Shown: positions 1 through 64,000 of the stretch, piece after piece
Numbering within the stretch: position 1 is the stretch's first letter
Layout: each line of letters starts with the position of its first letter
Assembly (NCBI RefSeq): GCF_026810225.1
Contig: NZ_CP113865.1
Location: 1,694,001-1,758,000, forward strand
Direction of reading: 5' to 3'
Source: Caldicellulosiruptor morganii
GTDB lineage: Bacteria > Bacillota > Thermoanaerobacteria > Caldicellulosiruptorales > Caldicellulosiruptoraceae
DNA length: 64,000 bases
Position numbers and translations under genes: made by a program
Notes under the pieces: generated by a model
The model's database searches: none
What the model saw: the letters and a program-made list of their open reading frames with translations, nothing else
What the model was told of the DNA's origin: nothing

Positions 1-901
1 TAACTTCTTCCAGGGGAATTGTCTTAACATCAATTACCTTGACAATATGATATCCCAAATTGGTCTTTATAATGTTGCTAAGCTCACCTTTTGAAAGTTT
101 AAAAACTTCCTCCTCAAAAACACTGCCATAACTCTGCTCCTTCTCACCTCTTCTAAAGTAATCTATTATACCTCCATTTTTCTTTGTGATGGCATCATCA
201 GAATACTTTTTCGCAAGCTCAGAAATATCCGCACCATTTTTAATCTCTTTTATAAGTTTTTCAGCCAGTTTTCTCTTCTCAGCTTCTTCGGACCCGTTTT
301 TTACTTCCAAAAAGATATCATAAATTTTTACTTTTTTGTATGCATTGATATTCTTCATATAATAATCTTTAATCTCACTATCACCTACAGTAACTTTTTG
401 AGTAACAGCACTATAAAGCTTATTAATCAATCTGGTCTTTTCTAAATCTTTTCGAAAACGATTTTCATCTGATCCTATCTTCTTTAAATATTCATTAAAA
501 TACTTCAACATCTCAGAATTTGACTTAATATCTGATATGTATTTATCTACTTCTTTCTTTTCCTCACTGCTCAAAGTAATATTTCGTCTCTTTATTTCCT
601 GCAAACATAATGTTTCTTCAATCAAAACATCAAACAATTCATCCTTCAACAGGTCACGATATTTTTTGCCGTTAATAACCTGATCAAGTATATCCTGCCG
701 AGAAGAGAATTGTATCGCATTTTCCTTCAAAGTATTGTATCTTATTTTATACTCATTTTTTCTAATTTGAGTATCATTCACCACCAAAACCACTCTATTA
801 TTGTCAATAAAATTCTTAATGTTCTCTCTGAACAAAACCAAAAGTCCACAAATCAAAATCAGAGCCAAAAATACAAATTTAAATATTCTCCCTTTTCTCA
901 C
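1..901 (-). CDS. Foldase / parvulin-type peptidyl-prolyl isomerase (PrsA/SurA-like), C-terminus cut by the window edge
   Basis: The reading frame is open from a GTG at 901, preceded by a good AGGAGAG ribosome site, to the window edge: 300 codons without a stop. An N-terminal hydrophobic segment (about residues 6-22) is a signal peptide or anchor. It is followed by a helical chaperone-like region and, from about residue 200, a parvulin rotamase domain ending in the typical GYHIVKV motif. This family folds exported proteins outside the membrane. The DUF2273 gene lies 61 bases upstream on the same strand and is probably co-transcribed. I cannot see a lipobox cysteine, so PrsA lipoprotein status is not supported. 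The family call is firm; the exact orthology is not. Confidence 0.85.
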   Translation of the reverse strand, partial: MRKGRIFKFVFLALILICGLLVLFRENIKNFIDNNRVVLVVNDTQIRKNEYKIRYNTLKENAIQFSSRQDILDQVINGKKYRDLLKDELFDVLIEETLCLQEIKRRNITLSSEEKKEVDKYISDIKSNSEMLKYFNEYLKKIGSDENRFRKDLEKTRLINKLYSAVTQKVTVGDSEIKDYYMKNINAYKKVKIYDIFLEVKNGSEEAEKRKLAEKLIKEIKNGADISELAKKYSDDAITKKNGGIIDYFRRGEKEQSYGSVFEEEVFKLSKGELSNIIKTNLGYHIVKVIDVKTIPLEEV

Positions 902-962
902 AATCTTCTCTCCTTTACATTTTTTAGTTATAAAACAAAACACCTTCTCACCATATTATATC

Positions 963-1157
963 TTACTTAAAAAAATCTTTAAACTTTTCAGCTTTGATAT
1001 ACTTTTTGCCCAAAAAAACACCCACTCCAACCGCCAGCAACAAAATTACAGTTTTAAGAATTCCTATTTCAAAAATCAAAAGAACTATAATCAGCGCTAT
1101 AACTCCACCAATAATTTTGCCAAAATTTGAATAAAGAAAATCATCAAATTTGTTCAT
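963..1157 (-). CDS. Small DUF2273-type membrane protein
   Basis: A 64-residue protein with two adjacent hydrophobic helices (about residues 15-32 and 34-50) ending in a lysine-rich tail. This is the layout of the DUF2273 family, small integral membrane proteins usually found beside Asp23/AmaP envelope-stress genes. A GGGGGAG ribosome site precedes the ATG. No Asp23 gene is next to it here; the upstream DNA holds transposase debris instead. The function of the family is not established, and a structural role at the envelope is inference from its usual neighbours. Confidence 0.7.
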   Translation of the reverse strand: MNKFDDFLYSNFGKIIGGVIALIIVLLIFEIGILKTVILLLAVGVGVFLGKKYIKAEKFKDFFK

Positions 1158-1256
1158 TATTTTACTCCCCCTTCTTGCTCTTGAACAATTGCTACATTAA
1201 TTCTTCTTGTTTTCATTTTTAACTTTTTACATTATGACCAAGTGCGATTATATTAA

Positions 1257-1285
1257 ATTATAGTGCAATAATATAAAAATTTCAA
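1257..1285 (-). promoter_or_regulatory. Promoter for the DUF2273-foldase pair
   Basis: On the minus strand a TTGAAA -35 box (1280-1285) and a TATAAT -10 box (1257-1262) are separated by 17 bases, about 100 bases upstream of the DUF2273 start. This is a sigma-A-like promoter read by eye. Confidence 0.6.
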
Positions 1286-1400
1286 CATTAAATATTAGAT
1301 CTGCCTCTCTCAATATATCTTGTTTGTTGTAAAATTAAATGCAACAGGGGTCATAAATTATCATTTCTTAAATTAATTCAGCTCAAAATCGAAAAAATTT

Positions 1401-1593
1401 TTCATATGATAACATTGAAGAATATTTGCAAAGAAGAAAAGATTACAATTTTCCTGACCCACCAGACAGATGTTCTTATCCTGACTGCAGGGGCAGAGTA
1501 AAACTAAAAAAGCACGATTTTTACTATCTCACTGAACTTTTAAAATCTAAAGATATCATTCTTCATCAAATGAATGAGAAGAAAGTGAAATAG
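1401..1593 (+). pseudogene. Remnant of a zinc-finger transposase-like N-terminus
   Basis: The frame reads EEYLQRRKDYNFPDPPDRCS and continues through CRGRVKLKKHDFYYL to a TAG at 1591-1593. It has no start codon and no C-terminal domain. The two cysteines after the proline-rich start resemble the zinc-ribbon N-terminus of transposase-like DUF6431 proteins. It reads as a decayed fragment, possibly of a different element from the ISL3 debris that follows directly. Confidence 0.45.
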
Positions 1594-2245
1594 AACTTTG
1601 CATAAGTCAGGGACAAAATCCCATAAATGTAATAAATATAGTAATATTACAACTAAGCTACATGATTATCACAAACAGAAGGTAAAAGACATACCTATAA
1701 TGGGCAAGAAAACATATTTGATTATAAGAAAGAGAATATATGTCTGCTATGTTTACTGGACTTTAGAAAATTTGAGAAAAATAGTACAAAAGGAATTAGG
1801 AAGTAATTTGAGAAAGTATTTTAAGAGGAGCAGGAAATTATTATTGAAGAGTTATGAAGAACTTGAACCTGAGCAAAGAGAATAATTAGAAGTAATGTTT
1901 TTCTGCAACCAAGATTTGAAAAAAAGCCCATCAGCTCAAAGAAGAATTTAAGAGAGTGTTAAAGAGCAGTAATTCTGAAGAAGCAAGACTCATATTAAAA
2001 AAGTGGATAGAAGAAAAGAAGAAGCGAAGTGGACTTTTATAAATTTATGAGATGTGTAAAGGTTTTTAGAAGCTGGTTTTCGGAAACAGTAAAATGCATT
2101 TGATGTTTCATATACAAATAGTACGACAGAGGGTTTTAACAACAAAATAAAGGTACTTAAGAGGAATGGATTTGGATACAGGAACTTTGAAAGATTTAGG
2201 AAGAGGATTTTTTACAGTTTTGGTAGATAAGTTGAAAGGTTTGAA
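1594..2245 (+). pseudogene. Degenerate ISL3-family transposase
   Basis: The stretch 1598-1885 encodes KLHDYHKQKVKDIPIMGKK followed by the basic YLIIRKRIYVC segment, typical of the N-terminal zinc-ribbon and HTH region of ISL3 transposases. After an internal deletion and several stops, the typical C-terminus TTEGFNNKIKVLKRNGFGYR reappears around 2125-2190. Most of the catalytic middle (DDE region) is missing, so the element is dead. Terminal inverted repeats were not recognised. It probably displaced whatever once preceded DUF2273. Confidence 0.75.
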
Positions 2246-2350
2246 TATTTAAAAAGCTACTGTATGAGTGGGCGGGTGTGGTATTGGTTTTTTGGATTGG
2301 TTTACCTATAATAGGTATGTATAACATTTAATGTATATTTGAAAAAACTA

Positions 2351-2378
2351 AAAAGGTGGGCATTCAGGATACCCACCT
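2351..2378 (-). terminator. Intrinsic terminator of the MMPL gene
   Basis: GGTGGG/CCCACC hairpin followed on the minus strand by a T-run, 30 bases after the MMPL stop codon. Confidence 0.75.
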
Positions 2379-2405
2379 CACTACTTGACAATGAGCCGAT
2401 CATTT

Positions 2406-5400
2406 TTATACTATATCCTTTTTTATCCTCATCAAACTATTGAACAAAAGTGGCAGCAGGAAAAATGCAAGCAAAACAAGTCCTATCACAACACACACTG
2501 AAACCTGCATGAGCGTTAAAATCCCGGATGGCAGCATTGCCGCAAACGTGCCTGCCAAAATTATTACAGCCGATGTTACAACATGACCGATGTTTGCCGA
2601 GGTAAACCTTAGCGCCTCTGAAAGCTCCAAATTCCTGTATTCATAAAATCTTATCAGCAAAAATACGCTGTAGTCTATACCCAGAGCCAAAAACACAACA
2701 AAGGTGAAAAATGGCACCGCCCAGTTGAGCGCTTCATATTTAAATATTCCTTTAAAAATCATCTCTGTTATAGAAAGTGCAAGATAGTAATCAATAAAAA
2801 CTATTGCCACAACCGCTGCCGCATTGAATATTGACTTTGAAATAATGAACATCAAAAGCAAAATGCTAATTATCATTATGAGTCTCAAAGTCCTGAAATC
2901 TTTAAAATAGATGCTTTTCAAATCGTGATTGCTTGACGATATTCCGCCAACACCAAATTCAGTGAATTTTGTATCAACAAACTCCAAAGAGTTTTTCAAA
3001 ACCTTTTCAACACTGTCAACAATATCTATTGCTTTGTTTGTATAAGGATTGGTGTCAAGGATAAGGATAATCTTTGTTATTTTTCTGCTCTTATCCATGT
3101 ATGAATCCAGTGCTTTTTCAAAATTACTGCTTTCAAGAGCCCCGGGTGGCACATAGAATATATTTGTGTTTTTGTATCCTTCAAAATAATCTTTGAACTT
3201 TTGCATGGAATCTGTCATTTTTTCAAGGGCATCAGAAATTTGCAAAAGCCCGGACTTCAAACTTGAAATCCCCGTTTCAAGCTGGTTTACTTTCATTAGT
3301 ATCTGTTCTTTTTGAGTATCAAACTCTTTCAGTTTTGAATACATCAGCTCAGTGCCTGAAATAACCTCTTTCTGTCCATTATAAATCCTGGTATACCCAT
3401 CAACAATCTGTCTTTGCGCTGTGGCAAGCTGTTTGGAAGCAGCTGATATAGCATCTATTGAAGAAGAAATAAGCTTTAGCGCTCTGTCGGCTTCGGAAAT
3501 CTTATTAGAAATATTTTGATATTCAGAAGAAAACTCTTTTACCTTAGATACCAGAACATTGCTCTGGTCTTCTATCCTGCTGATTATTTCCAAAGCCATC
3601 AGGTAATTGATATCCTTTGCCAGCTCCGGATACTTACCTGATAGTGCTTTCAAATTTTGACCTGCAGATTTTATGCTTGACACAAGAAGCTCAATTTGAC
3701 TGATATCAAATCCAGCCATTTTATCCTTCAAAGAATTTATAGATGCAGTGTATTGATTATAGAATTCTTTAAAACCAGAAGACAGCCTGCTACTGCCTTT
3801 AGATAGCTCCTCAAGACCTGCATACACTTTTTGCGAGCCATCCAACCCCTTTGCAAAACCATCATTTATCTTTTCAAGTGATACTTTTACAGTATAGATA
3901 CCATTTTCAAGCTGTGAGATTCCTGAAATTAGCTTTTGCACATCAAATTCCTTTGCGGACATATTCAAATTTCTATTTATCTCTTCAATTGCAGAATTGA
4001 CTTTTACAAGTCCATCCTTGACACTGTCAATACCTCTAATAACTGTGTCTGCCTGTTTTGATAAAGTGAACTCTTCTATAACCTTACCCTGCGGTCTTGT
4101 TACAGAATAAACCTCTTTTATCCCCTCTTGTTTGCTCAAAATTTCAGATATTTTTTCAATGCTTGCCAGAGCATCGGATGTTGCCAGGCTGCGATCTGAT
4201 TTTAAATAAATTGTCACAGGAAATGTTTTGCCTATGCTGAAGTTTTTAGAAATAATGTTAAATCCTCTTACTGATTTGTACTTTTCTGAAAGCTCATTTA
4301 AAGTGTTAAATGACAGATCACCACGCACAGATAACAAAAATGGTATGCAAAGTATTACAACAGTAGTAAGAACCACATAAGGATACTTTGTTGACAGTCT
4401 TGCAAAACTTTCCCATAGTTTGCTGTGAGTGTGTTTTATCTCCTTGCTAAAAGGCCACAGAAGATTTTTACCAAAAATTTTTAACACAGCCGGGACCAGA
4501 GTCAAAAGCACAAGCAAAAGCACAAGCACACTTATTGCAATTGCTACCATTGCCCTGAAAAAGTTAAAAGATGCCGCTGCAAATGCCGAAAATCCAGCAA
4601 ATACAGTAAGACAGCTGAATATAACAGTTCTTCCCGCTGTTTTGTAAGTAGTCAATATAGCTTCATCTATGTTTTTGCCGTTTGCAAGTTCCTCTTTGAA
4701 TCTTGAAATAATCAGGAGATTATAATCAGTTCCTATACCAAAGAGCGAAACAACTATAAAAGTCCTTGTAAAGGTATTGATTGGAAAATTGAACCTATCC
4801 GTTAAATGTCCCACCAGGCTCAGAGAAACCAAAAATGAAACGCCTACTGTCAAAAGTGAAACAATCGGAGTCACAGGTGAGCGGAAAACAAGAACCAGAA
4901 CAATAATTATAAAAACAATTGTGATTATATCAGTCTTTTTGACACCATCCTCAGAAGCCTTTACAAAGTCCTGGGTTATTAAATCTCCACCTGTCAGATA
5001 TATTTCCAGGTTTTTTGGTTTTTCAACAGAGTCAATATATCTGTAAATATCATCTCTTATTTCAATAATTTCTCTCTTTGTCTTGTTTACCTGAATGCTT
5101 ACAAGTATAACCTTATTGTTGGGTGATACATAGTAACTTTTAAGTTCTGAATTTTTAAAATGAGTCGAAACATTTCCCACGCTGTATTTCTCTTTTTTAG
5201 TATCAAGTTCATCAATTATCTGCCTTGCAACCGAATAATCTTTTGCTGATAAACCATTTCTGTCATAAAATACTATCGCTATTGTTGAAAGCTTTTTATC
5301 TTTTGGAACACCCTGATATTCTTTTTCCAGAGCTGCTGCAACTTGAGACGGATAAGTGCTGCCAATCCTGGGCTCACCTTTTAAACGCACCAATTTGTTT

Positions 5401-5486
5401 ATATCGGGCATAGTGATTACAAAGAACAAAGCTATAAAAGCCCAAAGAACAATAGTCACCCAGGGTCTTTTTAAAATTGTCCTCAC
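2406..5486 (-). CDS. MMPL/RND-type membrane transporter
   Basis: A protein of about 1026 residues with the two-repeat RND layout: an N-terminal helix, an extracellular loop, five helices (about 185-345), a second extracellular region and five C-terminal helices. Each helix block has its signature acidic helix, GIGTDYNLLIISRF and ALGIDYSVFLLIRF. The second extracellular region (about 480-790) is unusually long and coiled-coil-like, recalling YdgH/YhgE-type exporters. MMPL proteins move lipids or amphiphiles using proton flow; the substrate here is unknown. A GTG at 5495 is also open, but the GTG at 5486 has the better placed AGAGGTG ribosome site. A palindromic operator-like site lies upstream, and no regulator gene is adjacent. 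Confidence 0.85.
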   Translation of the reverse strand: MRTILKRPWVTIVLWAFIALFFVITMPDINKLVRLKGEPRIGSTYPSQVAAALEKEYQGVPKDKKLSTIAIVFYDRNGLSAKDYSVARQIIDELDTKKEKYSVGNVSTHFKNSELKSYYVSPNNKVILVSIQVNKTKREIIEIRDDIYRYIDSVEKPKNLEIYLTGGDLITQDFVKASEDGVKKTDIITIVFIIIVLVLVFRSPVTPIVSLLTVGVSFLVSLSLVGHLTDRFNFPINTFTRTFIVVSLFGIGTDYNLLIISRFKEELANGKNIDEAILTTYKTAGRTVIFSCLTVFAGFSAFAAASFNFFRAMVAIAISVLVLLLVLLTLVPAVLKIFGKNLLWPFSKEIKHTHSKLWESFARLSTKYPYVVLTTVVILCIPFLLSVRGDLSFNTLNELSEKYKSVRGFNIISKNFSIGKTFPVTIYLKSDRSLATSDALASIEKISEILSKQEGIKEVYSVTRPQGKVIEEFTLSKQADTVIRGIDSVKDGLVKVNSAIEEINRNLNMSAKEFDVQKLISGISQLENGIYTVKVSLEKINDGFAKGLDGSQKVYAGLEELSKGSSRLSSGFKEFYNQYTASINSLKDKMAGFDISQIELLVSSIKSAGQNLKALSGKYPELAKDINYLMALEIISRIEDQSNVLVSKVKEFSSEYQNISNKISEADRALKLISSSIDAISAASKQLATAQRQIVDGYTRIYNGQKEVISGTELMYSKLKEFDTQKEQILMKVNQLETGISSLKSGLLQISDALEKMTDSMQKFKDYFEGYKNTNIFYVPPGALESSNFEKALDSYMDKSRKITKIILILDTNPYTNKAIDIVDSVEKVLKNSLEFVDTKFTEFGVGGISSSNHDLKSIYFKDFRTLRLIMIISILLLMFIISKSIFNAAAVVAIVFIDYYLALSITEMIFKGIFKYEALNWAVPFFTFVVFLALGIDYSVFLLIRFYEYRNLELSEALRFTSANIGHVVTSAVIILAGTFAAMLPSGILTLMQVSVCVVIGLVLLAFFLLPLLFNSLMRIKKDIV

Positions 5487-5521
5487 ACACCTCACCTCTT
5501 ATTCAATATTTACACAGCTTA

Positions 5522-5564
5522 TTTTAACACATCAAATGAACAACAGTCAATGACTATCAGTCAA
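5522..5564 (-). promoter_or_regulatory. MMPL promoter with palindromic operator
   Basis: On the minus strand TTGACT (5545-5550) and TTAAAA (5522-5527) are 17 bases apart. Overlapping and just upstream is TGACT-atc-AGTCA (5551-5563), a 13-base palindrome of the kind TetR-family repressors bind. MMPL/YdgH-type genes are often TetR-controlled, but no regulator is visible here, so the binder is inferred. Confidence 0.45.
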
Positions 5565-5584
5565 TTTAATTTGCAAAACAAAAA

Positions 5585-5618
5585 AGCTTTTGCGAAGGTT
5601 TTTGCCTTCACAAAAGCT
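5585..5618 (-). terminator. Terminator hairpin after P1 (array copy 1 of 7)
   Basis: AGCTTTTGCGAAGG / CCTTCACAAAAGCT hairpin followed by T6 on the minus strand. The same hairpin recurs after every paralog in the array and after tyrS. Confidence 0.8.
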
Positions 5619-5635
5619 CTAATTAAGCAGTGCTC

Positions 5636-6394
5636 TCAGTATTCTATACCAATCTTTTTAGCAAACTCTCTCAACATATTCTCTGTCTCTTTCCTCGACT
5701 TTTCCAGAATCTCTTCATAATCTTTCTTCCATATCTCAACATCCGCTCTGTCTATACCATTCCTCTTCGCATGTACCTTTCCCTCGTCTGTCTCAAAAAA
5801 CCACTTCTCCTTTATCCTCCAGTCATATCTCACATTAAAATACTTTGGTCTGTTGTCAAGTTCAAACTCTTTATACTTTTCCCAAACTTCTCGCCAGTTC
5901 TGTGGATTTTCTCTAAGCTCCCTCAGCAATTCCCTATACACCTTTATCGCTTCCATTGCAAGCTCTTCTCTTGCCTTGAAGTCAAGTATATACCATTTGC
6001 TATAATTCTCAGGATGCTCTGCTATGTCTTTGCTCTTCTCTTTGTAATACCCGGATTCATAATAATCAGCTAAAGCAGAGCATCCATTTCCAATAATGCC
6101 ATATAATTTCCTTATTCTCTTGTCAGTAAGTTTATCTATCGAATTACCAAATAAAGGAATAATATCATCTTCACTTTCAATCTGACTCTTCTGTGTCAAG
6201 CTCTGACTTTCATCTTTTTCGTAAACCACCTCATCCACTCTCTCTCCATTCTCGGATGCCAGTGCTATCTTCTGCACACCTTCAGATACTCCTCTTCCTG
6301 CTCCTGCACTCCCTCTGTTTAGCAAAATTCCTGCTCCTGTTAAACTTAATAAAAATATTCCTACCAGCACCATTATAACCACTCTTCTTTTCAT
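5636..6394 (-). CDS. Array paralog P1: unrecognised exported/membrane-anchored 252-residue protein
   Basis: I do not recognise this family. The N-terminus MKRR plus a hydrophobic stretch (about 5-25, no cysteine) is a signal peptide or signal anchor. A Gly/Ser/Glu-rich linker (about 28-75) follows, then a charged, mostly helical domain (about 85-252) with a conserved SKDIAEHPE motif, RELRENPQ.WREVWEKY and a C-terminal KKIGIEY. P1 carries block type A at residues 72-107 (EDDIIPLFGNSIDKL, containing one Cys at 105) and the KWFFET-type block near 197-213. It has its own likely promoter and a GAGAGGTG ribosome site. Last gene of the array. An immunity or inhibitor partner of the neighbouring amidase is possible but only a hypothesis. 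Confidence 0.8.
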   Translation of the reverse strand: MKRRVVIMVLVGIFLLSLTGAGILLNRGSAGAGRGVSEGVQKIALASENGERVDEVVYEKDESQSLTQKSQIESEDDIIPLFGNSIDKLTDKRIRKLYGIIGNGCSALADYYESGYYKEKSKDIAEHPENYSKWYILDFKAREELAMEAIKVYRELLRELRENPQNWREVWEKYKEFELDNRPKYFNVRYDWRIKEKWFFETDEGKVHAKRNGIDRADVEIWKKDYEEILEKSRKETENMLREFAKKIGIEY

Positions 6395-6416
6395 CTTCTC
6401 TCACACCTCTCTTCTC

Positions 6417-6453
6417 ATTATTTTGAACTTACCCTGTATAATATTACCCAGTT
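6417..6453 (-). repeat. Remnant of amidase 3' end in front of P1
   Basis: The minus strand reads in frame as NWVILYRVSSK and stop, identical to the last codons of both amidase genes, although no amidase gene is present here. Similar remnants precede P2, P4 and P5. Confidence 0.7.
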
Positions 6454-6466
6454 TGCAATTCTGCAA
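6438..6466 (-). promoter_or_regulatory. Likely P1 promoter
   Basis: TTGCAG (6461-6466), a 17-base spacer and TATTAT (6438-6443) on the minus strand. The -10 box lies inside the amidase-tail remnant. The same arrangement is present before P4 and P5 and, altered, before P2. Confidence 0.45.
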
Positions 6467-6668
6467 CTATTTCACTTTCAACTTTTTCCAATAAATTATT
6501 CCCCTGCCATTACATAAAGCTTCATCTGACAAACTTACATCTTACAAAATCTGCTTTATTTTATTATAACAGCTTCTCTGTAACATATCAATAAAAACTA
6601 ATTTCTCTTCAATCAATATTTTGATTTTTGTATATCTTAAATCAATCCAACAAAATCAAATACAAAAA

Positions 6669-6702
6669 AGCTTTTGTGAAGGTTTTTGCCCTCACAAAAG
6701 CT
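6669..6702 (-). terminator. Terminator hairpin after P2
   Basis: AGCTTTTGTGAAGG / CCCTCACAAAAGCT with one mismatch, followed by a T-run on the minus strand. Array copy 2. Confidence 0.75.
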
Positions 6703-6718
6703 CTCCTAAATATTACAC

Positions 6719-7477
6719 TCAGTATTCTATACCAATCTTTTTAGCAAACTCTCTCAACATATTCTCTGTCTCTCTCCTCGACTTTTCCAGAATCTTTTCA
6801 TAATCCCTCTTCCATATCTCAACATCCGCTCTGTCTAACTTTATTCCATTAGCCTCCATCTGCCTCTTCCCTTCCTCACTATTCAAAAACCACTCCTCCT
6901 TTATCCTCCAATCATAATCTACATTAAAATACTTCGGTCTAATGTCAAGTGTAAACTCTTTATACTTTTCCCAAACTTCTCGCCAGCTCTGTGGATTTTC
7001 TCTAAGCTCCCTCAGCAATTCCCTATACACCCTTATTGCTTCCATTGCAAGCTGCTCTTTTGCCTTGAATTCAAGTATATACAATTTGCTGTAATTCTCA
7101 GGATGTTCTGCTATATCTTTGCTCTTCTCTTTGTAATACCCGGATTCATAATAATCAGCTATGGGTCCTAAAGAAACTGAAATTATATCATAAATCTTCT
7201 TTACCCGCTCATCAGTAAACCTCTCTGTGGGGTCACCATATATAGCATCTTCCACACTTTCCCCCTGACTCTCCTGTGTCAAATTCTGACTTTCATCTTT
7301 TTCGTAAACCACCTCATCCACTCTCTCTCCATTCTCTGATGCCAGTGCTACTCTCTGCACACCTTCAGATACTCCTCTTCCTGCTCCTGCACTCACTCTC
7401 TTTACTAAAATTCCTGCACCCGTTAAACTTAATAAAAATATTCCTACCAGCACCATTATAACTGCTCTTCTTTTCAT
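6719..7477 (-). CDS. Array paralog P2: unrecognised exported/membrane-anchored 252-residue protein
   Basis: Same architecture as P1: basic start, hydrophobic segment 5-25, variable linker and helical C-terminal domain ending KKIGIEY. It differs in blocks. Residues 72-107 are type B (VEDAIYGDPTERFTDERV, no Cys), followed by SLGPIADYYES. The 175-190 block is the unique TLDIRPKYFNV form, and the 197-220 block is the WFLNSEEGKRQMEANG type with two extra residues. The N-terminal block KRVSAGAGRG/VQRV matches P3 and P6 and not P5, its positional partner in the duplication. Function unknown; a role connected with the adjacent secreted amidase is inferred only from linkage. Confidence 0.8.
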   Translation of the reverse strand: MKRRAVIMVLVGIFLLSLTGAGILVKRVSAGAGRGVSEGVQRVALASENGERVDEVVYEKDESQNLTQESQGESVEDAIYGDPTERFTDERVKKIYDIISVSLGPIADYYESGYYKEKSKDIAEHPENYSKLYILEFKAKEQLAMEAIRVYRELLRELRENPQSWREVWEKYKEFTLDIRPKYFNVDYDWRIKEEWFLNSEEGKRQMEANGIKLDRADVEIWKRDYEKILEKSRRETENMLREFAKKIGIEY

Positions 7478-7795
7478 CTTCTCTCACACCTCTCTTCTCA
7501 TTATTTTGAACTTACCCTGTATAAAATAATCCTTTTTGCAATTCTGCAGCTGCTTCACTTTTAACTTTTCCCAATAAATTATTCCCCTATCACTACATAA
7601 AGCTTCATCTGACAAACTTACATCTTACAAAACCTGCTTTATTTTATTATAACAGTTTTCTCTGTAACATATCAATAAAAACTAATTTCTCTTCAATCAA
7701 TATTTTGATTTTTGTATATCTTAAATCAATCCAACAAAATCAAAAGCTTTTGCGAAGGTTTTTCCCCTCACAAAAGCTCTAATTAAGCAGTGCTC
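7478..7795 (-). repeat. Array spacer repeat between P3 and P2 (copy 2 of 4)
   Basis: About 318 bases like 6395-6718. The amidase-tail remnant (7498-7530) is less well kept: the last codons YRVSSK-stop remain but the preceding NWVIL codons have diverged. No gene seen. Confidence 0.75.
7743..7778 (-). terminator. Terminator hairpin after P3
   Basis: Array copy 3 of the AGCTTTTG.GAAGG hairpin. The loop-side arm here is CCCCTCACAAAAGCT, so the top of the stem is weaker. Confidence 0.7.
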
Positions 7796-8554
7796 TTAGT
7801 ATTCTATACCAATCTTTTTAGCAAACTTTCTCAACATATTCTCTGTCTCTTTCCTCGACTTTTCCAGAATCTTTTCATAATCCTTCTTCCACTTCTCAAC
7901 ATCTGCTCTGTCTATACCATTCCTCTTCGCATGTACCTTCCCCTCTTCTGTCTCAAAAAACCACTTCTCCTTTATCCTCCAGTCATAATCTACATTAAAA
8001 TACTTTGGTCTGTTGTCAAGTTCAAACTCTTTATACTTTTCCCAAACTTCTCGCCAGTTCTGTGGATTTTCTCTAAGCTCTCTCATCAATTCCCTATACA
8101 CCCTTATTGCTTCCATTGCAAGCTGCTCTTCTGCCCTGAATTCAAGTATATACAATTTGCTGTAATTCTCAGGATGTTCTGCTATGTCTTTGCTCTTCTC
8201 TTTGTAATACCCGGATTCATAATAATCAGCTAAAGCAGAGCATCCATTTCCAATAATGCCATATAATTTCCTTATTCTCTTGTCAGTAAGTTTATCTATC
8301 GAATTACCAAACAAAGGAATAATATCATCTTCACTTTCAATCTGACTCTTCTGTGTCAAGCTCTGACTTTCATCTTTTTCGTAAACCACCTCATCCACTC
8401 TCTCTCCATTCTCTGATGCCAGTGCTACTCTCTGCACACCTTCAGATACTCCTCTTCCTGCTCCTGCACTCACTCTCTTTACTAAAATTCCTGCACCCGT
8501 TAAACTTAATAAAAATATTCCTACCAGCACCATTATAACTGCTCTTCTTTTCAT
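7796..8554 (-). CDS. Array paralog P3, directly downstream of amidase copy 1
   Basis: Unrecognised family, same layout as P1. Its start is 23 bases after the amidase stop, behind a GAGAGGTG ribosome site, so it is most likely translated from the amidase transcript. Blocks: N-terminal KRVSAGAGRG/VQRV type, type A at 72-107 as in P1 (including the single Cys), RPKYFNVDYDW at about 182-192 and KWFFETEEGKVHAKRNG at 197-213. It shares long stretches with P1 and not with P6, its positional partner in copy 2, which points to exchange between array members. Confidence 0.8.
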   Translation of the reverse strand: MKRRAVIMVLVGIFLLSLTGAGILVKRVSAGAGRGVSEGVQRVALASENGERVDEVVYEKDESQSLTQKSQIESEDDIIPLFGNSIDKLTDKRIRKLYGIIGNGCSALADYYESGYYKEKSKDIAEHPENYSKLYILEFRAEEQLAMEAIRVYRELMRELRENPQNWREVWEKYKEFELDNRPKYFNVDYDWRIKEKWFFETEEGKVHAKRNGIDRADVEKWKKDYEKILEKSRKETENMLRKFAKKIGIEY

Positions 8555-8577
8555 CTTCTCTCACACCTCTCTTCTCA

Positions 8578-9645
8578 TTATTTTGAACTTACCCTGTATA
8601 ATATTACCCAGTTTTTTGGAGTCGTCCTTTGCTGCAAATATTCAATAAAACTTCTACCATATACAAAATCGTCCGATGAAACAGAATGCTGTGCATATAA
8701 AAGGTCTGTTGATGTCTTGCTGACTATTACCTGTGAATGATAAGCTATGTTATCAGAATAACCTACATGCTGAACAATATCTCCCTCTTTTAAAAAGCCA
8801 AGCACTACACTGCTGAATCTCTCAATTGCATACCACACAGGATATATTCTAATTTGATATGCTCTGTTATACCCTGAACCATCAAAGTTACCCCAGTGCT
8901 GCCTGAAATAATTTGCACCCGTCCATGTTGTACTTCGGTTTGTTGATGTACGGTAAAACCAGTAGTTTGTATTACTTTCTATCCCAGAAGACGAAGAATA
9001 TATCATATTCATGTACCCTGCAAACAATACCTGTGAGGCAAAATTTGTACAATCTCCTCCATAGTTTGCAAAATTAGCAAATGTAATGCCCCTGCATGTG
9101 TAAGTATTTTGGTATGAATAGTTGCTTTTCGCATAATTTACAGCCGCCGCTCTATCATAACCTGAATTTGCATTAGCTGTATTAATTGATGATCTCATCA
9201 ACTGAAGATAATAATTATGTGAACCCGAATGCCCGTATGCACTTGATACCAAAACGTAATAATAACCATTGCTCGGAACTGTATACTGAATAAATTCGTT
9301 CTTACCGGTTGAATTGGTGGATGATGCTACCAAACTCTGTGAGGAATTATACAAATATAGGTTGTAATTTACAGCCTCGTGCGCATTGATAAGGCTTATC
9401 GAAACAATATCACCTGATTTCAAATATACCCTGAAATAATCTTTATCCTGCGAAGGGTTTGTTGTTTGATAAATCAAACCCTTTACAAAATCTCCACAAT
9501 TGATTGCATTTGCTGTTGAAAAACTGTTATTACTCTCCTGCTCTACTATCTCTCTTGCTTTTACAATCTCATTATAGCAAATTATCAATGTAAATGCTAC
9601 AAATAAAATCAAAAATTTTGGAAAATACCGCATAATCCTACTCAT
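8578..9645 (-). CDS. Secreted PPC-domain / Amidase_6-like protein, copy 1
   Basis: About 355 residues. A signal peptide (hydrophobic 10-25, cleavage plausible after IVKA) is followed by a bacterial pre-peptidase (PPC) beta-sandwich (about 38-150: ESNNSFSTANAI, DKDYFRVYLKSGDIVSI, FIQYTVPSNGYYYVLV). Next is an Amidase_6-type papain-fold domain (about 163-355) with GGDCTNFASQVLFAGY (nucleophile Cys near 199) and AYHSQVIV (His near 303). Amidase_6 proteins are predicted cell-wall or peptide amidases of Firmicutes; the substrate is unknown. An upstream in-frame GTG/TTG exists, but the ATG at 9645 is spaced best from AGGGG. P3 follows after 23 bases. Confidence 0.85.
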   Translation of the reverse strand: MSRIMRYFPKFLILFVAFTLIICYNEIVKAREIVEQESNNSFSTANAINCGDFVKGLIYQTTNPSQDKDYFRVYLKSGDIVSISLINAHEAVNYNLYLYNSSQSLVASSTNSTGKNEFIQYTVPSNGYYYVLVSSAYGHSGSHNYYLQLMRSSINTANANSGYDRAAAVNYAKSNYSYQNTYTCRGITFANFANYGGDCTNFASQVLFAGYMNMIYSSSSGIESNTNYWFYRTSTNRSTTWTGANYFRQHWGNFDGSGYNRAYQIRIYPVWYAIERFSSVVLGFLKEGDIVQHVGYSDNIAYHSQVIVSKTSTDLLYAQHSVSSDDFVYGRSFIEYLQQRTTPKNWVILYRVSSK

Positions 9646-9766
9646 CAACACACCCCTCTCACTCTTTGGTATTTTCAGTTTATAAAGTTATCTTTAAAAA
9701 CTTTTTCTTTTGCACAAATATACTTTTACAAATTAAACTCACCTCTTTAGTAAATAATTTACTTTT

Positions 9767-9799
9767 ATTATAGCACAACAACAACAACAACAACAACAA
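9767..9799 (-). promoter_or_regulatory. Amidase copy 1 promoter with (TTG)8 microsatellite in the -35/spacer region
   Basis: On the minus strand TATAAT (9767-9772) is preceded by TGC, an extended -10, and then by eight perfect TTG units (9776-9799). The repeat supplies both the -35 (TTGTTG, for example 9791-9796 with an 18-base spacer) and the spacer. It lies about 120 bases upstream of the amidase start. Confidence 0.65.
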
Positions 9800-9879
9800 T
9801 ATGTAAATTAACTAAAATTACTTTTTTAATTTGTAAAGCTTTAACAAAAACATAATGCAATTCTGTGAAAAAACAAAAA

Positions 9880-9914
9880 AGCTTTTGCGAAGGTTTTTGC
9901 CCTCACAAAAGCTC
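9880..9914 (-). terminator. Terminator hairpin after P4
   Basis: AGCTTTTGCGAAGG / CCTCACAAAAGCT with a T-run on the minus strand. Array copy 4. It separates copy 2 from the amidase copy 1 promoter. Confidence 0.75.
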
Positions 9915-9930
9915 TAATTAAGCAGTGCTC

Positions 9931-10689
9931 TCAGTATTCTATACCAATCTTTTTAGCAAATTCTCTCAACATATTCTCTGTCTCTTTCCTCGATTTTTCC
10001 AGAATCTCTTCATAATCCTTCTTCCACTTCTCAACATCTGCTCTGTCTAACTTTATTCCATTAGCCTCCATCTGCCTCTTCCCTTCCTCACTATTCAAAA
10101 ACCACTCCTCCTTTATCCTCCAGTCATATCTCACATTAAAATACTTTGGTCTGTTGTCAAGTTCAAACTCTTTATACTTTTCCCAAACTTCTCTCCAGCT
10201 CTGTGGATTTTCTCTAAGCTCCCTCATCAATTCCCTGTATACCTTTATCGCTTCCATTGCAAGCTGCTCTCTGCTCTTCCACTCAAGAATATACAATTCA
10301 TCATATTTTTCTGGATGTTCTGCTATGTCTTTAGAGGTTCTCTTCCAAGAATCAGAATAATAAAAGTCTGCTAATGCAGAACTTGAAACTAATATGATAT
10401 CATAAATCTTCTTTACTCGCTCATCAGTAAACTTCTCTGTAGGGTCACCATATATAGCATCTTCCACACTTTCACCCTGACTCTTCTGTGTCAAGCTCTG
10501 ACTTTCATCTTTTTCGTAAACCACCTCATCCACTCTCTCTCCATTCTCGGATGCCAGTGCTATCTTCTGCACACCTTCAGATACTCCTCTTCCTGCTCCT
10601 GCACTCCCTCTCTTTACTAAAATTCCTGCACCCGTTAAACTTAATAAAAATATTCCTACCAGCACCATTATAACTGCTCTTCTTTTCAT
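9931..10689 (-). CDS. Array paralog P4: unrecognised exported/membrane-anchored 252-residue protein
   Basis: Same layout as P1. Blocks: N-terminal KRGSAGAGRG/VQKI type, type B at 72-100, then the type C segment SSALADFYYSDSWKRTSKD with EKYDELYILEWKSREQ (shared only with P6). It also has ELDNRPKYFNVRYDW (shared with P1) and WFLNSEEGKRQMEANG (shared with P2 and P6). It is the positional partner of P1 in the 4.3-kb duplication, yet resembles P1 only in the first and third blocks. Own promoter and amidase-tail remnant upstream. Function unknown. Confidence 0.8.
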   Translation of the reverse strand: MKRRAVIMVLVGIFLLSLTGAGILVKRGSAGAGRGVSEGVQKIALASENGERVDEVVYEKDESQSLTQKSQGESVEDAIYGDPTEKFTDERVKKIYDIILVSSSALADFYYSDSWKRTSKDIAEHPEKYDELYILEWKSREQLAMEAIKVYRELMRELRENPQSWREVWEKYKEFELDNRPKYFNVRYDWRIKEEWFLNSEEGKRQMEANGIKLDRADVEKWKKDYEEILEKSRKETENMLREFAKKIGIEY

Positions 10690-11015
10690 CTTCTCTCACA
10701 CCTCTCTTCTCATTATTTTGAACTCACCCTGTATAATATTACCCAGTTTGCAATTCTGCAACTATTTCACTTCCAACTTTTTCCAATAAATTATTCCCCT
10801 GTCATTACATAAAGCTCCATCTGACAAACTTACATCTTACAAAATCTGCTTTATTTTATTATAACAGTTTTCTCTGTAACATATCAATAAAAACTAATTT
10901 CTCTTCAATCAATATTTTGATTTTTGTATATCTTAAATCAATCCAACAACATCAAATACAAAAAAGCTTTTGCGAAGGTTTTTGCCCTCACAAAAGCTCT
11001 AATTAAGCAGTGCTC
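10690..11015 (-). repeat. Array spacer repeat between P5 and P4 (copy 3 of 4)
   Basis: About 326 bases, nearly identical to 6395-6718 and 11769-12093. Contains the amidase-tail remnant at 10712-10748 and the P4 promoter. No gene seen. Confidence 0.8.
10966..11000 (-). terminator. Terminator hairpin after P5
   Basis: AGCTTTTGCGAAGG / CCTCACAAAAGCT with a T-run on the minus strand. Array copy 5. Confidence 0.75.
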
Positions 11016-11768
11016 TCAGTATTCTATACCAATCTTTTTAGCAAATTCTCTCAACATATTCTCGGTCTCTTTCCTCGACTTTTCTAGAATCTTTTCATAA
11101 TCCTTCTTCCATATCTCAACATCTGCTCTGTCTATACCATTCCTCTTCGCATGTACCTTCCCCTCTTCTGTCTCAAAAAACCACTTCTCTTTTATCCTCC
11201 AGTCATAATCTACATTCAATATCTTAGGTCTGAATTCAAGTTTAAAATTTTTATACTTTTCCCAAACTTCTCGCCAGCTCTGCGGATTTTCTCTAAGCTC
11301 CCTCAGCAATTCCCTATACACCCTTATTGCTTCCATTGCAAGCTCTTCTCTTGCCTTGAAGTCAAGTATATACCATTTGCTGTAATTCTCAGGATGTTCT
11401 GCTATGTCTTTGCTTTCTCTCTTATATAACTCAGATTCATAATAATCAGCTATGGGTCCTAAAGAAACTGAAATTATATCATAAATCTTCTTTACTCGCT
11501 CATCAGTAAACCTCTCTGTAGGGTCACAGTATATAGCATCTTCTACACTTTCACCCTGACTCTCCTGTGTCAAGCTCTGACTTTCATCTTTTTCGTAAAC
11601 CACCTCATCCACTCTCTCTCCATTCTCTGATGCCAGTGCTATCTTCTGCACACCTTCAGATACTCCTCTTCCTGCTCCTGCACTCCCTCTGCTTACCAAA
11701 ATTCCTGCTCCTGTTAAACTTAATAAAAATATTCCTACCAGCACTATTATAACTGCTCTTCTTTTCAT
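11016..11768 (-). CDS. Array paralog P5: unrecognised exported/membrane-anchored 250-residue protein
   Basis: Same layout as P1 but two residues shorter, because the 197-220 block is the WFFETEEGKVHAKRNG-IDRADVE form. Blocks: SRGSAGAGRG/VQKI N-terminus, type B at 72-107 with a Cys (DAIYCDPTERF) where the others have Gly, then SLGPIADYYESELYKRE as in P2. The middle block KLEFRPKILNVDYDW is shared with P6. A GGCGGGTGAGAG sequence replaces the usual GAGAGGTGTGAGAG ribosome region, so its translation strength may differ from the others. Function unknown. Confidence 0.8.
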   Translation of the reverse strand: MKRRAVIIVLVGIFLLSLTGAGILVSRGSAGAGRGVSEGVQKIALASENGERVDEVVYEKDESQSLTQESQGESVEDAIYCDPTERFTDERVKKIYDIISVSLGPIADYYESELYKRESKDIAEHPENYSKWYILDFKAREELAMEAIRVYRELLRELRENPQSWREVWEKYKNFKLEFRPKILNVDYDWRIKEKWFFETEEGKVHAKRNGIDRADVEIWKKDYEKILEKSRKETENMLREFAKKIGIEY

Positions 11769-12093
11769 CTTCTCTCACCCGCCTTTTCTCATTATTTTGA
11801 ACTCACCCTGTATAATATTACCCAGTTTGCAATTCTGCAACTATTTCACTTCCAACTTTTTCCAATAAATTATTCCCCTGTCATTACATAAAGCTCCATC
11901 TGACAAACTTACATCTTACAAAATCTGCTTTATTTTATTATAACAGTTTTCTCTGTAACATATCAATAAAAACTAATTTCTCTTCAATCAATATTTTGAT
12001 TTTTGTATATCTTAAATCAATCCAACAAAATCAAATACAAAAAAGCTTTTGTGAAGGTTTTTGCCTTCACAAAAGCTCTCCTAAATATTACAC
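11769..12093 (-). repeat. Array spacer repeat between P6 and P5 (copy 4 of 4)
   Basis: About 325 bases, almost identical to 10690-11015. Amidase-tail remnant at 11791-11827. No gene seen. Confidence 0.8.
12044..12079 (-). terminator. Terminator hairpin after P6
   Basis: AGCTTTTGTGAAGG / CCTTCACAAAAGCT, a perfect 14-base stem with a T-run on the minus strand. Array copy 6. Confidence 0.8.
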
Positions 12094-12852
12094 TCAGTAT
12101 TCTATACCAATCTTTTTAGCATACTTTCTCAACATATTCTCTGTCTCTTTCCTCGACTTTTCCAGAATCTTTTCATAATCCCTCTTCCATATCTCAACAT
12201 CTGCTCTGTCTAACTTTATTCCATTAGCCTCCATCTGCCTCTTCCCTTCCTCACTATTCAAAAACCACTTCTCTTTTATCCTCCAGTCATAATCTACATT
12301 CAATATCTTAGGTCTAAATTCAAGTTCAAAATTTTTATACTTTTCCCAAACTTCTCGCCAGTTCTGTGGATTTTCTCTAAGCTCTCTCATCAATTCTTCA
12401 TACACCTTTATCGCTTCCATTGCAAGCTGCTCTCTGCTCTTCCACTCAAGAATATACAATTCATCATATTTTTCTGGATGTTCTGCTATGTCTTTAGAGG
12501 TTCTCTTCCAAGAATCAGAATAATAAAAGTCTGCTAATGCAGAACTTGAAACTAATATAATATCATAAATCTTCTTTACTCGCTCATCAGTAAACCTCTC
12601 TGTGGGGTCACCATATATAGCATCTTCCACACTTTCCCCCTGACTCTCCTGTGTCAAATTCTGACTTTCACCTTTCCCATAAATCACTTCATCCACTCTC
12701 TCTCCATTCTCTGATGCCAGTGCTACTCTCTGCACACCTTCAGATACTCCTCTTCCTGCTCCTGCACTCACTCTCTTTACTAAAATTCCTGCACCCGTTA
12801 AACTTAATAAAAATATTCCTACCAGCACCATTATAACTGCTCTTCTTTTCAT
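12094..12852 (-). CDS. Array paralog P6, directly downstream of amidase copy 2
   Basis: Same layout as P1 and 23 bases after the amidase stop, as for P3. Blocks: KRVSAGAGRG/VQRV N-terminus (as P2 and P3), a diverged linker (EVIYGKGESQNLTQ), type B at 72-100 and the type C segment with DSWKRTSKD and EKYDELYILEW (as P4). ELEFRPKILNV is close to P5, and WFLNSEEGKRQMEANG matches P2 and P4. The C-terminus LRKYAKKIGIEY is slightly different. Function unknown; the amidase linkage suggests partner proteins. Confidence 0.8.
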   Translation of the reverse strand: MKRRAVIMVLVGIFLLSLTGAGILVKRVSAGAGRGVSEGVQRVALASENGERVDEVIYGKGESQNLTQESQGESVEDAIYGDPTERFTDERVKKIYDIILVSSSALADFYYSDSWKRTSKDIAEHPEKYDELYILEWKSREQLAMEAIKVYEELMRELRENPQNWREVWEKYKNFELEFRPKILNVDYDWRIKEKWFLNSEEGKRQMEANGIKLDRADVEIWKRDYEKILEKSRKETENMLRKYAKKIGIEY

Positions 12853-12875
12853 CTTCTCTCACACCTCTCTTCTCA

Positions 12876-13943
12876 TTATTTTGAACTTACCCTGTATAAT
12901 ATTACCCAGTTTTTTGGAGTCGTCTTCTTCTGCAAATATTCAATAAAACTTCTACCATATTCAAAATATTCCGGTAATACAGAATGCTGTGCATATAAAA
13001 GGTCTGTTGATGTCTTGCTGACTATTACCTGTGAATGATAAGCTTCGCAGTTATCATACCGTACATGCTGAACAATATCCCCCTCTTTTAAAAACCCCAG
13101 CACTACACTGCTGAATCTCTCAATTGCATACCACACAGGATATATTCTCACCTGATATGCTCTGTTATACCCTGAACCATCAAAGTTACCCCAGTGCTGC
13201 CTGAAATAATTTGCACCCGTCCATGTTGTACTTCGGTTTGTTGGTGTCCGGTAAAACCAGTAGTTTGTATTACTTTCTATCCCAGAAGCCGAAGAATATA
13301 TCATATTCATGTACCCTGCAAACAATACCTGTGAGGCAAAATTTGTACAATCCCCTCCATCGTTTGCAAAATTAGCAAATGTGATGCCCCTGCATGTGTA
13401 CTTATCTTTGTATGAATAGTTGCTTTTCGCATAATTTACAGCCGCCGCTCTATCATAACCTGAATTTGCATTAGCTGTATTAATTGATGATCTCATCAAC
13501 TGAAGATAATAATAATGTGAACCCGAATGCCCGTATGCACTTGATACCAAAACGTAATAATAACCATTGCTCGGAACTGTGTATTGAATAAATTCGTTCT
13601 TACCGGTTGAATTGGTGGATGATGCTACCAAACTCTGTGAGGAATTATACAAATATAGGTTGTAATTTACAGCCTCGTGCGCATTTATAAGGCTTATTGA
13701 AACAATATCGCCTGATTTCAAATATACCTTGAAATAATCTTTATCCTGCGAAGGGTTTGTTGTTTGATAAATCAAACCCTTTACAAAATCTCCACAATTG
13801 ATTGCATTTGCTGTTGAAAAACTGTTATTACTCTCCTGCTCTACTATCTCTCTTGCTTTTACAATCTCATTATAGCAAATTATCAATGTAAATGCTACAA
13901 ATAAAACCAAAAGTTTTGGAAAATACCGCATAATCCTACTCAT
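12876..13943 (-). CDS. Secreted PPC-domain / Amidase_6-like protein, copy 2
   Basis: Nearly identical to the protein at 8578-9645 with the same signal peptide, PPC domain and catalytic GGDCTNFAS and YHSQVIV motifs. Differences cluster in the catalytic domain, around the region before the active His (QHVRYDNCEAYHSQ versus QHVGYSDNIAYHSQ) and just after QHSV (LPEYFEYG versus SSDDFVYG). Surface or specificity loops may therefore be diversifying while the core is kept. Same ATG choice as copy 1. P6 follows after 23 bases. Confidence 0.85.
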   Translation of the reverse strand: MSRIMRYFPKLLVLFVAFTLIICYNEIVKAREIVEQESNNSFSTANAINCGDFVKGLIYQTTNPSQDKDYFKVYLKSGDIVSISLINAHEAVNYNLYLYNSSQSLVASSTNSTGKNEFIQYTVPSNGYYYVLVSSAYGHSGSHYYYLQLMRSSINTANANSGYDRAAAVNYAKSNYSYKDKYTCRGITFANFANDGGDCTNFASQVLFAGYMNMIYSSASGIESNTNYWFYRTPTNRSTTWTGANYFRQHWGNFDGSGYNRAYQVRIYPVWYAIERFSSVVLGFLKEGDIVQHVRYDNCEAYHSQVIVSKTSTDLLYAQHSVLPEYFEYGRSFIEYLQKKTTPKNWVILYRVSSK

Positions 13944-14064
13944 CAACACACCCCTCTCACTCTTTGGTATTTTCAGTTCATAAAGTTATCTTTAAAAACT
14001 TTTTCTTTTGCACAAATATACTTTTACAAATTAAACTCACCTCTTTAGTAAATAATTTACTTTT

Positions 14065-14097
14065 ATTATAGCACAACAACAACAACAACAACAACAA
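14065..14097 (-). promoter_or_regulatory. Amidase copy 2 promoter with (TTG)8 microsatellite
   Basis: Same arrangement as at 9767-9799: TGC-TATAAT (-10 at 14065-14070) preceded by eight TTG units (14074-14097 on the minus strand). Confidence 0.65.
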
Positions 14098-14177
14098 TAT
14101 GTAAATTAACTAAAATTACTTTTTTAATTTGTAAAGCTTTAACAAAAACATAATGCAATTCTGTGAAAAAACAAAAA

Positions 14178-14211
14178 AGCTTTTGTGAAGGTTTTTGCCC
14201 TCACAAAAGCT
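14178..14211 (-). terminator. tyrS terminator, array hairpin copy 7
   Basis: AGCTTTTGTGAAGG / CCCTCACAAAAGCT with a T-run on the minus strand. The last tyrS codons (AAG CTT TTG TGA) form part of the 5' arm of the stem. Confidence 0.8.
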
Positions 14212-15403
14212 TTATTTTTACAAACTTGAGTTTACCCACCTGCAAAACATCGCCATTTTGAAACTCAATGTCAAGCTGATTTACTTTTTCACCGTTTAGC
14301 TTCACAGCACCGCTTTTGATAAGTCTCATGCCCTCACTTGTCGATGAGCAAAGCTTTCTTTCAACCATAAACCTTGGCAGATACACCTTTGAATCTTTTA
14401 GCTCAACTTCCGGTATATCATCGGGTATGTCTTTTTTCTGGAACACCTTTATAAACTCCTCTTCGGCTCTTGCTGCTGCCTCATCTCCATGGTAAAGCTT
14501 TACAATCTCCCTTGCAAGTCTCATCTTTGCATCTCTTGGATGCAAAGTCCCCTCTTCAAGCTTTCTTTTTATCTCCTCAATCTCTTCGGGCTCAACGTCA
14601 GTTGCAAGCTCATAGTATGAAATCATAACCTCATCGGGAATTGACATGACTTTCCCATACATCACATTTGGCGGCTCGTTTATACCAATGTAATTGCCAA
14701 GGCTTTTGCTCATTTTATTGACACCATCTGTGCCAACCAAAATTGGCATCAAAAGAGCAACCTGAATGGTCCTGCAACCATATTCTCTCTGCAGAGTTCT
14801 TCCCATCAAAATATTGAATTTCTGCTCTGTTGCGCCAAGCTCAACATCAGCTTCAATCACAACAGAATCATACCCCTGCATAAGCGGGTAGAAAAACTCA
14901 TGTATTGAAAGTGGCAGGTTCTTTTCCATTCGCTGGCGAAATGTCTCCCGCTCAAGCATTCTTGCAACAGTGTATTTTGATGCCAGGTTTATAACATCAA
15001 GAAAGTTCATAGGCTCAAGCCATTCGCTGTTGTAGCGAACAGTAGTCTTCTGAGGGTCAAGGATTTTCAAAACCTGCTGCTTGAACGGCTCAGCGTTTTT
15101 TTGAACCTCTTGTTTTGTAAGCTGCTTTCTTGTCTCAGACTTACCCGTCGGGTCACCTATCATAGCGGTAAAATCACCGATAATAAGGATTATGTTGTGC
15201 CCCAAATCCTGAAGCTGTTTGAGCTTTCTCAGAACAACTGCATGTCCAAGATGAACATCCGGCACGTTCGGGTCAAGCCCAAGTTTTATATTCAAAGGTC
15301 TGTCCTGCTTCAGTTTTTCAACAAGCTCCTCTTCAGTGATTATCTCAGCAGCACCCTTTTTGAAAACCTTCAGTTGATGTTCGATGTCCATTTTAAAGCT
15401 CAT
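14201..15403 (-). CDS. tyrS: Tyrosyl-tRNA synthetase
   Basis: A class I synthetase of about 400 residues that charges tRNA-Tyr in the cytosol. HLGH (class I HIGH motif, about 52-55) and KMSKS (about 230) are present, with a C-terminal S4-like RNA-binding domain (about 335-398, LIKSGAVKLNGEKV). Length and spacing fit the TyrZ-like bacterial form. Starts 17 bases after murJ, so probably the last gene of the pheA-to-tyrS run. The ATG at 15403 sits very close to AAAGGGG; an internal ATG at 15391 would be better spaced. Its stop codon lies inside the terminator stem. Confidence 0.95.
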   Translation of the reverse strand: MSFKMDIEHQLKVFKKGAAEIITEEELVEKLKQDRPLNIKLGLDPNVPDVHLGHAVVLRKLKQLQDLGHNIILIIGDFTAMIGDPTGKSETRKQLTKQEVQKNAEPFKQQVLKILDPQKTTVRYNSEWLEPMNFLDVINLASKYTVARMLERETFRQRMEKNLPLSIHEFFYPLMQGYDSVVIEADVELGATEQKFNILMGRTLQREYGCRTIQVALLMPILVGTDGVNKMSKSLGNYIGINEPPNVMYGKVMSIPDEVMISYYELATDVEPEEIEEIKRKLEEGTLHPRDAKMRLAREIVKLYHGDEAAARAEEEFIKVFQKKDIPDDIPEVELKDSKVYLPRFMVERKLCSSTSEGMRLIKSGAVKLNGEKVNQLDIEFQNGDVLQVGKLKFVKIKLL

Positions 15404-15420
15404 TCCCCTTTCTGTTGTTT

Positions 15421-16977
15421 TTATATTCCAAATTTTTCTCGCACCATTTTGACAATAAACCCTACCTCTTCTACTCTCAAAAGGTATATAAGCCCTGCAT
15501 ATATCCCCATTCCAAGCAGAACACCTGAGAGGGTGTAGATGGCAAAGTGTTTGAATGGCATTGTTAGATATATAAATTTCTGTTTGAATACATACACAAC
15601 CACGCCCATTACCAGGCTTGCAACAAGCGCTTTTAAAAACACGCCTGCAATCCTTTTCCAGCCGATTGAACCAAGTTTTTTCCTGAGAGAAATAAAAAGC
15701 AACACAGCCGCAATGTAGTTTGCCGATGCAAATGCCATTGCAGCGCCGGTGTGTTTGAACTTATGAATAAATATTATATCAAGTATAATATTGCAAACAA
15801 TAGCAATAACGCCATTTTTCACAGCTGTTTTTGAATCTTTCAAAACATAAAGCGTTCTGTTCAGTATATCTCTAACCCCAAGCCCTACAAAGCCCAAACA
15901 GTAAAACATAAGTGGAGATGCAGTAAGCATGGTGGACTCAATTGTGAAATTTCCACGCTGGTAAATTAGCCTTGTTATCTCTTTTGATAAAATTACACCA
16001 CCTATCGCAAATGGCATCATCATCAGAATAATTGAATTCACAGCAGAGACAAAGAACTTTCTGAAATTCTCCTTATCCCCTTTTGCCTGCAAATTAGAAA
16101 GGGTTGAAAATGCCAAAACCGAAATTGACGATGAAAAAACTCCAACCACAACATCGTTCAGCTTCCCCGCATATGCAACAGCCGCAACAGCACCGGTTGA
16201 TGTCCCTGTCAGAAGATATCTGTCAATGAATGTATAAAGCTGTGCCATGCTGCTGCTCAGAAACACCGGGAAAGAAAACTTTATCATCCTCTTTATGTTC
16301 TCATCTTTCAGCCCCAGCACAGGATAAAATTTAAAGCCATATTTTTTTGAATTGTTAAGCTGATAAATAAGGCTCCAGAAATATCCAACAACAAATCCTA
16401 CCGCCACTATATATATATCAAATTTCCTGAACGGCTCAAAGTATGACAGAAATATGGCAACAAAAATAGACAGATTAAACGGGATACTTGATAGCACCGG
16501 CTTTGTAAAGTTGCCGTTTGCCTGCAAAAAACCCTGAAGTATATTTGCCGAGCTTGTAAATATTATCATAAAGATTGTGATCTTCAGAACTCTTGATGCG
16601 TACATTATCTGAAGCTCTTTGCTGTGGTGTACCTGAAGTTGAATAAGCTGTCTTGAAAAAATAAAACCCAGCATTGCAACAACGCTTGAGGCAAGAAGCA
16701 GGGTATTTATCACACTGTTTGTAAATTTAACTCCCTCATCCTCACCTTTTTTTTCACGTATATCTGTGTAAAAAGGTATAAATGAGGTTGAAAAAGCAGC
16801 AAAAATAGAAGCAAAAAGTATGTTTGGAAGCTGAAGTGCAAGCGGGAAAGCGTCTGCTTTGACGCTTGTGCCAAACCTTGCACCAAACGCTACCTCTCTT
16901 ATGAATCCTATCAGTTTTGTAAAAACTGTTACTACAAATAGCTGCAATGCTATTTTTGTTGCCTTTTTATACTGCAA
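15421..16977 (-). CDS. murJ: Lipid II flippase MurJ (MviN family)
   Basis: 518 residues with about 14 predicted membrane helices of the MVF/MOP fold. The N-terminus has FTKLIGFIREVAFGARFGTS, a conserved MurJ signature with the functionally important arginine. MurJ flips the peptidoglycan precursor lipid II to the outer face of the membrane. The start is a TTG at 16977 behind GGAAGGA. Lies between mtaD and tyrS on the same strand. Related MOP proteins (Wzx) are an alternative, but the N-terminal motif favours MurJ. Confidence 0.88.
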   Translation of the reverse strand: MQYKKATKIALQLFVVTVFTKLIGFIREVAFGARFGTSVKADAFPLALQLPNILFASIFAAFSTSFIPFYTDIREKKGEDEGVKFTNSVINTLLLASSVVAMLGFIFSRQLIQLQVHHSKELQIMYASRVLKITIFMIIFTSSANILQGFLQANGNFTKPVLSSIPFNLSIFVAIFLSYFEPFRKFDIYIVAVGFVVGYFWSLIYQLNNSKKYGFKFYPVLGLKDENIKRMIKFSFPVFLSSSMAQLYTFIDRYLLTGTSTGAVAAVAYAGKLNDVVVGVFSSSISVLAFSTLSNLQAKGDKENFRKFFVSAVNSIILMMMPFAIGGVILSKEITRLIYQRGNFTIESTMLTASPLMFYCLGFVGLGVRDILNRTLYVLKDSKTAVKNGVIAIVCNIILDIIFIHKFKHTGAAMAFASANYIAAVLLFISLRKKLGSIGWKRIAGVFLKALVASLVMGVVVYVFKQKFIYLTMPFKHFAIYTLSGVLLGMGIYAGLIYLLRVEEVGFIVKMVREKFGI

Positions 16978-17012
16978 TTTCTGTCCTTCCTTTCATGGCT
17001 TGAAAAGATTTT

Positions 17013-18299
17013 TTAAATACCTTCCTTCAAATACTTTTCTATGCTCTTTATCTCTTTTACAAGAGCCTCTTCATCCACAGTAAAAAGCTTCCCATCCATG
17101 TAAAGAATCTGCCCGTCCACTATTGTAGCATACACATTGGAAGGATTGCTGCTGTAAACAACATTGGAAACCGGATTGTAACATGGCAGCATGTTTATAT
17201 CATCGGCTTTTAGAAGCACTATATCAGCACAAAAACCTTCCTGAATAACACCGGTGTTATTTATACCTGCTGCCATGGCTGCGTTTGCTGTTGCCATCTT
17301 CAGAATCTGCCGGGCGTTTAAAATATCCGGCAGCCTGTAAACTCCCTTTTCAAGCAAAGATGCTATGTGCATCTCTTCAAGCATATTCAGGTTGTTGTTA
17401 CTTGCTGCCGAATCTGTGCCTATTGCAACATTTACACCAGAGCTTATCATACTGTAAACAGGTGCAAAGCCATTGCCAAGCTTAAGATTGCTGGTCGGAT
17501 TGTAAACACATGATACATCTTTTTCTGCCATGATTTCAATATCTTCATCATCCACATACACGCAATGTGCTGCTATGCAAACTGTATCAAAAAGCCCTGC
17601 CTGATTGCACAGCTTCACAGGCGACATGTCATACCTTTCGTAACATGTATTCACTTCGTTTTCTGACTCGCTGAGATGTATCATCACACCCGTTTTAAAC
17701 TCCTGTGCAAGCCGTGCAACCTTTTCCAAAAGCTCATATGAGCATGTGTAGATGGAGTGCGGTCCAAAAAATACTTTGATTCTATCACTTGAATAATTAT
17801 AAATCAGCTCTCTGGTTTCATCAAGCCTGAGACTTTCTTTTTCATCTGTCTGAAGTCCTCGAGAGAGCACTGCTTTTATTCCGGTTGCCTGCACAGCCTT
17901 TGCTGTCATATCTTCATGAAAATACATATCATAAAACATTGTTGTGCCGCTTTTGAGCATTTCTGCAATACCAAGAAGGGAAGAGAAATAAACTATCTCT
18001 TTTGTGAGCTTTTCTTCTGCCGGGAATATCTTTTCAAACAGCCACTCGTAAAGGGGCATATCATCCGCAAAAGATCGCAAAACTGTCTGACCGCAATGCG
18101 TATGTGCGTTTATAAGCCCGGGCAAGGCTATCAAATTTTTGCCCTCAATGATTTTAACACTGGATGCTTCATAAACAGGCAGATCTATATTTTCTGCTAT
18201 CCTGGCAATCTTTCCACTCCTTATAAGAATATCACCTTTTAAAACCTCATTCTGAGCATTGCAGGTAATAATGGTTGCATTTTTGATCAATATATCCAT
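17013..18299 (-). CDS. mtaD: 5-methylthioadenosine/S-adenosylhomocysteine deaminase
   Basis: About 428 residues, a cytosolic amidohydrolase. Metal ligands are seen as NAHTHCG (about 62-68), HLSESENE, AAHCVYVDDE and GTDSAASNNN. It deaminates methylthioadenosine and S-adenosylhomocysteine. Its position directly after ahcY (5-base gap) supports that role in the SAM by-product cycle. A TTG at 18317 overlapping ahcY is in frame, but the ATG at 18299 follows the ahcY stop neatly. Other amidohydrolases such as guanine deaminase are less likely given the context. Confidence 0.85.
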   Translation of the reverse strand: MDILIKNATIITCNAQNEVLKGDILIRSGKIARIAENIDLPVYEASSVKIIEGKNLIALPGLINAHTHCGQTVLRSFADDMPLYEWLFEKIFPAEEKLTKEIVYFSSLLGIAEMLKSGTTMFYDMYFHEDMTAKAVQATGIKAVLSRGLQTDEKESLRLDETRELIYNYSSDRIKVFFGPHSIYTCSYELLEKVARLAQEFKTGVMIHLSESENEVNTCYERYDMSPVKLCNQAGLFDTVCIAAHCVYVDDEDIEIMAEKDVSCVYNPTSNLKLGNGFAPVYSMISSGVNVAIGTDSAASNNNLNMLEEMHIASLLEKGVYRLPDILNARQILKMATANAAMAAGINNTGVIQEGFCADIVLLKADDINMLPCYNPVSNVVYSSNPSNVYATIVDGQILYMDGKLFTVDEEALVKEIKSIEKYLKEGI

Positions 18300-18304
18300 C
18301 CTAT

Positions 18305-19549
18305 CTACACTTCCCAACTTTCAAGGTATTTTTCCTGATCAAATGTAAGCCTATCTATCTCAATCCCCAGCGATTTTAATTTAACCCCGGCAACAAACCT
18401 GTCAATCTCCCCGGGTACATTATATACTTTCCTCTCCAATTTTTCGTGGTTTTGCGCAACGTATATGCTTGACAGTGCCTGAATTGCAAATGACATATCC
18501 ATAATCTCAATCGGATGTCCGTCCGCAGCTGCAAGGTTAACAAGCCTTCCCTCTGCTATTACAAAAACCTCTCTGCCATTTTCAAGCACATATCCCTGAA
18601 TATTCTTTCTTGCCTCGTACTTTTTCAGCGCCTTTTCCTCAAGTGTTGCAATGTCAATCTCAACGTTAAAATGCCCGCTATTTGCCAGAATCACACCATC
18701 TTTCATTTGCAAAATGTGCTCATATCTTATCACATCCCTGCAGCCTGTTGCAGTGATAAATATATCGCCTATCTTTGCTGCATCCTCCATCTTCATTACA
18801 TCAAACCCGTCCATATACGCCTCCAAAGCTTTAACAGGATCAACCTCTGTTACTATTACCCTGGCACCAAGTCCCTGAGCTCTTTTTGCAATGCCCTTGC
18901 CACAAAAACCATACCCTGCAACAACAACGTGCTTTCCTGCAACCGTTATGTTGGTTGTTCTCATAATCCCATCCCATGTGGACTGTCCTGTACCGTACCT
19001 GTTATCAAAAAGGTGCTTGCAATACGCATCATTGACCGCAATCATAGGAAATTTTAACTTTCCTTCTTTTTCTAATGCTTTTAGCCTGATTATCCCTGTT
19101 GTTGTCTCCTCACACCCACCCATTATCCTGTCAGAAAGATTTTCAAGCTCTGTGTGAAGAAGATATGTCAAATCGCCACCATCGTCTATTATCAGCTCAA
19201 TATCATTTTCAAGCGTCTTTTCAAGATGGTAAAAATATTCTTCTTCGGTTGCACCTCTTTTTGCAAAGACTTCAACCCCTTCATGAACAAGCGCTGCTGC
19301 AACATCATCCTGTGTTGACAGAGGGTTTGAGCCTGTCACATAAACATTTGCTCCAAGGTCTTTCAAAAGCAGTGCCAGATTTGCTGTTTTTGCCTCAAGG
19401 TGAACCGAGATTGCAACATTTACACCACTCAGAGGTTTTTTGTCAATATAGTCCTTTCTTATCTGATCAAGCACTGGCATAAATCTCTTTGCCCACAAAA
19501 TCTTTCTGAGCCCTTCTTCCCACAATGAGTAATCTTTTATGATTGACAA
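18305..19549 (-). CDS. ahcY: Adenosylhomocysteinase
   Basis: 414 residues. Hydrolyses S-adenosylhomocysteine to adenosine and homocysteine, using bound NAD. The Rossmann motif [20 protein letters not shown] (about 215-234), the DDGGDLT substrate region and [18 protein letters not shown] are present. The length is that of the short bacterial/archaeal form without the 40-residue insert. The start is TTG at 19549 behind GGGATG. Lies 31 bases after dnaB and 5 bases before mtaD. Confidence 0.95.
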
Positions 19550-19580
19550 AGCACATCACATCCCTTTTTCAGGCTATTTT

Positions 19581-20933
19581 TTATATTCTATTTTTCTCCA
19601 GATCCATAAACTTTGTATGCTTATCCAGGAACAAAAGTTCAATTGTACCTGTTGGACCGTTTCGGTGTTTTGCAACTATAAGCTCTGCTATGTGTTTTTT
19701 GTCTGTATCCGGATTGTAATACTCATCTCTGTACAAAAATGCAACAATGTCAGCATCCTGCTCAATCGCACCGCTTTCACGAAGGTCAGAAAGTATTGGT
19801 CTGTGGTCAGCTCTTGTCTCAGGCGCACGGGACAGCTGTGAAAGAGCAAGCACAGGAACATTCAATTCCCTTGCAAGAGCTTTTAAAGACCTTGAAATCT
19901 CAGCAATCTCCTGCTGCTTGCTCTCAAACCTGCCACGTGCAGTCATAAGCTGCAGGTAGTCCACCATGACAAGTCCAAGCCCCTTTTCTTTGAGCTTCAG
20001 CCTTCTGCACTTTGCTCTCATCTCAGAAACTGTTATTGCAGGTGTGTCGTCAATATATATCGGTGCATTAGAAAGAAGTGCCAGCGCCTTTGCAAACTTC
20101 TTCCACTCCTCATCCTCCAAGTTACCAGTTCGAAGTTTGTGGCTGTCTATCATTGCTTCTGAACAAATCATTCTTGTCACAAGCTGTTCTTTTGACATCT
20201 CAAGTGAAAATATTGCAACGGGGACACCTGCTCTCAGTGCCGCATACTGGACAATGTTCAGCGCAAAGCTTGTCTTTCCCATTGCAGGTCTTGCAGCAAT
20301 TAAAATCAGGTCTGATGGCTGAAGCCCTGCTGTCATTCTATCAAACTCCGAAAAACCTGTGGGAATACCTATTATGTGAGATCTTTTAAGATATAGTTCT
20401 TCTATTTTGTTATAAGTCTCAATCAGAATCTCTTTTAAGTGCGAAAAATCCTTTGAATTTTTGTTCTGGATAACATTGAATATTGTCTTTTCTGCAAAAT
20501 CGACTATATCTTCAACTCTCTCTGTCTGGCTTTTGCACTTTTCTATTATCTTCATAGAAGAGTTTATGAGCTTTCTCAGCAGTGACTTTTCTTCAACAAT
20601 TTTTGCATAATATGTAGCATTGGCAGTTGTGGGAATATTCACAACAATGTTTGTCAAATATTCAGTCCCACCCACAGCCTCAAAGCTGCCTCTTTCTCTC
20701 AGCCTCTCTGAAACTGTTATAATATCTGCTGGCTTGCCCTCTTCAAAAAGGTCCATAATAGCAGCAAAAATCTCTTTTAACTGCGGTGTTGCAAAATCCT
20801 CTTCTGTCAATATCTCCGCAACCTCGGAGATTACCTCTCTGTCAAGAAGCATTGCCCCAACAACAGCCTCTTCTGCCTCACGGCTTTCGGGCATCTCACC
20901 ACTGCTTTGCAGAATATCAGCTTCCATGGTCAA
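19581..20933 (-). CDS. dnaB: Replicative DNA helicase
   Basis: 450 residues, the hexameric helicase of the replication fork. An N-terminal DnaB domain (about 15-115, PESREAEEAVVGAMLLDREV) is followed by a RecA-like ATPase domain (about 180-445). The latter has Walker A ARPAMGKTSFALN, Walker B VMVDYLQLM, and LSRAPETRADHRP with the downstream arginine finger region. No intein. Follows rplI, the standard Firmicute order. TTG at 20933 has the better ribosome-site spacing; ATG at 20927 is an alternative. Confidence 0.95.
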   Translation of the reverse strand: MTMEADILQSSGEMPESREAEEAVVGAMLLDREVISEVAEILTEEDFATPQLKEIFAAIMDLFEEGKPADIITVSERLRERGSFEAVGGTEYLTNIVVNIPTTANATYYAKIVEEKSLLRKLINSSMKIIEKCKSQTERVEDIVDFAEKTIFNVIQNKNSKDFSHLKEILIETYNKIEELYLKRSHIIGIPTGFSEFDRMTAGLQPSDLILIAARPAMGKTSFALNIVQYAALRAGVPVAIFSLEMSKEQLVTRMICSEAMIDSHKLRTGNLEDEEWKKFAKALALLSNAPIYIDDTPAITVSEMRAKCRRLKLKEKGLGLVMVDYLQLMTARGRFESKQQEIAEISRSLKALARELNVPVLALSQLSRAPETRADHRPILSDLRESGAIEQDADIVAFLYRDEYYNPDTDKKHIAELIVAKHRNGPTGTIELLFLDKHTKFMDLEKNRI

Positions 20934-20945
20934 ATCACTTCCTCT

Positions 20946-21392
20946 TTAGCCTGAGGTCACCTGGACCTTAAGCTTTGCCAGAATACCCTGATAAAGCCTG
21001 ATTGACACATCATAACTTCCAATCTGTTTTATTGGCTCTTCAAGCTCAATCTTTTTTCTGTCAATTTCAAGCCCGAGCTGTTTTTTAATCTCATCTGCTA
21101 TCTCCTTGTTTGTGATAGAACCAAAAAGCTTCCCATTCTCACCAGCTCTTGCAACTATGGTAAGCTTGCTTTTTTCAAGCTTTTGAGCAAGTTCTTTTGC
21201 CTGCATAAGTTCTTTTTCTTTTTTCTTCTGCTCGGCTTCTTTTTTCTCTTTAATATGCTTTTCCAGCCCCTCTGTTAAAGGTGCTGCAAGCTTTCTCGGA
21301 ATCAAATAATTTCTTGCATATCCATCATTCACTTCAACAATTGAGTCTTTTTTACCAAGTCCTTTTACATCCTGCAAAAGTACAACCTTCAT
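20946..21392 (-). CDS. rplI: 50S ribosomal protein L9
   Basis: 148 residues. The N-terminal domain MKVVLLQDVKGLGKKDSIVE with GYARNYLIPRKLA is the L9 signature. A long charged connecting helix (about 45-75) leads to the C-terminal domain with GKLFGSIT. It binds 23S rRNA on the large subunit. An AAGGAGAG ribosome site precedes the ATG. Lies between gdpP and dnaB. Confidence 0.96.
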   Translation of the reverse strand: MKVVLLQDVKGLGKKDSIVEVNDGYARNYLIPRKLAAPLTEGLEKHIKEKKEAEQKKKEKELMQAKELAQKLEKSKLTIVARAGENGKLFGSITNKEIADEIKKQLGLEIDRKKIELEEPIKQIGSYDVSIRLYQGILAKLKVQVTSG

Positions 21393-21419
21393 GCCAGAAT
21401 CGACTCTCCTTCTTTATTT

Positions 21420-23423
21420 TTAATTTTTTTGATTTTCAGCAATGTACTCATCTATTGCTTTAAACAGTATATTCTTTGCCTCATCCAGAGCCATATTTTC
21501 AAGCCTGCACCCTGCTGTCTCCAAATGTCCTCCGCCTCCAATCTTTTCTAAAATCAGCTGGACATTTATTCTGCCGTTTGACCGTGCACTGATTACCACC
21601 GTGTTTTCTATTTTGCAGACAACAAAGGATGCATCAATCCCTTTTATATTTAAAAGTTCATCGGCCACCTTTGCTATTATAACATTATTTCTGCAAGCTT
21701 GTGAATAATCAATGACAACAGCAATATTGCCATAAAGTATCTGCGTATTTGATATGAGCTGATGCTTTAAAATGTAGCTATCCAGGTCTTCTTTCAGGTA
21801 TTCCTTTATATTCTCAGGCATTGCATCATTTTCTCTCAGATATGTTGCAACCTCAAATGTTCTGACTCCCACATTTTTGGTAAATCCACGTGTGTCAATC
21901 ATAATCCCGGCAAGCAGGATCTCTGCTTCAAGCTTTTTGAGTTTTATCCCTTCATAGCTCAAAAGCTCAGCAACAAGTTCTGATACAGAAGATGCATAAG
22001 TCTCTGAATAGCAAATAAGAGCCTGCTCAATCCAGTCAGCCGCTCTTCTGTGATGGTCAATCACTATTATCTTCTCAAAATCCAAAATCATATCCGGTAT
22101 ATCAACATAGCTTATCCTCTGCGTATCAACAACAAACAAAAGTGAGTTTTTGGTTTTCATTTTGAGCACCTTTTGTTCATCAACTATAATGCCTGCGTAC
22201 TGTGAATCTGATTTTAACATATCAACAAAATCTTTTATTGTTGGATTAAATGTGTTTATCACTATGTATGCTTCTTTGTTCAAACCTGTGCAAAGCTTCG
22301 CAAGCCCAACAGAAGCACCCAGACAGTCCAGGTCAAAATACTGATGACCCATGATAAAAACCCTGTCAGAATGCTTTACAATCTCTTTTATTGTCTGTGC
22401 CATAACACGTGACCGCACTTTAGAACGTTTCTCATGCTCTTTTGTCTTTCCACCAAAAAATTCAAATTTACCACTGTGGAAAATAACAACCTGGTCGCCG
22501 CCCCTTGATAGTGCCATGTCAAGTGCTGTCTTTGCATCCTTTTGAGCCTGAAATATAGAGTCCTCTCTTATTCCAATGCCACAGCTGATTGTTGGAATTA
22601 TTTTATTGTACAGGTTTACCTCTTTTATCTGGTCAAGTATGCTAAACTTTCTTTCCTGCATTCTGTAAAATGTTTCTCTGTTACAGATGAAAATGTACTT
22701 GTCCCTTTCATATTTCATCAAAAACACATCAAGTCTTATCTGATTGTAAAACCAGTCAATTACCCTTCTTTCAATCTCAGATGCAATGTTTGATTTTGAA
22801 ACTTCGGGAGCAGAGTTCAAAACATCATCATAGTTGTCAATCATAAGATACCCAATAACCACATTCTGAAGTTCAAACATCTTTTTAAGTTCAATATGCT
22901 CTGTTATGTCTATAAAATAGAAAAGATTCAAATATCTTTTTTCGCTTTTACTGCCCTCTACTTCTACAAGGGTAATAAAGACGTTATAAAAATGGCTCTG
23001 ATACTCAAAATTTTCAAGCACTTTTTTGTTATCTAAAATTGCCTGGTAAAGTTCGGGAAGTTCATCTTTCAGGTTCTTGCCTATCAGCTTTCTGTTTTTA
23101 GCTATTTCTAAAAACTTCTGGTTATACCATATAATATCCCCACTGTATTCTGTAATCAGTATAGGCAAAGGAAATTTTATGAGAGTGTCTTTTGAGGCTG
23201 TGTCAATGTTCAGAGTAAGCGTTTCTATAAATTCTAAAAGTTGCTTATTTTTCTTTCTGTTTATTCTTATGTTATAGACTGCAAGCAAAATTATAAGAGA
23301 AAAGCATATTATGCCTATTCGAAGGTTGTAATATAAGATTACCAGATTAAAAATAAAAGAAAGTACAAATCCTGCCTGATAAACAGAAAAGTCAAATTTA
23401 AAGTGTACCTTTTTATCTTTCAC
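21420..23423 (-). CDS. gdpP: GdpP-type cyclic-di-AMP phosphodiesterase (DHH family)
   Basis: 667 residues, a membrane enzyme that hydrolyses c-di-AMP. Two N-terminal helices (about 14-52), a PAS-like domain (about 75-170), a degenerate GGDEF domain (about 190-310), then DHH (about 340-500) and DHHA1 (about 550-660). Catalytic motifs: MGHQYFDLDCLGAS, VVDTQR, VIDHHRRA and GGGGHLETAGC. The GTG start overlaps the yybS stop (GTGA). The yybS-gdpP-rplI-dnaB order is typical of Firmicutes. Confidence 0.92.
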   Translation of the reverse strand: MKDKKVHFKFDFSVYQAGFVLSFIFNLVILYYNLRIGIICFSLIILLAVYNIRINRKKNKQLLEFIETLTLNIDTASKDTLIKFPLPILITEYSGDIIWYNQKFLEIAKNRKLIGKNLKDELPELYQAILDNKKVLENFEYQSHFYNVFITLVEVEGSKSEKRYLNLFYFIDITEHIELKKMFELQNVVIGYLMIDNYDDVLNSAPEVSKSNIASEIERRVIDWFYNQIRLDVFLMKYERDKYIFICNRETFYRMQERKFSILDQIKEVNLYNKIIPTISCGIGIREDSIFQAQKDAKTALDMALSRGGDQVVIFHSGKFEFFGGKTKEHEKRSKVRSRVMAQTIKEIVKHSDRVFIMGHQYFDLDCLGASVGLAKLCTGLNKEAYIVINTFNPTIKDFVDMLKSDSQYAGIIVDEQKVLKMKTKNSLLFVVDTQRISYVDIPDMILDFEKIIVIDHHRRAADWIEQALICYSETYASSVSELVAELLSYEGIKLKKLEAEILLAGIMIDTRGFTKNVGVRTFEVATYLRENDAMPENIKEYLKEDLDSYILKHQLISNTQILYGNIAVVIDYSQACRNNVIIAKVADELLNIKGIDASFVVCKIENTVVISARSNGRINVQLILEKIGGGGHLETAGCRLENMALDEAKNILFKAIDEYIAENQKN

Positions 23424-24325
23424 AATTTCACCCTCTTTGGATTTCTCTTCTTAAAATCAAATACCAAATCCAGAAAACCAACAAGAATCATAACTACAAA
23501 GAACTGAATACCAAAAATTATAACAATAAACATTATCAAGTTTCTGAAAAATGAAGAAGAAACTCTGTCAACAGCCGCTGCATATATTAAAGAAAGTGAC
23601 TGTATAAAAAGAAGCCATGAAAGAATTATCATCATATTGCTTGCAACAACATATAAAAGATTAACCTGTGTGAGAAAAAAGGAAAGTATGAAAAAGACAA
23701 CAACTCCAACTGTCACTTCTCTTGGCATAAACAGCTTTTCAAAATTGAGAAAATCCTTTTCAATCCTCAGCCTCTTTGAGCTCCATTTTACAAGAAAATA
23801 TGCAACAATACCAAGTGTAATCGCTTCTATAATAACAAAACCGGGCACCATGAGTTTTATAAATTCAGCAAATTTATCAATTAAAACAGGTTCATTCAAA
23901 TCTTTAAAATACTCTCCCAGCATATTCTTCAGAAAAGAAATCAAACCATTTACAATATCAACCCTGTAAAGATGTTTTACTGCCTTTATTGATAAAACCT
24001 GGTAAATCAGAAACCCGCCTGTAAGTATTGAAAAATCCAAAACATACCCTTTTTTGTATTTCAAAAGGATATGAATTGCAAGTGGTACAATATACACAAT
24101 TAACATATATGCAAATGCTGTTTGAGGTTTTCCTACAAGTCCGAGCACTGCAGCTGCTACAATGTAAGATATGACAAACCTCAATGCAAAATTTTCTTTA
24201 GCAAAGAAAGTATACAAGGGAACAAACATTAGTGTTATCAAAGGATTGAACTGTAAAGCAAATAATATATACTGAAGTAAAGCAAAAATTATAAAAATCA
24301 AAGGTTCTTTAATTGCTTTTTTCAT
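23420..24325 (-). CDS. YybS-like DUF2232 membrane protein
   Basis: About 301 residues with seven or eight predicted hydrophobic helices. It matches the DUF2232/YybS family by its content and its fixed place before gdpP. The ATG at 24325 (MKKAIKEPLIF) is chosen because GATGAGG lies just before it; in-frame starts further upstream at 24346 and 24340 lack a good site. It overlaps gdpP by four bases. Function unknown; related to ECF substrate-binding (EcfS-like) folds by family knowledge only. Confidence 0.8.
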   Translation of the reverse strand: MKKAIKEPLIFIIFALLQYILFALQFNPLITLMFVPLYTFFAKENFALRFVISYIVAAAVLGLVGKPQTAFAYMLIVYIVPLAIHILLKYKKGYVLDFSILTGGFLIYQVLSIKAVKHLYRVDIVNGLISFLKNMLGEYFKDLNEPVLIDKFAEFIKLMVPGFVIIEAITLGIVAYFLVKWSSKRLRIEKDFLNFEKLFMPREVTVGVVVFFILSFFLTQVNLLYVVASNMMIILSWLLFIQSLSLIYAAAVDRVSSSFFRNLIMFIVIIFGIQFFVVMILVGFLDLVFDFKKRNPKRVKL

Positions 24326-24352
24326 ATCAACCTCATCCATCCTCAATTCTGT

Positions 24353-25165
24353 TTATTCTTTTATCACCGAATAAGAGCCAAGAAGCTTATAGAAAGAAGA
24401 CTTGCGTTTTATAACCTTCAAAGCATCACTGACATCATCCTCTTCAACAAATCCATCAATATCCACAAAAAATACATACTCTCCAAGTCCTGTCTTTGCC
24501 GGTCTTGACTCTATTTTGGTCAAATTTAAGTCATACAGATTAAAAATGGCCAGAATCTTGTACAGACTACCCGGTCTGTCATAGGTTGAAAATATTATTG
24601 AGGTCTTGTTTCTCTCTCCTCTTTCAAAAGATGGATTTTTGCTCAGCACAAAAAACCTTGTATAGTTGTTATCGTGATTTATTGGCCCGTCTATAATCTT
24701 CAGGCTATTCTGCTGCGCTGCAAAAAGCGAACAAATAGCAGCATCAACTTTATCCTCTTTGCACATCTTTGCTGCATACGATGTGCTATTTACCTGAATC
24801 AGCTGAACATTTTTGTAATGCTTTCTCAAATAGTCGTGGCATTGTGAAAGTGCCTGCGGATGTGAAGCAATTGAATTTATTTTTTTACTTGGTTCTTTGC
24901 AGCAGAGATAGTGTTCAACCTTTAAAACTATTTCTTTTATTATATAGACATCCTCTTTCAAAAGATTGTCAAGTGTGGTTGACACACTTCCCTCAATGGA
25001 ATTTTCAACAGGAACAACACCATAGATTTTTTCATCTTCCAATACAATTTCAAACACATCATCTATTGTATCGCAGGGTACAAGTTCAGCATTTTCATCC
25101 TTTACAAACTTCTTTGCTGCTTCATAGGAATATGAACCAACCGGTCCCAAGTAAGCAACTTTCAC
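24353..25165 (-). CDS. pheA: Prephenate dehydratase with ACT domain
   Basis: 270 residues. Converts prephenate to phenylpyruvate, the last dedicated step to phenylalanine. The dehydratase domain (about 1-180) starts MKVAYLGPVGSYSYEAA and has the NYTRFFVLSK motif. The ACT regulatory domain (about 190-268) has GSLYKILAIFNLYDLNLTKIESRP spread across its start. No chorismate mutase domain is fused. GTG start behind GAGGTG. The other aromatic genes (aroF, tyrA, aroA) are 30 kb away on the other strand. Confidence 0.93.
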   Translation of the reverse strand: MKVAYLGPVGSYSYEAAKKFVKDENAELVPCDTIDDVFEIVLEDEKIYGVVPVENSIEGSVSTTLDNLLKEDVYIIKEIVLKVEHYLCCKEPSKKINSIASHPQALSQCHDYLRKHYKNVQLIQVNSTSYAAKMCKEDKVDAAICSLFAAQQNSLKIIDGPINHDNNYTRFFVLSKNPSFERGERNKTSIIFSTYDRPGSLYKILAIFNLYDLNLTKIESRPAKTGLGEYVFFVDIDGFVEEDDVSDALKVIKRKSSFYKLLGSYSVIKE

Positions 25166-25268
25166 ACTTTCACCTCAAATCTCATTATTGCATACGGGTT
25201 CAAAGCTATGTGGTTTATGATAATCATAGCACAAAGAAATGAAAATTTAAACACTTAAGATAAAAACA

Positions 25269-25319
25269 AAAAGGCTCTCCGCACAAATTGAGATAATCAA
25301 CCCGGCAGAGAGCCTTTTT
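25269..25319 (-). terminator. Terminator of the por operon
   Basis: GGCTCTC / GAGAGCC hairpin followed by T5 on the minus strand, about 30 bases after porB; near-symmetrical, so it may act in both directions. Confidence 0.75.
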
Positions 25320-25347
25320 ACCAGAGATATTTTTCCTGTGTTTATTT

Positions 25348-26286
25348 TTACTTCTCACCACAGAGCTCAAGCAGTCTTTCCCATCTTCTATCAACTTCCT
25401 GCTGTATCTGCTCAATAAGATGTTCATTCCCTTTTTTGAAAAGATGTCTGAATCTTCCCTGTGTCTTCAAAAATTCAACAACCGGAAGCTTTTCTTTTGG
25501 TTTGTATGTGAGTCTGTACTGACCATTTACAACCTCGTAAAGCGGCCAGAAACATGTGTCAACTGCAAGCTTTGAAATCTCAATTAACTTTGAGGTTTCA
25601 TATCTCCAGCCTCTTGGACATGGAGCCAGAACATTCAAAAATGCAGGACCATTTGTATATAAAGCTTTCTCATCCTTTTCAATCAAATCTTTCAAGTTTG
25701 GTGTGATGAAAGCTGTCTGGGCAACATATGGTATACCATGGGCAACCATAACTTCTGTCAGATCTTTTCTCCACTGCATCTTACCCGGTAAAACTTTACC
25801 CTGCGGTGATGTTGTTGTATCAGCATAAAGTGGTGTTGCAGACGACCTCTGGATACCTGTGTTCATATACGCACCGTTGTCATAGCAGACATATACCATG
25901 TTGTGCCCTCTTTCCATTGCACCCGAAAGAGATTGCAAGCCAATATCGTATGTCCCACCGTCTCCACCGAATGCAATGAACTTAAACTCGCCCTTAACCT
26001 TACCTTTTTTCTTTAAAACTCTGTATGCTGCCTCAGCACCTGAAACTGTTGCAGCAGCGTTTTCAAATGCACTGTGGATGAATGAATCCTTCCATGCTGT
26101 GTATGGATAAATGCAGCTGGATACTTCCAAACAGCCTGTTGCAACACCAACAACTGCCCTATCCTCCGGTTTTAATGTCCTTAGAATTGCTCTTACAGCA
26201 ACAGGTGCACCACAACCTGCACACATTCTATGACCGCCAGTAAATCTTTCAGGTCTTGTAGCAAGCTCCTTGATATTGTATGCCAT
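25348..26286 (-). CDS. porB: Pyruvate:ferredoxin oxidoreductase, beta subunit
   Basis: 312 residues, the thiamine-diphosphate-binding subunit. CAGCGAP near the N-terminus is a cluster-ligand motif. GDGGTYDIGLQSLSGA and YDNGAYMNTGIQRS form the ThDP/Mg site, and CPRGW follows later. Together with PorA, PorC and PorD it oxidises pyruvate to acetyl-CoA and CO2 and reduces ferredoxin, the core of fermentative hydrogen and acetate formation. Last gene of porCDAB. A 2-ketoisovalerate oxidoreductase is a possible alternative. Confidence 0.9.
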   Translation of the reverse strand: MAYNIKELATRPERFTGGHRMCAGCGAPVAVRAILRTLKPEDRAVVGVATGCLEVSSCIYPYTAWKDSFIHSAFENAAATVSGAEAAYRVLKKKGKVKGEFKFIAFGGDGGTYDIGLQSLSGAMERGHNMVYVCYDNGAYMNTGIQRSSATPLYADTTTSPQGKVLPGKMQWRKDLTEVMVAHGIPYVAQTAFITPNLKDLIEKDEKALYTNGPAFLNVLAPCPRGWRYETSKLIEISKLAVDTCFWPLYEVVNGQYRLTYKPKEKLPVVEFLKTQGRFRHLFKKGNEHLIEQIQQEVDRRWERLLELCGEK

Positions 26287-26303
26287 TTTAAAAGCACACC
26301 TCC

Positions 26304-27485
26304 TTATTCTCTCACGCCAATGTAGTTGTAAACTTCACCAACATTGCCTGTCCTGACAATGTCAAGAAGTCTGTCATAGACCTTTGCAATGTCATCAGTT
26401 TTCACATCTCTTCCGCCAAGACCATAAATATAGTTGATAACCTTAATTCCATCTGCTCTTCCATAAAGAGCACTTGTGATTTCAGTAAACAGTGGACCAC
26501 CAGCAGCGTTAAAGCTATCTGTCTTGTCCATCACAGCAATCGCTTTGAGATGCTTTAAAGCATCTACAATCTCCTCAACCGGGAATGGTCTGAAAAGTCT
26601 TGGCTTTAAAAGCCCCACCTTGTATCCTTTGCTTCTGTATTCATCAACAACAGCCTTTGCAGTTCCTGCTGTTGAGTTCATAACAACAATTGCAACCTCT
26701 GCATCATCAAGCTTATATGTTTCAAAAAGTCCATACTTTCTCCCGCTTATTTTTGCAAACTCATCAGCTATTTCCAAAACAACCTTCTTTGCATTCTTCA
26801 TAGCTTCTGCCTGCTGTCTTTTATGCTCAAAATAATATGGTGGCAGATCCAGCGGACCCATTGAAATTGGATTCTGTTCATTTAAAAGATAATATTCTGG
26901 ATTGTACTCACCAACAAAGTTTCGCACAACTTCGTCCTCTAAAAGCTCTATATTCTCAACAGCATGGCTTGTGATAAATCCGTCATAACATACCATAACA
27001 GGAAGTCTTACATCTTTGTGTTCAGCAATTCTTATTGCCTGAATCAAAGAGTCATATGCTTCCTGGTTGTTTTCACAGTATATCTGAATCCAGCCACTGT
27101 CTCTTGCACCCATTGAGTCTGAATGGTCATTGTGAATATTAATCGGACCAGAAAGAGCTCTGTTTATAACCGCCATTACTATTGGAAGTCTCATTGAGGC
27201 TGCAATGTAGAGCATCTCCCACATCAGAGCCAAACCCTGAGATGATGTTGCTGTCATGGTCCTTGCACCTGCAGCTGATGCGCCAATACAAGCACTCATT
27301 GCGCTGTGCTCAGATTCAACCGCAACAAACTCTGTATCAACCTCTCCATTTGCGACAAATTGAGAAAAATACTGTGGTACTTCGGTTGAAGGTGTAATTG
27401 GAAACGCAGCAACAACATCCGGATTTATTTGTCTCATAGCATAAGCTATTGCCTCGTTTCCAGAAAGTCTATCACGAATTGCCAT
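26304..27485 (-). CDS. porA: Pyruvate:ferredoxin oxidoreductase, alpha subunit
   Basis: 393 residues. The pyrimidine-binding ThDP domain starts LSGNEAIAYAMRQINPDVVAA, with TPSTEVPQY and TATSSQGLALMWEMLY. A C-terminal transketolase-like domain follows (about 250-390, VGLLKPRLFRPFP). GGAGGGA ribosome site. Spaced 17 bases before porB and 27 after porD, so one operon. Confidence 0.92.
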   Translation of the reverse strand: MAIRDRLSGNEAIAYAMRQINPDVVAAFPITPSTEVPQYFSQFVANGEVDTEFVAVESEHSAMSACIGASAAGARTMTATSSQGLALMWEMLYIAASMRLPIVMAVINRALSGPINIHNDHSDSMGARDSGWIQIYCENNQEAYDSLIQAIRIAEHKDVRLPVMVCYDGFITSHAVENIELLEDEVVRNFVGEYNPEYYLLNEQNPISMGPLDLPPYYFEHKRQQAEAMKNAKKVVLEIADEFAKISGRKYGLFETYKLDDAEVAIVVMNSTAGTAKAVVDEYRSKGYKVGLLKPRLFRPFPVEEIVDALKHLKAIAVMDKTDSFNAAGGPLFTEITSALYGRADGIKVINYIYGLGGRDVKTDDIAKVYDRLLDIVRTGNVGEVYNYIGVRE

Positions 27486-27512
27486 TCTTTTATTCCCTCC
27501 TCTGTAAAATTC

Positions 27513-27812
27513 TTATTTCTTCTCTTCTACAAAATCAAATGCCTTAAATGGGCAAACCTCTGTGCAAACGCCACAGCCCTTGCAGTGGTCATAGTCAACT
27601 CCAACCATTTTGCCATTTTCTACTTTTATTGATGAATCCGGACATACATAGAAGCAAAACAGGCACTGTTTGCACTTGTCTTCGTGCCAGACAGGTCTCA
27701 TAGTTCTCCAATCGCCTGTCTTGAAGTCCTCTGCATTACCCGGGTCAATTATTACACCCGCCGGTGTTATTTCCTTCCATGTAACCTCTTCTGTTATTTT
27801 CATCTTTCTCAT
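27513..27812 (-). CDS. porD: Pyruvate:ferredoxin oxidoreductase, delta (ferredoxin-like) subunit
   Basis: 99 residues with two 4Fe-4S motifs, CKQCLFCFYVCP and CKGCGVCTEVCP. It passes electrons from the ThDP centre to ferredoxin. The ATG overlaps the porC stop (TAATG), and GGAGGTG lies 8 bases upstream. Confidence 0.93.
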   Translation of the reverse strand: MRKMKITEEVTWKEITPAGVIIDPGNAEDFKTGDWRTMRPVWHEDKCKQCLFCFYVCPDSSIKVENGKMVGVDYDHCKGCGVCTEVCPFKAFDFVEEKK

Positions 27813-28387
27813 TATCCCTGCACCTCCTGCATTCCTCTAACAAACGCCTTCATGTTCCCCTCTATAACATCTGGCTTTGTTGCAAACTTGTGCTTGAGTG
27901 ACTCTTCCATGTCTTTAATAGCCCTATCTTCAGGAATGATACCTGTTACCTTAATAACAGCACCAAGCACCGGTATATTGGGGAAGTATTTTCCAAGGCA
28001 CTCTAAAGAGATCTTTCTTGCGTCGATTGTATACACTTTGCCGTCAAAATCACCCAAAAGCTTTTTAACCTCATCGGGTGTCTTTGAAGTGTTTACAATG
28101 ATTGCACCATCTTTCTTGAGCCCTTTTGTAACATCAACACTGCCAATGAGTGTTTCATCGACAACCACAACATAGTCTGGCTCATAGATGTTGCTGTGAA
28201 TTGTAATTCTTTCATCGCTTATTCTGTTGTAAGCTGTGATTGGAGCACCCATTCTCTCAGGACCATATTCAGGGAATCCCTGAACGAACTTTCCTGTGTT
28301 AAAAGCTGCTTCTGCCAAAAGAAGTGACGCTGTCTTGGCACCCTGTCCACCTCTTCCGTGCCATCTTATCTCAATCATTCTGCCCAT
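27812..28387 (-). CDS. porC: Pyruvate:ferredoxin oxidoreductase, gamma subunit
   Basis: About 191 residues. MIEIRWHGRGGQGAKTAS and the FPEYGPERMGAPI motif are typical of the gamma subunit. The ATG at 28387 follows GGGAGG by 8 bases, so the longer frame from 28453 is not used. First gene of the por operon. Its upstream region ends at an IS110 insertion, which may have separated the operon from its original promoter region. Confidence 0.92.
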   Translation of the reverse strand: MGRMIEIRWHGRGGQGAKTASLLLAEAAFNTGKFVQGFPEYGPERMGAPITAYNRISDERITIHSNIYEPDYVVVVDETLIGSVDVTKGLKKDGAIIVNTSKTPDEVKKLLGDFDGKVYTIDARKISLECLGKYFPNIPVLGAVIKVTGIIPEDRAIKDMEESLKHKFATKPDVIEGNMKAFVRGMQEVQG

Positions 28388-28638
28388 TTTCGTACCTCCC
28401 TCGTATAATATGATTATCAAATCACTTAAAACTTCATATCTCAATTGGTACATTAAATTATTAGTACCAATTGATTACTGGAAACTGACCTTGATAACAA
28501 AGCTTTTCTTAACACATTCACTTCTTAAAAAATTGAATATTAAAATTGACTGCTACAGTTTAAATTTGCCCTTTATCTCTGGTAAACTAATATCAGAAAA
28601 AGTTTAAGCCTGATTTAGTTTATTTGGATATTTTTTGC

Positions 28639-28897
28639 CACCTCCTGCTGGACGTGCTTTGATATCTGCACGCCACAGCTTGAGAAAGACTGAACCCCAA
28701 AGGATTACATGAGTAATGTTTACTCGTTTGCTGTGCACGGTCAGTTTACCACATCTGATTTGAGCATGTCAGATGTGTGCACCCTGTAAACTGCTCCGTA
28801 GCTCTAATATCGGCGAGGCTGCATTACATGTAATCCCCAGGGATAAAGGGCAAAACTTTTTTCTAACACCACACACTTTAGAAAGGAGGCCTTTAAA
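28639..28897 (+). ncRNA. Candidate IS110 bridge RNA in the left end
   Basis: Non-coding and strongly foldable. CGTGC (28653-28657) pairs with GCACG (28668-28672). GGATTACATG (28702-28711) pairs perfectly with CATGTAATCC (28827-28836). Within that, CAGTTTAC (28742-28749) pairs with GTAAACTG (28786-28793), enclosing CACATCTGA (28750-28758) / TCAGATGTG (28769-28777). Long stems with internal loops directly upstream of the recombinase match what is known of IS110 bridge RNAs, which carry target- and donor-binding loops. The transcript and its ends are inferred. Confidence 0.6.
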
Positions 28898-30142
28898 TTG
28901 CCAAATACTTTAATCGTGGGCATTGATATCAGTAGTCAGTCAAATTCTATCTTCTTCATCGATGATGCCGGAAATCACTTGATTAAAAAACCCTTTTCCT
29001 TGCCTAACGATCAAGAAGGTGCTAATGAATTAATCAAAAGAGTCATTGACTGCCTCAGCCAGTATAATCTGTCCTACGTTAAATTCGGCATGGAAGCAAC
29101 TTCACATTACGGTTGGCATCTGCATTTGTATCTTGCTTCCTCTTCTGAATTACTACCTTACAAACCAACCTTTTACGTGCTCAACCCAAGCATCGTCAAA
29201 GGATTTAAAAAGATCTACACTTTCTTGCCTAAAACAGATAACATCGACGCTGTCGTTATTGCTGAATGCGTCAGGTTCAGTAAGCTAAATCCAACACCTT
29301 TGCCTGACTTCAAATATGCTGCACTACAACGCCTTACCAGAATGCGCTATCACCTTGTTCATAATCTAACTCGCGAAAAAAACAGAGCTCTCAATCTCAT
29401 ATACCTTAAATTCTCCACTTATTCTCAAGACTGCCCATTTTCTGATATCTTCGGTAAGGCATCTTGCGCTATCATCGAAAACTTCACCCCAGATGATATT
29501 GCTTCCATGCCTTTAGAAGATTTAATTAAATTTGTATCTGACAACGGCAACAACAGATTATCAGATGTCAATAAAATCGCTGAAATACTTAAAACCGCTG
29601 CTAATCGTTCATACAGATTACATCCTCTGTTGGCTGAGGCAAATGACTTAGCTTTGTCTATGACTCTTGAAAACATTAGATTTATGCAAGAACAACTTAA
29701 AAAACTCGACAAAGAAATCTCAAAACTTCTTAAAGCTTTCTCCCAAACCTTGACCACCATCCCTGGCATAGGAGATGTTCTTGCAGCCGGCATCATCGCT
29801 GAAATCGGTGATATCAAGCGCTTCAAAAATGAAGCTGCTTTAGCTAAATACTCCGGCCTTGTTTGGACTCAATACCAATCAGGCAATTTCAATGCCCAGG
29901 AAACCTCATTGGCTAAGTGTGGTAACCAATACCTGAGATACTATCTTGTTGAGGCTGCTAACTGTGTTAGGGTGCACACAGTCCGTTATAAAGCCTTCTA
30001 CAACAAGAAGTTCTCAGAGGTTACCAAACATCAGCATAAACGTGCCCTCGTCCTCACCGCAAGACGATTAATTCCTCTGATCTTTGCAATGCTCAGCAAA
30101 GGTCAAATATATCAAGAAAGAGGTGATGTTTACAATACTTAG
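28898..30142 (+). CDS. IS110-family transposase (DEDD recombinase)
   Basis: 414 residues. The N-terminal RuvC-like DEDD domain has VGIDISSQSNS (Asp), KFGMEATSHYG (Glu) and KTDNIDAVVIAE (two Asp). The C-terminal Transposase_20 domain has TIPGIGDVLAAGIIAEIGD and the nearby serine-containing region LAKCGNQYLRYYLVEAA. The start is TTG at 28898 behind AAAGGAGG. Intact and likely active. It needs the upstream bridge RNA to choose target and donor DNA. Confidence 0.93.
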   Translation: MPNTLIVGIDISSQSNSIFFIDDAGNHLIKKPFSLPNDQEGANELIKRVIDCLSQYNLSYVKFGMEATSHYGWHLHLYLASSSELLPYKPTFYVLNPSIVKGFKKIYTFLPKTDNIDAVVIAECVRFSKLNPTPLPDFKYAALQRLTRMRYHLVHNLTREKNRALNLIYLKFSTYSQDCPFSDIFGKASCAIIENFTPDDIASMPLEDLIKFVSDNGNNRLSDVNKIAEILKTAANRSYRLHPLLAEANDLALSMTLENIRFMQEQLKKLDKEISKLLKAFSQTLTTIPGIGDVLAAGIIAEIGDIKRFKNEAALAKYSGLVWTQYQSGNFNAQETSLAKCGNQYLRYYLVEAANCVRVHTVRYKAFYNKKFSEVTKHQHKRALVLTARRLIPLIFAMLSKGQIYQERGDVYNT

Positions 30143-30272
30143 TTAATCCCATTTCTTAATTTAATAATCTTCTCAAAACAAGCTGCCAGTTAAATTTTTC
30201 CAGGCTGAGCGGCTCGGTATTCTATTGCCTTTTTTGCCCTAATTATCTAAAAAATTTTTTTAAAAAACCCCC

Positions 30273-30300
30273 TTGACATTATACCGTTTGTCTTTATAAA
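30273..30300 (+). promoter_or_regulatory. Promoter upstream of the TVP38-family gene
   Basis: TTGACA (30273-30278), 16-base spacer, TATAAA (30295-30300), in the 363-base gene-free stretch 30143-30505. The first part of that stretch is the IS110 right end; the rest is AT-rich leader with nothing else recognised. Confidence 0.6.
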
Positions 30301-30505
30301 GCATTACAGTGTTTTATTTGAACTGTATTAAGGGTATTAATATTTAACACTACCTTTTTATTATATATTTTGAATGTTAAAAAATCAACATATTTTTGAA
30401 TACACCATTATTGTAAATAATTGTAATTAGGGTTGATTGGAAACTTATTTTAGGATATATTAATTTGTGAAAGGTAAATTTTAATAAAAGCTTTTGGAGG
30501 CAAAA

Positions 30506-31204
30506 ATGAAGGGTAAAAATATCAAAGTGGTGCTGAATATCATTGCAATACTCATTTTTTTAATTGTAATTGCTCTTGTTGCAAGCCATTATTCAAAACA
30601 GATAATAGACCTTACCTCAAGCCCGGCAAAGTTTAGAAACTGGGTGCTTTCTTTTGGCAGCCTGGGAGTGGTTGTTTTTATTCTATTTCAGGTTCTACAG
30701 GTTGTGGTGTCAGTTATTCCGGGAGAAGCCATTCAGGTCTCCGGCGGATACATATACGGGACGCTTGCAGGCAGCTTTTACTCACTTGCAGGTATTATGC
30801 TGGGCTCAGTAATAGTCTTTTATATTTCCAGAATCCTGGGATACAATCTAATCAAAAAGTTAGTTCCAGAAAAAAGTTTGGAAAAATTCTATTTTGTAAT
30901 AAACTCGCCCAAAATCGAAACCATTATATTTCTCCTGTTTTTGATTCCCGGAATACCAAAAGATGTACTTGTGTACATTGCCGGACTTTCTCCAGTAAAA
31001 CCCATTAATTTTTTCATAATAACCGCAATTGCAAGATTCCCCGGCATTTTCTTTTCATCTTACATTGGAAGCAATATTGAGAAAAAAAATTATGAAGCTG
31101 CAATAGCGGTTGCAGTGATTTCAATCATCCTTTTTGTAATTGGGCTTATTTACCATGAAAAAATTTTAAAAAAGATTTCTTCTCTTGTCCACAAAAAAAG
31201 GTAG
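30506..31204 (+). CDS. TVP38/TMEM64-family (DedA-like) membrane protein
   Basis: About 232 residues with six hydrophobic segments. The SNARE-associated/TVP38 domain shows VIPGEAIQVSGGYIYG, then LGSVIVFYISR, and a second repeat with FLIPGIPKDVLVYIAGLSP. Family members act as lipid scramblases or envelope homeostasis factors; the specific role is unknown. The ATG at 30506 follows GGAGG; an upstream TTG is in frame but lies in the ribosome site. Confidence 0.85.
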   Translation: MKGKNIKVVLNIIAILIFLIVIALVASHYSKQIIDLTSSPAKFRNWVLSFGSLGVVVFILFQVLQVVVSVIPGEAIQVSGGYIYGTLAGSFYSLAGIMLGSVIVFYISRILGYNLIKKLVPEKSLEKFYFVINSPKIETIIFLLFLIPGIPKDVLVYIAGLSPVKPINFFIITAIARFPGIFFSSYIGSNIEKKNYEAAIAVAVISIILFVIGLIYHEKILKKISSLVHKKR

Positions 31205-31229
31205 CTCGTTTAATATGAGCTACCTTTTA
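31192..31229. terminator. Bidirectional terminator between the TVP38-family gene and serS
   Basis: GGTAGCTC / GAGCTACC hairpin flanked by A7 on the left and T4 on the right, placed between convergent genes. Confidence 0.8.
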
Positions 31230-31236
31230 AAGTTTT

Positions 31237-32553
<1,317 letters not shown>

Positions 32554-32594
32554 TTATAGTTTAAATGTTATCAGCATTTTCAGAGCTTGTAAAT

Positions 32595-32624
32595 ATTTTA
32601 TCACAAAAAGCTGCCACTTTACAA
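32595..32624 (-). promoter_or_regulatory. serS promoter
   Basis: TTGTAA (32619-32624), 18-base spacer, TAAAAT (32595-32600) on the minus strand. The -35 overlaps that of the tRNA-Arg promoter. Confidence 0.5.
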
Positions 32625-32646
32625 ATCCCAAGAAATATTGTATTAT
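32618..32646 (+). promoter_or_regulatory. tRNA-Arg promoter
   Basis: TTTACA (32618-32623), 17-base spacer, TATTAT (32641-32646), 22 bases before the tRNA. Confidence 0.6.
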
Positions 32647-32668
32647 ATTATTTGCAAAATTAAAAAAT

Positions 32669-32745
32669 GCGCCCGTAGCTCAGCAGGATAGAGCAATGGT
32701 TTCCTAAACCATGTGCCGGAGGTTCGAGTCCTCTCGGGCGCACCA
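32669..32745 (+). tRNA. tRNA-Arg (anticodon CCT)
   Basis: A 77-base cloverleaf with acceptor stem GCGCCCG / CGGGCGC and encoded CCA. The anticodon arm ATGGT-TTCCTAA-ACCAT gives CCT, and the T arm contains GGTTCGAGTCC. Confidence 0.96.
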
Positions 32746-32758
32746 TTTTTGGTTTAGG

Positions 32759-33247
32759 CTAAAAGTCCATTGTGCGGGCAATGGACTTTTTTATAATTTC
32801 TATAGTAATATTCTGATAAGGTTGCCCATCCTTCCCATATCCATCATACTCAAATATAACCCTGGTTGCTCCAGAAGTATTAGGTGGAACAAGTGTTGCA
32901 ACGTTTGGTTCATACTCCTTTATCCACCAGTAGCCAACCGAAGATGGTTTCCACGGATTGCCAGGAACACTGCCAGGTAAACCATATACTGCTCTTCTAT
33001 AATCTATTGCATACTCAGTATTCAAATAGAATGTACCTTTACCTGGAACGTTTATAGATGCATCTGTATTATCTGGTAATATATCTCTTAGAACATCATC
33101 CCTTGTTATACCTTTGTAACTGTCAAACCCACCCTCATAAAAATTATTTGCTACTGCACTATAATCAATAGCATGCGCCATAGTTATACCATGATTTTTG
33201 AAAAAGCTACACAGAATTTTGAAGCTCTTACAAACACAAAAAGCCAC
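32759..33247 (-). CDS. Hypothetical protein next to tRNA-Arg, possibly a fragment
   Basis: Up to 162 residues; a start at 33181 (MAHAIDYSAVANNF) is as likely as 33247. I recognise no family. The sequence is Gly/Tyr/Pro-rich (FYEGGFDSYKG, GLPGSVPGNPWKPS, EYDGYGKDGQPYQN), like a piece of an extracellular or surface protein. No clear signal peptide or ribosome site is seen. The last ten codons lie inside the tRNA terminator hairpin, so the present C-terminus may be accidental. It may be the end of a larger gene lost by rearrangement, or a spurious frame. Confidence 0.4.
   Translation of the reverse strand: MAFCVCKSFKILCSFFKNHGITMAHAIDYSAVANNFYEGGFDSYKGITRDDVLRDILPDNTDASINVPGKGTFYLNTEYAIDYRRAVYGLPGSVPGNPWKPSSVGYWWIKEYEPNVATLVPPNTSGATRVIFEYDGYGKDGQPYQNITIEIIKKSIARTMDF
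32761..32792 (+). terminator. tRNA-Arg terminator
   Basis: AAAAGTCCATTG / CAATGGACTTTT perfect hairpin with a T6 end, 15 bases after the tRNA CCA. Confidence 0.8.
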
Positions 33248-33298
33248 GACTGGATAGGCAGCTTATTCAAAGCTGCTTTAAAAACCAATCGTGGCTTT
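33239..33298. repeat. Nested inverted repeat
   Basis: AAAGCCACGA at the left pairs with TCGTGGCTTT at the right, enclosing a second hairpin GCAGCTT / AAGCTGC. It lies between the hypothetical gene and hicA. It could be a terminator for hicA on the minus strand or a small mobile repeat; no other copy was seen in the window. Confidence 0.5.
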
Positions 33299-33398
33299 AC
33301 TCCCCTTCTTTTTGTTACTTTTTCTGCGTTTTACTCTCTGCCACTTTTTACTCTTGTAGAAAATTTGACATTCTGTATAAACACCTAAAAAGAAGAAC

Positions 33399-33623
33399 TC
33401 AAAGAAGTTCTAAAAACTCTTCCAAACTTATTCCTGCTTGTTCCAAAATACTTTTCAGTGTTCCCCTTGCAACCTCTTCGTGCATTGGAATAATCACAAT
33501 CCTTGTTGGATTCTCTTTCTTTAGCTTGAGATGACTACCTTTTTGCGCTACTTCTCTGAATCCAGCTTTCTTGAGCGCTCTTATTACTTCCTGTGGCTTT
33601 AATAAGGGATATTTGGAGGACAT
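33399..33623 (-). CDS. hicA: HicA-type mRNA interferase toxin
   Basis: 74 residues with a dsRNA-binding-like fold. The conserved GSHLKLKKENPTRIVIIPMH includes the catalytic His of HicA. It cleaves mRNA independently of the ribosome when not bound by HicB. Starts one base after the hicB stop, so the two are translationally coupled. Confidence 0.88.
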   Translation of the reverse strand: MSSKYPLLKPQEVIRALKKAGFREVAQKGSHLKLKKENPTRIVIIPMHEEVARGTLKSILEQAGISLEEFLELL

Positions 33624-33624
33624 T

Positions 33625-33825
33625 TCATACTGCCACCTCTATAGTAGTTATCAGTGGTGGCATTTGTGGTTTTTGTATTTCTTCTCCCTCATAGTAAAGT
33701 TCAAGAGCTTCTTTCAGGTTTGCTATTGCTTCTTCAATAGTTTTTCCCTGCGAGGCTACACTGTTTTCCACACATTTAGCTACATACCAGTTGTCCTCTT
33801 TGTTTACTACCACTGTAAACACCAT
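33625..33825 (-). CDS. hicB: HicB-type antitoxin
   Basis: About 66 residues. A partial RNase H-like HicB domain: VFTVVVNKEDNWYVAKCVEN followed by SQGKTIEEAIANLKEALELY. There is no C-terminal DNA-binding domain, so it is the short form that neutralises but may not repress strongly. ATG at 33825 after AAAAGGTGA; the frame is open further upstream without a ribosome site. Antitoxin-first order with hicA. Confidence 0.88.
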   Translation of the reverse strand: MVFTVVVNKEDNWYVAKCVENSVASQGKTIEEAIANLKEALELYYEGEEIQKPQMPPLITTIEVAV

Positions 33826-33925
33826 CACAAAATCACCTTTTAAAAGTTTTTGCTTACATCTCTTATTATACCACACAAAAGACAAAAACCACAGCTCAAA
33901 AGCTGCAGTGGATTAATAGTTAACT

Positions 33926-34189
33926 CTATTCGTAGTGTGTCCACATCCTATAAATTTTAACAATCTTTTCTTCTTCTAAAACTTCGTATATTATCCTATG
34001 CTGTATGTTTATTCTTCTTGAAAACTTGCCACTTAGCTCTCCTTTTAATTTCTCATAAGGTGGCGGATTTTGATATAGATTTTCTTTTAATATTCTTAAA
34101 ATTTCCTTTGCTTTTTTATCCAATCCGCATTCTTCTAGTTTCTTTGCATCTTTTAAAGCATATTTTGAAAACTTTAATTTATATCCCAT
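33926..34189 (-). CDS. YoeB/Txe-family toxin
   Basis: 87 residues of the RelE superfamily. KFSKYALKDAKKLEECGL at the start, GELSGKFSRRINIQHRIIYEV in the centre and the terminal IYRMWTHYE (His-Tyr end) are typical of YoeB/Txe mRNA endonucleases. Overlaps the antitoxin gene by 16 bases. Confidence 0.88.
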   Translation of the reverse strand: MGYKLKFSKYALKDAKKLEECGLDKKAKEILRILKENLYQNPPPYEKLKGELSGKFSRRINIQHRIIYEVLEEEKIVKIYRMWTHYE

Positions 34190-34431
34190 CCTAAATCTTC
34201 CTCATCTTCCCATTCATCTAAAGGAACTTTATCAGCATCTGAAATACTTTCTTTTAGGTTGGGTATTGATAGCAAATACAATGTTTCCTGAATTGCATTC
34301 CAGTCTTCCTCAGAGATCAAAATTGCATTACCTTTTTTTGAAGTTATTTGTATTGGCTCACTGGTTTCCCTCACCTGTTCAATTATTTTGTATATGTTCT
34401 GCCTTACTTTTGTTACAGGCATTGTTTTCAT
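34174..34431 (-). CDS. YefM/Phd-family antitoxin
   Basis: 85 residues. The N-terminal Phd fold has MPVTKVRQNIYKIIEQVRET and GNAILISEEDWNAIQETLYL. The acidic C-terminal tail (LDEWEDEEDLGWDI) is the likely toxin-binding part. Antitoxin-first order, coupled to the toxin by overlap. A promoter with repeated ACGTAC boxes lies upstream. Confidence 0.9.
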   Translation of the reverse strand: MKTMPVTKVRQNIYKIIEQVRETSEPIQITSKKGNAILISEEDWNAIQETLYLLSIPNLKESISDADKVPLDEWEDEEDLGWDIN

Positions 34432-34451
34432 CTAAATCACCTCTAAAAACA

Positions 34452-34480
34452 ATTATAACGTACATAATAACGTACGTCAA
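34452..34480 (-). promoter_or_regulatory. YefM/YoeB-type promoter with autoregulatory operator
   Basis: On the minus strand TTGACG (34475-34480), 17 bases, TATAAT (34452-34457). The spacer holds two ACGTAC boxes (34458-34463 and 34470-34475), the second extended to the palindrome ACGTACGT. YefM-type operators use short palindromic boxes; binding here is inferred. Confidence 0.65.
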
Positions 34481-34602
34481 CAAAAGAACAAGTTTTTCTG
34501 CAAAAGTTTTCTGTAATCGTTTATAATGCCTTTCCCCATGTGAATATTAACTTTCCTGCTTTGAATGTAGACCCAAAAGTCTTTCTTTTGTATTTAAATC
34601 GC

Positions 34603-35364
34603 TTATAAGTATTTCCTAAAAATCTCAAATTCCTCATCTATCACATTTGCTTCCACCAAAAGCTCTCTTTCTTTCAAGATTTCATCTGTTTTTCCAATCC
34701 TTAAAATCCTGTGGTCAGAAGATATAACAATTGTAAAATCAGCAAGAAGCAAAAGCACATCAAAACGATGGGTTGAGATAATAATTGTTTTTCCTGTATT
34801 TTTCAGCTCACCCAGGACTTTTGCAATGAATCTTATGCTCTTTGGGTCAAGGTCGTTTGTTGGCTCATCCAGAATAAGAACATCGGGATTGTTTACAAGG
34901 ATTGATGCAAGTGCTACCTTTTTCTTTTCTCCGCCACTTAAGGTAAGTATGTCATTTTGCAGCAAATTCTCTAAACCAAAAAGCTTTGAAACCTCCAGAA
35001 CCCTTTTTTCTATTTCTTTTTCATCAGCAATGTATTGCCTCGGTCCAAATGCAATCTCGTCAAACACATTCAGGTTAAAAAGCTGAAGGTCGGTATCCTG
35101 AAACATATACCCCACTTTTTTGTAAAAACCTTCTTCAAACAACTTCCCAAAAGTAGATTTGTCCAATCTCCTGCCGAAAAAATAAAGCTCACCTTCAAAG
35201 TTAAGTTCCACACCTGCAAGAATCTTCATAAGCGTGGTCTTGCCACTGCCGTTGCAGCCAATGAGCGCATATGACTTCCCTTTTTCTATTTCAAAATTCA
35301 GGTTATCAAGAATGATTTTGTTGTTAACCTTAAAAGTCAGGTTTTTTGCCATGTAAACGTTCAT
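34603..35364 (-). CDS. cbiO: Cobalt/nickel ECF transporter ATPase (CbiO)
   Basis: 253 residues, an ABC ATPase. Walker A GCNGSGKTTL (about 36-45), signature LSGGEKKKVALAS, Walker B VLILDEPTNDLDP and an H-loop STHRFD. Its place after cbiM, a CbiN-like gene and cbiQ makes it the energising subunit of a group I ECF metal importer. ATG start overlaps the cbiQ end by four bases. Confidence 0.88.
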   Translation of the reverse strand: MNVYMAKNLTFKVNNKIILDNLNFEIEKGKSYALIGCNGSGKTTLMKILAGVELNFEGELYFFGRRLDKSTFGKLFEEGFYKKVGYMFQDTDLQLFNLNVFDEIAFGPRQYIADEKEIEKRVLEVSKLFGLENLLQNDILTLSGGEKKKVALASILVNNPDVLILDEPTNDLDPKSIRFIAKVLGELKNTGKTIIISTHRFDVLLLLADFTIVISSDHRILRIGKTDEILKERELLVEANVIDEEFEIFRKYL

Positions 35365-36158
35365 ATCAGTATCCTCTCCAAAATTGTCAGGATTAATAGT
35401 AGCAGCAGCGTGATAATTTCGCCTGCTCCAATTCTGAACTTGTATATTGAAAAAGCACTTTTATTCTTCGGGCTGTATCCCCGTGTTCTCATTGCAACAA
35501 CTGTATTTTCTGATACATACATACTTTTTGCCATTACAACTCTTAGCATCTGTCCAACAAAAACCGATTTGTTGAAAGTCTTTCCTGCCGTTCTTGTCTT
35601 TTTGGCAAATAGAATCTGCGTTATTGTTGTAATGAGAATAAGGATATTTCTCAGGGTAAGTTCAACAAGCCAGGTAAACTCTCTCAAGCCCCCAAAAAAA
35701 GAAAAAGGCTTAAAAAGCCTGTCAATTCTTGAATTATAAATTACAACCTCACCTATCATTATTATAATCCCTGTCTTAAAGCTCTGTAAAATGGTAGGAA
35801 TAAAATTTTTACTCGATATTGCATAAGGAATACCTATTATAAATGTAAAAAGCGGTACAAAAGCCCATGAAGAAACCAGCAAAGCCTTTGTATCTGCCCT
35901 GGAAATAATGGCAATTACAATTATCACTGAAAATGCAAGCGCCATAAAATATAAACTTTGTAATGTTGCAACCAGAAAACTAAACCAGAACAAAAATACA
36001 AGCTTTGCCCATTCATCAATCTTCGTAAAAGCGCTTTTGTTTGTTTTAAAAAACCACTGTGAAAGCTTTAAATACTCCGAAATAGATTTTTCTATATAAC
36101 TTTCTTTTTCAACATCCAGTGTAAAATTATCTTCATGTTTTAAAAATTCCGGTAGCAC
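35361..36158 (-). CDS. cbiQ: Cobalt/nickel ECF transporter transmembrane subunit (CbiQ)
   Basis: 265 residues with four to five membrane helices. The C-terminal coupling motifs appear as MLRVVMAKSMYVSENTVVAM and RTRGYSPKNK. It links the ATPase to the metal-binding CbiM. The following cbiO overlaps it. Confidence 0.87.
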   Translation of the reverse strand: MLPEFLKHEDNFTLDVEKESYIEKSISEYLKLSQWFFKTNKSAFTKIDEWAKLVFLFWFSFLVATLQSLYFMALAFSVIIVIAIISRADTKALLVSSWAFVPLFTFIIGIPYAISSKNFIPTILQSFKTGIIIMIGEVVIYNSRIDRLFKPFSFFGGLREFTWLVELTLRNILILITTITQILFAKKTRTAGKTFNKSVFVGQMLRVVMAKSMYVSENTVVAMRTRGYSPKNKSAFSIYKFRIGAGEIITLLLLLILTILERILI

Positions 36159-36166
36159 TTTTTAAG

Positions 36167-36490
36167 CTACTTCCTTTCTGACATTGCAAATTTTAGAATG
36201 TAAAACAATACAAATATAACAGCAATCCCAATTATTGCCGACAAAATATAGCCTATATAGTCATTATGAATAAACTTCACCGTATAACCATCAAACAGAT
36301 CAAATTTGTAAATATCAGCATACTTTTTTATTCCTTCCGGCACAAACCCGAGCATCTTTTTTATTTCCTCTTCAGTCCACTCACCAAAAGCAGGGTTCTG
36401 AGTCAGAAGCCCAAGAGGGGTCAAAAAAGCAAGCGCAAAAAGAGCTATGATAACTTTCTTGATGCTGTCCTTATAATTCTTTTCTTTCAT
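36167..36490 (-). CDS. CbiN-like PDGLE-domain subunit
   Basis: About 107 residues with one N-terminal and one C-terminal helix (about 13-32 and 80-100) and an extracytoplasmic loop in between. This is the layout of PDGLE/CbiN-type accessory proteins of Co/Ni importers. The ATG at 36490 overlaps the cbiM stop (TGATG). In this ECF type the protein helps load the metal into CbiM. Confidence 0.75.
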   Translation of the reverse strand: MKEKNYKDSIKKVIIALFALAFLTPLGLLTQNPAFGEWTEEEIKKMLGFVPEGIKKYADIYKFDLFDGYTVKFIHNDYIGYILSAIIGIAVIFVLFYILKFAMSERK

Positions 36491-37164
36491 CACTCATTCA
36501 CCTCTTTTTCTTCAGCTTTAATTGTAACAAAATTTTTTAAAGGTGAATAGAGCAAAACTGTCATTGCCGCTTCAACCAAGCCCACAATCAAAAGATGAGG
36601 TATCATCATTGCCGGAATTGTTGTTTTTAAACCATACATGAAATAAAGCGGCTTCCCTGCTTTTGTGAACAAAACTGGTTGAAGCCCGAGCTCAATGGCT
36701 GTCAACAGTGCTGCGATGTTTACCGACAAATAAGAGCAAATAAATATCCGAATCTTTTCATTTTTAATACCCATTTTTTCCAAAAGTTTGTTTGCAAGAA
36801 CCACAGTCATGGTTATTGCAATTGCCATGTTAAACACATTTGCTCCAAGTGCCAGAAGTCCACCATCTCTGAAAAGGAGCGCCTGAATAATCAAAACAAT
36901 ACTCGAGGCAACCATTGAAGCCATTGGACCAAACAAGAAGGTAATAAGCGGTATACCAGTAATGTGCGCTTAACTTCCACCAACAACAGGAAAGTTAAAC
37001 ATCATAACAATAAATGTAAAAGCTGATGCAACAGATAGCTGAATGTAGGTCTTTTCATCTGCCTGTTTTCTAAATTTGTTAAAAGCATAGCCTACAGTGG
37101 CTGCCGATGCTGCATAAAATACCGCACACGTCTGTGGACTCAAATACCCATCAGGAATATGCAA
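36490..37164 (-). pseudogene. cbiM: cbiM interrupted by an in-frame stop codon
   Basis: CbiM is the metal-binding membrane subunit. The start is decided by AAGGAGG nine bases before a TTG at 37164, giving the Met-His-Ile-Pro N-terminus that coordinates the metal in this family. The frame runs through MMFNFPVVGGS to a TAA at 36970-36972, then continues without shift as AHITGIPLITFLFGPMAS to the end. The stop falls where the family has Ser/Thr/Gly (VVGGS-x-AHITG), so one base change (for example TCA to TAA) explains it. Downstream genes are intact. It could be a recent null allele, a sequencing error or a read-through site. Total about 224 codons, normal for CbiM. Confidence 0.85.
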
Positions 37165-37213
37165 ATCAATCAACCTCCTTAAAGCTTTAATTTAGTTTAG
37201 CAAAATACTCTCC

Positions 37214-37340
37214 AGAATAAAAACAAATAAAAGCCCTCGTCAGGTCACTTCAACCCTTCGTGGGCTAATTTTTAACTCTGGTATTTTAATCTTTCAGTTT
37301 ATTTACTGTCCACTTCCCTGCTTTCGTAGCAGAGAAATCT
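37214..37340 (-). promoter_or_regulatory. Structured leader between the GH2 gene and cbiM
   Basis: On the minus strand a 7-base hairpin with an ACGAA loop (stem arms 37316-37322 and 37328-37334) is followed 50 bases later by a terminator-like hairpin (AGCCC / GGGCT, 37232-37266) and a T-rich run, 50-60 bases before the cbiM start. A weak promoter (TTTACT-17-TAAAAT) lies just upstream. This is the layout of a transcription attenuator or riboswitch. No cobalamin, NiCo or other known class was recognised. The second hairpin could instead simply end the GH2 operon. Confidence 0.4.
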
Positions 37341-37419
37341 TCAGCTTTAATTTTATCAGGATACTTTAAAAAAGTAAAGGCAAAAAAGCATAAAAATCTT
37401 TGTTTGATTCCAAAATTAC

Positions 37420-39852
37420 TTACAGGCACTTTATAACAACTTCTGCACTCTTAAGCCCTTCTGCTAAAACTCTGACTCTAATCTCTCCTTCCTCCCCAAT
37501 GCTCTTTACGATTGCAAGTGCACGTCCTTTATAAAGCTTTCTTTGAGGTCTAACAAAAAGCTCGGTTGACAGTGGGTCAGATGTTCCCAATGCCACAAAT
37601 CTACCCGCACCTTCAACCTCTACAGTTACTCTGTTATCTGCATATGGTACTTCTCTTTCCTTTTTATCCACTGCAATGATTTTTATATAGCACAAATCAT
37701 CACGTGAAGAAATTACATTTCTGTCAGGCAGCAGCTTTAAAGCAACTGGTCTGTCAGCTGTCTCTATCTTATCTGTGCCAATTTCTTTGCCATTTTTATA
37801 CGCCACTGCTTCAATAATGCCCGGTTCATAAAGCAATTCAAATACCGCTTTAAACCGGGTATCAAAATTACACGGTTTTCGCCCAAGACTTTTCCCATTT
37901 ACAAACACTTCCACCTCATCCGCATCTGCATAAACATGAACTGCCAAAGGCATCCCTTCACAGCCCGGAAATGTATAGCTGCGCTCAACAGGTTCCCACG
38001 CCCAGGGTCTGAAATACAGTTTTTTCCCAAAAAGCTGTGGTGGAAGGACTACTATATAGGGTTCTTTTCTCAATCCCCAAACTATATCACGATAATAGGA
38101 CTGAGGACGTTTATCTCCACAAATATCTATATCCCCACAGTTTGCATAAAACCATGGAAACTCGCCACCAAACATCTTAGCTTCATTCTCGTCTGTACAG
38201 ACTCTACCTATTCCTGCTTCACCCAGATAGTCAATAGCAGTCCATACAAAATCACCAATAACATTTGGATTTTTTACAGTTTCGGTCCAGTTTTTGAACA
38301 AAGTATATGGATACGTCTCTGTGCCACATATGATACGGTCAGGATACTTTTCTAAATCATATGAATATCTGTCCACTTTGTAGTTATAACCTGCAACATC
38401 TAAAAACTTAAAAAATTTTTCTGTAACTTTCCCCCACCTGTCGTTGTTTACAACCGGTCCCTGTTTTAACATTCTAATTACATTATTCCCGTCTTCAATT
38501 GTTGCAAGAAGGCTTTCATAATCGGCGGGAATTGCACAAAACGCTGCAGTGACCAATCTTGTTGAATCCAGTTCTTTTACTTTTTGTGCCAGGCGACTGC
38601 ACCATGTGTATATGCTTGAATATCCATCTTCATCATCTACATCAATTCCAACACCCCAGGTAATTTCATTCCCAATAGACCACATTATAATGGAAGGGTG
38701 ATTATAATCTCTCACAATGGTGGCTTCCAAATCTTCTTCCCAATACTTGTCAAAGAAAAGATGGTAGTCGAAACTCAGTTTGCCTGCCGTCCAGACATCA
38801 AAAAATTCCTCAATTACAAGCAAACCCAATCTATCGCATGCCTCCAAAAATGCCGGTGCAAACGGATTATGGGCAAGTCTTACTGCATTGAACCCGGAAG
38901 CTTTTAAAAGCTCAACCTTTCTCTCCTCTGCTCTATCATAGCTGGCACTACCAAGAGGTCCGTTGTCATGATGGATACATCCACCCTTTAATTTTATAAT
39001 CTTACCATTCAGCTTTAACCCTTCTTCCGGACTTACCGATATTGTACGTATTCCAAAAAACGTAGAACTGCTGTCTTCAATATTCTCATCTATTTTAATT
39101 GCTGCACGAATTTTATAAAGACAGGGATTTTCTATATCCCAATATTTAAATGGTGATAATGTTATGATTTTACCAATTGTTTTTTCCTCATTGTTGCTGA
39201 GAACAAATTGCTCCTGAGTGTCTGCTATCAGCTTATCATCATCCGAAAAGATACTGAACTCCACAACTCCCTGAACACTCTCATTTGTGCTATTTGCCAG
39301 AGTTGCTCTGATTTCTAACACTGCCTTTTCATTTTCAATAGCTCTGGTTTCAACATGCAAGCGCCACGGTTTTATGTAAACTTTGCCACCCAAATGAAGC
39401 CACACATGCCTGTATATGCCACAGCCCGCATACCATCTTGAACCTGGTTTATGAGTATTTTCCACATGTACAACAATAATATTTTTGTTACCAAACTTAA
39501 CATGTTTTGTTATATCGACAAGAAAACTTGTGTATCCATTGAAATGTTTGGCAACAAGCCTTCCATTTACAAAGACCTCTGAGATACCCATTATCCCTTC
39601 AAACTCAAGTATTAAGTTCTTGCCTTCCCAATCCTTTTCTAACACCAGCTCTTTTTTGTAATACAAACTCAAGCCCGGTGTATATCCTTCTGAGGCACCA
39701 GAGGGATTATTTGCACTTCTTTCTTTCTCAATAACAGCATCATGCGGTAAATCTACTTTCTTCCATTCCAAATTTAAACTCTCTAAATTTAAAACGTTAA
39801 CCAGGCTGCTTTCAGCATACTCCCAGGACCTGTTCAAGTTTATTTTCTCCAT
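37420..39852 (-). CDS. GH2-family beta-glycosidase (beta-galactosidase/beta-glucuronidase type)
   Basis: About 810 residues. A sugar-binding jelly-roll domain (about 1-170) leads to an immunoglobulin-like domain (about 175-280) and the TIM barrel (about 285-580). The acid/base glutamate is in MWSIGNEITWG and the nucleophile in CGTETYP. C-terminal Ig-like domains (about 600-810) follow. There is no signal peptide, so it is cytosolic and acts on imported oligosaccharides. Last gene after uxuA, fitting a role in glucuronoxylan side-chain breakdown, but the exact sugar is not readable. The ATG at 39852 has no clear ribosome site; a folded repeat element lies directly upstream. The frame is open upstream into that element, which I do not count as coding. 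Confidence 0.85.
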   Translation of the reverse strand: MEKINLNRSWEYAESSLVNVLNLESLNLEWKKVDLPHDAVIEKERSANNPSGASEGYTPGLSLYYKKELVLEKDWEGKNLILEFEGIMGISEVFVNGRLVAKHFNGYTSFLVDITKHVKFGNKNIIVVHVENTHKPGSRWYAGCGIYRHVWLHLGGKVYIKPWRLHVETRAIENEKAVLEIRATLANSTNESVQGVVEFSIFSDDDKLIADTQEQFVLSNNEEKTIGKIITLSPFKYWDIENPCLYKIRAAIKIDENIEDSSSTFFGIRTISVSPEEGLKLNGKIIKLKGGCIHHDNGPLGSASYDRAEERKVELLKASGFNAVRLAHNPFAPAFLEACDRLGLLVIEEFFDVWTAGKLSFDYHLFFDKYWEEDLEATIVRDYNHPSIIMWSIGNEITWGVGIDVDDEDGYSSIYTWCSRLAQKVKELDSTRLVTAAFCAIPADYESLLATIEDGNNVIRMLKQGPVVNNDRWGKVTEKFFKFLDVAGYNYKVDRYSYDLEKYPDRIICGTETYPYTLFKNWTETVKNPNVIGDFVWTAIDYLGEAGIGRVCTDENEAKMFGGEFPWFYANCGDIDICGDKRPQSYYRDIVWGLRKEPYIVVLPPQLFGKKLYFRPWAWEPVERSYTFPGCEGMPLAVHVYADADEVEVFVNGKSLGRKPCNFDTRFKAVFELLYEPGIIEAVAYKNGKEIGTDKIETADRPVALKLLPDRNVISSRDDLCYIKIIAVDKKEREVPYADNRVTVEVEGAGRFVALGTSDPLSTELFVRPQRKLYKGRALAIVKSIGEEGEIRVRVLAEGLKSAEVVIKCL

Positions 39853-39869
39853 GGTTGATAACCAAAAAG

Positions 39870-39983
39870 CGTCCAAAATGGCCATCACTTTCTGATGCCG
39901 CTTTGGACGGCCGGGGTATTTTATTTTCCGCCCTTTAAAAGAGGTTGTTCCAGCCCCGGCAGGCGGTTTTTGGAACAACCTCT
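39870..39983 (-). ncRNA. Pseudoknot-like structured element, copy A
   Basis: Plus coordinates: stem AGAGGTTGTTCCA (39940-39952) / TGGAACAACCTCT (39971-39983). Its 18-base loop contains CCCCGGC (39954-39960), complementary to GCCGGGG (39910-39916), and GGCGG (39962-39966), complementary to CCGCC (39928-39932). A further hairpin has CGTCCAAA / TTTGGACG arms (39870-39877 and 39902-39909). The same layout, with compensatory changes, is at 63610-63707. Both copies end just before a minus-strand start codon. Identity unknown: cis-acting RNA, or the folded end of a small mobile element. Confidence 0.6.
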
Positions 39984-40004
39984 AAAAATTTGAGTCTTTA
40001 ATCT

Positions 40005-41075
40005 TTACCGTTTTGACATCTTCTCTATAGCTTCCCAGAGACCATTTAGATATGCAACTCCAAGTGCCCTGTCATAAAGCCCATAGCCAGGTCTTCCCTT
40101 TTCTCCCCAAATCATTCTTCCATGGTCAGGTCGCAAATACCCTTCAAATCCTATATCATATATCGCCTTCATTATCTCAAACATGTCAAACGAGCCATCT
40201 GCTGACAGGTGTGATGTCTCATAAAAAGACCTCTCACCTGTAAATTTAATATTTCTCACATGCATAAAGTGAATCCTGCCCATTTTGCCAAAATATCTTA
40301 TAAGCTCTGGAATATTGTTCTCCCTGTTTGCACCGAGTGAACCTGTACAGAGCGTAAGACCATTGTACGGACTGTCAACAGCCTTTAGAAATCTTTCTAT
40401 GTTCTCTTTATTTGTTACAATTCTTGGAAGTCCAAATAGTGACCATGGCGGGTCATCAGGATGAATTGCCATCCTAACATCGCACTCTTCACAAACAGGA
40501 ATTATGTTTTCCAAAAAGTAGATTAAATTTTGAAGAAGCTTCTCTTCATCAACTTCTTTGTACAGCTCAAAAAGATTTTGCAGCTGTCTTAGCCTGTAGC
40601 TTTCCCAGCCCGGAAGTGAAAATCCCCTTGAGCCACTCTCCATGCTCTTTACAAGTTCATCCGGTGTGAGATTCTTTAGCATCTCATGATTGTATTCCAT
40701 AACCTCTGAACCATCAGAAAGCTTTTTAGCAAGGTCTGTTCTCAGCCAGTCAAACACAGGCATGAAGTTGTAACATATAACCTTTATACCTGCTTTTGCT
40801 AAGTTTCTTATGGTCTGTTTGTAGTTTTCTATATACCTGTCTCTTGTTGGAAGTCCAAGCTTTATATCCTCATGAACGTTTACACTTTCTATCACTTCAA
40901 ACTTGAGCCCTGCGTCCTCCACCATCTTTTTAAGTTCCAATATTTTCTCCTCCGGCCAAACCTCACCCACCGGAATGTCAAAAAGAGCAGTTACAACACC
41001 ATATATTCCTGGAATCTGACGAATATACTCAAGTGGAATGCTATCGTCATTTGGTCCAAACCACCTGAATGTCAT
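40005..41075 (-). CDS. uxuA: Mannonate dehydratase
   Basis: About 356 residues, a TIM-barrel metal enzyme converting D-mannonate to 2-keto-3-deoxygluconate. The start MTFRWFGPNDDSIPLEYIRQ, the HPDDPPWSLFGLPRI motif, TLCTGSLGA and RPDHGRMIWGE are typical. The ATG at 41075 overlaps the uxuB stop (ATGA). An ATG at 41087 behind GGAAAGGAG at long spacing is also possible. Central to the glucuronate pathway of the locus. Confidence 0.95.
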   Translation of the reverse strand: MTFRWFGPNDDSIPLEYIRQIPGIYGVVTALFDIPVGEVWPEEKILELKKMVEDAGLKFEVIESVNVHEDIKLGLPTRDRYIENYKQTIRNLAKAGIKVICYNFMPVFDWLRTDLAKKLSDGSEVMEYNHEMLKNLTPDELVKSMESGSRGFSLPGWESYRLRQLQNLFELYKEVDEEKLLQNLIYFLENIIPVCEECDVRMAIHPDDPPWSLFGLPRIVTNKENIERFLKAVDSPYNGLTLCTGSLGANRENNIPELIRYFGKMGRIHFMHVRNIKFTGERSFYETSHLSADGSFDMFEIMKAIYDIGFEGYLRPDHGRMIWGEKGRPGYGLYDRALGVAYLNGLWEAIEKMSKR

Positions 41076-42739
41076 TTTAAAACCCATTTTCCCATTCGAC
41101 TCCTTTCCTTTTTGTTTAATTGCATCCAACATTTCTCAAGTGTCTTCCTTACAGCACCAGCACCTTCTATCATCTCTTTAAAATAACCAATAACCTTTTC
41201 TGCCAGACCAACCTCAAAAAGATTTACTCTAAAGAGCGTCTGGTTTGATAATATGGGTTTTAGCTTCTGATCTAAATTTTCTACCTCCCTGCCAAGCTCA
41301 ATCCCGCTGATATATTTTCTAAGCTCATCCAAAAGGGGGTCGGGACTTGGCTCAAAAGGCTTGCCACTGTCATCTACACACAAAAGGTATCTCAGCCACC
41401 CTGCTATCACAAGCGGTATGAACTTTAAACTTCTTACATCCAAATTTGGACTTTCGCTGTACGCCTTTATTGTCTCACCAAATCTCACCGGCATCTTCTG
41501 AGATGTGTCTGTTGCTATTCTCTGCGGTGTATCCGGTATATACGGGTTGGGAAACCTCTCCTCAATTACCTCTTTAAGATATTCTTTCGGGTCAATTATC
41601 CCGGGGTCAACCACAACAGGCAATCCCTCTTCGTATCCTATTTTCTCGATAAGTTTCTTTAGACACCGGTCTTTTACCTCTTCATAGATTGTCCTGTAAC
41701 CAAGAAGACACCCAAATATCGCCAAAGCAGTGTGTAGCGGATTGAGACAGGTCTGCACCTTCATTCGCTCTGAGTTTTCAACCGTCTGCCTGTCTGCAAA
41801 ATAAACTCCTGCCTTCTCAAGAGGCGGTCTGCCATTTGGAAAGCTGTCTTCAATCACAAGATACTGAGACTTTTCTGTATTGACAAAAGGCGCTATATAC
41901 GTGTTTTTGGATGTACAGATTATATCCATTTTCTCCAATCGGTCTTTTTCAAGCAGTTCTTTTATGCTCTCAGAAGGTCTTGGAACAATCTTGTCTATCA
42001 TGCTCCATGGAAAACTAACTGAAGAAGGATTGCTGAGATATTCAACAAATCCTTCTTCTACTAATTTGTTTTTTGCCCACTCTTTTGCTATTTGAATGAT
42101 TGAACTATAAAGCCTCTCACCATTTCTTGAGCAGTTGTCAAGGCTAACAACTGCAATCGGGTGCTTACCATTTCTGTACCTTACATACAAAAGTGAGGCA
42201 ACCTTCCCCATACTACTTTTAGGCTTTTCTGGTCCGTTTTCTATGTCCTCTCTTACCTGTGGCAGATATTTACCTTCCAGATCAAAAATATTGTATCCCT
42301 TTTCTGTAATAGTAAATGTCACCATTTGCAAAGTTGCACTTTTGAAAATTTCACAAAGCCTTGTCCAATCATCTTTAAAATCAGGGTCGCACTTTAGTGC
42401 TTCAGTAATACTTGCAATTACTCTTTTTTGCAGATTTCCTTTTGCATCTGCTGTGACAACCAAACAAAGATTATCATATGGTTTGTAGATTCTATCTATA
42501 ATTTCATAGTCAAATAGCTCTGCTGCAATAATCCCTGTCTGAACCTCGCCTTTTTCTAACAAATCCTGCCAAAGTGCTGCAATGTACCCTCTGAAGATAT
42601 TCCCTGCCCCAAAGTGAAGACATGTGGGATTTTTAAGTGTGTTTTTTATAACATCTTCCATATCAAACTTTGGTGTCTCAATTTGAATCTTTTGCCACAA
42701 ATCTTTATGTGCAAGACTTTCTTTATTTAACTTTAGCAT
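41072..42739 (-). CDS. uxuB: D-fructuronate reductase (D-mannonate oxidoreductase)
   Basis: About 555 residues of the long-chain mannitol dehydrogenase family. The nucleotide-binding start is CLHFGAGNIFRGYIA, with VSLDNCSRNGERL and CLNPLHTALAIFG around the catalytic region. It reduces fructuronate to mannonate with NAD(P)H. ATG at 42739 (MLKLNKES) follows GATGAGG; a GTG at 42748 is inside the ribosome site. Between GH67 and uxuA. Tagaturonate reductase (UxaB) is the main alternative, and the uxuA neighbour favours UxuB. Confidence 0.88.
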   Translation of the reverse strand: MLKLNKESLAHKDLWQKIQIETPKFDMEDVIKNTLKNPTCLHFGAGNIFRGYIAALWQDLLEKGEVQTGIIAAELFDYEIIDRIYKPYDNLCLVVTADAKGNLQKRVIASITEALKCDPDFKDDWTRLCEIFKSATLQMVTFTITEKGYNIFDLEGKYLPQVREDIENGPEKPKSSMGKVASLLYVRYRNGKHPIAVVSLDNCSRNGERLYSSIIQIAKEWAKNKLVEEGFVEYLSNPSSVSFPWSMIDKIVPRPSESIKELLEKDRLEKMDIICTSKNTYIAPFVNTEKSQYLVIEDSFPNGRPPLEKAGVYFADRQTVENSERMKVQTCLNPLHTALAIFGCLLGYRTIYEEVKDRCLKKLIEKIGYEEGLPVVVDPGIIDPKEYLKEVIEERFPNPYIPDTPQRIATDTSQKMPVRFGETIKAYSESPNLDVRSLKFIPLVIAGWLRYLLCVDDSGKPFEPSPDPLLDELRKYISGIELGREVENLDQKLKPILSNQTLFRVNLFEVGLAEKVIGYFKEMIEGAGAVRKTLEKCWMQLNKKERSRMGKWVLK

Positions 42740-42780
42740 TTTGGGCACCTCATCTTTCTATAAAAGTTTGAGTTTCTATT

Positions 42781-44868
42781 TTATGGATATATAACTCTTC
42801 CTTTCTCATCAGGAATACCTGTTTTTCTGTAAAAGTAAGTATTGATAACATCTCGCCACTCAATTGCATGTTCTTTTTGCATCTTTAGCCGCTCAGAGAC
42901 TCTATTGAAGATATTCTCATCTATCTTACCTTTTAGCTCTTCCCACTTTTGGATAAGCACGTCCACCTCATCAGCACCTTCAAAGTGCGAATCATACATG
43001 AACTGAATGAGCGTTTTGCCTGATTTCAATCTGTGAGTATATGGCACTCTGTGGAAAAATAGCAAAAGTTCTTCAGGACATTTTTCCATATCGTCAAAGA
43101 TTTCCTGCCAGTGCGAATGGTATTGCAGGGTATATCCTGTACCTTTTGATGTTCTGTCAACACCAATTGCCTTTGTATCTGCTCTGTGGTATGTGCCCCA
43201 CTTCGAATACTCGTATCCTTCTGGATTTGGACCATAGTGGTGACCGGGATTTACCATCCACCCCAGCCCAAGCGGTGTTGTGTACTTTTCATAGATTCTA
43301 TGAGAATTTAAAAGCATCCAGAGAATATTTTCTAAAACCTTTTTGTCATCCCCAAATGTTAGCAAAATCCACTCTTTTGCAATATCCTCAACCGATCTAT
43401 CTGGATCCCAGGCAAGTCTCCCAAACGTCCACAGGTTTGCCTGGGCAAGATCATGACCTGTCCAGTTTATACTGTTACCTATGTTCGACACACCCGCAAA
43501 CCCACAATACTTCCTTCCAAATAGACTTCCATCCACTATTCTCTTGACATATGAACCTTCACCCTTGCAGTAAGTATCAAACTCCAAAATCTCCTTCCAT
43601 AAAGTACCCAAATAGCAAAGATGAATTTGCTGACCTGTATACTCCTGTGTTATTTGAAACTCTATCATCTGATTTGTCTTTTCCATACCGCCAAAAAGTG
43701 GAGATACGGGCTCCCTTACCTGAAAGTCCATGGGACCATACTTTATCTGAAGCACCACATTGTCAAGAAATTTACCGTCAAGAGGCTTAAAATTGTCGTA
43801 AGCAGCCTTTGCCCTGTCAGTCTTTGTGTCCCGCCAGTCCTGAAGGCAGTTGTAAACAAAAGCACGCCAGATAACAATCCCACCATATGGCAAAAGTGCT
43901 TTTGCCAGCATGTTAGCACCATCTGCATGACTTCTTCCATATACATACGGACCAGGATTGAATTCAGAATCAGCCTTTACCAAAAAGCCACCAAAGTCAG
44001 GTATATATGTATAAATCATCTTCACAGTATCCTGCCACCATCTAATTACACCGGGGTCAAGAGGGTCTGCAGTTGAAAGTCCTCCAATATAAATTGGGCT
44101 TGCAAAGTTTATGCTAAGATACAGCTTTATACCATACAATCTAAAAATCTCTGCAATTTCTGAAAGCTGAGGCAAAAACTTGGGTGTTATCAGCCACACA
44201 GCTTTTCCCCGTACATTAACATTGTTTATTACAATCCCGTTAATGCCAGTTGATGCAAGAAGTCTTGCATAGTCTTTTATGCGCTTTAATGACTTTTTTA
44301 TCCTACCATTTGAAAAAAAGATGGAGTCTCCCGCATACCCTCTTTCAATACTCCCATCCATATTATCCCAGTGGTTTATTATTCTCAAAGCTGCTTTTGG
44401 ATTTTCTATGATATTTAAGCTACTCAAATCACTTTTCAATCTCAGTCTATTAATAAGCTCAAATACCCCATAAATTATTCCACTCTCAGATTTTGCAGCA
44501 AGAACGATAATACTTTTACTATCATTTGTTACAGACTTTATCAAAAAACCTTCATCTGCTACTTTATCTCTTTCAGTTTTTGAAATAAATCTTTCCATTA
44601 CATCATTTCCCAGCTTTCCTATAACCGTACCTTGTTTAAAATCCGGATAGGAATTTGTCTGAATGATAGGGTCAATTCCAAAAACACTTCTGAGTCCTTC
44701 TTTTAATTCCAGGGCTGCGTTGCGAATATAATAATTGTTTTCCACTATGTAGATGTTAGAAATAAATGGTAGGACTTTGTTTATGTAATTTTCATCCTCG
44801 CACCTTTTGTAATCAAGCCAGCACATAGTGTACTGTGTATTTTTGTCTTTCCTTTGATTCAACTTCAT
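42781..44868 (-). CDS. aguA: GH67 alpha-glucuronidase
   Basis: 695 residues. N-terminal GH67 domain (about 10-150), a TIM barrel (about 155-480) with the conserved [20 protein letters not shown] region holding the catalytic acid, and the C-terminal helical domain with [20 protein letters not shown]. It removes (4-O-methyl)glucuronic acid from the non-reducing end of aldouronic acids. No signal peptide, so it acts on imported oligosaccharides. First gene of the aguA-uxuB-uxuA-GH2 operon, with a cre-like site upstream. Confidence 0.95.
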
Positions 44869-44923
44869 ATATTCTTTTCCTCCCTGTTCAATTCTCAGAT
44901 TAAGCTTTCAAATTAAAAATTTT

Positions 44924-44938
44924 TTGAAAACGATTTCT
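44924..44938. promoter_or_regulatory. CcpA cre-like site before the GH67 gene
   Basis: TTGAAAACGATTTCT matches the cre consensus WTGNAANCGNWNNCW at every fixed position. It lies 56 bases upstream of the GH67 start, where bound CcpA would block transcription when preferred sugars are present. Confidence 0.6.
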
Positions 44939-44986
44939 ATTTAGGATAAGACAAACCTTTTTCTATCTTATCTTCTATTTAAAAGC

Positions 44987-46519
44987 TCAAAAATTGACCT
45001 CCTCTGTGAGTGAATTTCTATATTTAGATGGGCTTTTGCCCACAAATTCCTCAAACTTTAACGCAAAATAATCAGTATCATTGTAACCTACTTCTTTTGC
45101 AATTTCATAAATCTTCTTGTCGGTTTTCAGAAGAAGCTTTTTAGCCTGCTCAATCCTCAGCATGTGCAAATATTTGTTAAATGGCATGTTAAAGTATTTT
45201 TTAAACATCCGGCCCAAGTATATTGGATTGATATAGAACTGCTGTGCAATGCTTTTTATAGTAATATCTTTATTGTAGTTTTCTCTTATAAAAAGTTCAA
45301 CCTTTTTCATAAAGCTTGAACTATTAAACTTTGTTGATTGTGTGATATACTCTTCAACCTGAAGCAATATCTCCATTACCTTCTCAATAAATTTACTCTT
45401 TTGTAAGTTGCTTCTCAGAATAATCTTCAAGCCATCTTCCTCTAATAGCTGATAAATCTCAAAGTAATCGATAATTTCAAGCAACGTAAGTATGATAAAG
45501 CCTCTGATAATCTCAGGAGAAATCTTCTTTTTCTGACATTCATCAAAAAACTGCAGCAGTTTATTTTTAATCTGGTCTATCTTTCTCTCTTCAATCAGTT
45601 TTATAATCTCACTGCCAAATTTCTTGTCTTCAATATAAACCTCAAAATCTCCTATTTGATTTGCTTCAATTATCCCACTTTTTTCGTAAAATTGGGCAAA
45701 ACTGAGCTTTTTAAGAAGGTATCTGTAAAATCCATTCAAGTCATTACTGTTTTTGAATTCATCATAAACCATGGATTGCAAATTCAATTTGTTTAATATA
45801 AATTCAAATGCTTGAACAATTTGATTTTTCCTATTTCTGAACTCTGTTTCGGCAATTACAATTACATTAAAAAAACTATCCCAAAAACATTTAAACCCAA
45901 CACCTTTACTGGCAAATCTTGTATTTACTTCTCTTTCAATATCAAGAAGGTTTTCGCAAACGGTTAAATCATCTTCGTAATACTGTAAGTCTTCTTTTTT
46001 GCCTATTCCAACCCATCTGAATGTTTTATCATCTGATATATCAATTATATTCTGATTTTCATTGAACTCAATTATTCTCAAAAATTTTGAATTTCTTTTT
46101 AAATACTCATACAGACTTTTTCGCCTGTCAAACTCTCTTTCATTTAATATTCTTGTCTTTATACGCTCAAGTGTCTGGATAAGTTCCACCTCATCAATAG
46201 GTTTTAGTAAATAATCATTTACGCCATATCTTATAGCAGCTTTGGCAAATTCAAATTCATTGTATCCACTTATTATTACTACAGAAGGCTTATTTTCTAT
46301 TTCCTCCGAAATTCTCTTAATTAATTCAATGCCATCCATAACAGGCATCTTTATGTCTGTTATAACCACATCTACCTTTTCTTTTTTTAGTATCTCCAGA
46401 GCTTCCTGACCATTGCTCGCCTCAACTATCATATCAAACCCATGTTTTTTCCAGTCTATTAATTTGATAATCCCTTTTCGCATATAAACCTCATCTTCAA
46501 CCAGTAAAACTTTTAACAT
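44987..46519 (-). CDS. AraC-type response regulator (YesN family)
   Basis: About 510 residues. Receiver domain (about 1-120) with VLLVEDE and the phospho-acceptor Asp in VVITDIKMPVMDG. A long linker (about 150-400) leads to a C-terminal double HTH AraC domain (about 410-505: SIAQQFYINPIYLGRMFKKY and IYEIAKEVGYNDTDYFALKF). The ATG at 46519 is 19 bases after the kinase stop behind GAGGGTG. Paired with the upstream kinase, it probably activates the importer and/or glycosidase genes around it. Confidence 0.93.
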   Translation of the reverse strand: MLKVLLVEDEVYMRKGIIKLIDWKKHGFDMIVEASNGQEALEILKKEKVDVVITDIKMPVMDGIELIKRISEEIENKPSVVIISGYNEFEFAKAAIRYGVNDYLLKPIDEVELIQTLERIKTRILNEREFDRRKSLYEYLKRNSKFLRIIEFNENQNIIDISDDKTFRWVGIGKKEDLQYYEDDLTVCENLLDIEREVNTRFASKGVGFKCFWDSFFNVIVIAETEFRNRKNQIVQAFEFILNKLNLQSMVYDEFKNSNDLNGFYRYLLKKLSFAQFYEKSGIIEANQIGDFEVYIEDKKFGSEIIKLIEERKIDQIKNKLLQFFDECQKKKISPEIIRGFIILTLLEIIDYFEIYQLLEEDGLKIILRSNLQKSKFIEKVMEILLQVEEYITQSTKFNSSSFMKKVELFIRENYNKDITIKSIAQQFYINPIYLGRMFKKYFNMPFNKYLHMLRIEQAKKLLLKTDKKIYEIAKEVGYNDTDYFALKFEEFVGKSPSKYRNSLTEEVNF

Positions 46520-46538
46520 TTTTAACACCCTCAACTCT

Positions 46539-48371
46539 TTAAATTTTGTACACAAACGCAGGAAGTTCCAATGGAATTCTTATAACAACCCTTGTCCCTG
46601 CCTGAAAATTGCTATGTATTTCAAAATCAACCGCATTATTGTAGTACAGCATAAGCCTTCTGTATACATTCTTAAGCCCGATACTTGTCTCATATGACTG
46701 GCTGTTCATGTTTTCGTAAAGCTCTTTGAGTTTTCTCTCATCCATGCCAATTCCATTGTCCTCCACCCTGATAACAAGAAAAGCATTTTCTTTTTTTACT
46801 TCAATTAGAATCTCACCATCACCTTCTATTTCTTCAATTCCATGAACACATGCATTTTCCACAAGAGGTTGAATTGTCATTTTGGGAATCAGGCAATTTC
46901 TAGCTGCTTCATCAACATATATCTTATATCTCAGCTTTTCCCCAAACCTGTATTTCTGTATCTTCAAAAAATCCTCAACAAAACCTATCTCTTCTTCAAC
47001 AGTGGTTATATCATTTCCCCAATAAATAAGTCTTCTGAGAGTTCGTGTTAAGTATTTGATTATTTCCGCAGTTTCATATTCATTTTTCAAAACAGATCTC
47101 ATTCTAATTGAATCCAGGGTGTTAAAAAGAAAATGCGGATTTATCTGACTTTGCAATGCATTTATCTCTGCCTGTTTCTTTTCAATTTCCAGTGTTTTTC
47201 TCTGAATCTCTGATAGCATCTCCTTCTCTATCAATTCTTTCAGCTTCAAAGTCATATTGTTAAACTCTTTGATAACGTTTCCAATTTCATCATTACCTTC
47301 TCTGCAGTTTAGCACCTCAAAGTTTTGTCTCCTTATCTTCTTAATATGTCTTGTCAAAAGCTCCAACCTTGTAGATAATGACGAAGTTATCATTCGAATA
47401 AGCATTGTTGCAAAAAGCAAACTCAAAATAGAAATAAATAGAATATACTCAATTGCCTTGTAAATCTCACCAAGCATGTATGCTTTTGAAAATACACCGA
47501 CCAATTTCCAGCCAGACAATAAATCATACTCTATTCTTTCCTCAAATACATAGGCATCCTTTGGCACAAACTTATCCTTTTCAAACTTAATAAATGGTTT
47601 TGCAAATATGCTGTTATTACTGGTATGAGCAGCAATTATTCTCCCGGATGCATCAAGAAGATAAAGTTCACCGCCAAAAATTTCAAAGTTTATCGAGTTA
47701 AAAAAACTCGACAGATACATATCAATCTTTGCTATCTTCAAATACCTGCTATTATTACCTCTCGATGTGCTTCTTTGTTCAAACTGATTTAAGTTCCTGA
47801 AAAGCGATATATATCCTTCTTCTCCATTTACACCTGGTTCGACTGTTGGCATTACAACAATACCCCGGGTGTTTTTCAAAACTGTCTCTACCCATTTTTT
47901 ATCATCCCGGCTTATTTTCTTGTATCCATCGCTATTAATTACAGTTGGATTATTGGTATATATGGTTACTTTTGCTATATTTGAATACACATTTCTTCCC
48001 TGGTATATTCTATTTCTCAAATACTCTTCATAGCTCTGATAAAAATCTTCCAATCCTTTATAATCCACATCAAGCATGTCGTTTAATAAGTCATCAGTAT
48101 ACAGCGTATTTGAATAAATTATTGCCTCTTCCACAACCTTTTTGATACCCGCATTTAAAATATTAAATACACTTTTTATCTGACTTTCCTTTTGTTGCTG
48201 TAAATTTTTTACAATAAATAATGTAAAAATAAAGTGTGTGACCAATGTGGGAATGAGAACACACAGAACATAGACAAGCAGTAACTTTTTTCTAACTGAC
48301 AGGGCATCTATTTTATTGTAAAATGCATTTTTAAAATCATCCCAATATTTTCGGAAATTCACAATTTTCAC
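46539..48371 (-). CDS. Sensor histidine kinase (YesM family)
   Basis: 610 residues. Two membrane helices (about 28-50 and 305-328) flank an extracytoplasmic sensing domain (about 55-300). A HAMP domain (about 330-380), the His_kinase domain with INPHFLFNTLDSIRM (phospho-accepting His) and HATPase_c with VENACVHGIEE and DNGIGMD follow. It likely senses a sugar, directly or via a binding protein, and phosphorylates the adjacent regulator. GTG start. Confidence 0.93.
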   Translation of the reverse strand: MKIVNFRKYWDDFKNAFYNKIDALSVRKKLLLVYVLCVLIPTLVTHFIFTLFIVKNLQQQKESQIKSVFNILNAGIKKVVEEAIIYSNTLYTDDLLNDMLDVDYKGLEDFYQSYEEYLRNRIYQGRNVYSNIAKVTIYTNNPTVINSDGYKKISRDDKKWVETVLKNTRGIVVMPTVEPGVNGEEGYISLFRNLNQFEQRSTSRGNNSRYLKIAKIDMYLSSFFNSINFEIFGGELYLLDASGRIIAAHTSNNSIFAKPFIKFEKDKFVPKDAYVFEERIEYDLLSGWKLVGVFSKAYMLGEIYKAIEYILFISILSLLFATMLIRMITSSLSTRLELLTRHIKKIRRQNFEVLNCREGNDEIGNVIKEFNNMTLKLKELIEKEMLSEIQRKTLEIEKKQAEINALQSQINPHFLFNTLDSIRMRSVLKNEYETAEIIKYLTRTLRRLIYWGNDITTVEEEIGFVEDFLKIQKYRFGEKLRYKIYVDEAARNCLIPKMTIQPLVENACVHGIEEIEGDGEILIEVKKENAFLVIRVEDNGIGMDERKLKELYENMNSQSYETSIGLKNVYRRLMLYYNNAVDFEIHSNFQAGTRVVIRIPLELPAFVYKI

Positions 48372-48403
48372 CGTTCAATAATTTTTGATTTATTTCTAAA
48401 AAA

Positions 48404-48432
48404 ATTATATCACATTGCAAAAGATTATTGAA
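48404..48432 (-). promoter_or_regulatory. Promoter of the two-component operon
   Basis: TTCAAT (48427-48432), 17 bases, TATAAT (48404-48409) on the minus strand, 33 bases before the kinase start. Confidence 0.5.
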
Positions 48433-48434
48433 TG

Positions 48435-48462
48435 AAAAAGTGGGCATAACCACCCACTTTTT
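48435..48462 (-). terminator. Terminator of the permease genes
   Basis: AAAAAGTGGG / CCCACTTTTT hairpin about 30 bases after the lplC-like stop; symmetrical A/T flanks. Confidence 0.8.
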
Positions 48463-48492
48463 CTATTTAGCCAAAAACTTTTATTAAATTTT

Positions 48493-49392
48493 TTATTCAC
48501 CCTTGACACTACCAAGAGTTAGCCCTTTTACAAAGTACCTTTGCAAAAATGGGTATACCATTATAATAGGTGCAGTTGCAACAATTGTCATACTTGCTCT
48601 AACCGATGTTGGTGTTACCTGCTGTGTCTCAGCCATAGCCCCCATCTGATAATCAGGGTTTCTTCCAACCTGCATGCTTACAGATGCTAAAATCTTTTGT
48701 AGCTCATACTGCAGAGTGCTGAGGTCAGGTCTTTGTGAGTTAAAGATGTATACATCAAACCACGAATTCCAGTGTCCAACACCTATAAAAAGTGCAATTG
48801 TTGCTACTGCTGGCAGAGTAAGAGGAAAGATTATCTGCCATAGTATCCTAAACTCACTCGCACCGTCGATTTTAGCAGATTCTATAAGGCTTGACGGTAA
48901 TGATTCAATATAACTTCTGACAACAACCACATTGAACATTCCCAGAAGCGCCGGAATTATATATACCGAGAATGTATTCAAAAGATGTAAACTTCTGTAG
49001 AGAAGATAGGTTGGTATCAATCCTGCTCCAAAGTACATTGTTAAAACCATTATCGCAGAAAAAGGTCTTCTTAAGACAAAATCTTTTCTTGATAGAGGAT
49101 ATGCAACAAACATTGTACAAATAATACCCAGAACAGTACCCAACACAGTTCTTGCAATTGACACAAATGTAGCATTATAAATCTGCGGGTTGGTAAGAAT
49201 AATCTCATAATTTTTCAATGTCCACTTTCTTGGCCAGATATAAATACCACCTCTTACCGTATCAAGAGCATCATTGAAAGACACTGCAAGCACGTTTACA
49301 AAAGGATATAAAGTTACAATACCAACAAAAACCAAACTTACATAAACTATTAAATCAACTATTATATCTTCGGCTGTTTTTTTTCTAAGCAT
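48493..49392 (-). CDS. LplC-type sugar ABC transporter permease
   Basis: 299 residues with six membrane helices (MalG type). The EAA loop is IESAKIDGASEFRILWQIIF. The C-terminal GLTLGSVKGE is typical of LplC/YtcP proteins. It pairs with the permease encoded just upstream (41-base gap). Importers of this subfamily carry oligosaccharides and borrow a shared MsmK-type ATPase from elsewhere; none is in this locus. Confidence 0.9.
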   Translation of the reverse strand: MLRKKTAEDIIVDLIVYVSLVFVGIVTLYPFVNVLAVSFNDALDTVRGGIYIWPRKWTLKNYEIILTNPQIYNATFVSIARTVLGTVLGIICTMFVAYPLSRKDFVLRRPFSAIMVLTMYFGAGLIPTYLLYRSLHLLNTFSVYIIPALLGMFNVVVVRSYIESLPSSLIESAKIDGASEFRILWQIIFPLTLPAVATIALFIGVGHWNSWFDVYIFNSQRPDLSTLQYELQKILASVSMQVGRNPDYQMGAMAETQQVTPTSVRASMTIVATAPIIMVYPFLQRYFVKGLTLGSVKGE

Positions 49393-49433
49393 TTACCATA
49401 TACCCCCTATTAATTACCTCTTTGGCAGATACT

Positions 49434-50372
49434 TTATACAACAGTGGATGCATTTAGTTTTTGAGCCACCTTGTTGGCAAAAAGCACAAGCAGAATACTT
49501 ACTATACTCTTGAACATACCTGCAGCTGTTGCATATGAATATCTGTACATCGTAATACCATAGTCAAGAACATATGTGTCAAGAATTTGAGCATAGTCTT
49601 GAACAAGAGGATTTCTCAGCAAAAGTACCTGTTCAAATCCTGCGTTCAAAAGCCAGCCAACATTTAATATCAAAAGCATACTAATGGTAGGTGCTATCCC
49701 GGGCAGGGTTACATATCTTATCTTTTGAAGCCTTCCACAGCCATCAACACTCGCAGCATCATAAAGTTCCGGATCAATACTTGTCATCGCAGCCAAATAA
49801 ACAATAGCATTCCATCCCGTTTCTTTCCAGACATTTGATATTGCCAATATCCACCAGAAATAATGCCCTTCACCCATCCATACAACCGGCTGTTTGATTA
49901 TCTTCAGCGCCATTAAAACCTGGTTTACAACACCAGACTCTGGAGCAAGAGCTCCTATTACTATGCTGGCTGCAACAACCCAGGATACAAAGTGAGGAAG
50001 GTAGGAAATTGTCTGAATGGTTCGCTTAAATAGCATATTTTTTACTTCATTCAACATCAGAGCAAGTGTTATAGCAGCCGCAAAAGATGTCACCAGCTTT
50101 AAAAAGCTTATAACAATAGTGTTTCTCATGGCAAGCCAAAAACCGGAATCAGAAAATAAATCTCTAAATTGTTGTAAACCAACCCACTGTGAACCCCAAA
50201 CACCGTCATATGGTCTGTATTCTTTAAATGCAATTACCCACCACCAGAGTGGTATATAGTGGAATAAGATCACATACAAAACAAAAGGAAATATCATAAA
50301 CACCAATTCTTTTTGTTCTTTCACTTTTTGCCAGAAAGTCTTTTTAGATGTGTAATAGATTGCTGATTCCAA
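49434..50372 (-). CDS. LplB-type sugar ABC transporter permease
   Basis: 312 residues with six helices (MalF type). The EAA loop ELYDAASVDGCGRLQKIRYV is present, and the N-terminal FMIFPFVLYVILFHYIPLWW is typical of the LplB/YteP family. TTG start behind AAAGGAGG. Follows the solute-binding gene after a terminator. Confidence 0.9.
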   Translation of the reverse strand: MESAIYYTSKKTFWQKVKEQKELVFMIFPFVLYVILFHYIPLWWWVIAFKEYRPYDGVWGSQWVGLQQFRDLFSDSGFWLAMRNTIVISFLKLVTSFAAAITLALMLNEVKNMLFKRTIQTISYLPHFVSWVVAASIVIGALAPESGVVNQVLMALKIIKQPVVWMGEGHYFWWILAISNVWKETGWNAIVYLAAMTSIDPELYDAASVDGCGRLQKIRYVTLPGIAPTISMLLILNVGWLLNAGFEQVLLLRNPLVQDYAQILDTYVLDYGITMYRYSYATAAGMFKSIVSILLVLFANKVAQKLNASTVV

Positions 50373-50439
50373 TGTTATTTACCTCCTTTTTAAACCTTCA
50401 ACAGTCAAATATTATTGAAATTTCTTGAAAGATTTTTAA

Positions 50440-50476
50440 AGAAGGGGAGAGAATTTTTGCCTCTCCCCTTCTTTTA
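50440..50476 (-). terminator. Terminator between binding protein and permeases
   Basis: GAAGGGGAGAG / CTCTCCCCTTC hairpin with a T-run on the minus strand. Probably partial termination, giving more binding protein than permease. Confidence 0.8.
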
Positions 50477-50495
50477 ATCGACCATTATTTATACT

Positions 50496-52172
50496 TTATT
50501 TAATCTTAATTCCGTACCAATCTTCCATACGTTTTCTCAGCTCTTCTGTATAGAAGTCAGCTATAACCTTTGCATTTATCTTTTGTCTTACTTCTGCTTT
50601 GTATTTATTCCATACTTCATCATATTTACCCTTTGGTGCCATGATTAAAAGTGGAATGTATTTTCTTGCCAGGTCATTTGCAATGTTAAGTGGAACTTGA
50701 ATATCCTTTTGCTTTTCTGGTGGAACATTGATCTCCCATGCAAATCCCCATTTTGGCATTTCAGGCTCATCAGCAAATGGTGGCTCCACAAATGTCTTTG
50801 CTTTGTAAGCATCAAGTACCTGTTTTTGTGCAGGTGCCCACTGCATGTATGCAATATCCGGATCAAGCTCAGGTTTTACATAGTTGCCATCCGGAAGTTT
50901 TAATTGCCATCTTGGATAAATATTCCAGTATCCAAGTCCTTCTTGCTTTTGATATACCGGGTCTCTTGCCTTGTCAATCATAGCCTGTGTTCTGTACATC
51001 TTGCCTTTATTGTCAACAAGATAGTCTTTTCCTTTTATACCCCAGAACATGAGTTTTTGAATATCTGGATTAAGGAGAGAATCCAGGAACTTGAAAGCAG
51101 TAACAGGGTCTTTGCATTTCTTGGTTATACTTACACCATCACGTGTACCAATTGATGAAAGCATTATATATCTGGATTTCTTAACTCCCTTGAAAACTAT
51201 TCCAAACGGAACAAGGATTCTATCATCTTCACCATTTTTTCTCAGTGTATTGAATGCATTGTTGTAGTGCCATGATCTACCCCACGATGTAACAACTCTA
51301 CCCTGGGCTACCTTTGCCTGCCACTGGTCATATGTTTGTACAAATGCTTCTTTATCAAACAGACCTTCATTCCACAGCTGATTGAGTGCCCTGTATGCCT
51401 TGTACATTCCAATACCCGCAGGATCATAGGATGCTGTATATGTCTTTGGATCAAATTGAACGGTGTCTGCAATAAGTCCATTTAATCCTGTTGCCGGGTC
51501 CTGGATAACATAGAATCTTGCACCTTCTGTAATTGCTGACATACCAATAACCGGCATACCTTTGTACTTTGGATACTTCTTAACATAATCTCTCAGCATC
51601 GGAACCAGGTCTTCCCAGTATTTGAGCCTTGGCCAGTTATTTTTCTTGAGCATATCGATCATTATCCACAAACCTTCACCACTTGCACTTGGAGATACTT
51701 CTCCTCTTGAGTAGCTCAGGAAATAAATGTGACCGTCTGCCTGGCGAAGTTTTTTGAGATCTGCTTCGGAATATGCCTTTTTTGTCCATGTACCATATTT
51801 TTGAATGTACCCTTCAAGAGGAACCAAAACCTTGTTTTGAATAAATTGCTTGTGCTCACCGCTTCCATATACAAGGTCTGGCAGGTCACCTGATGCAAGC
51901 ATCAATGATACTTTTGTTGCCTGGTCCATTCCCACAAAGTGCTCAATCTTGAGTCTCACACCAGTTTTTTTGGCAATTTCCTGACCTATCGCAGTGCTGA
52001 AAATGTCAGGATGGTACTGAACAGTAGCGTCAGCACTGAACATTGTGAAGGTTACAACCTTTTTGGATGCAGCTTCAGCTTTGTTTGACTTCACAGGTGC
52101 AAAGCTGCCCAGCAGGATTGCAATCACAAACACCACTAAAACCGCCAAAGATATCCTTTTGTATAATCTCAC
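50496..52172 (-). CDS. Extracellular sugar-binding protein (LplA type), first paralog
   Basis: 558 residues. Signal peptide (hydrophobic about 9-24, SPase I-type site near AEAA) without a lipobox cysteine, then the large two-lobe binding fold. It shares motifs with the protein at 53500-55167, including RDGVSITKKCKDPVTAFKFL, SGDLPDL and GVRLKIE. GTG start behind GGAGGGAGG. It delivers oligosaccharides to the two permeases downstream. The absence of a lipobox in a Gram-positive binding protein is unusual; the N-terminal helix may stay uncleaved as an anchor. Confidence 0.9.
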   Translation of the reverse strand: MRLYKRISLAVLVVFVIAILLGSFAPVKSNKAEAASKKVVTFTMFSADATVQYHPDIFSTAIGQEIAKKTGVRLKIEHFVGMDQATKVSLMLASGDLPDLVYGSGEHKQFIQNKVLVPLEGYIQKYGTWTKKAYSEADLKKLRQADGHIYFLSYSRGEVSPSASGEGLWIMIDMLKKNNWPRLKYWEDLVPMLRDYVKKYPKYKGMPVIGMSAITEGARFYVIQDPATGLNGLIADTVQFDPKTYTASYDPAGIGMYKAYRALNQLWNEGLFDKEAFVQTYDQWQAKVAQGRVVTSWGRSWHYNNAFNTLRKNGEDDRILVPFGIVFKGVKKSRYIMLSSIGTRDGVSITKKCKDPVTAFKFLDSLLNPDIQKLMFWGIKGKDYLVDNKGKMYRTQAMIDKARDPVYQKQEGLGYWNIYPRWQLKLPDGNYVKPELDPDIAYMQWAPAQKQVLDAYKAKTFVEPPFADEPEMPKWGFAWEINVPPEKQKDIQVPLNIANDLARKYIPLLIMAPKGKYDEVWNKYKAEVRQKINAKVIADFYTEELRKRMEDWYGIKIK

Positions 52173-52278
52173 TTTTAAAAGCCTCCCTCCAATTGATTTT
52201 TTGAGGATATTTTTATATCATTCTCTATTGTTCATTTTACATAGTATTTGCTTAAAAACAACCCTCAAAATCTAACAT

Positions 52279-52297
52279 ATTTACCCCATAAAATTGA
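52279..52297 (-). promoter_or_regulatory. Shared upstream motif, copy 1
   Basis: Minus strand TCAATTTTATGGGGTAAAT, about 110 bases before the first binding-protein gene. A 19-base match with few differences lies before the second (55290-55308). Candidate site for the AraC-type regulator. Confidence 0.4.
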
Positions 52298-52308
52298 TAT
52301 ATATAAGT

Positions 52309-53418
52309 TTACAATTTACCATATTCTTGCACAGCCCACATGTAAATTCTAATATTTTTTAGCGGAGTGCCAGAAGCAACCGAACCAGCAGGAGTTTCAA
52401 CAAAGTTACCATCAGCTTTTAATATATCCATATCCCTTTTTACAATTTCAATTATCTTTTCTTTTGTACCATTTCGCAATACAAAAGGTGGCATCTGTTT
52501 ATAGATTCGTGCATCCGGCATAAGTTTTCTTATTGTAGCAGGATGAATTTCCGGTCCAAAGTTAACTGCATTTACACCAAGTTCGTTCAGTATAGGAATT
52601 AAATGCTGCATATTGCTATCCAAATGCTGGTATCTTGTGTCTGTTTTTTCCGGTGCAAATTTTTTAAACAAATTTTCCATTACAGGTGCACAGTATCTCT
52701 CATAAAGCTCAGGTGAAAACAAAAAGCAGTTATCATCATTAATTGCTATCCCGTTGTATTCAACATCACAACAGCTTCTCAAAAGTTTTATGTACTCAAC
52801 AAGTTTTGCCCCCAGGATTTTGAAAAACTCTTTCATAAGGTCCGGTTGGTCCATCAGTAAAATACAAAGGTTTGTTGTACCCAACAAACTTGTTGCAATT
52901 GTTGCTGGTCATCTTGTCATAGAACCCCATCTTAGTTTTTTACCAGTTTGAAGTTCATAGCTATTTTTAGCCTCTATAAGCTCAGAAGTTACCACATTTT
53001 TTATTTCAATTTTTTCAAGTTTTTTAATAAAGTCTCCAACCTCATCCAAAGAATCGATTGCAGCCTCAAGCCAGGGTGTTCCCTCCTCTGAAATAACCAC
53101 TTTAGAACCCATAACAACCTCAAATCTTGCTGGTTCAGGTGGCTCTAATTCTTCTTCTGAATAAAACCTTTTCCCCAGCTCTTTTTCCAGTATGTCATTT
53201 GCCTTTTTGTGAATTGCAAGCCTAAAAGTCCTGTCAGTGTAGTACTTTACAGTAGAAAATGGTCCAATCAGCTCAAACAAAAAATGATCATCAAGCCAGA
53301 AATGAATTGGGATGCGGGTTTTTTTGTCAAAGTTTTTGATGCAGTACTCATTTTCCTGCCAAAATGCTTCTAAATCAAGTTTTATATTACTTATCAGCTT
53401 CAACACTCCCTTTCTCAA
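52309..53418 (-). pseudogene. Uroporphyrinogen-decarboxylase-like (URO-D/MtaA fold) gene with an in-frame stop
   Basis: The first part (53418-52909, to RWGSMTR) and the second (from PATIATSLLGTTNLC to 52309) are in the same frame. They are separated only by a TGA at 52909-52911, where relatives have Gly in an RGPAT-type motif, so GGA to TGA explains it. Together about 369 codons, the length of URO-D-superfamily proteins. Members near sugar loci are not haem enzymes but methyl-transfer or unknown enzymes. A demethylation role on 4-O-methylglucuronate would fit the locus but is speculation. No selenocysteine signal was recognised. Flanked by the two binding-protein genes. Confidence 0.75.
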
Positions 53419-53449
53419 AAATTGGTCCTCTTTATCTATTAAAAATTAT

Positions 53450-53476
53450 AGGGAAGACCCAAAAGGCCTTCCCTTT
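53450..53476 (-). terminator. Terminator after the second binding-protein gene
   Basis: AGGGAAG / CTTCCCT hairpin followed by an AT-rich T-run on the minus strand. Confidence 0.65.
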
Positions 53477-53499
53477 TAATATATCACTTTTTAAAATCC

Positions 53500-55167
53500 T
53501 TAGTTCCAATTCTTTACTCTCCATTGAATCATCTCTGTCTTAAATTTCTCATATACCTTGTAGTTTGTCTTTTCAAATGCCTGAACATATTCTTTCCAAA
53601 TTCTCTCAAAATCACTATCACTCTTTGCCATTACAAGTTGCGGCAGGTATTTTCTCTGTACCTCGTTCATCTTTTGTGTTGCTATGGTTACATCTTTTCT
53701 ATCTGCAGGGATGTTGATCTCCCATGCAAAACCGTATGGTGTTTCAAGTGGTGGATCTGTAAATGGTGGCTGCATAAAGTATTTTGCTTTATAAGCATCG
53801 AGAACCTTCTTCTCAGCCGGTGAGAAATTCTTATATACATACTCTGGGTCAAATCCTGGTTCTCTATAGTTTCCATCCTGCAACTTCAAGTATGCATGCG
53901 GGAATACCCACCAGTAACCGAGACCCTGTTTTTTACGATATACCGAGTCTTCTCTTTGTTTTTTCTGTTTGTCTGTTAAATACATCTTTCCATTTTTGTC
54001 AACACTGTAGTCAACACCTTTGATTCCCCAGTACATGAGCTTTTGTGCTTCTAACGAGCAAAGACTATCTAAAAACTTGAATGCAGTAACAGGATCTTTA
54101 CACTTCTTGGTAATACTGATACCATCTCGAGCCCCTATTGGCTGAATCATCAGATATCTTGCTCTCTGAACACCCTTGTAAACAACAGGGAACGAAACGT
54201 GCATTCTATTATATTTTTTGGCATTTTTGAGCGATGCTTCTGCATCATATCCAAACTGCCACCACTGGTCATAAAATCCTACTACTCTGCCCTGAGCAAT
54301 CTTTGAAAGGTATGTGTCATAGTTTTGAACAAATACTTCTTTGTCAATCAATCCTTCCTTCCATAATTTGTTCAAATCTTTGTAATATCGCTTGGAGCCA
54401 TCCAGAGTAGCATATACCTTTGCCTGATATGTCTTCTGGTCAACTATAACATCACCATCGTTTTGATAACCCATCAGGTATGACGGCGGGTTTGTCAGAG
54501 TAAAGAATCTCCAGCTTTCTGTTATAAATGTGAATCCTATTGTTGGCTTTCCTTCAATGGTTGGATTTTGCTTTACATAGTTTCTAATAAGTTGCAAATA
54601 ATCCTCCCAATATCGAACTTTTGGCCACTTTGCTTTTTCAAGCAGGTCTATCGGCAGCCAGAACCCATCCGGTTTCAAATCCGGTGTGATTTCATTTCTG
54701 TATGGAGACAGGAAATAGATGTGCCCATCTTTTTGTTTTAGTCTCTTAAAATCCTTCGCACTATAAATCTGCTTGCAATACTTGCCATACTTTTGAATGT
54801 AATTATCCAGCGGAACCAGTACACCTGCTTCAATTAACTTGCCATGTTCCTGATGCCCGTGAATTAAATCTGGCAGGTCTCCTGATGCAAGCATAAGACC
54901 TATTTTGGTTGCTTCATCCTGTCCTGCCAAGTATTCAATCTTGAGTCTTACACCCGTAAGCTTTGTTAATTCCTTGCCTACCGGCGTGCTGAACAAATCC
55001 GGGTGAGGATCTGCGTTTGAGTCACCGTAGAAAAACGTAAGTACTTTAACTTTCTGGCTGCTTGAAGCCGCTTTCACAGATGTTGATGACCAGGGATACA
55101 CAAAAACACCTGACAGGATAAACAAAATACAAATGATTGTGGCAAAAACCCTAAGCTTTTTGGACAT
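53500..55167 (-). CDS. Extracellular sugar-binding protein (LplA type), second paralog
   Basis: 555 residues. Signal peptide with hydrophobic 8-25 and a SPase I-like site near VKAA, no lipobox cysteine. The mature part is a clear paralog of the protein at 50496-52172 over its whole length, with the same GVRLKIEY, SGDLPDL, KKCKDPVTAFKFLDSL and WEINIP motifs. Only one permease pair is present, so both binding proteins probably serve it with different oligosaccharides. First gene of the locus in transcription order, with its own promoter region and terminator. Confidence 0.9.
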   Translation of the reverse strand: MSKKLRVFATIICILFILSGVFVYPWSSTSVKAASSSQKVKVLTFFYGDSNADPHPDLFSTPVGKELTKLTGVRLKIEYLAGQDEATKIGLMLASGDLPDLIHGHQEHGKLIEAGVLVPLDNYIQKYGKYCKQIYSAKDFKRLKQKDGHIYFLSPYRNEITPDLKPDGFWLPIDLLEKAKWPKVRYWEDYLQLIRNYVKQNPTIEGKPTIGFTFITESWRFFTLTNPPSYLMGYQNDGDVIVDQKTYQAKVYATLDGSKRYYKDLNKLWKEGLIDKEVFVQNYDTYLSKIAQGRVVGFYDQWWQFGYDAEASLKNAKKYNRMHVSFPVVYKGVQRARYLMIQPIGARDGISITKKCKDPVTAFKFLDSLCSLEAQKLMYWGIKGVDYSVDKNGKMYLTDKQKKQREDSVYRKKQGLGYWWVFPHAYLKLQDGNYREPGFDPEYVYKNFSPAEKKVLDAYKAKYFMQPPFTDPPLETPYGFAWEINIPADRKDVTIATQKMNEVQRKYLPQLVMAKSDSDFERIWKEYVQAFEKTNYKVYEKFKTEMIQWRVKNWN

Positions 55168-55466
55168 AACCTCTCCTCCCTCTTTGTGTAATTTTGATAA
55201 GAAATGTTTTAACAGGAGATAAAAATTTGAATGCTATGGTTAAATTATAACAATGAATTATAATTTTTTTACCCCCAAAAAATTTATAATTTTACCCTAT
55301 AAATTTGACTTTTTGCAGATTGTCAATCTACCTATTTTTATATGACTTCAATAAAATTAATTTAAACAATCAACAATCTTGCACTTTTAAGGTATTTCTC
55401 TTGACAACACCTGCGCTGAATAATAAAATTAATGAAAATAAATCTACAAAAAGGGATGTGGTATAC
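55168..55466. other. Divergent control region between the second binding-protein gene and the hisC-like gene
   Basis: About 300 AT-rich bases. Contains several TATAAT-like boxes in both directions and two GGGTAAAA-type boxes on the minus strand (55265-55282 and 55290-55308). No T-box features seen upstream of the aromatic operon. The frame of the hisC-like gene is open through much of this stretch but lacks a start signal. Confidence 0.5.
55290..55308 (-). promoter_or_regulatory. Shared upstream motif, copy 2
   Basis: Minus strand TCAAATTTATAGGGTAAAA, very similar to 52279-52297, with a second GGGGGTAAA box 20 bases nearer the gene. Confidence 0.4.
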
Positions 55467-56543
55467 TTGTTCAGGGAGGTTATAAATACTATTTCACCAT
55501 ATATTCCCGGCAAACCTATTTCAGAGGTCAAAAGAGAACTTGGACTTGAAAAAGTAATAAAGCTTGCATCAAACGAAAATCCACTGGGACCATCCGAAAA
55601 CGTAAAAAAAGCTATAAAGGAAAGCTTAAGTGACCTCGGCTTTTACCCTGACGGAAACTGCACAGAGCTGAAGTTAAAACTTGCAAAAAAACTGAATGTA
55701 AAACCTACACAGATAATATTCGGTGCTGGTTCTGATGAAATTACTCAGTTCATAGCCAGTATATTCCTAAACCCTGGCGACAATTCAATAATGGCAAGAC
55801 CTTCTTTCCCCAGATATGAAACTGTTACTAAGGTCATGGGAGGTCTTCCTGTTGAAATTCCTCTAAAAAACCATACTCATGACCTTGATGAATTTGCAAA
55901 GCATATAAATGAAAGAACAAAAATAATATGGATTTGCAATCCAAACAACCCAACAGGCACAATTGTGAAAAAGGATGAGCTTTACAGCTTTATTAAATCT
56001 GTGCCATCCGAAATTGCAGTTGTTGTTGACCAGGCATACAGAGAGTACATTGATGACCCGGAATATCCAGATGCTACCCAGTGGCTCTATGAGTTTAAAA
56101 ACCTGATTGTACTTCAGACTTTTTCCAAGATTTATGGTCTTGCATCACTCAGAATAGGTTATGCCATAGCCTCTGAGGAAATAATCGAGAAACTCAACAG
56201 AGTAAGACCTCCTTTTAATGTAAACCATATGGCACAGGTTACTGCAATTGCTGCGCTTGAAGATACGGAACATATACAAAAAGCGAAAGAACTCAACAAA
56301 AAATCCCTGGAATTTTTCTACAAAAGCTTTGAGGAAATGAATCTTCAGTATATTGAGTCCTATGGTAATTTTGTGATGGTAGATTTAAAGAAGGATGCGG
56401 TTGAGATTTTTAAAAAGCTTTTGTTAAAAGGAATTATTGTAAGACCTGGAGATATTTTTGATATGCCAACATATATAAGAGTAACAACCGGACTGGAGAG
56501 TGATAACATGGAATTTATAAAGGCATTGAAAGAGGTTCTGTAA
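55467..56543 (+). CDS. hisC: HisC-like aminotransferase (histidinol-phosphate / aromatic)
   Basis: About 358 residues, fold type I PLP enzyme. NENPLGPSENV, the ICNPNNPTGT motif and the PLP-lysine region FSKIYGLASLRIGYA are present. The start is uncertain: TTG at 55467 is 10 bases from AAAAGGGA, while the open frame reaches 55305. First gene of an aromatic operon (aroF, tyrA, aroA follow), so it probably transaminates prephenate-derived keto acids, possibly also histidinol phosphate. Confidence 0.85.
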   Translation: MFREVINTISPYIPGKPISEVKRELGLEKVIKLASNENPLGPSENVKKAIKESLSDLGFYPDGNCTELKLKLAKKLNVKPTQIIFGAGSDEITQFIASIFLNPGDNSIMARPSFPRYETVTKVMGGLPVEIPLKNHTHDLDEFAKHINERTKIIWICNPNNPTGTIVKKDELYSFIKSVPSEIAVVVDQAYREYIDDPEYPDATQWLYEFKNLIVLQTFSKIYGLASLRIGYAIASEEIIEKLNRVRPPFNVNHMAQVTAIAALEDTEHIQKAKELNKKSLEFFYKSFEEMNLQYIESYGNFVMVDLKKDAVEIFKKLLLKGIIVRPGDIFDMPTYIRVTTGLESDNMEFIKALKEVL

Positions 56544-56617
56544 AAAATATAGGCTCGCAGAACGGTAGAATGGAAATAAAAGAGAATAAATTAATTAGTA
56601 GGACGGAGGTATGTAAT

Positions 56618-57631
56618 ATGATTATTGTAATGAAAAAAGATTGTAGCAAATCTGAGATTGATGAGGTTGTAAAATTAATCACCTCGCTCGGGCTTCGCCC
56701 GCACATTTCACAGGGTATTGAGCGAACAGTAATTGGTGTTATTGGCGATGAGAGGATACTTTCTGATGTGCCTGTTAAACTTCTTCCCGGGGTTGACAGG
56801 ATAATACCAATCCTTGAAAGTTACAAGCTTGCAAGCAGGACATTCAAGAGCGAGCCAACAGTTATAAAAATTAAAGATGTGGAAATTGGTGGAAACCAAC
56901 TTACGCTTATCGGTGGTCCCTGTGCTATTGAAAGTTATGAACAGATGTTTGAAGTGGCTGAAAAGATTAAAAAAAGCGGTGCAAAGATATTAAGAGGTGG
57001 AGCATACAAACCAAGAACTTGTCCGTACTCATTTCAGGGACTTGAAGAAGAGGGATTAAAAATATTAAGAGAAGCTGCAACAAGATATGATCTTCTGGTC
57101 ATCACAGAAGTAATAAGTGAAGCTGCTGTTGACAAGACATATGAATATGTAGATATTTTCCAGATCGGTGCAAGAAATATGCAAAATTTCAACCTGTTAA
57201 AATATGTGGGAAGGCAGAACAAACCAGTGTTATTGAAGCGTGGGCTTGCTGCAACAATTGAAGAGTGGTTAAATGCTGCTGAATACATTTTAAGCGAAGG
57301 AAATCCCAATGTAATACTCTGTGAAAGAGGTATTAGAACTTTTGAAACATCCACAAGAAATACACTTGATATCTCTGCAATACCTGTTGTAAAAGAAAAA
57401 AGCCATCTGCCAATCATTGTAGACCCCAGCCATGCAGCAGGAAAAGCAAAGTATGTCCCGGCACTTTCAAAAGCAGCAATTGCAGCAGGGGCTGATGGAC
57501 TTATGATTGAAGTGCATCCAAATCCAAAGCAGGCTTTATCTGATGGACCGCAATCCATCACGCCCGAGGAATTTGATAGGCTTGTAAAGGAAATATCACA
57601 GATTGCTAAATCAATTGGAAAGAGTGTATGA
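56618..57631 (+). CDS. aroF: 3-deoxy-7-phosphoheptulonate (DAHP) synthase
   Basis: About 337 residues, the type I-beta DAHP synthase. An N-terminal ferredoxin-like regulatory domain (about 1-70) precedes the barrel with GGPCAIES, LRGGAYKPRTCPYSFQG and IVDPSHAAGK. It joins PEP and erythrose-4-phosphate, the entry step of the shikimate pathway. ATG at 56618 behind GGAGG. No chorismate mutase domain fused. Confidence 0.94.
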   Translation: MIIVMKKDCSKSEIDEVVKLITSLGLRPHISQGIERTVIGVIGDERILSDVPVKLLPGVDRIIPILESYKLASRTFKSEPTVIKIKDVEIGGNQLTLIGGPCAIESYEQMFEVAEKIKKSGAKILRGGAYKPRTCPYSFQGLEEEGLKILREAATRYDLLVITEVISEAAVDKTYEYVDIFQIGARNMQNFNLLKYVGRQNKPVLLKRGLAATIEEWLNAAEYILSEGNPNVILCERGIRTFETSTRNTLDISAIPVVKEKSHLPIIVDPSHAAGKAKYVPALSKAAIAAGADGLMIEVHPNPKQALSDGPQSITPEEFDRLVKEISQIAKSIGKSV

Positions 57632-57635
57632 GAAG

Positions 57636-58478
57636 ATGAAAAGAAGAATTCTGGTTGTTGGACTTGGTTTGATTGGTGGTTCGCTTGCCAGAGCATTTAA
57701 CAGGCTTGGATTTGAAATCCATGCGTTTGATGTAAATCAAAAGTCAGTTGAAATGGCCATAAAAGATGGAACAGTAAAAGAAAAAATAGAAGACTTAGAA
57801 GACGTAGAAGATGAGTATGCCTTTAGTTTTATATGCGTACCTGTATTGGAAAGCATAGGAATTTTAGAAAAGTTATCGTCAAAGATAAAAAAAGGAATTA
57901 TCACTGATGTCGGCAGCACAAAGGCTCAGATATGCCAGTTTGCAATTCAAAAGGGAATTTCCAACTTCATTGGTGGTCATCCAATGGCTGGCACAGAAAA
58001 AATAGGATATGAACATTCTTCTGATACTCTTTTTAAAGGAGCATATTATTTTGTAACACCAACTGATATAAATTCCAGAAATGACGTTGAAAAACTGAAA
58101 GAACTCATAACTTCAATTGGATGCAGGGTTGAGGAAATTGATTATAGTCTTCATGATGCTATAACCGGCGTAATTTCACATCTTCCCCATGTGGTATCTG
58201 CCGGGCTTGTAAATATGTTAAGTGAAAGCAGTATCTTCTGCAAGTTTGCTGGAGGGGGTTTTAAGGATATTACTCGCATTTCCTCCTCCAGCCCCAGGAT
58301 GTGGGCAGACATATCATTCTCAAATAAAGAGGTTTTAATTGATCTTGTGGACAAATATATTGATCTTCTGACAAATTTTAAGCTAAATCTTGAAGAAAAT
58401 CGCTACAGCGAGGTCTATTCATATTTTGAAAGAGCAAAGCTAATAAGAGACAGGATTGTGAGTGATGAACAAAAATGA
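57636..58478 (+). CDS. tyrA: Prephenate dehydrogenase
   Basis: About 280 residues. NAD-binding start ILVVGLGLIGGSLARAF, the GGHPMAGTEKIGYEH catalytic motif and a C-terminal helical dimerisation domain. Makes 4-hydroxyphenylpyruvate for tyrosine. ATG at 57636 lies 4 bases after the aroF stop behind GGAAAGAG; the 3' end overlaps aroA by four bases. Confidence 0.93.
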   Translation: MKRRILVVGLGLIGGSLARAFNRLGFEIHAFDVNQKSVEMAIKDGTVKEKIEDLEDVEDEYAFSFICVPVLESIGILEKLSSKIKKGIITDVGSTKAQICQFAIQKGISNFIGGHPMAGTEKIGYEHSSDTLFKGAYYFVTPTDINSRNDVEKLKELITSIGCRVEEIDYSLHDAITGVISHLPHVVSAGLVNMLSESSIFCKFAGGGFKDITRISSSSPRMWADISFSNKEVLIDLVDKYIDLLTNFKLNLEENRYSEVYSYFERAKLIRDRIVSDEQK

Positions 58479-59776
58479 ATGTGAAGATTGAAGGAAGAAG
58501 AAAGATAAAAGCAAAGGTTAATATCCCACCTGACAAGTCAATTTCACACAGAAGCATAATGATAGGCGCTTTAGCAAAAGGAATAACTGAAGTAGAAAAC
58601 TTTTTGTTTGCCGATGATTGCATAAGCACAATTGAGTGTTTTAAAAAACTTGGAGTTGAGATAGAAATAAAAAGTGGCAGGGTTATTATAATTGGGAAAA
58701 ATTATAATTTATCAGCTCCTGATAAGAGGCTTTACTGTGGAAATTCCGGTACAACTGCAAGGCTTTTGCTTGGAATTTTATCCACACAGCAGTTTGAAGC
58801 GGTTTTGGATGGAGACAGCTCTTTGCGAAAAAGACCCATGAAAAGAGTAACAGAGCCTTTAACCACAATGGGATCAAGTTTTGAATTTCTGGAAAATGAC
58901 GGCTTTTTGCCAGTAAGGGTAAAAGGAAAAAGTCCCTTGACCCCTATTTATTATACCCTGCCGGTTTCAAGTGCACAGGTAAAATCCGCACTTATTTTTG
59001 CAGCCCTGAAAGCAGAAAACAAAAGCGTAATAAAAGAAAGTCCTATGTCCAGAAATCATACAGAGCTTATGTTAAAGTCTGCCGGCGCAAACATCAAAAC
59101 CTCATTTGAAAATGAAGTTTACAAAGTTGAGGTATTCCCCGGCAATTTGGAATCACTTAAAATCAGAGTTCCCTCGGATATTTCTTCAGCCGCATTCTTC
59201 ATTGTGCTTGCTCTGATTTGTGAGGACAGCGAAGTTATAGTTGAAAATTGTATTCTAAACCCTACCCGGACAGGTATAATTGATATTCTAAAACAAATGG
59301 GTGCCGATATCACAATTGAAGATGTTCAGATTCAAAATGGTGAACCTGTTGGAAGGATAATTGCTAAAAGCAGCAACCTCACGGGAGTTTCGGTTGACAA
59401 AAAGGATATTCCACGCATCATAGATGAGATACCCATTCTGGCTGTTGCAGCAGCCTTTGCCGATGGAAAAACCATCATTGACAATGCTTCAGAGCTCAGG
59501 GTGAAGGAAAGTGATAGGATAAAAACAACCATCGAGATGTTAAAAAGCTTTGGTGTGGAGTGCTATGAGCTTGAAAACGGGCTTTTGATTGTGGGATCAA
59601 AAAACAAATTAAAACCCGGTATTGTCAATTCCTACAGCGACCATCGAATTGCAATGGCAGGAGCAGTTATGGCATGTGCAACAGAAGGCGAAAGCACTAT
59701 CTTAAATGCAGAATGCGCATCCATATCTTTCCCGGGCTTTTATGAAACTCTTATTGGGCACAGCAAAAAGGTGTGA
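58475..59776 (+). CDS. aroA: 3-phosphoshikimate 1-carboxyvinyltransferase (EPSP synthase)
   Basis: 433 residues, two-lobed fold. PPDKSISHRSIMIGALA, LYCGNSGTTARLLLGIL and LRVKESDRI are the phosphate- and PEP-binding motifs. Joins shikimate-3-phosphate with PEP. Its ATG overlaps the tyrA stop, and a terminator follows. The NSGTTARLL motif has Thr-Thr where most class I enzymes have Gly-Thr-(A/S/T), within family range. Confidence 0.95.
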   Translation: MNVKIEGRRKIKAKVNIPPDKSISHRSIMIGALAKGITEVENFLFADDCISTIECFKKLGVEIEIKSGRVIIIGKNYNLSAPDKRLYCGNSGTTARLLLGILSTQQFEAVLDGDSSLRKRPMKRVTEPLTTMGSSFEFLENDGFLPVRVKGKSPLTPIYYTLPVSSAQVKSALIFAALKAENKSVIKESPMSRNHTELMLKSAGANIKTSFENEVYKVEVFPGNLESLKIRVPSDISSAAFFIVLALICEDSEVIVENCILNPTRTGIIDILKQMGADITIEDVQIQNGEPVGRIIAKSSNLTGVSVDKKDIPRIIDEIPILAVAAAFADGKTIIDNASELRVKESDRIKTTIEMLKSFGVECYELENGLLIVGSKNKLKPGIVNSYSDHRIAMAGAVMACATEGESTILNAECASISFPGFYETLIGHSKKV

Positions 59777-59810
59777 AGTGAGTATTTGCCTTTTTGCTGT
59801 GCACTTTTTT
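59762..59810 (+). terminator. Terminator of the aromatic operon
   Basis: AGCAAAAAGG / CCTTTTTGCT hairpin followed by GTGCAC and T6, starting just before the aroA stop. Confidence 0.7.
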
Positions 59811-59814
59811 AGAT

Positions 59815-60621
59815 TCATCTAATAAGGTTTCTCATTCTGCTAATAAATTCTAAAAACACAACTCCTGGCTCTTCAAGTTCGGAAAACCACCTTTTTACCC
59901 ACTCAAGCGAAATGTACCCCTTATAACCATCACTGATTAGCAAATCAATAGCTTTTTTAATGGGAACATCTCCCTCACCTATCATCTTAAACACAACTCT
60001 GTCGCCTTCCATCCTTGAATCTTTTACGTGAACATGTTTTATATACTTTTTCAAGTTGTTATATGTGTACTCTACATCCTCTTTAAAAAATCTGAACGGA
60101 TGATGAATATCCCAAACAACCCCAACGTTCTGATAAGGTATATTTTCAAGTAGAGTTGCAAGTTTCTCAGAATCAGCCCATACACCATTTGTTTCAATTA
60201 GAACATCAACATTATAATTTTTTGCAATATCACATAAGAGTTCTAACATCTTCCCTACAAACTCTTCATCTATGTCTTCTCCGGGTGTTATCCACTCATC
60301 CCCCAAAACCCTTATATATTTGCAGCCAAGCTCTCTTGCCAATTCCATATGCTTTTCTGCTGACATAATTGTAGCATTTTTAGATTCTCTATCAAAAAGA
60401 TGACAGGATGTAGCAATACATGAAATATCCAGACCAAGCTGGCTGAGTCTTTCCTTTGTATGCTTAAGATTGTCACCGATAAATGGTGATGCTTTATATA
60501 CCTCAAGCTCATCACTTATTCCTCTGATTTCAATTCCATCGTATCCAAAGTCCTTTGCAGTTGTGATTATTTCATCCCACGTAAAATTTGGGCATCCCAC
60601 AGTTGAAAAACTTATCTTCAT
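59815..60621 (-). CDS. Sugar phosphate isomerase/epimerase-like TIM-barrel protein
   Basis: 268 residues of the AP-endonuclease-2-like barrel family: FSTVGCPNFTWDEIITTAKD, GYDGIEIRG, IETNGVWADS, VVWDIHHPFRF and HVKDSR hold likely metal ligands (Glu, Asp/His, His, Glu). These enzymes act on sugars or polyols; the substrate cannot be told. Stands alone on the minus strand. Confidence 0.82.
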   Translation of the reverse strand: MKISFSTVGCPNFTWDEIITTAKDFGYDGIEIRGISDELEVYKASPFIGDNLKHTKERLSQLGLDISCIATSCHLFDRESKNATIMSAEKHMELARELGCKYIRVLGDEWITPGEDIDEEFVGKMLELLCDIAKNYNVDVLIETNGVWADSEKLATLLENIPYQNVGVVWDIHHPFRFFKEDVEYTYNNLKKYIKHVHVKDSRMEGDRVVFKMIGEGDVPIKKAIDLLISDGYKGYISLEWVKRWFSELEEPGVVFLEFISRMRNLIR

Positions 60622-60705
60622 TTAAAATTGCTCCCCCTTTAAAAGTCCTGTTTTTAATATTTTACACTATTGTTTTTGATATGAAAAGCAATGCTTAATT
60701 TCTTA

Positions 60706-60735
60706 TTGACATTTGAATTTGAAGAAATTTATAAT
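60706..60735 (+). promoter_or_regulatory. Promoter of the MazG-like gene
   Basis: TTGACA (60706-60711), 18 bases, TATAAT (60730-60735), 32 bases before the start codon. Confidence 0.65.
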
Positions 60736-60766
60736 TAAACTAAAGTTGTTTTTTTAGGAGTGAAAT

Positions 60767-61165
60767 ATGTTGAAGGATATCTTCATAGACGATTTTCAAT
60801 ATGTAGTTGACGAGTTATTAATAAGAAACAAAAGCATACTTGACAGCCTTACCAAATTTTCCGAATCAGCAGCAAGAGTTAATCGGAGCATAATAAAGTC
60901 TGTTACAAATTGCGGATGTATAAGAATAAATGCCAAAAAACAAGAGATTCCAATAGATGTAAGTCTTAAAGAAGCCAGAAAGTATTTAAAAACACATGTG
61001 GAGGGAAAACTGTGTGAAAATTGCAGGGATCTGATTGAAAAAGAGATTGGAAGCACACTATTCTATTTAGCGTCAATCTGCAATACCTTAGATTTGAATC
61101 TCTATGATATTGTATTGAAAGAAATTGAAAGAATGAAAACACTTGGTGAATTTAACCTAAGATAA
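60767..61165 (+). CDS. MazG-like small protein with two Cys pairs
   Basis: 132 residues, all-helical. The C-terminal half EKEIGSTLFYLASICNTLDL followed by YDIVLKEIERMKTLGEFNL has the look of MazG-type NTP pyrophosphohydrolase helices with acidic metal ligands, but the full EExxE pattern is not clear. Four cysteines (NCGC about 49-51 and LCENC about 83-87) could bind a metal. Good RBS (TTAGGAGTG). Function not known; the nucleotide role is a guess. Confidence 0.6.
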   Translation: MLKDIFIDDFQYVVDELLIRNKSILDSLTKFSESAARVNRSIIKSVTNCGCIRINAKKQEIPIDVSLKEARKYLKTHVEGKLCENCRDLIEKEIGSTLFYLASICNTLDLNLYDIVLKEIERMKTLGEFNLR

Positions 61166-61203
61166 GCAAAAACGCAAAGTAAAGCCCAAGAACAAAAAAC
61201 ATA

Positions 61204-61239
61204 AAAGCCGCCATATTTTGTTCAGAATATGGCGGCTTT
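61204..61239 (+). terminator. Hairpin between the MazG-like and DUF4364 genes
   Basis: AAAGCCGCCATATT / AATATGGCGGCTTT, a perfect 14-base stem; only a short T-run follows, so termination may be partial. Confidence 0.6.
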
Positions 61240-61264
61240 AAAAGTAAAAGGAGTGAAAACTGAA

Positions 61265-61822
61265 ATGTCGAATGAATATAATGAAATACATACCCTTGCC
61301 AAGAACAAGCTTATAATATTATACTTCTTAAACAAGATTAGTATTCCCATTTCAACTCAACAGCTGGATGAATTTATTCTCTCAACAATGTATATGAACT
61401 TTTTTGAATATCAGCAATATCTAAAAGAACTCGAAGCTCAAAAGCTCATACATAGATATGACGATGAACTTCGAACATACATCGAAATTTCTCAAAGCGG
61501 CAAAGATGTACTTAATACACTTATTAATCTTCTCCCACAAATTGTACTTTATGACATTGAAGATTACATAAAGAAAAACTACAGAAAGATAAAGATCAAC
61601 ACTGAAGTTTACTCAGACTACAAAATCGTCAGTCCCAACGAATACATAGTTGTGTGTTCTTTGCGAGAAGGAAATAGTTTACTATTTGAAGTAAAAGTAA
61701 ACGTGCCTCACGTAGAAATTGCAAAAAGAATCTGTCGTAACTGGAACAAAAACGCCGAAGTTGTTTACAGACTTCTATTTGAAAATCTGGCTAAAAACCA
61801 TGAAGAGTCTTCCCAGGAGTAG
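61265..61822 (+). CDS. DUF4364-family protein
   Basis: About 185 residues. Matches DUF4364 by its start (IHTLAKNKLIILYFLNKI), the winged-helix-like N-terminal half with YQQYLKELEAQKLIHRY, and the beta-rich C-terminal half ending near RICRNWNKNAEVVYRLL. Family members are possible small regulators. ATG at 61265 behind AAGGAGTG; the longer frame begins inside the preceding hairpin. Confidence 0.75.
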   Translation: MSNEYNEIHTLAKNKLIILYFLNKISIPISTQQLDEFILSTMYMNFFEYQQYLKELEAQKLIHRYDDELRTYIEISQSGKDVLNTLINLLPQIVLYDIEDYIKKNYRKIKINTEVYSDYKIVSPNEYIVVCSLREGNSLLFEVKVNVPHVEIAKRICRNWNKNAEVVYRLLFENLAKNHEESSQE

Positions 61823-61830
61823 AAAAAAAT

Positions 61831-61862
61831 AAAAGCAAGTCTTTAAAAGGACTTGCTTTTTG
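61831..61862. terminator. Bidirectional terminator between DUF4364 and the tRNA pair
   Basis: AAAAGCAAGTC / GACTTGCTTTT perfect hairpin with T/A flanks; serves the plus-strand gene and the minus-strand tRNAs. Confidence 0.8.
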
Positions 61863-61873
61863 TTTTTGGAAAT

Positions 61874-61949
61874 TGGTGGGCCCTTAGGGACTCGAACCCC
61901 AGACCGACCGGTTATGAGCCGGCTGCTCTACCAGCTGAGCTAAAGGCCC
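61874..61949 (-). tRNA. tRNA with anticodon CAT (Met or Ile2)
   Basis: 76 bases, encoded CCA. Acceptor GGGCC begins the molecule, the anticodon loop is CTCATAA with anticodon CAT, and the T arm has GGTTCGAGTCC. The GGGCCTTTAGCTC start and the CCGGCTCATAACCGG arm resemble Firmicute tRNA-Ile2 (lysidine-modified) at least as much as elongator Met. It is not the initiator. Confidence 0.93.
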
Positions 61950-61959
61950 TTGAAAAAAT

Positions 61960-62034
61960 TGGCTCCCCGGGTAGGATTCGAACCTACGACCCTCCGGTTA
62001 ACAGCCGGATGCTCCACCGCTGAGCTACCGAGGA
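61960..62034 (-). tRNA. tRNA-Asn (anticodon GTT)
   Basis: 75 bases, encoded CCA. Acceptor TCCTCGG / CCGGGGA, anticodon arm CCGGC-TGTTAA-CCGG with GTT, T arm GGTTCGAATCC. Ten bases upstream of the CAT tRNA on the same transcript. Confidence 0.96.
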
Positions 62035-62096
62035 ACCTCTTATTCTTTTATTTACCTTGTTGTCTGCGTGTTTTCCTCACGCCGTCGACATTATTT

Positions 62097-62124
62097 ATTA
62101 TACTTATAAAAGATTTTTTGTCAA
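62097..62124 (-). promoter_or_regulatory. Promoter of the tRNA pair
   Basis: TTGACA (62119-62124), 16 bases, TATAAT (62097-62102) on the minus strand: fully consensus boxes, as expected for stable RNA. Confidence 0.75.
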
Positions 62125-62286
62125 TATCCTTTTTTGAAAAATTTTATTGGAAATATATGGTGGTTCTGCTTTCCAAAAATCTCTGTTCACCTTTCTAAAA
62201 ACTCATGGAAGGAGTATAATTAAAGTACTATACAGAAAAAATTAAAATATAAATAGCAAAAAAGCCTGTAAATAAAGGTGAGGTAA

Positions 62287-62904
62287 ATGATAAGATGTGC
62301 AAAATTTTCCGACCTGCCTCAGGTTGCTGAGATTTTCAGAGAAGCCTTCAGTGATAGCATAAATTTCTATTTTAACAACAAGATTAAAAATTCTGCTATT
62401 GAAGATATATTCAAAGTAGTTCTTCTTGCCGAACCGCATGGTTTTCTGGTATATGAAGATAGAGAAAATAAGAAAATTGCCGGATACATTTGTGTGGTAA
62501 AGGATATTAAAAAGGTATGGTTAGCAGCTATTTTGTCTCTATCGGTTTTTAAATGGGCAATCAAATGGATGTTAGGGCTTTATGGATTTGGCGTAAAACC
62601 CATCTGGAAGATTCTTTCTAACAAGCTTGATTTTTTTAAGTTCCAGACAAAATACGCAGGTGGTATCAGTGCTCAAATTCTTTCAATAGGCACACGCAAA
62701 TCATACAGAGGTAAAAACATTGGAACACAGCTTGTTGAGGCAGGGCTGAACTTTTTGAAATCAAGAGGTGTAAAACAGGTTAAATTGGAAGTAAGACCGG
62801 ATAATCTGCCAGCAATAAAGCTTTACAAAAAATTTGGCTTCTACCAGATAGGAATGTCACAGGACCCTCAGGGTAAGTGGATTGTCATGAAGAAAGATTT
62901 TTAG
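62287..62904 (+). CDS. GNAT-family N-acetyltransferase
   Basis: 205 residues. MIRCAKFSDLPQVAEIFREAF at the start and the acetyl-CoA-binding RKSYRGKNIGTQLVEAGL with LEVRPDNLPAIKLYKKFGF. An insert in the middle (about 85-125) is hydrophobic and may contact the membrane or substrate. The acceptor is unknown. RBS AAGGTGAGG. Confidence 0.88.
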   Translation: MIRCAKFSDLPQVAEIFREAFSDSINFYFNNKIKNSAIEDIFKVVLLAEPHGFLVYEDRENKKIAGYICVVKDIKKVWLAAILSLSVFKWAIKWMLGLYGFGVKPIWKILSNKLDFFKFQTKYAGGISAQILSIGTRKSYRGKNIGTQLVEAGLNFLKSRGVKQVKLEVRPDNLPAIKLYKKFGFYQIGMSQDPQGKWIVMKKDF

Positions 62905-62911
62905 AAAAATT

Positions 62912-62953
62912 AAAAGGGGCTGTCCAAAAAGATAATTGAACAGTCCCCTTTTT
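62912..62953 (+). terminator. Terminator of the GNAT gene
   Basis: AAAAGGGGCTGT / ACAGTCCCCTTTTT hairpin with a T-run. The remaining 250 bases to the panD stop hold no gene or clear element. Confidence 0.75.
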
Positions 62954-63203
62954 ACAAGATAAAGTCTTTAACTTACTCAATTTTTTCTATATGTTGCGTA
63001 GTAAAATTTAAAATTTTGTTTTTAGACAGCATCCTAAAATAATATTTCACAACAGATTTGCATTGAAATCATCTAAACATTGTTATCACTTTTCCGGCCT
63101 TTTTTGTCATTTCAAATAGAATGCCAAACTTTTTAAAAACAAAAAGCCAAATTTATAAGTTCGCTGCTCAAACCCGCTATTTACATATTCTTTGAAAACT
63201 TTT

Positions 63204-63590
63204 TTAACACATACACTCCGACGCATTTTCTTTGTCCGATAGTTTTACAATCTTATTGTTTTCATCTACAAATACCACTTTAGGTCTATGGTTTTTATAC
63301 TCCTCCATTGTAATCAAACAATAAGCCATAATGATTACTTTATCTCCGACCTGCACCAAACGAGCAGCTGCACCATTTAAACAAATTGTTCCACTACCAG
63401 CTTCTCCTTTTATCACATATGTTTCAAATCTCTCTCCGTTGTTTATATTCACAACCTGAACCTTTTCATTTTCCAGTATTCCAGCTGCCTGCATAAGTTT
63501 TTCATCAATTGTAATACTCCCAACGTAGTTCAGATTGGCTTCTGTAACGGTTGCCCTGTGTATCTTGGATTTCAAAACTTCTATAAGCAT
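63204..63590 (-). CDS. panD: Aspartate 1-decarboxylase proenzyme
   Basis: 128 residues. Self-cleaves at Gly24-Ser25 (NYVGSITID) to create the pyruvoyl group; Lys9 ([11 protein letters not shown]) and the [19 protein letters not shown] segment are conserved. Makes beta-alanine for pantothenate and CoA. The terminal ECMC is unusual. Structured element copy B ends about 20 bases upstream of its start, so its translation or transcription may depend on that element. panB and panC are not in the window. Confidence 0.95.
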
Positions 63591-63609
63591 TTTTGATCAA
63601 ACCTGGTCA

Positions 63610-63707
63610 TCTAAACTGTGCAAAACTGCACAAGCTTAGACGGCTGGGGTATTTGTAGTCCGCCCTTCAGACTTTCCCAGCCCCAGCAGGCGGTTTTTGG
63701 GAAAGTC
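63610..63707 (-). ncRNA. Pseudoknot-like structured element, copy B
   Basis: Stem GACTTTCCC (63670-63678) / GGGAAAGTC (63699-63707). The loop contains CCCCAGC (63681-63687), complementary to GCTGGGG (63643-63649), and GGCGG (63689-63693), complementary to CCGCC (63660-63664). A proximal hairpin has TCTAA/TTAGA and GTGCA/TGCAC arms (63610-63640). It matches copy A in design and in the shared unpaired positions, while the paired bases differ in a compensatory way. Confidence 0.6.
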
Positions 63708-63960
63708 ATAGCCCCTGCCTTTAAGTGGCAGGAACTCACGCCGATTTTCGGTCTCCCCACTTGCCCTGAAACCAATATCCGTTTCAGGACAGACATGTCT
63801 CGCAACACCCTGCCAGGGGAGAGCGGTGTTACCACCGCTACCCTGAGAACTCGCCAGAGATTGTAGCCTGTGCTACAACTACCTGCACTTGTTCCATCCA
63901 GAGGTGCAAATAGCCTCCCTGACTCACTCCCAGAGCTTTGTATCTTACGCATTACATATT
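63708..63960 (-). other. Densely hairpin-forming region at the window edge
   Basis: At least four perfect or near-perfect hairpins in a row: AGGCAGG-type (63715-63732), CTGAAAC/GTTTCAG (63766-63786), AGCGGTG/CACCGCT (63822-63839) and TTGTAGC/GCTACAA (63861-63878). A 125-residue frame on the minus strand (63611-63988) has no recognisable family and runs through the structured element, so I do not call it a gene. It could be the right end of an IS200/IS605-TnpB-type element (with a guide-RNA-like transcript) or another large structured RNA. The rest is outside the window. Confidence 0.4.
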
Positions 63961-64000
63961 CAATCTCTTTGATTTGCCTTTTTCTCAAGTTGGCATTTTT

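What the first reader, a model, noticed from the sequence alone, without database searches (positions are those of the whole stretch)
5583..14211. Tandem array: two secreted amidases and six diversified partner proteins
Seen: an approximately 4.3-kb unit (PPC-Amidase_6 gene followed by three copies of an unrecognised 250-252-residue exported protein) is present twice head to tail between tyrS and the MMPL gene. Known: Amidase_6 proteins are predicted secreted peptide or cell-wall amidases. Inference: a secreted enzyme linked to many variable copies of one small exported protein resembles effector/immunity or enzyme/inhibitor arrays. It could equally be a cell-surface remodelling set.
Basis: partly seen in the sequence, partly recalled or inferred. 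Interest (0 to 1): 0.82.

Follow-up and report, generated by a model that had tools for sequence, protein, structure and literature searches.

The report
Secreted amidases with tandem protector-like proteins
A probably heat-loving bacterium carries two genes for a secreted enzyme of a family thought to cut bacterial cell walls, each followed by three reshuffled copies of a small surface-anchored protein that most likely shields the cell from such enzymes, which would be a little-described way for single-membrane bacteria to fight and resist their kin.

Summary
Six 250-252-residue exported proteins (P1-P6) and two PPC-Amidase_6 enzymes form two 4.3-kb head-to-tail units between tyrS and MMPL. 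The partner family has no Pfam, NCBIfam or PDB relative. Its predicted all-helical domain matches no solved fold, and it was found only in this genus. The six copies are strong mosaics (PHI test p about 0.0005). The array reads as six transcription units: amidase+P6 | P5 | P4 | amidase+P3 | P2 | P1. Each stand-alone P copy has its own promoter-like site and terminator and keeps a 60-nt fossil of the amidase-P junction. The pattern is wider: in the genus 18 of 23 Amidase_6 genes are followed by a TM- or lipobox-anchored exported protein, against 9 of 239 other genes. The partners fall into several apparently unrelated families. When pairs decay, the amidase goes and the partner stays (11 cases against at most 1). 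This fits effector/immunity (enzyme/inhibitor) better than a foldase or a fixed wall-remodelling pair. The nearest relative lacks the array; elsewhere in the genus, cargo at this site is flanked by a degenerate copy of the tyrS 3' end and terminator, suggesting a cassette hotspot. Inhibition, toxicity and target are inferred, not shown.

The parts
12876..13949 (-). Amidase A: secreted PPC + Amidase_6 enzyme (357 aa), signal peptide, Cys201 and His305 kept
   Evidence: (its 94% identical copy B scores Amidase_6 1.8e-22)
12094..12852 (-). P6: exported/anchored partner, 23 nt downstream of amidase A (same operon)
11016..11768 (-). P5: stand-alone partner copy (250 aa)
9931..10689 (-). P4: stand-alone partner copy
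8578..9651 (-). Amidase B: second PPC + Amidase_6 enzyme, 94% identical to A; differences concentrated at residues 181-183, 197, 297-302, 325-330, 341-342
7796..8554 (-). P3: partner, 23 nt downstream of amidase B
6719..7477 (-). P2: stand-alone partner copy
5636..6394 (-). P1: stand-alone partner copy
11937..11966 (-). Promoter-like site of P5 (TTGATA-N18-TATAAT, extended -10)
   Evidence: 11 of 12 matches; consensus match only
10858..10887 (-). Promoter-like site of P4
7646..7675 (-). Promoter-like site of P2
6563..6591 (-). Promoter-like site of P1
11769..11828 (-). 60-nt fossil of the amidase-P junction (amidase 3' end plus 23-nt spacer) upstream of P5; same at 10690-10749 (P4), 7478-7537 (P2), 6395-6454 (P1)
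   Evidence: 91.7-100% identity
14176..14213 (-). Terminator of tyrS; the same stem-loop follows every P copy (12038-12083, 10963-11000, 9878-9915, 7743-7780, 6663-6708, 5583-5620)
   Evidence: (family D7)
14073..14111 (-). (TTG)n microsatellite lying across the -35/spacer region of the presumed amidase A promoter (same at 9775-9813 for B)

Best explanation
This is an expanded effector/immunity locus. The secreted Amidase_6 enzyme is released by the Sec route and is predicted to cut peptidoglycan (or another surface peptide) of neighbouring cells. The partner has an N-terminal membrane-spanning segment, a flexible linker of about 50 residues and a compact helical domain; it stays on the outer face of the producer's membrane and neutralises the amidase, probably by binding at its active-site face. 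The first partner of each unit is co-transcribed with its amidase. Extra copies came from duplication of the junction region, gained their own promoter, and were reshuffled by gene conversion, so the cell may display six related inhibitors, matching its own two amidase alleles and perhaps those of competitors. Shown: anatomy, exported N-termini by hydropathy, intact catalytic residues, mosaicism, pairing across loci, one-sided decay, insertion hotspot. Inferred: secretion route, peptidoglycan as target, inhibition, protection, and the benefit of many copies.
For: Pairing: 18 of 23 genus amidases are followed by an anchored exported gene against 9 of 239 other genes (p=4.5e-17); high-scoring (presumed housekeeping-type) Amidase_6 of other genera show no such excess, 2 of 40; divergent Amidase_6 of other genera do, 13 of 21 against 7 of 50. 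Partner families A, B, C and D share no detectable homology beyond the N-terminal hydrophobic segment; B and DUF4829-type partners look NTF2-like, a fold recorded among immunity proteins (PMC3482391). One-sided decay: intact partner with dead or absent amidase in 11 cases: family A at L033, L037, L040, L042; family B at L204, L205, L206, L207, L208, L140; family D at L212; reverse at most 1 (L213). Extra P copies have promoters and terminators and a junction fossil. Mosaicism p about 0.0005. Amidase A/B differences pile up in one 50-residue window around the catalytic His, 12 of 23, permutation p 0.0005. Catalytic Cys201 and His305 invariant in five family members.
Against: No direct evidence of binding, inhibition or toxicity. 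No clear positive selection: dN/dS is below 1 between partner copies and about 1 only in the amidase 296-342 segment; the N:S contrast there is p=0.06. A nearest-neighbour clustering test of the amidase differences was not significant (p=0.47). Decay cases are not independent; collapsed by locus they are 5 against 0 plus one mixed (p=0.06). Orphan partners also fit a partner with its own separate function. Whether the window copies are TM-anchored or cleaved after export is uncertain.
Confidence: 0.6

Rival explanations
1. A self-directed cell-wall remodelling set: the amidase trims the producer's own wall or surface proteins, and the anchored partner localises or restrains it as part of normal growth.
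For: Amidase_6 in Bacillus subtilis (yhbB, yjcM) is listed among cell-wall hydrolases (PMC10653849). Enzyme and partner are both on the surface. The neighbouring MMPL gene is an envelope transporter family.
Against: The array is absent from the nearest relative (112 bp between tyrS and MMPL), so it is not a core growth function. Partner families are interchangeable and sequence-unrelated. The high-scoring Amidase_6 group lacks such partners. Copies vary and reassort.
Confidence: 0.18
2. The partner is a membrane-anchored foldase or export chaperone for the amidase, as LipH/Lif is for Pseudomonas lipase (TM helix, linker, helical domain, gene directly downstream of its client).
For: Same gene order and the same overall plan: N-terminal TM, disordered stretch to about residue 81, helical domain 82-252.
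Against: Intact orphan partners persist where the amidase is lost; a foldase without a client should be lost. Six partners for two clients, reshuffled, is excessive. Partner families are mutually unrelated for one enzyme fold. High-scoring Amidase_6 manages without one. No foldase structure was matched.
Confidence: 0.12
3. The partner copies are substrates, decoys or adhesins of unrelated function, carried along by tandem duplication at a recombination hotspot.
For: The site collects other cargo (266-aa + 119-aa pair). Repeated terminators favour unequal crossing-over and neutral copy-number growth.
Against: The amidase-partner linkage is kept at two separate genomic loci for family A and many for other families. 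All six P copies and both amidases are intact.
Confidence: 0.1

Closest known systems
Immunity-gene arrays of Vibrio cholerae type VI clusters (PMC5361080)
   Same: Effector followed by several immunity genes; orphan immunity genes; effector 3' ends left in front of displaced immunity genes; mosaic by recombination
   Different: Here the copies are one family made by tandem duplication and conversion, the effector is Sec-type secreted rather than injected, and the partners are surface-anchored in a presumably single-membrane bacterium
Homogeneous polyimmunity loci (PMC3482391)
   Same: Tandem paralogues of one immunity-like family thought to cover non-self toxin variants
   Different: That paper states immunity genes there are never interrupted by toxin genes; here an amidase gene separates the two P triplets
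Secreted papain-like proteases with adjacent inhibitor genes (staphopain/staphostatin, SpeB/Spi, Bacteroides Bfp/Bfi; PMC2873492)
   Same: Papain-like secreted enzyme followed by a co-transcribed inhibitor; the Bacteroides inhibitors are exported or lipoproteins
   Different: Staphostatins are lipocalin-like and Spi is a propeptide analogue; this partner is all-helical and occurs in tandem mosaic copies
Tae3-type amidase effectors, which PMC10318531 groups with Amidase_6
   Same: Papain-like amidase domain with catalytic Cys/His, predicted peptidoglycan target
   Different: Tae effectors are injected by type VI machinery; this enzyme has its own signal peptide and a PPC domain
Lipase-specific foldase (LipH/Lif)
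   Same: N-terminal TM, linker, helical domain; gene directly downstream of a secreted enzyme
   Different: Multiple copies, orphan retention, no detectable similarity

Membership tests
Amidase_6 (PF12671) | Profile match above gathering score | tested here: met
   80.7 bits against cut-off 23.2
Amidase_6 (PF12671) | Catalytic Cys and His present | tested here: met
   DCTNFAS with C201 and YHSQ with H305 invariant in five members; catalytic role assigned from the family, not assayed
Amidase_6 (PF12671) | Peptidoglycan amidase activity | not testable with these tools
   needs an assay
Effector/immunity pair | Immunity gene directly adjacent to and co-directional with the effector gene | tested here: met
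Effector/immunity pair | Orphan immunity genes outlast effectors | tested here: met
   11 against at most 1 (non-independent; by locus 5 against 0 plus one mixed)
Effector/immunity pair | Partner neutralises the effector | not testable with these tools
   no binding or activity data; complex not modelled
Homogeneous polyimmunity locus | Tandem paralogues of one immunity family | tested here: met
Homogeneous polyimmunity locus | Not interrupted by toxin genes | tested here: not met
   amidase B lies between P4 and P3; definition read
Staphostatin/Spi-type inhibitor | Sequence or fold similarity to those inhibitors | tested here: not met
   no sequence match; predicted all-alpha model
Lipase-specific foldase | Sequence or fold similarity to Lif | tested here: not met
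   no match among Pfam, PDB sequences or PDB folds at E<=0.001
Polymorphic toxin system | Conserved N-terminal trafficking part with exchangeable C-terminal toxin domain | tested here: inconclusive
   N-half of the amidase conserved and C-half more divergent, but the catalytic domain is the same fold in A and B

The most novel reading that the evidence does not exclude
A widespread, apparently undescribed class of antagonism in Firmicutes: fast-evolving Sec-secreted Amidase_6 enzymes, each with a cognate surface-anchored inhibitor from one of several unrelated families, spread as terminator-delimited cassettes at core-gene 3' ends, with the window showing an extreme form in which the inhibitor repertoire is multiplied and shuffled to change specificity.
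Probability: 0.4. Interest if true: 0.8.

Novelty: new variant of a known kind. Interest (0 to 1): 0.62.

Why it matters
Immunity to extracellular wall-cutting enzymes in single-membrane bacteria is best known through wall modification (general knowledge, not tested here). A family of anchored protein inhibitors of unrelated folds, kept after enzyme loss and multiplied by recombination, would open a new set of bacterial enzyme/inhibitor pairs, possibly heat-stable, and a testable model of how inhibitor repertoires diversify. The genus-wide rule (divergent secreted Amidase_6 gene followed by an anchored partner) gives an easy way to find more.

Tried and rejected
Genome-wide look-ups by peptide patterns for relatives of the partner found none outside the genus; profile search of the class gave only three non-genus matches, all weak (E 0.001-0.009), judged chance. 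Structure of the amidase could not be modelled from two sequences (pLDDT 40), so variable residues were not mapped in 3D. The PDB fold search of the partner gave nothing at E<=0.001 (best 0.69). A complex could not be modelled. The 42 apparent family-B hits in G011 are judged an artefact: the C-terminal half of the L125 partner is read from an inserted mobile element; L125 was removed before the decay count. No Rfam family in the array. No PADLOC hit; the amidase matches a PHROG peptidase family; no plasmid match. Strong positive selection was looked for and not found. A nearest-neighbour clustering test of amidase differences was not significant (p=0.47), while a scan statistic was.
Full report
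OBSERVATION. The minus strand of 5583-14211 reads tyrS | amidase A - P6 - P5 - P4 - amidase B - P3 - P2 - P1 | MMPL. Direct repeats show a 4298-bp unit and roughly 1080-bp sub-units. Amidase B carries PPC and Amidase_6 domains over Pfam's cut-offs, and the genome-wide Amidase_6 search finds both A and B. The P family matches no Pfam or NCBIfam model at its cut-off and no PDB sequence even as a profile. All six genomic copies are in this array. A third, shorter Amidase_6 lies elsewhere in the genome.

ANATOMY. P proteins have a KRR n-region, a hydrophobic stretch (residues about 5-24), a stretch predicted disordered to about residue 81 and a confident all-helical domain at 82-252 (model from the six window copies, mean pLDDT 69, about 90 over the domain). 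No solved fold matches at E<=0.001. Two family members elsewhere carry FAGC or LTGC at the equivalent place, and the partners of families D and E have lipobox-like sequences, so surface retention looks common; whether the window copies are TM-anchored or cleaved is open. The amidase keeps DCTNFAS (Cys201) and YHSQ (His305), invariant in five members.

TRANSCRIPTION. Terminator-like stem-loops follow tyrS and every P copy. The four P copies not next to an amidase each have a TTGATA-N17/18-TATAAT site 11/12 to consensus (terminators 10 found against 2.3 expected; promoter-like sites overall were not above the shuffled expectation, so these four rest on their match quality and repetition). This suggests six units: A-P6, P5, P4, B-P3, P2, P1. 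The amidases have TGCTATAAT preceded by a (TTG)n run. Each stand-alone P copy is preceded by 60 nt that equal the amidase 3' end plus the 23-nt spacer (91.7-100%). So the extra copies descend from an amidase-P operon.

MOSAICISM. Among 135 informative biallelic sites of the six P genes the pairwise homoplasy index is 0.186 against 0.397 (sd 0.011) for permuted order, p about 0.0005. Blocks group the copies differently along the gene: P1+P3 at codons 72-104, P4+P6 at 109-141, P5+P6 at 176-186, then strict alternation P2+P4+P6 against P1+P3+P5 at 200-213. Synonymous divergence is 0.10 in codons 1-70 but 0.67 and 0.63 in 71-112 and 113-150: shared ends were homogenised, internal blocks stay old. 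dN is below dS, so this is reassortment of old variants more than recent positive selection. Amidases A and B are nearly identical upstream (230 of 231 bp) and in the N-terminal half (dN 0.011), but residues 296-342 around His305 have dN 0.148 and dS 0.152. Twelve of 23 amino-acid differences fall in one 50-residue window (permutation p 0.0005), although a nearest-neighbour test was not significant (p 0.47). G004's amidase shares A's residues at that loop, RYDNCEAYHS.

DISTRIBUTION. The P family was found only in this genus (three weak matches elsewhere in the class, E 0.001-0.009, are judged chance). Single orthologues follow an amidase in G004, G005 and G002, and at a second locus in G011. 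The nearest relative sampled, G001 (tyrS 98.7%, MMPL 96.7%), has just 112 bp and one terminator between tyrS and MMPL.

A GENERAL RULE. Across the genus 18 of 23 detected Amidase_6 genes are followed within 200 bp by a 130-420-aa protein with a single N-terminal hydrophobic segment, against 9 of 239 other genes (p=4.5e-17). Three of the five exceptions (L122, L123, L125) have a broken or interrupted partner or pair; the other two (L132, L136) have a lipobox-bearing partner just under the hydropathy threshold. High-scoring Amidase_6 genes of other genera show no excess (2 of 40), while lower-scoring, divergent ones do (13 of 21 against 7 of 50, p=1e-4; I chose that set by low score). Partners fall into several groups, and profile comparisons of family A with B, D and C find nothing beyond the hydrophobic N-terminus. 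Several partners look NTF2-like or match DUF4829.

DECAY. An intact partner with a missing, truncated, split or fragmentary amidase occurs in 11 cases: L033, L037, L040, L042 (family A), L140, L204-L208 (family B) and L212 (family D). The reverse occurs at most once (L213, partner interrupted by an insertion, amidase open but with a weak signal sequence). Cases at orthologous loci are not independent; by locus they are 5 to 0 with one mixed (p=0.06). In family B the partner is the longer gene (about 235 against 200 codons), so target size does not explain the bias. Orphan immunity genes are known from type VI systems (PMC12247911 and PMC5361080, found; PMC5361080 read).

HOTSPOT. In seven other genomes cargo sits between tyrS and MMPL. 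In six of these examined, the cargo is followed, 74-96 bp before MMPL, by a degenerate copy of the tyrS 3' end plus terminator (60-111 nt, 78-86% identical); G005, the seventh, was not examined in that script. In the window only the terminator part is repeated after each P copy. I infer cassettes that arrive by recombination at the tyrS 3' end and multiply by crossing-over between terminator repeats; no recombinase was looked for. A second cassette type (266-aa exported plus 119-aa protein) uses the same site.

INTERPRETATION. The weight favours a secreted amidase effector with surface-held immunity proteins, multiplied and shuffled here. A foldase explains the gene order and domain plan but not orphans, partner replacement or copy number. 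Self wall remodelling is weakened by absence in the nearest relative and interchangeable partners. Published precedents for separate parts exist, but the few literature searches made found no paper describing this pairing or array. The genus is likely Caldicellulosiruptor and the host thermophilic by recall of gene content; this was not tested.

Noticed in passing
L034 10394-11597, L036 9850-11020, L038 5823-7026, L201 5558-6761 and 7174-8436: A second cassette at the tyrS-MMPL site: a 266-271-aa exported protein with a 119-130-aa downstream protein, no Pfam match. In L201 the two copies are identical over the N-terminal part and differ in the C-terminal 70 or so residues, like a polymorphic toxin.
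   Followed up: partly
L033, L034, L036, L037, L038, L201 just before MMPL: Degenerate copies of the tyrS 3' end plus terminator (60-111 nt) flank the cargo in each of these genomes, suggesting a cassette insertion site at the end of tyrS.
   Followed up: partly
window 14073-14111 and 9775-9813: (TTG)n microsatellite directly upstream of the presumed amidase -10 element; a possible slippage-tuned promoter.
   Followed up: no
L211 2465-3070 (G000:C1:2073494): Orphan family-B partner with an internal deletion in the window's own genome, beside AbrB-like and PIN-like genes (named from memory); no amidase nearby.
   Followed up: partly
L125/L213 (G011:C1:2051-2055k): Family-B partner split by an insertion element whose reverse strand reads open and gives dozens of false profile matches in G011.
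   Followed up: yes
L154, L158: DUF4829 (PF16111) proteins sit directly downstream of divergent Amidase_6 genes in other Firmicutes; no paper in the held library mentions DUF4829.
   Followed up: partly

Follow-up and report, generated by a model that had tools for sequence, protein, structure and literature searches.

Four of the six P genes in a tandem array of Caldicellulosiruptor morganii have no amidase ORF upstream, although each is preceded by a stretch that matches the 3′ end of an amidase gene. The account that we consider probable overall is that this stretch is an amidase relic in a unit that was copied and shuffled, with the amidase acting as a toxin, P as its immunity protein, and P1, P2, P4 and P5 as orphans. 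Coordinates are those of the window, the whole 64,000-nucleotide stretch analyzed (contig NZ_CP113865.1, positions 1,694,001 to 1,758,000; Table 1). The genome encodes two amidases of the A1/A2 type and six P genes in total, and an Rfam scan of the window reported tRNAs only.

Table 1. Features of the amidase/P array, in window coordinates
Feature	Position	Strand	Basis or remark
A2, secreted amidase (PPC + Amidase_6), 357 aa, P6 partner	12876..13949	minus	Pfam PF12671 1e-22, PF04151 9e-9
P6, A2 partner protein	12094..12852	minus	ORF, P family
Spacer upstream of P5, own promoter TTGATA-18-TATAAT at 11966-11937	11829..12036	minus	promoter search, alignment
P5, solitary	11016..11768	minus	ORF, P family
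Spacer upstream of P4, own promoter 10887-10858	10750..10960	minus	promoter search, alignment
P4, solitary	9931..10689	minus	ORF, P family
A1, secreted amidase (PPC + Amidase_6), 357 aa, P3 partner	8578..9651	minus	Pfam
P3, A1 partner protein	7796..8554	minus	ORF, P family; AlphaFold2 model
Spacer upstream of P2, own promoter 7675-7646	7538..7743	minus	promoter search, alignment
P2, solitary	6719..7477	minus	ORF, P family
Spacer upstream of P1, own promoter 6591-6563	6455..6660	minus	promoter search, alignment
P1, solitary	5636..6394	minus	ORF, P family
Amidase 3′ tail, P1	6418-6453	minus	identical to A1 tail
Amidase 3′ tail, P2	7501-7536	minus	decayed, 5 mismatches
Amidase 3′ tail, P4	10713-10748	minus	1 mismatch
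Amidase 3′ tail, P5	11792-11827	minus	1 mismatch
Tail inside real amidase A1, upstream of P3	8578-8613	minus	AACTGGG...AAATAA
Tail inside real amidase A2, upstream of P6	12876-12911	minus	AACTGGG...AAATAA
(TTG)8 tract in A1 leader, adjoining TATAAT 9767-9772	9776..9799	minus	
(TTG)8 tract, A2 counterpart of A1 leader tract	14074-14097	minus	
Terminator-like hairpin 3′ of P1	5583..5620	minus	
Hairpin copies after every P and after TyrRS	6663-6708, 7743-7780, 9878-9915, 10963-11000, 12038-12083, 14176-14213		

The final 36 bases of the amidase gene, through the stop codon, and a 23-base leader precede P1, P4 and P5, with 0–1 mismatches in the tail; the same tail and leader lie upstream of P2, where the decayed tail translates as KRIILYRVSSK. 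The P1 flank shares 60 identical bases with A1 (36 of tail, 23 of leader and one more), beyond which identity falls to 22 of 100 compared positions. A single tail change is common to P4 and P5, and the P5 leader has four further changes. With up to three mismatches allowed, the 36-mer has five matches in the genome (2.475 Mb, one contig), all upstream of P genes, and a reversed-pattern control has none; a looser pattern finds ten places in 12 genomes of the genus, every one directly 5′ of a P gene (control, 0). This placement is not chance. Tail alignment and the genome-wide search thus bear out the first-pass annotation, which had placed an amidase tail before P1, P4, P5 and partly P2, and the finding that it named as fatal, the same stretch upstream of unrelated genes, did not appear in this genome or the 12 genus genomes. 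We conclude that the 36-base stretch is probably a relic of an amidase gene, retained because of its position next to the P leader and start.

Departures from the intact arrangement are informative in the relatives. There are 17 P matches in the 12 genus genomes: six behind an intact amidase, nine near-full-length without one (that in genome G011 carries one TAG) and two fragments. In genome G008 the amidase remnant before P has codons 218–356 only, in G009 codons 298–356, and at a second locus in G002 about five codons are left; amidase 5′ and middle scraps persist in G002 and G011. These remnants show deletion of the amidase in place with retention of P.

The spacers in front of the four solitary P genes are 92–98% identical over ~260 bases and have a single common junction; apart from weak short matches, the 12 genomes of the genus have the spacer in these four places only. 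Homology to the amidase unit stops at the tail and leader in nhmmer searches, which recognized no amidase 5′ or coding sequence in the spacer. Neither nhmmer nor a local alignment against 16 regions traced it to an amidase leader, amidase coding sequence or P-MMPL intergenic sequence; the local alignment scores for the window and G005 amidase leaders were each reached by 4 of 200 shuffles, and those for the P-MMPL regions by 39–165 of 200. For the 70 bases 5′ of the tail (the best of four lengths tried), the anchored alignment score against A2 was reached by 8–27 of 3240–3757 composition-matched genomic windows and by 1–6 of 300 shuffles, and the A1 score by 41–49 of 300; this is a weak hint of decayed A2 sequence, and not of A1 or the relatives.

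Because one junction and near-identical spacers are common to all four, a single event followed by duplication is a simpler origin for the solitary P genes than four losses. In this scheme P and ~60 bases of its 5′ flank would have parted once from the amidase and been placed behind another promoter segment, the spacer. The unit of promoter-spacer, tail, P and terminator would then have multiplied to four copies, among which variable blocks would have been shuffled by recombination through the near-identical tail–leader–P 5′ block and the repeated terminators. The first-pass proposal that each paralog lost its own amidase by deletion therefore stands only in part: the tail does come from the 3′ end of an amidase gene, and amidases have been lost in place in relatives, but the shared junction and spacer argue against four losses. 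In its full form, with four separate losses and the tail supplying each paralog's promoter with its −10 box, the proposal is very unlikely. The minus-strand tail does have TATTAT 17 bases after TTGCAG, but of the promoter-like sites scored over 8.9 kb, the best four (TTGATA-17/18-TATAAT plus TG extension, 11/12 matches) fall one per spacer, as near-consensus predicted promoters ~170 bases upstream of P, and the promoter search called no site in the tail. The P2 tail has TATTTT in place of TATTAT, with loss of the supposed −10 box, and G002 and G011 keep P without any amidase 3′ tail. On the spacer promoters and the P2 change we reject the tail as a promoter.

It is also conceivable, if rather doubtful, that nothing was lost and that P was copied without the amidase, recombination in the tail–leader–P 5′ block having set it behind another promoter; the tail would then be the edge of the copied piece. 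The abrupt start of the common block at 60 bases, a spacer free of recognizable amidase sequence, and the near invariance of the tail–leader–P 5′ block in P2, P3, P4 and P6 all favor this; the loss in place seen in relatives and the weak hint of decayed A2 sequence 5′ of the tail count against it. It is extremely improbable that the stretch was an independent regulatory element which the amidase then captured. It does precede genes without an amidase, but its matches are confined to the fronts of P genes, in this genome and the 12 genus genomes, which contradicts such an origin, and it is an in-frame amidase end that is conserved as protein in relatives and decays in P2.

Both amidases score well above the Amidase_6 (PF12671) gathering score of 23.2 (A1, 80.7 bits; A2, 81.5 bits), and at E values up to 1 they match PPC and Amidase_6 only in Pfam, with no LXG/WXG N-terminal domain. 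The N-terminus of these putative amidases has a hydrophobic segment, and GGDC and YHSQ stretches, which we take to be catalytic, are conserved. A1 and A2 differ at 15 nonsynonymous and 4 synonymous positions in codons 291–345, and at 12 and 13 respectively in codons 1–290; most of what separates the two enzymes falls in loops that surround the presumed catalytic histidine. An amidase structure model had a mean pLDDT of 41 and was left unused.

P is predicted to be a membrane-anchored helical protein. Its N-terminus is hydrophobic, and P proteins of relatives have FAGC or LTGC, presumably lipobox-like motifs. The AlphaFold2 model of P3, built on six near-identical sequences, has helices only, from residue 83, with pLDDT of about 80–97 from residue 91. 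No Pfam, NCBIfam or PDB relative was found; searches of 13 P members against Pfam listed nine weak families, none an Imm model. Foldseek matched nothing in PDB at E below 1, and the best VIA-align score (Z 7.0, to BAR domains) is in the range usual for helical bundles. Outside the genus there are weak matches in two other genomes of the class (37 searched) and none in plasmids or wider genome contigs, a set from which near relatives may be left out.

Pairs of P genes have dN/dS of 0.16–0.48, orphans included, and in 14 of 15 pairs the longest shared runs of polymorphic sites were reached by 0–1 of 2000 permutations; by this measure the P paralogs are recombination mosaics. In the middle block P1 has the P3 version and P4 the P6 version, and P2 and P5 have in common most of a third, which is without an amidase in this genome. 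The amidase of G007 agrees with A2 at 8/8 informative loop sites, and in aligned columns 100–160 the G007 P agrees with P6 at 52/56 sites and with P3 at 39/56, although G003, G007 and G008 are near-identical, so that this is a single independent species pair, and luck could give such a match about one time in two or three. The C-terminal block of P does not track the amidase loops.

We infer that P is a putative immunity protein against the amidase. The amidase would be a secreted peptidoglycan-cutting toxin, and P, anchored in the membrane, would give immunity to it on the outer side. Specificity would be set by middle helices of P that match the loops surrounding the presumed catalytic histidine, with contact predicted between P residues ~90–155 and amidase loops 297–302 and 325–330; the tandem paralogs P1, P2, P4 and P5, without a toxin of their own, would be orphan immunity genes. 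As for an immunity gene, P lies directly downstream of every intact amidase (6/6 in the 12 genus genomes). As an alternative, which we regard as unlikely, the amidase could serve in normal cell-wall remodelling, and P, instead of giving immunity, could anchor it at the surface or act as its chaperone or regulator. Amidase_6 genes are indeed common (34 of 37 genomes of the class, ordinary genes included), uncharacterized Bacillus subtilis genes are among them, and P has no known immunity relative. However, P persists, multiplies and diversifies in the absence of the enzyme, whereas every intact enzyme has P, the TyrRS-MMPL hot spot in which the cassette lies is patchy (empty in G001, G004, G006 and G009), and the shuffling of P resembles that of known immunity arrays, as PMC9484751 describes them.

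The immunity reading has partial parallels. PMC9484751 describes Staphylococcus aureus esaG as tandem non-identical immunity paralogs near a polymorphic toxin, with homology blocks reshuffled by recombination; the P array likewise has tandem non-identical paralogs, common blocks and recombination. EsaD is a type VII-secreted nuclease, whereas A1 and A2 are putative amidases that begin with a hydrophobic segment near the N-terminus, and every solitary P comes with a predicted promoter and terminator of its own and an amidase scar. In Streptococcus, PMC6193138 pairs the envelope-attacking TelC with TipC, a membrane-anchored immunity protein outside the membrane that has several paralogs, some not protective, and reports orphan tipC genes; an envelope-directed toxin, outside-acting anchored immunity and paralogs would be shared by amidase and P. 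TipC, though, has an alpha/beta crescent fold with a seven-stranded sheet and P is predicted all-helical, and TelC is a type VII-exported lipid II phosphatase whereas A1 and A2 lack an LXG/WXG domain. Polyimmunity loci, in the account of PMC3482391, are also tandem paralogs from a single family, interpreted as a stock of protection from foreign toxins, but are never toxin-interrupted and probably co-transcribed. The P array, by contrast, is broken up by two enzyme genes, A1 lying inside it, and a terminator-like hairpin closes each P unit. PMC10318531 presents Amidase_6 proteins as amidase effectors, and A1 and A2 are in that Pfam family, although fused to PPC and paired with a genus-restricted helical partner. 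A literature search on PF12671, orphan immunity and polyimmunity found no publication on this locus.

If correct, this account would give a stepwise origin of orphan immunity genes, with intact pairs, half-deleted enzymes and solitary partners in one genus, and a new family of helical proteins that give immunity to peptidoglycan amidases, in a thermophilic genus of Gram-positive type; specificity swapping would be testable with four natural middle-block variants. More tentatively, at somewhat below even confidence, the TyrRS-MMPL interval may be a hot spot, specific to this genus, where Sec-exported antagonism cassettes gather (amidase/P and an unrelated 266-aa/~119-aa pair) that share one promoter-leader and one terminator. 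Toxins would decay there while immunity genes stay, leave dated scars, acquire separate promoters and, through recombination, cover loop variants of the amidase that the cell has ceased to make. The proteins of the second cassette, a 266-aa secreted protein and its ~119-aa partner, have no informative match in Pfam, NCBIfam, PHROGs or PDB, and this cassette displays the same asymmetry as the amidase and P.

The secreted-amidase genes A1 and A2 and the six copies of their partner gene (P1–P6) form an island on the minus strand in the order A2-P6-P5-P4-A1-P3-P2-P1, flanked by TyrRS and MMPL genes (names assigned by similarity). Both amidases carry PPC and Amidase_6 domains (Pfam); the P family has no Pfam or NCBIfam match, and no further amidase or P copies were found elsewhere in the genome (one contig, 2.475 Mb).

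Features of the amidase-P island and its flanks
Feature	Position	Strand	Remarks
MMPL-family gene	5495-2406	minus	Pfam; far flank
P proteins	5636-12852		TGAG at lipobox-like position
A1	9651-8578	minus	amidase by Pfam
(TTG)8 tract	9776-9799		immediately 5′ of amidase TATAAT
A2	13949-12876	minus	amidase by Pfam
(TTG)8 tract	14074-14097		immediately 5′ of amidase TATAAT
TyrRS	15403-14201	minus	presumed tyrosyl-tRNA synthetase, from its sequence; other flank

The end of the amidase gene (NWVILYRVSSK and stop, 36 bases; the tail) and a 23-base leader precede the solitary genes P1, P4 and P5, with a decayed copy before P2; the P1 stretch is identical over 60 bases and identity then ends abruptly. 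The stretch is restricted to sites 5′ of P genes in a genome-wide search, as is a looser version in twelve genomes of the genus, bearing out the first-pass annotation, which had recognized an amidase 3′ end here. Its proposal that each paralog lost an amidase separately is not supported, as all four solitary units have a common junction and the segment upstream of the tail (the spacer, ~260 bases including the terminator side) is 92–98% identical among them. Weak short matches aside, the spacer is limited to these four sites in the twelve genomes. A profile of six amidase units readily recovers the decayed amidases of relatives, and gave no convincing match to the spacers past the tail and leader. 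From the common junction, the near-identical, locus-restricted spacers and the lack of amidase signal beyond tail and leader, we infer that one unit was made, by deletion or by fusion, and then copied, a single event rather than four.

The suggestion that the tail supplies the −10 box of each paralog's promoter is not supported either: a consensus scan of 8.9 kb called no promoter-like site in it. Although individual sites carry little meaning, with 20 sites against a mean of 29 in shuffles, the top four (TTGATA-17/18-TATAAT, 11/12 positions, TG extension) lie one per spacer. The same region has 10 terminator-like hairpins where 2.9 would be expected, and each P gene, like TyrRS, is followed by one. 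With a spacer promoter and a hairpin each, the solitary P genes look like separate transcription units; P3 and P6 are probably transcribed with their amidases. In relatives' leaders the (TTG) tract differs in length and interruptions, which could alter promoter spacing and expression.

Among 17 P matches in the twelve genomes (handles G000–G011), six lie immediately 3′ of an intact amidase (P3, P6, G003, G007, G005 and the second G008 locus), and each of the six intact amidases is followed by a P. Nine are near full length without one (P1, P2, P4, P5, two in G002, and one each in G008, G009 and G011, the last carrying a TAG), and two are fragments (G001, G009). Amidase remnants span codons 218–356 in G008 (99% DNA identity to G007 across that part) and 298–356 in G009; at the second G002 locus, 16 of the last 18 bases compared, counting back from the penultimate base of the stop codon, match the end of the intact G008 amidase. 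In G002 and G011 leader, signal and PPC scraps remain, and the amidase 3′ end is missing up to ~20 bases before P. These varied remnants argue that the tail is one of several scars and that P has no need of it.

The TyrRS-MMPL hot spot is empty (96–115 bases) in four genomes (G001, G004, G006, G009), including the one whose MMPL protein is nearest among six genomes searched (G004, 97% identical). The other eight carry an insert there: G000, G002, G003 (TyrRS side outside the stretch read), G005, G007, G008, G010 and G011. The G010 insert consists of two cassettes, each pairing a 266–271-residue protein with a hydrophobic N-terminus, unrelated to the amidase, with a partner (locus L114:2558-5540, with the amidase cassette's leader). 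Similarity between the two secreted proteins covers the greater part of the sequence and is lost toward the C-terminus, the same pattern as in polymorphic toxins. The cassette is also present in G003, G005, G007 and G011, and has a (TTG)n-TATAAT-like leader and terminator type in common with the amidase cassette. The partner accompanies the intact first gene in 6/6 cases; in G002 and at one G003 place all that is left of the first gene before an intact partner is a C-terminal part. Both cassettes thus follow one rule, decay of the first gene and persistence of the second. The last 24 TyrRS codons are duplicated at the island's far side (loci L037:4112-4183, in its own coordinates, L038:6308-6379 and L039:6618-6689), and P terminators resemble that of TyrRS, which suggests recombination at the 3′ end of TyrRS as the island's route of entry.

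The P paralogs have mosaic sequences: P1 and P3 group against the rest at nucleotides 180–300, P4 with P6 at 300–380, and P1, P3 and P5 against P2, P4 and P6 at 600–660, with runs of common polymorphic sites exceeding permutation in 14 of 15 pairs. P genes are under purifying selection (dN/dS 0.16–0.48 in the 25 P pairs compared). The two amidases are distinguished by 23 residues, with clusters at 297–302 and 325–330 that flank a conserved YHSQ (304–307), presumably the site of the catalytic histidine; nonsynonymous and synonymous differences number 15 and 4 in codons 291–345, and 12 and 13 in codons 1–290. The G007 amidase has the A2 version at 8/8 informative loop sites, and its P has the P6 version in aligned columns 100–160 (52/56, vs 39/56 for P3) but a C-terminal block resembling that of P3. 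This one independent comparison is consistent with matching specificity.

P is predicted to have a hydrophobic N-terminus, a long disordered stretch and an all-helical domain (residues 83–248; pLDDT about 80–97 from residue 91), with no clear match among solved structures. Relatives carry FAGC or LTGC, which we take to be lipobox-like, where the window proteins have TGAG, and P may have switched from a lipoprotein to a plain membrane anchor.

Most likely this is a secreted toxin amidase with a membrane-anchored immunity protein. The putative amidase would attack the peptidoglycan of other cells, P would block it outside the membrane, and the solitary P genes would be orphan immunity genes. The gene layout, the asymmetric loss, the mosaics and the purifying selection are seen in the sequences, whereas toxicity, inhibition and specificity are inferred. 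EsaG and TipC are reported to form immunity arrays undergoing recombination (PMC9484751), and TipC to be membrane-anchored and to act against an envelope toxin (PMC6193138). Polyimmunity loci are described (PMC3482391); the P array departs from that description, since enzyme genes interrupt it and its transcription units look separate. If the immunity reading is true, the island is a new member of this known kind, with P as a new protein family. Paenibacillus larvae phages (Diva, L115) encode an Amidase_6 protein 36% identical to the A1 domain, its gene lying near lysis genes and transposases.

Follow-up and report, generated by a model that had tools for sequence, protein, structure and literature searches.

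Our analysis indicates, with a probability of roughly 85%, that the structured RNA element found before the GH2 gene and before panD of Caldicellulosiruptor morganii belongs to IS607-type TnpB insertion sequences of thermophilic Firmicutes as the 3' domain of their guide RNA (omegaRNA/reRNA), and that the copy before GH2 is a separate solo derivative of it. The assignment to omegaRNA/reRNA is presumed from location and architecture. Ends of IS607/TnpB elements are already known to make guide RNA (PMC11061315, PMC10711439); what is new here is a putative guide-RNA class absent from Rfam, with an unusual crossing fold. Both copies lie in the window, by which we mean the whole analysed stretch of 64,000 nucleotides.

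Fold of the RNA domain and its pairing

We located again the two minus-strand copies, each just before a start codon, that had been reported for GH2 and panD (Table 1). The RNA domain was 110-125 nt long and consisted of three mutually crossing helices, a, b and c, and a terminal hairpin d, in the minus-strand order a-b-c-a'-b'-c'-d in both copies. The loop of hairpin a held CCGCC and GCYGGGG; their partners, GGCGG and CCCCRGC, were located downstream and were followed by the long hairpin d. Helix a of the GH2 copy, first described as a 13-base stem, has 12 bp and reaches 13 when its closing A-U is counted.

Table 1. Positions of the two RNA domains, their parts and neighbouring features in the window.
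Feature	Position	Strand	Remarks
GH2 gene	37420..39852	-	ATG at 39852, start 10 nt past the GG of the element
GH2 copy, solo RNA domain between uxuA and GH2	39862..39983	-	helices a, b, c, hairpin d, terminal GG; pairing test and orthologs in 10 other genomes of the genus
GH2 copy, helix a	39983-39972 with 39951-39940	-	12 bp, 13 with closing A-U
GH2 copy, helix b	CCGCC 39966-39962 with GGCGG 39932-39928	-	one G-C to A-U double change
GH2 copy, helix c	GCCGGGG 39960-39954 with CCCCGGC 39916-39910	-	three pairs double-changed
GH2 copy, terminal hairpin d	39909-39870	-	sequence replaced between clades, pairing kept
GH2 copy, terminal GG	39863-39862	-	
uxuA (mannonate dehydratase), upstream neighbour	40005..41132	-	
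panD	63204..63590	-	Shine-Dalgarno split off by the insertion
panD copy, right-end RNA domain of insertion sequence	63602..63707	-	helices a, b, c and hairpin d; ends in ACCAGG
panD copy, helix a	63707-63699 with 63678-63670	-	
panD copy, helix b	63693-63689 with 63664-63660	-	
panD copy, helix c	GCTGGGG 63687-63681 with CCCCAGC 63649-63643	-	
panD copy, hairpin d	63642-63608	-	
panD copy, terminal GG	63603-63602	-	
IS607/TnpB insertion sequence, 3' part	63602..64000, continuing outside the window as far as roughly genome 1759332	-	end of tnpB frame, upstream guide-RNA region, right end

The pairing was tested on 11 copies from the same genome and on 15 diverse members from several species. 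Among the former, 98.3% of cells were paired; shuffles gave 92%, and slid partners no more than 49%. In these copies 8 pairs were changed on both sides (2.5 in shuffles). The diverse members gave 89% versus 80% of cells paired and 17 versus 8.5 double-changed pairs. Compensatory changes were present in all three crossing helices: in the diverse members they affected 7 of 8 pairs of helix a, 1 of 5 of helix b and 3 of 7 of helix c, and in the own copies 6 of 9 pairs of helix a. Since helices b and c vary little, support for these two comes from few changes. All four helices were re-formed in each of the 28 members examined, in some of them weakly. Single-strand folding, which is blind to the pseudoknot, gave z-scores of -5.4 for the GH2 copy and -3.7 for the panD copy. 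The claim of a selected pseudoknot with real compensatory change was therefore borne out by the pairing tests. The failure to match it to a known riboswitch or ribozyme class was borne out as well, as no relevant Rfam match was obtained at gathering or at E ≤ 5 (seven loci at E ≤ 5, RAGATH-18 included). We considered membership of RAGATH-18 (RF03064) and rejected it; none of its matches in 12 genomes of the genus exceeded the cut-off, and the weak ones lie elsewhere than the elements.

In two of the own copies (C1:578601 and C1:1568570; L044 and L045) helix a was of an entirely different sequence, GGAGTGCT/AGCACTCC, which is also the common type in Fervidicola-like genera. This shared helix hints at recombination between element lineages.

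The insertion sequence and its protein

The genome, a single contig of 2.475 Mb, was searched by pattern and by model and gave 11 clear copies of the RNA domain, together with a divergent (C1:2173492), a decayed (C1:1512866) and a weak copy (C1:1829793). The preliminary description of a two-copy element was not upheld; the element does not stand alone, and the two copies differ in kind. Ten of the 11 clear copies, including that of panD, end a repeat of more than 1.5 kb and form the right end of an IS607/TnpB insertion sequence of about 1.7 kb, which has nine other copies in the genome besides that at panD. Many copies bounded as the end of a transposable element, one half of the outcome which that description had set against its own reading (the other half being that no RNA is made), are what we found for the panD copy; the GH2 copy is solo, without tnpB. 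We looked for plasmid-borne relatives and detected none.

Other solo copies and remnants were also observed. The divergent copy (L106, C1:2173492-2173611, minus strand), with helix b CCACC/GGTGG, is solo and sits between glycosyltransferase-like and membrane-protein genes, directly before a start codon. Another solo copy, in genome G001 (L084 1501-1613; C1:230108-230222), lies between sugar-ABC-permease-like and secreted-protein-like genes with a start codon 10 nt downstream. Two remnants (L104, G011 C1:1304390; L105, G003 C1:592530) consist of hairpin d and an ACCAGG- or GCAGG-like end only, and occupy an orthologous site in two species.

The repeat codes for a protein of about 490 aa that matched the TnpB profiles TIGR01766 (67 bits, cut-off 32) and TIGR01765 (77 bits, cut-off 47). 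The RuvC D-E-D triad was invariant in this group (alignment A6). The predicted model of the protein (pTM 0.52, medium confidence) was closest to Cas12f/TnpB structures, including ISFba1 TnpB, and a sequence search of the PDB gave only a marginal Cas12f1 match. Between motifs II and III of RuvC, alignment A6 contained no conserved zinc-ribbon (TNB) cysteines; the match to PF07282 covered just the first 28 of its 60 positions and scored below the cut-off. A zinc ribbon is usual in TnpB proteins, but not universal. As it is missing here, we call the protein TnpB-related and atypical. Its C-terminal extension is translated guide-RNA sequence (A6; L036 8054-9199). The tnpB frame was shifted in the panD copy and open in nine others. 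The IS607 serine recombinase TnpA was kept, broken, upstream of two copies (C1:59800-63000 and C1:1568000-1571200) and was absent from the other own copies. The recombinase at C1:59800-63000 had MerR and Resolvase domains and matched NF033518 at 7e-27 with 94.2 bits, under the curated cut-off of 110 because its frame is broken.

Relatives of this TnpB were found at 44 loci of other genera (Thermoanaerobacter, Caldanaerobacter, Fervidicola, Thermovorax, Caldicoprobacter and others). The RNA model matched a domain directly 3' of tnpB at 29 of these, and many of the remaining loci were cut by contig ends or had partial genes. Within the class, 22 of 37 genomes carry the domain, all from two genera. 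Upstream of the domain, conservation of the RNA continues for about another 220 nt across the 3' end of the tnpB frame, with indels that are not multiples of three. A conserved structured RNA region thus runs from the 3' end of tnpB to the right end of the element, the location of an omegaRNA or reRNA.

We compared the element with known systems. The RAGATH-18-derived reRNA of the IS607 TnpB of ISFba1 (PMC11061315) is likewise a pseudoknotted guide RNA located at the tnpB 3' end, takes its guide from the right flank and has a G-rich, Shine-Dalgarno-like TAM (AGGAG/GAGGG). That reRNA, however, is described as lying apart from the coding sequence of tnpB, whereas the conserved region of our element overlaps the tnpB frame; our TnpB is also distant from that of ISFba1 in sequence and has no zinc ribbon. 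The comparison with ISXfa1 (PMC10711439) covered the GG crossover, a TAM containing GGG and a right-end RNA of about 150 nt that reaches past the transposon boundary, and in these the two are alike. The omegaRNA of ISDra2 TnpB (PMC8612924, PMC10278001) is also a guide RNA that lies at the right end and overlaps tnpB at its 3' end, but ISDra2 is of the IS200/IS605 type with a Y1 transposase, a different RNA fold and an A+T-rich TAM (PMC11061315). The present element would add to the IS607/TnpB elements of thermophiles a guide-RNA class with a three-helix crossing pseudoknot. Its covariance model works, and many intact TnpB partners exist for testing.

Insertion between Shine-Dalgarno sequence and start codon

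In ten other species panC and panD are joined by an uninterrupted panC-GGAGG-panD sequence, with GTGGAGG directly before panD. In the window the element lies between that GG and TTTGATCAAAAATG, and the panD ATG (63590) follows the terminal GG of the element. Comparison of this filled site with the empty sites of the ten species placed the crossover at GG and revealed no target duplication, as is known for IS607 (PMC6188088, PMC10711439). The left flank was GGAGG in 7 of the 8 own copies with an alignable left end. On the right flank an ATG with an open frame was located within 14 nt in 9/10 own copies and 14/21 copies of the genus (ATG only), while 7% of GG and 17% of GGAGG control sites in the window had such an ATG. 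In other genera a start codon was at most 13 nt away at 25 of 29 loci.

Characterised IS607 TnpBs have the TAM AGGAG or GAGGG (PMC11061315), and both are Shine-Dalgarno sequence. These observations suggest that the G-rich TAM of IS607 TnpBs may amount to Shine-Dalgarno targeting, which would explain insertions that separate the ribosome-binding site from the start codon. The position before start codons, we infer, results from target choice combined with the loss of gene-breaking insertions. The terminal AGG of the element is a weak substitute Shine-Dalgarno. In the mostly open-access literature that we searched, no paper linked Shine-Dalgarno sequences with the TAMs or the insertions of IS607 elements.

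The domain makes up the right end of the insertion sequence, directly 3' of the RuvC-type TnpB-like gene, and stops at the GG crossover; the host sequence that starts there is the would-be guide. A Shine-Dalgarno GGAGG supplies the GG at which the elements sit, and the start codon is just downstream. In the mechanism that we propose, the RNA would be produced and bound by TnpB, for which it would act as guide, with GGAGG as the putative TAM. TnpB with its RNA may cut uninserted alleles at such sites and so keep the element in place, by analogy with characterised IS607 TnpBs (PMC11061315). In the same reading, the ancestor of the genus already had a solo 3' domain between uxuA and GH2, and selection for its fold has kept it there.

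The solo copy before GH2 and the competing readings

The GH2 copy lacks tnpB and the upstream RNA region of about 220 nt that is conserved in the transposon copies. It was present between uxuA and GH2 in all 11 genomes of the genus that have GH2; the twelfth genome has no GH2. It belongs to a uronate operon that also has GH67. The genes next to it were about 50% identical at fourfold sites between two clades; in the same comparison the unpaired and b/c segments of the GH2 copy were near-invariant, and its stems, hairpin d included, were rebuilt with their pairing. Helix a was weakened in two genomes (G001 and G010). No GH2 locus free of the element was found among the 11 GH2-bearing genomes, so insertion between TTAGAGG and TTATCAACCATG of an empty site is inferred only. 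The GH2 copy is limited to the genus and the tnpB-linked form is wider, which supports its presumed origin from transposon RNA; in our reading it is a domesticated remnant.

The Shine-Dalgarno of GH2 was weak at best, and that of panD and most uxuA genes was strong. We also checked for an upstream Shine-Dalgarno bridged across the RNA, and a purine-rich stretch was located left of the GH2 copy in most, not all, species. The GH2 copy probably acts in cis on GH2 as a structured 5'UTR element. More tentatively, it could be an exapted guide-RNA 3' domain that controls GH2 translation or transcription in cis, independently of TnpB, and replaces the lost Shine-Dalgarno context. Three other candidates were rejected. 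A simple scan detected no minus-strand terminator at the GH2 copy, and hairpin d has no U-run in most orthologs; a small conserved ORF that would open with ATGGCGG within the element was discarded, as its ATG is not conserved; and the would-be guide of the GH2 copy had only chance-level matches to a second chromosomal site.

It is doubtful that the GH2 copy is instead a non-autonomous guide-RNA parasite, for which TnpB supplied in trans would cut GH2 alleles without the copy, so that it homes with no host function. Its fold, guide boundary and position before a start codon do match the transposon copies, such a TnpB is encoded in 10 of the 11 genomes carrying the GH2 copy, and other scattered solo copies exist; however, the missing upstream region, the loss of the terminal ACCAGG in the GH2-copy orthologs, the genus-wide persistence at one orthologous site and genome G010, which keeps the copy with no such TnpB, argue against this reading. 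That the conserved unit is a DNA end, with recombinase binding sites and palindromes and an incidental RNA fold, we consider very improbable. In duplex DNA the crossing helices b and c, with the compensatory changes in them, are without a role; helix a was swapped wholesale with its pairing kept, and the GH2 copy is conserved at one site without a transposon. In favour of this reading, the element is the terminus of a transposon, recombinase sites are present in IS607 ends (PMC6188088) and palindrome-only remnants exist.

Least probable of all is an unrecognised riboswitch or ribozyme carried along by the transposon. A compact multi-pseudoknot that precedes start codons, has no Rfam match and in its GH2 copy belongs to a uronate operon would fit it, but the domain lies directly 3' of tnpB across genera, and the transposon copies precede unrelated genes because the element inserts there. 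A riboswitch or ribozyme has no support in the transposon copies, and where the GH2 copy is concerned, orthologs in 11 genomes strengthen the idea of a conserved 5'UTR RNA.

Regarding the reading of the GH2 copy as domesticated guide RNA, a precedent is TldR, TnpB-like RNA-guided repressors (PMC13418256), in which TnpB-type machinery is also turned to control of host genes. In TldR the domesticated part is the protein, acting in trans with a guide, whereas here only the RNA domain is kept beside one gene. In the mostly open-access literature searched we found no precedent for a long-conserved solo 3' guide-RNA domain. The GH2 copy would offer a testable case, with eleven natural variants, of a piece of transposon guide RNA domesticated as RNA alone.

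Elsewhere in the window, at 5636-13949 of the minus strand, we observed ORFs of near-identical length (250-252 aa; 5636, 6719, 7796, 9931, 11016 and 12094), interleaved with two 357-aa ORFs (8578 and 12876) with amidase and PPC domains. Those of the 252-aa proteins that were tested had no Pfam match. This run of ORFs looks like a recent tandem duplication.
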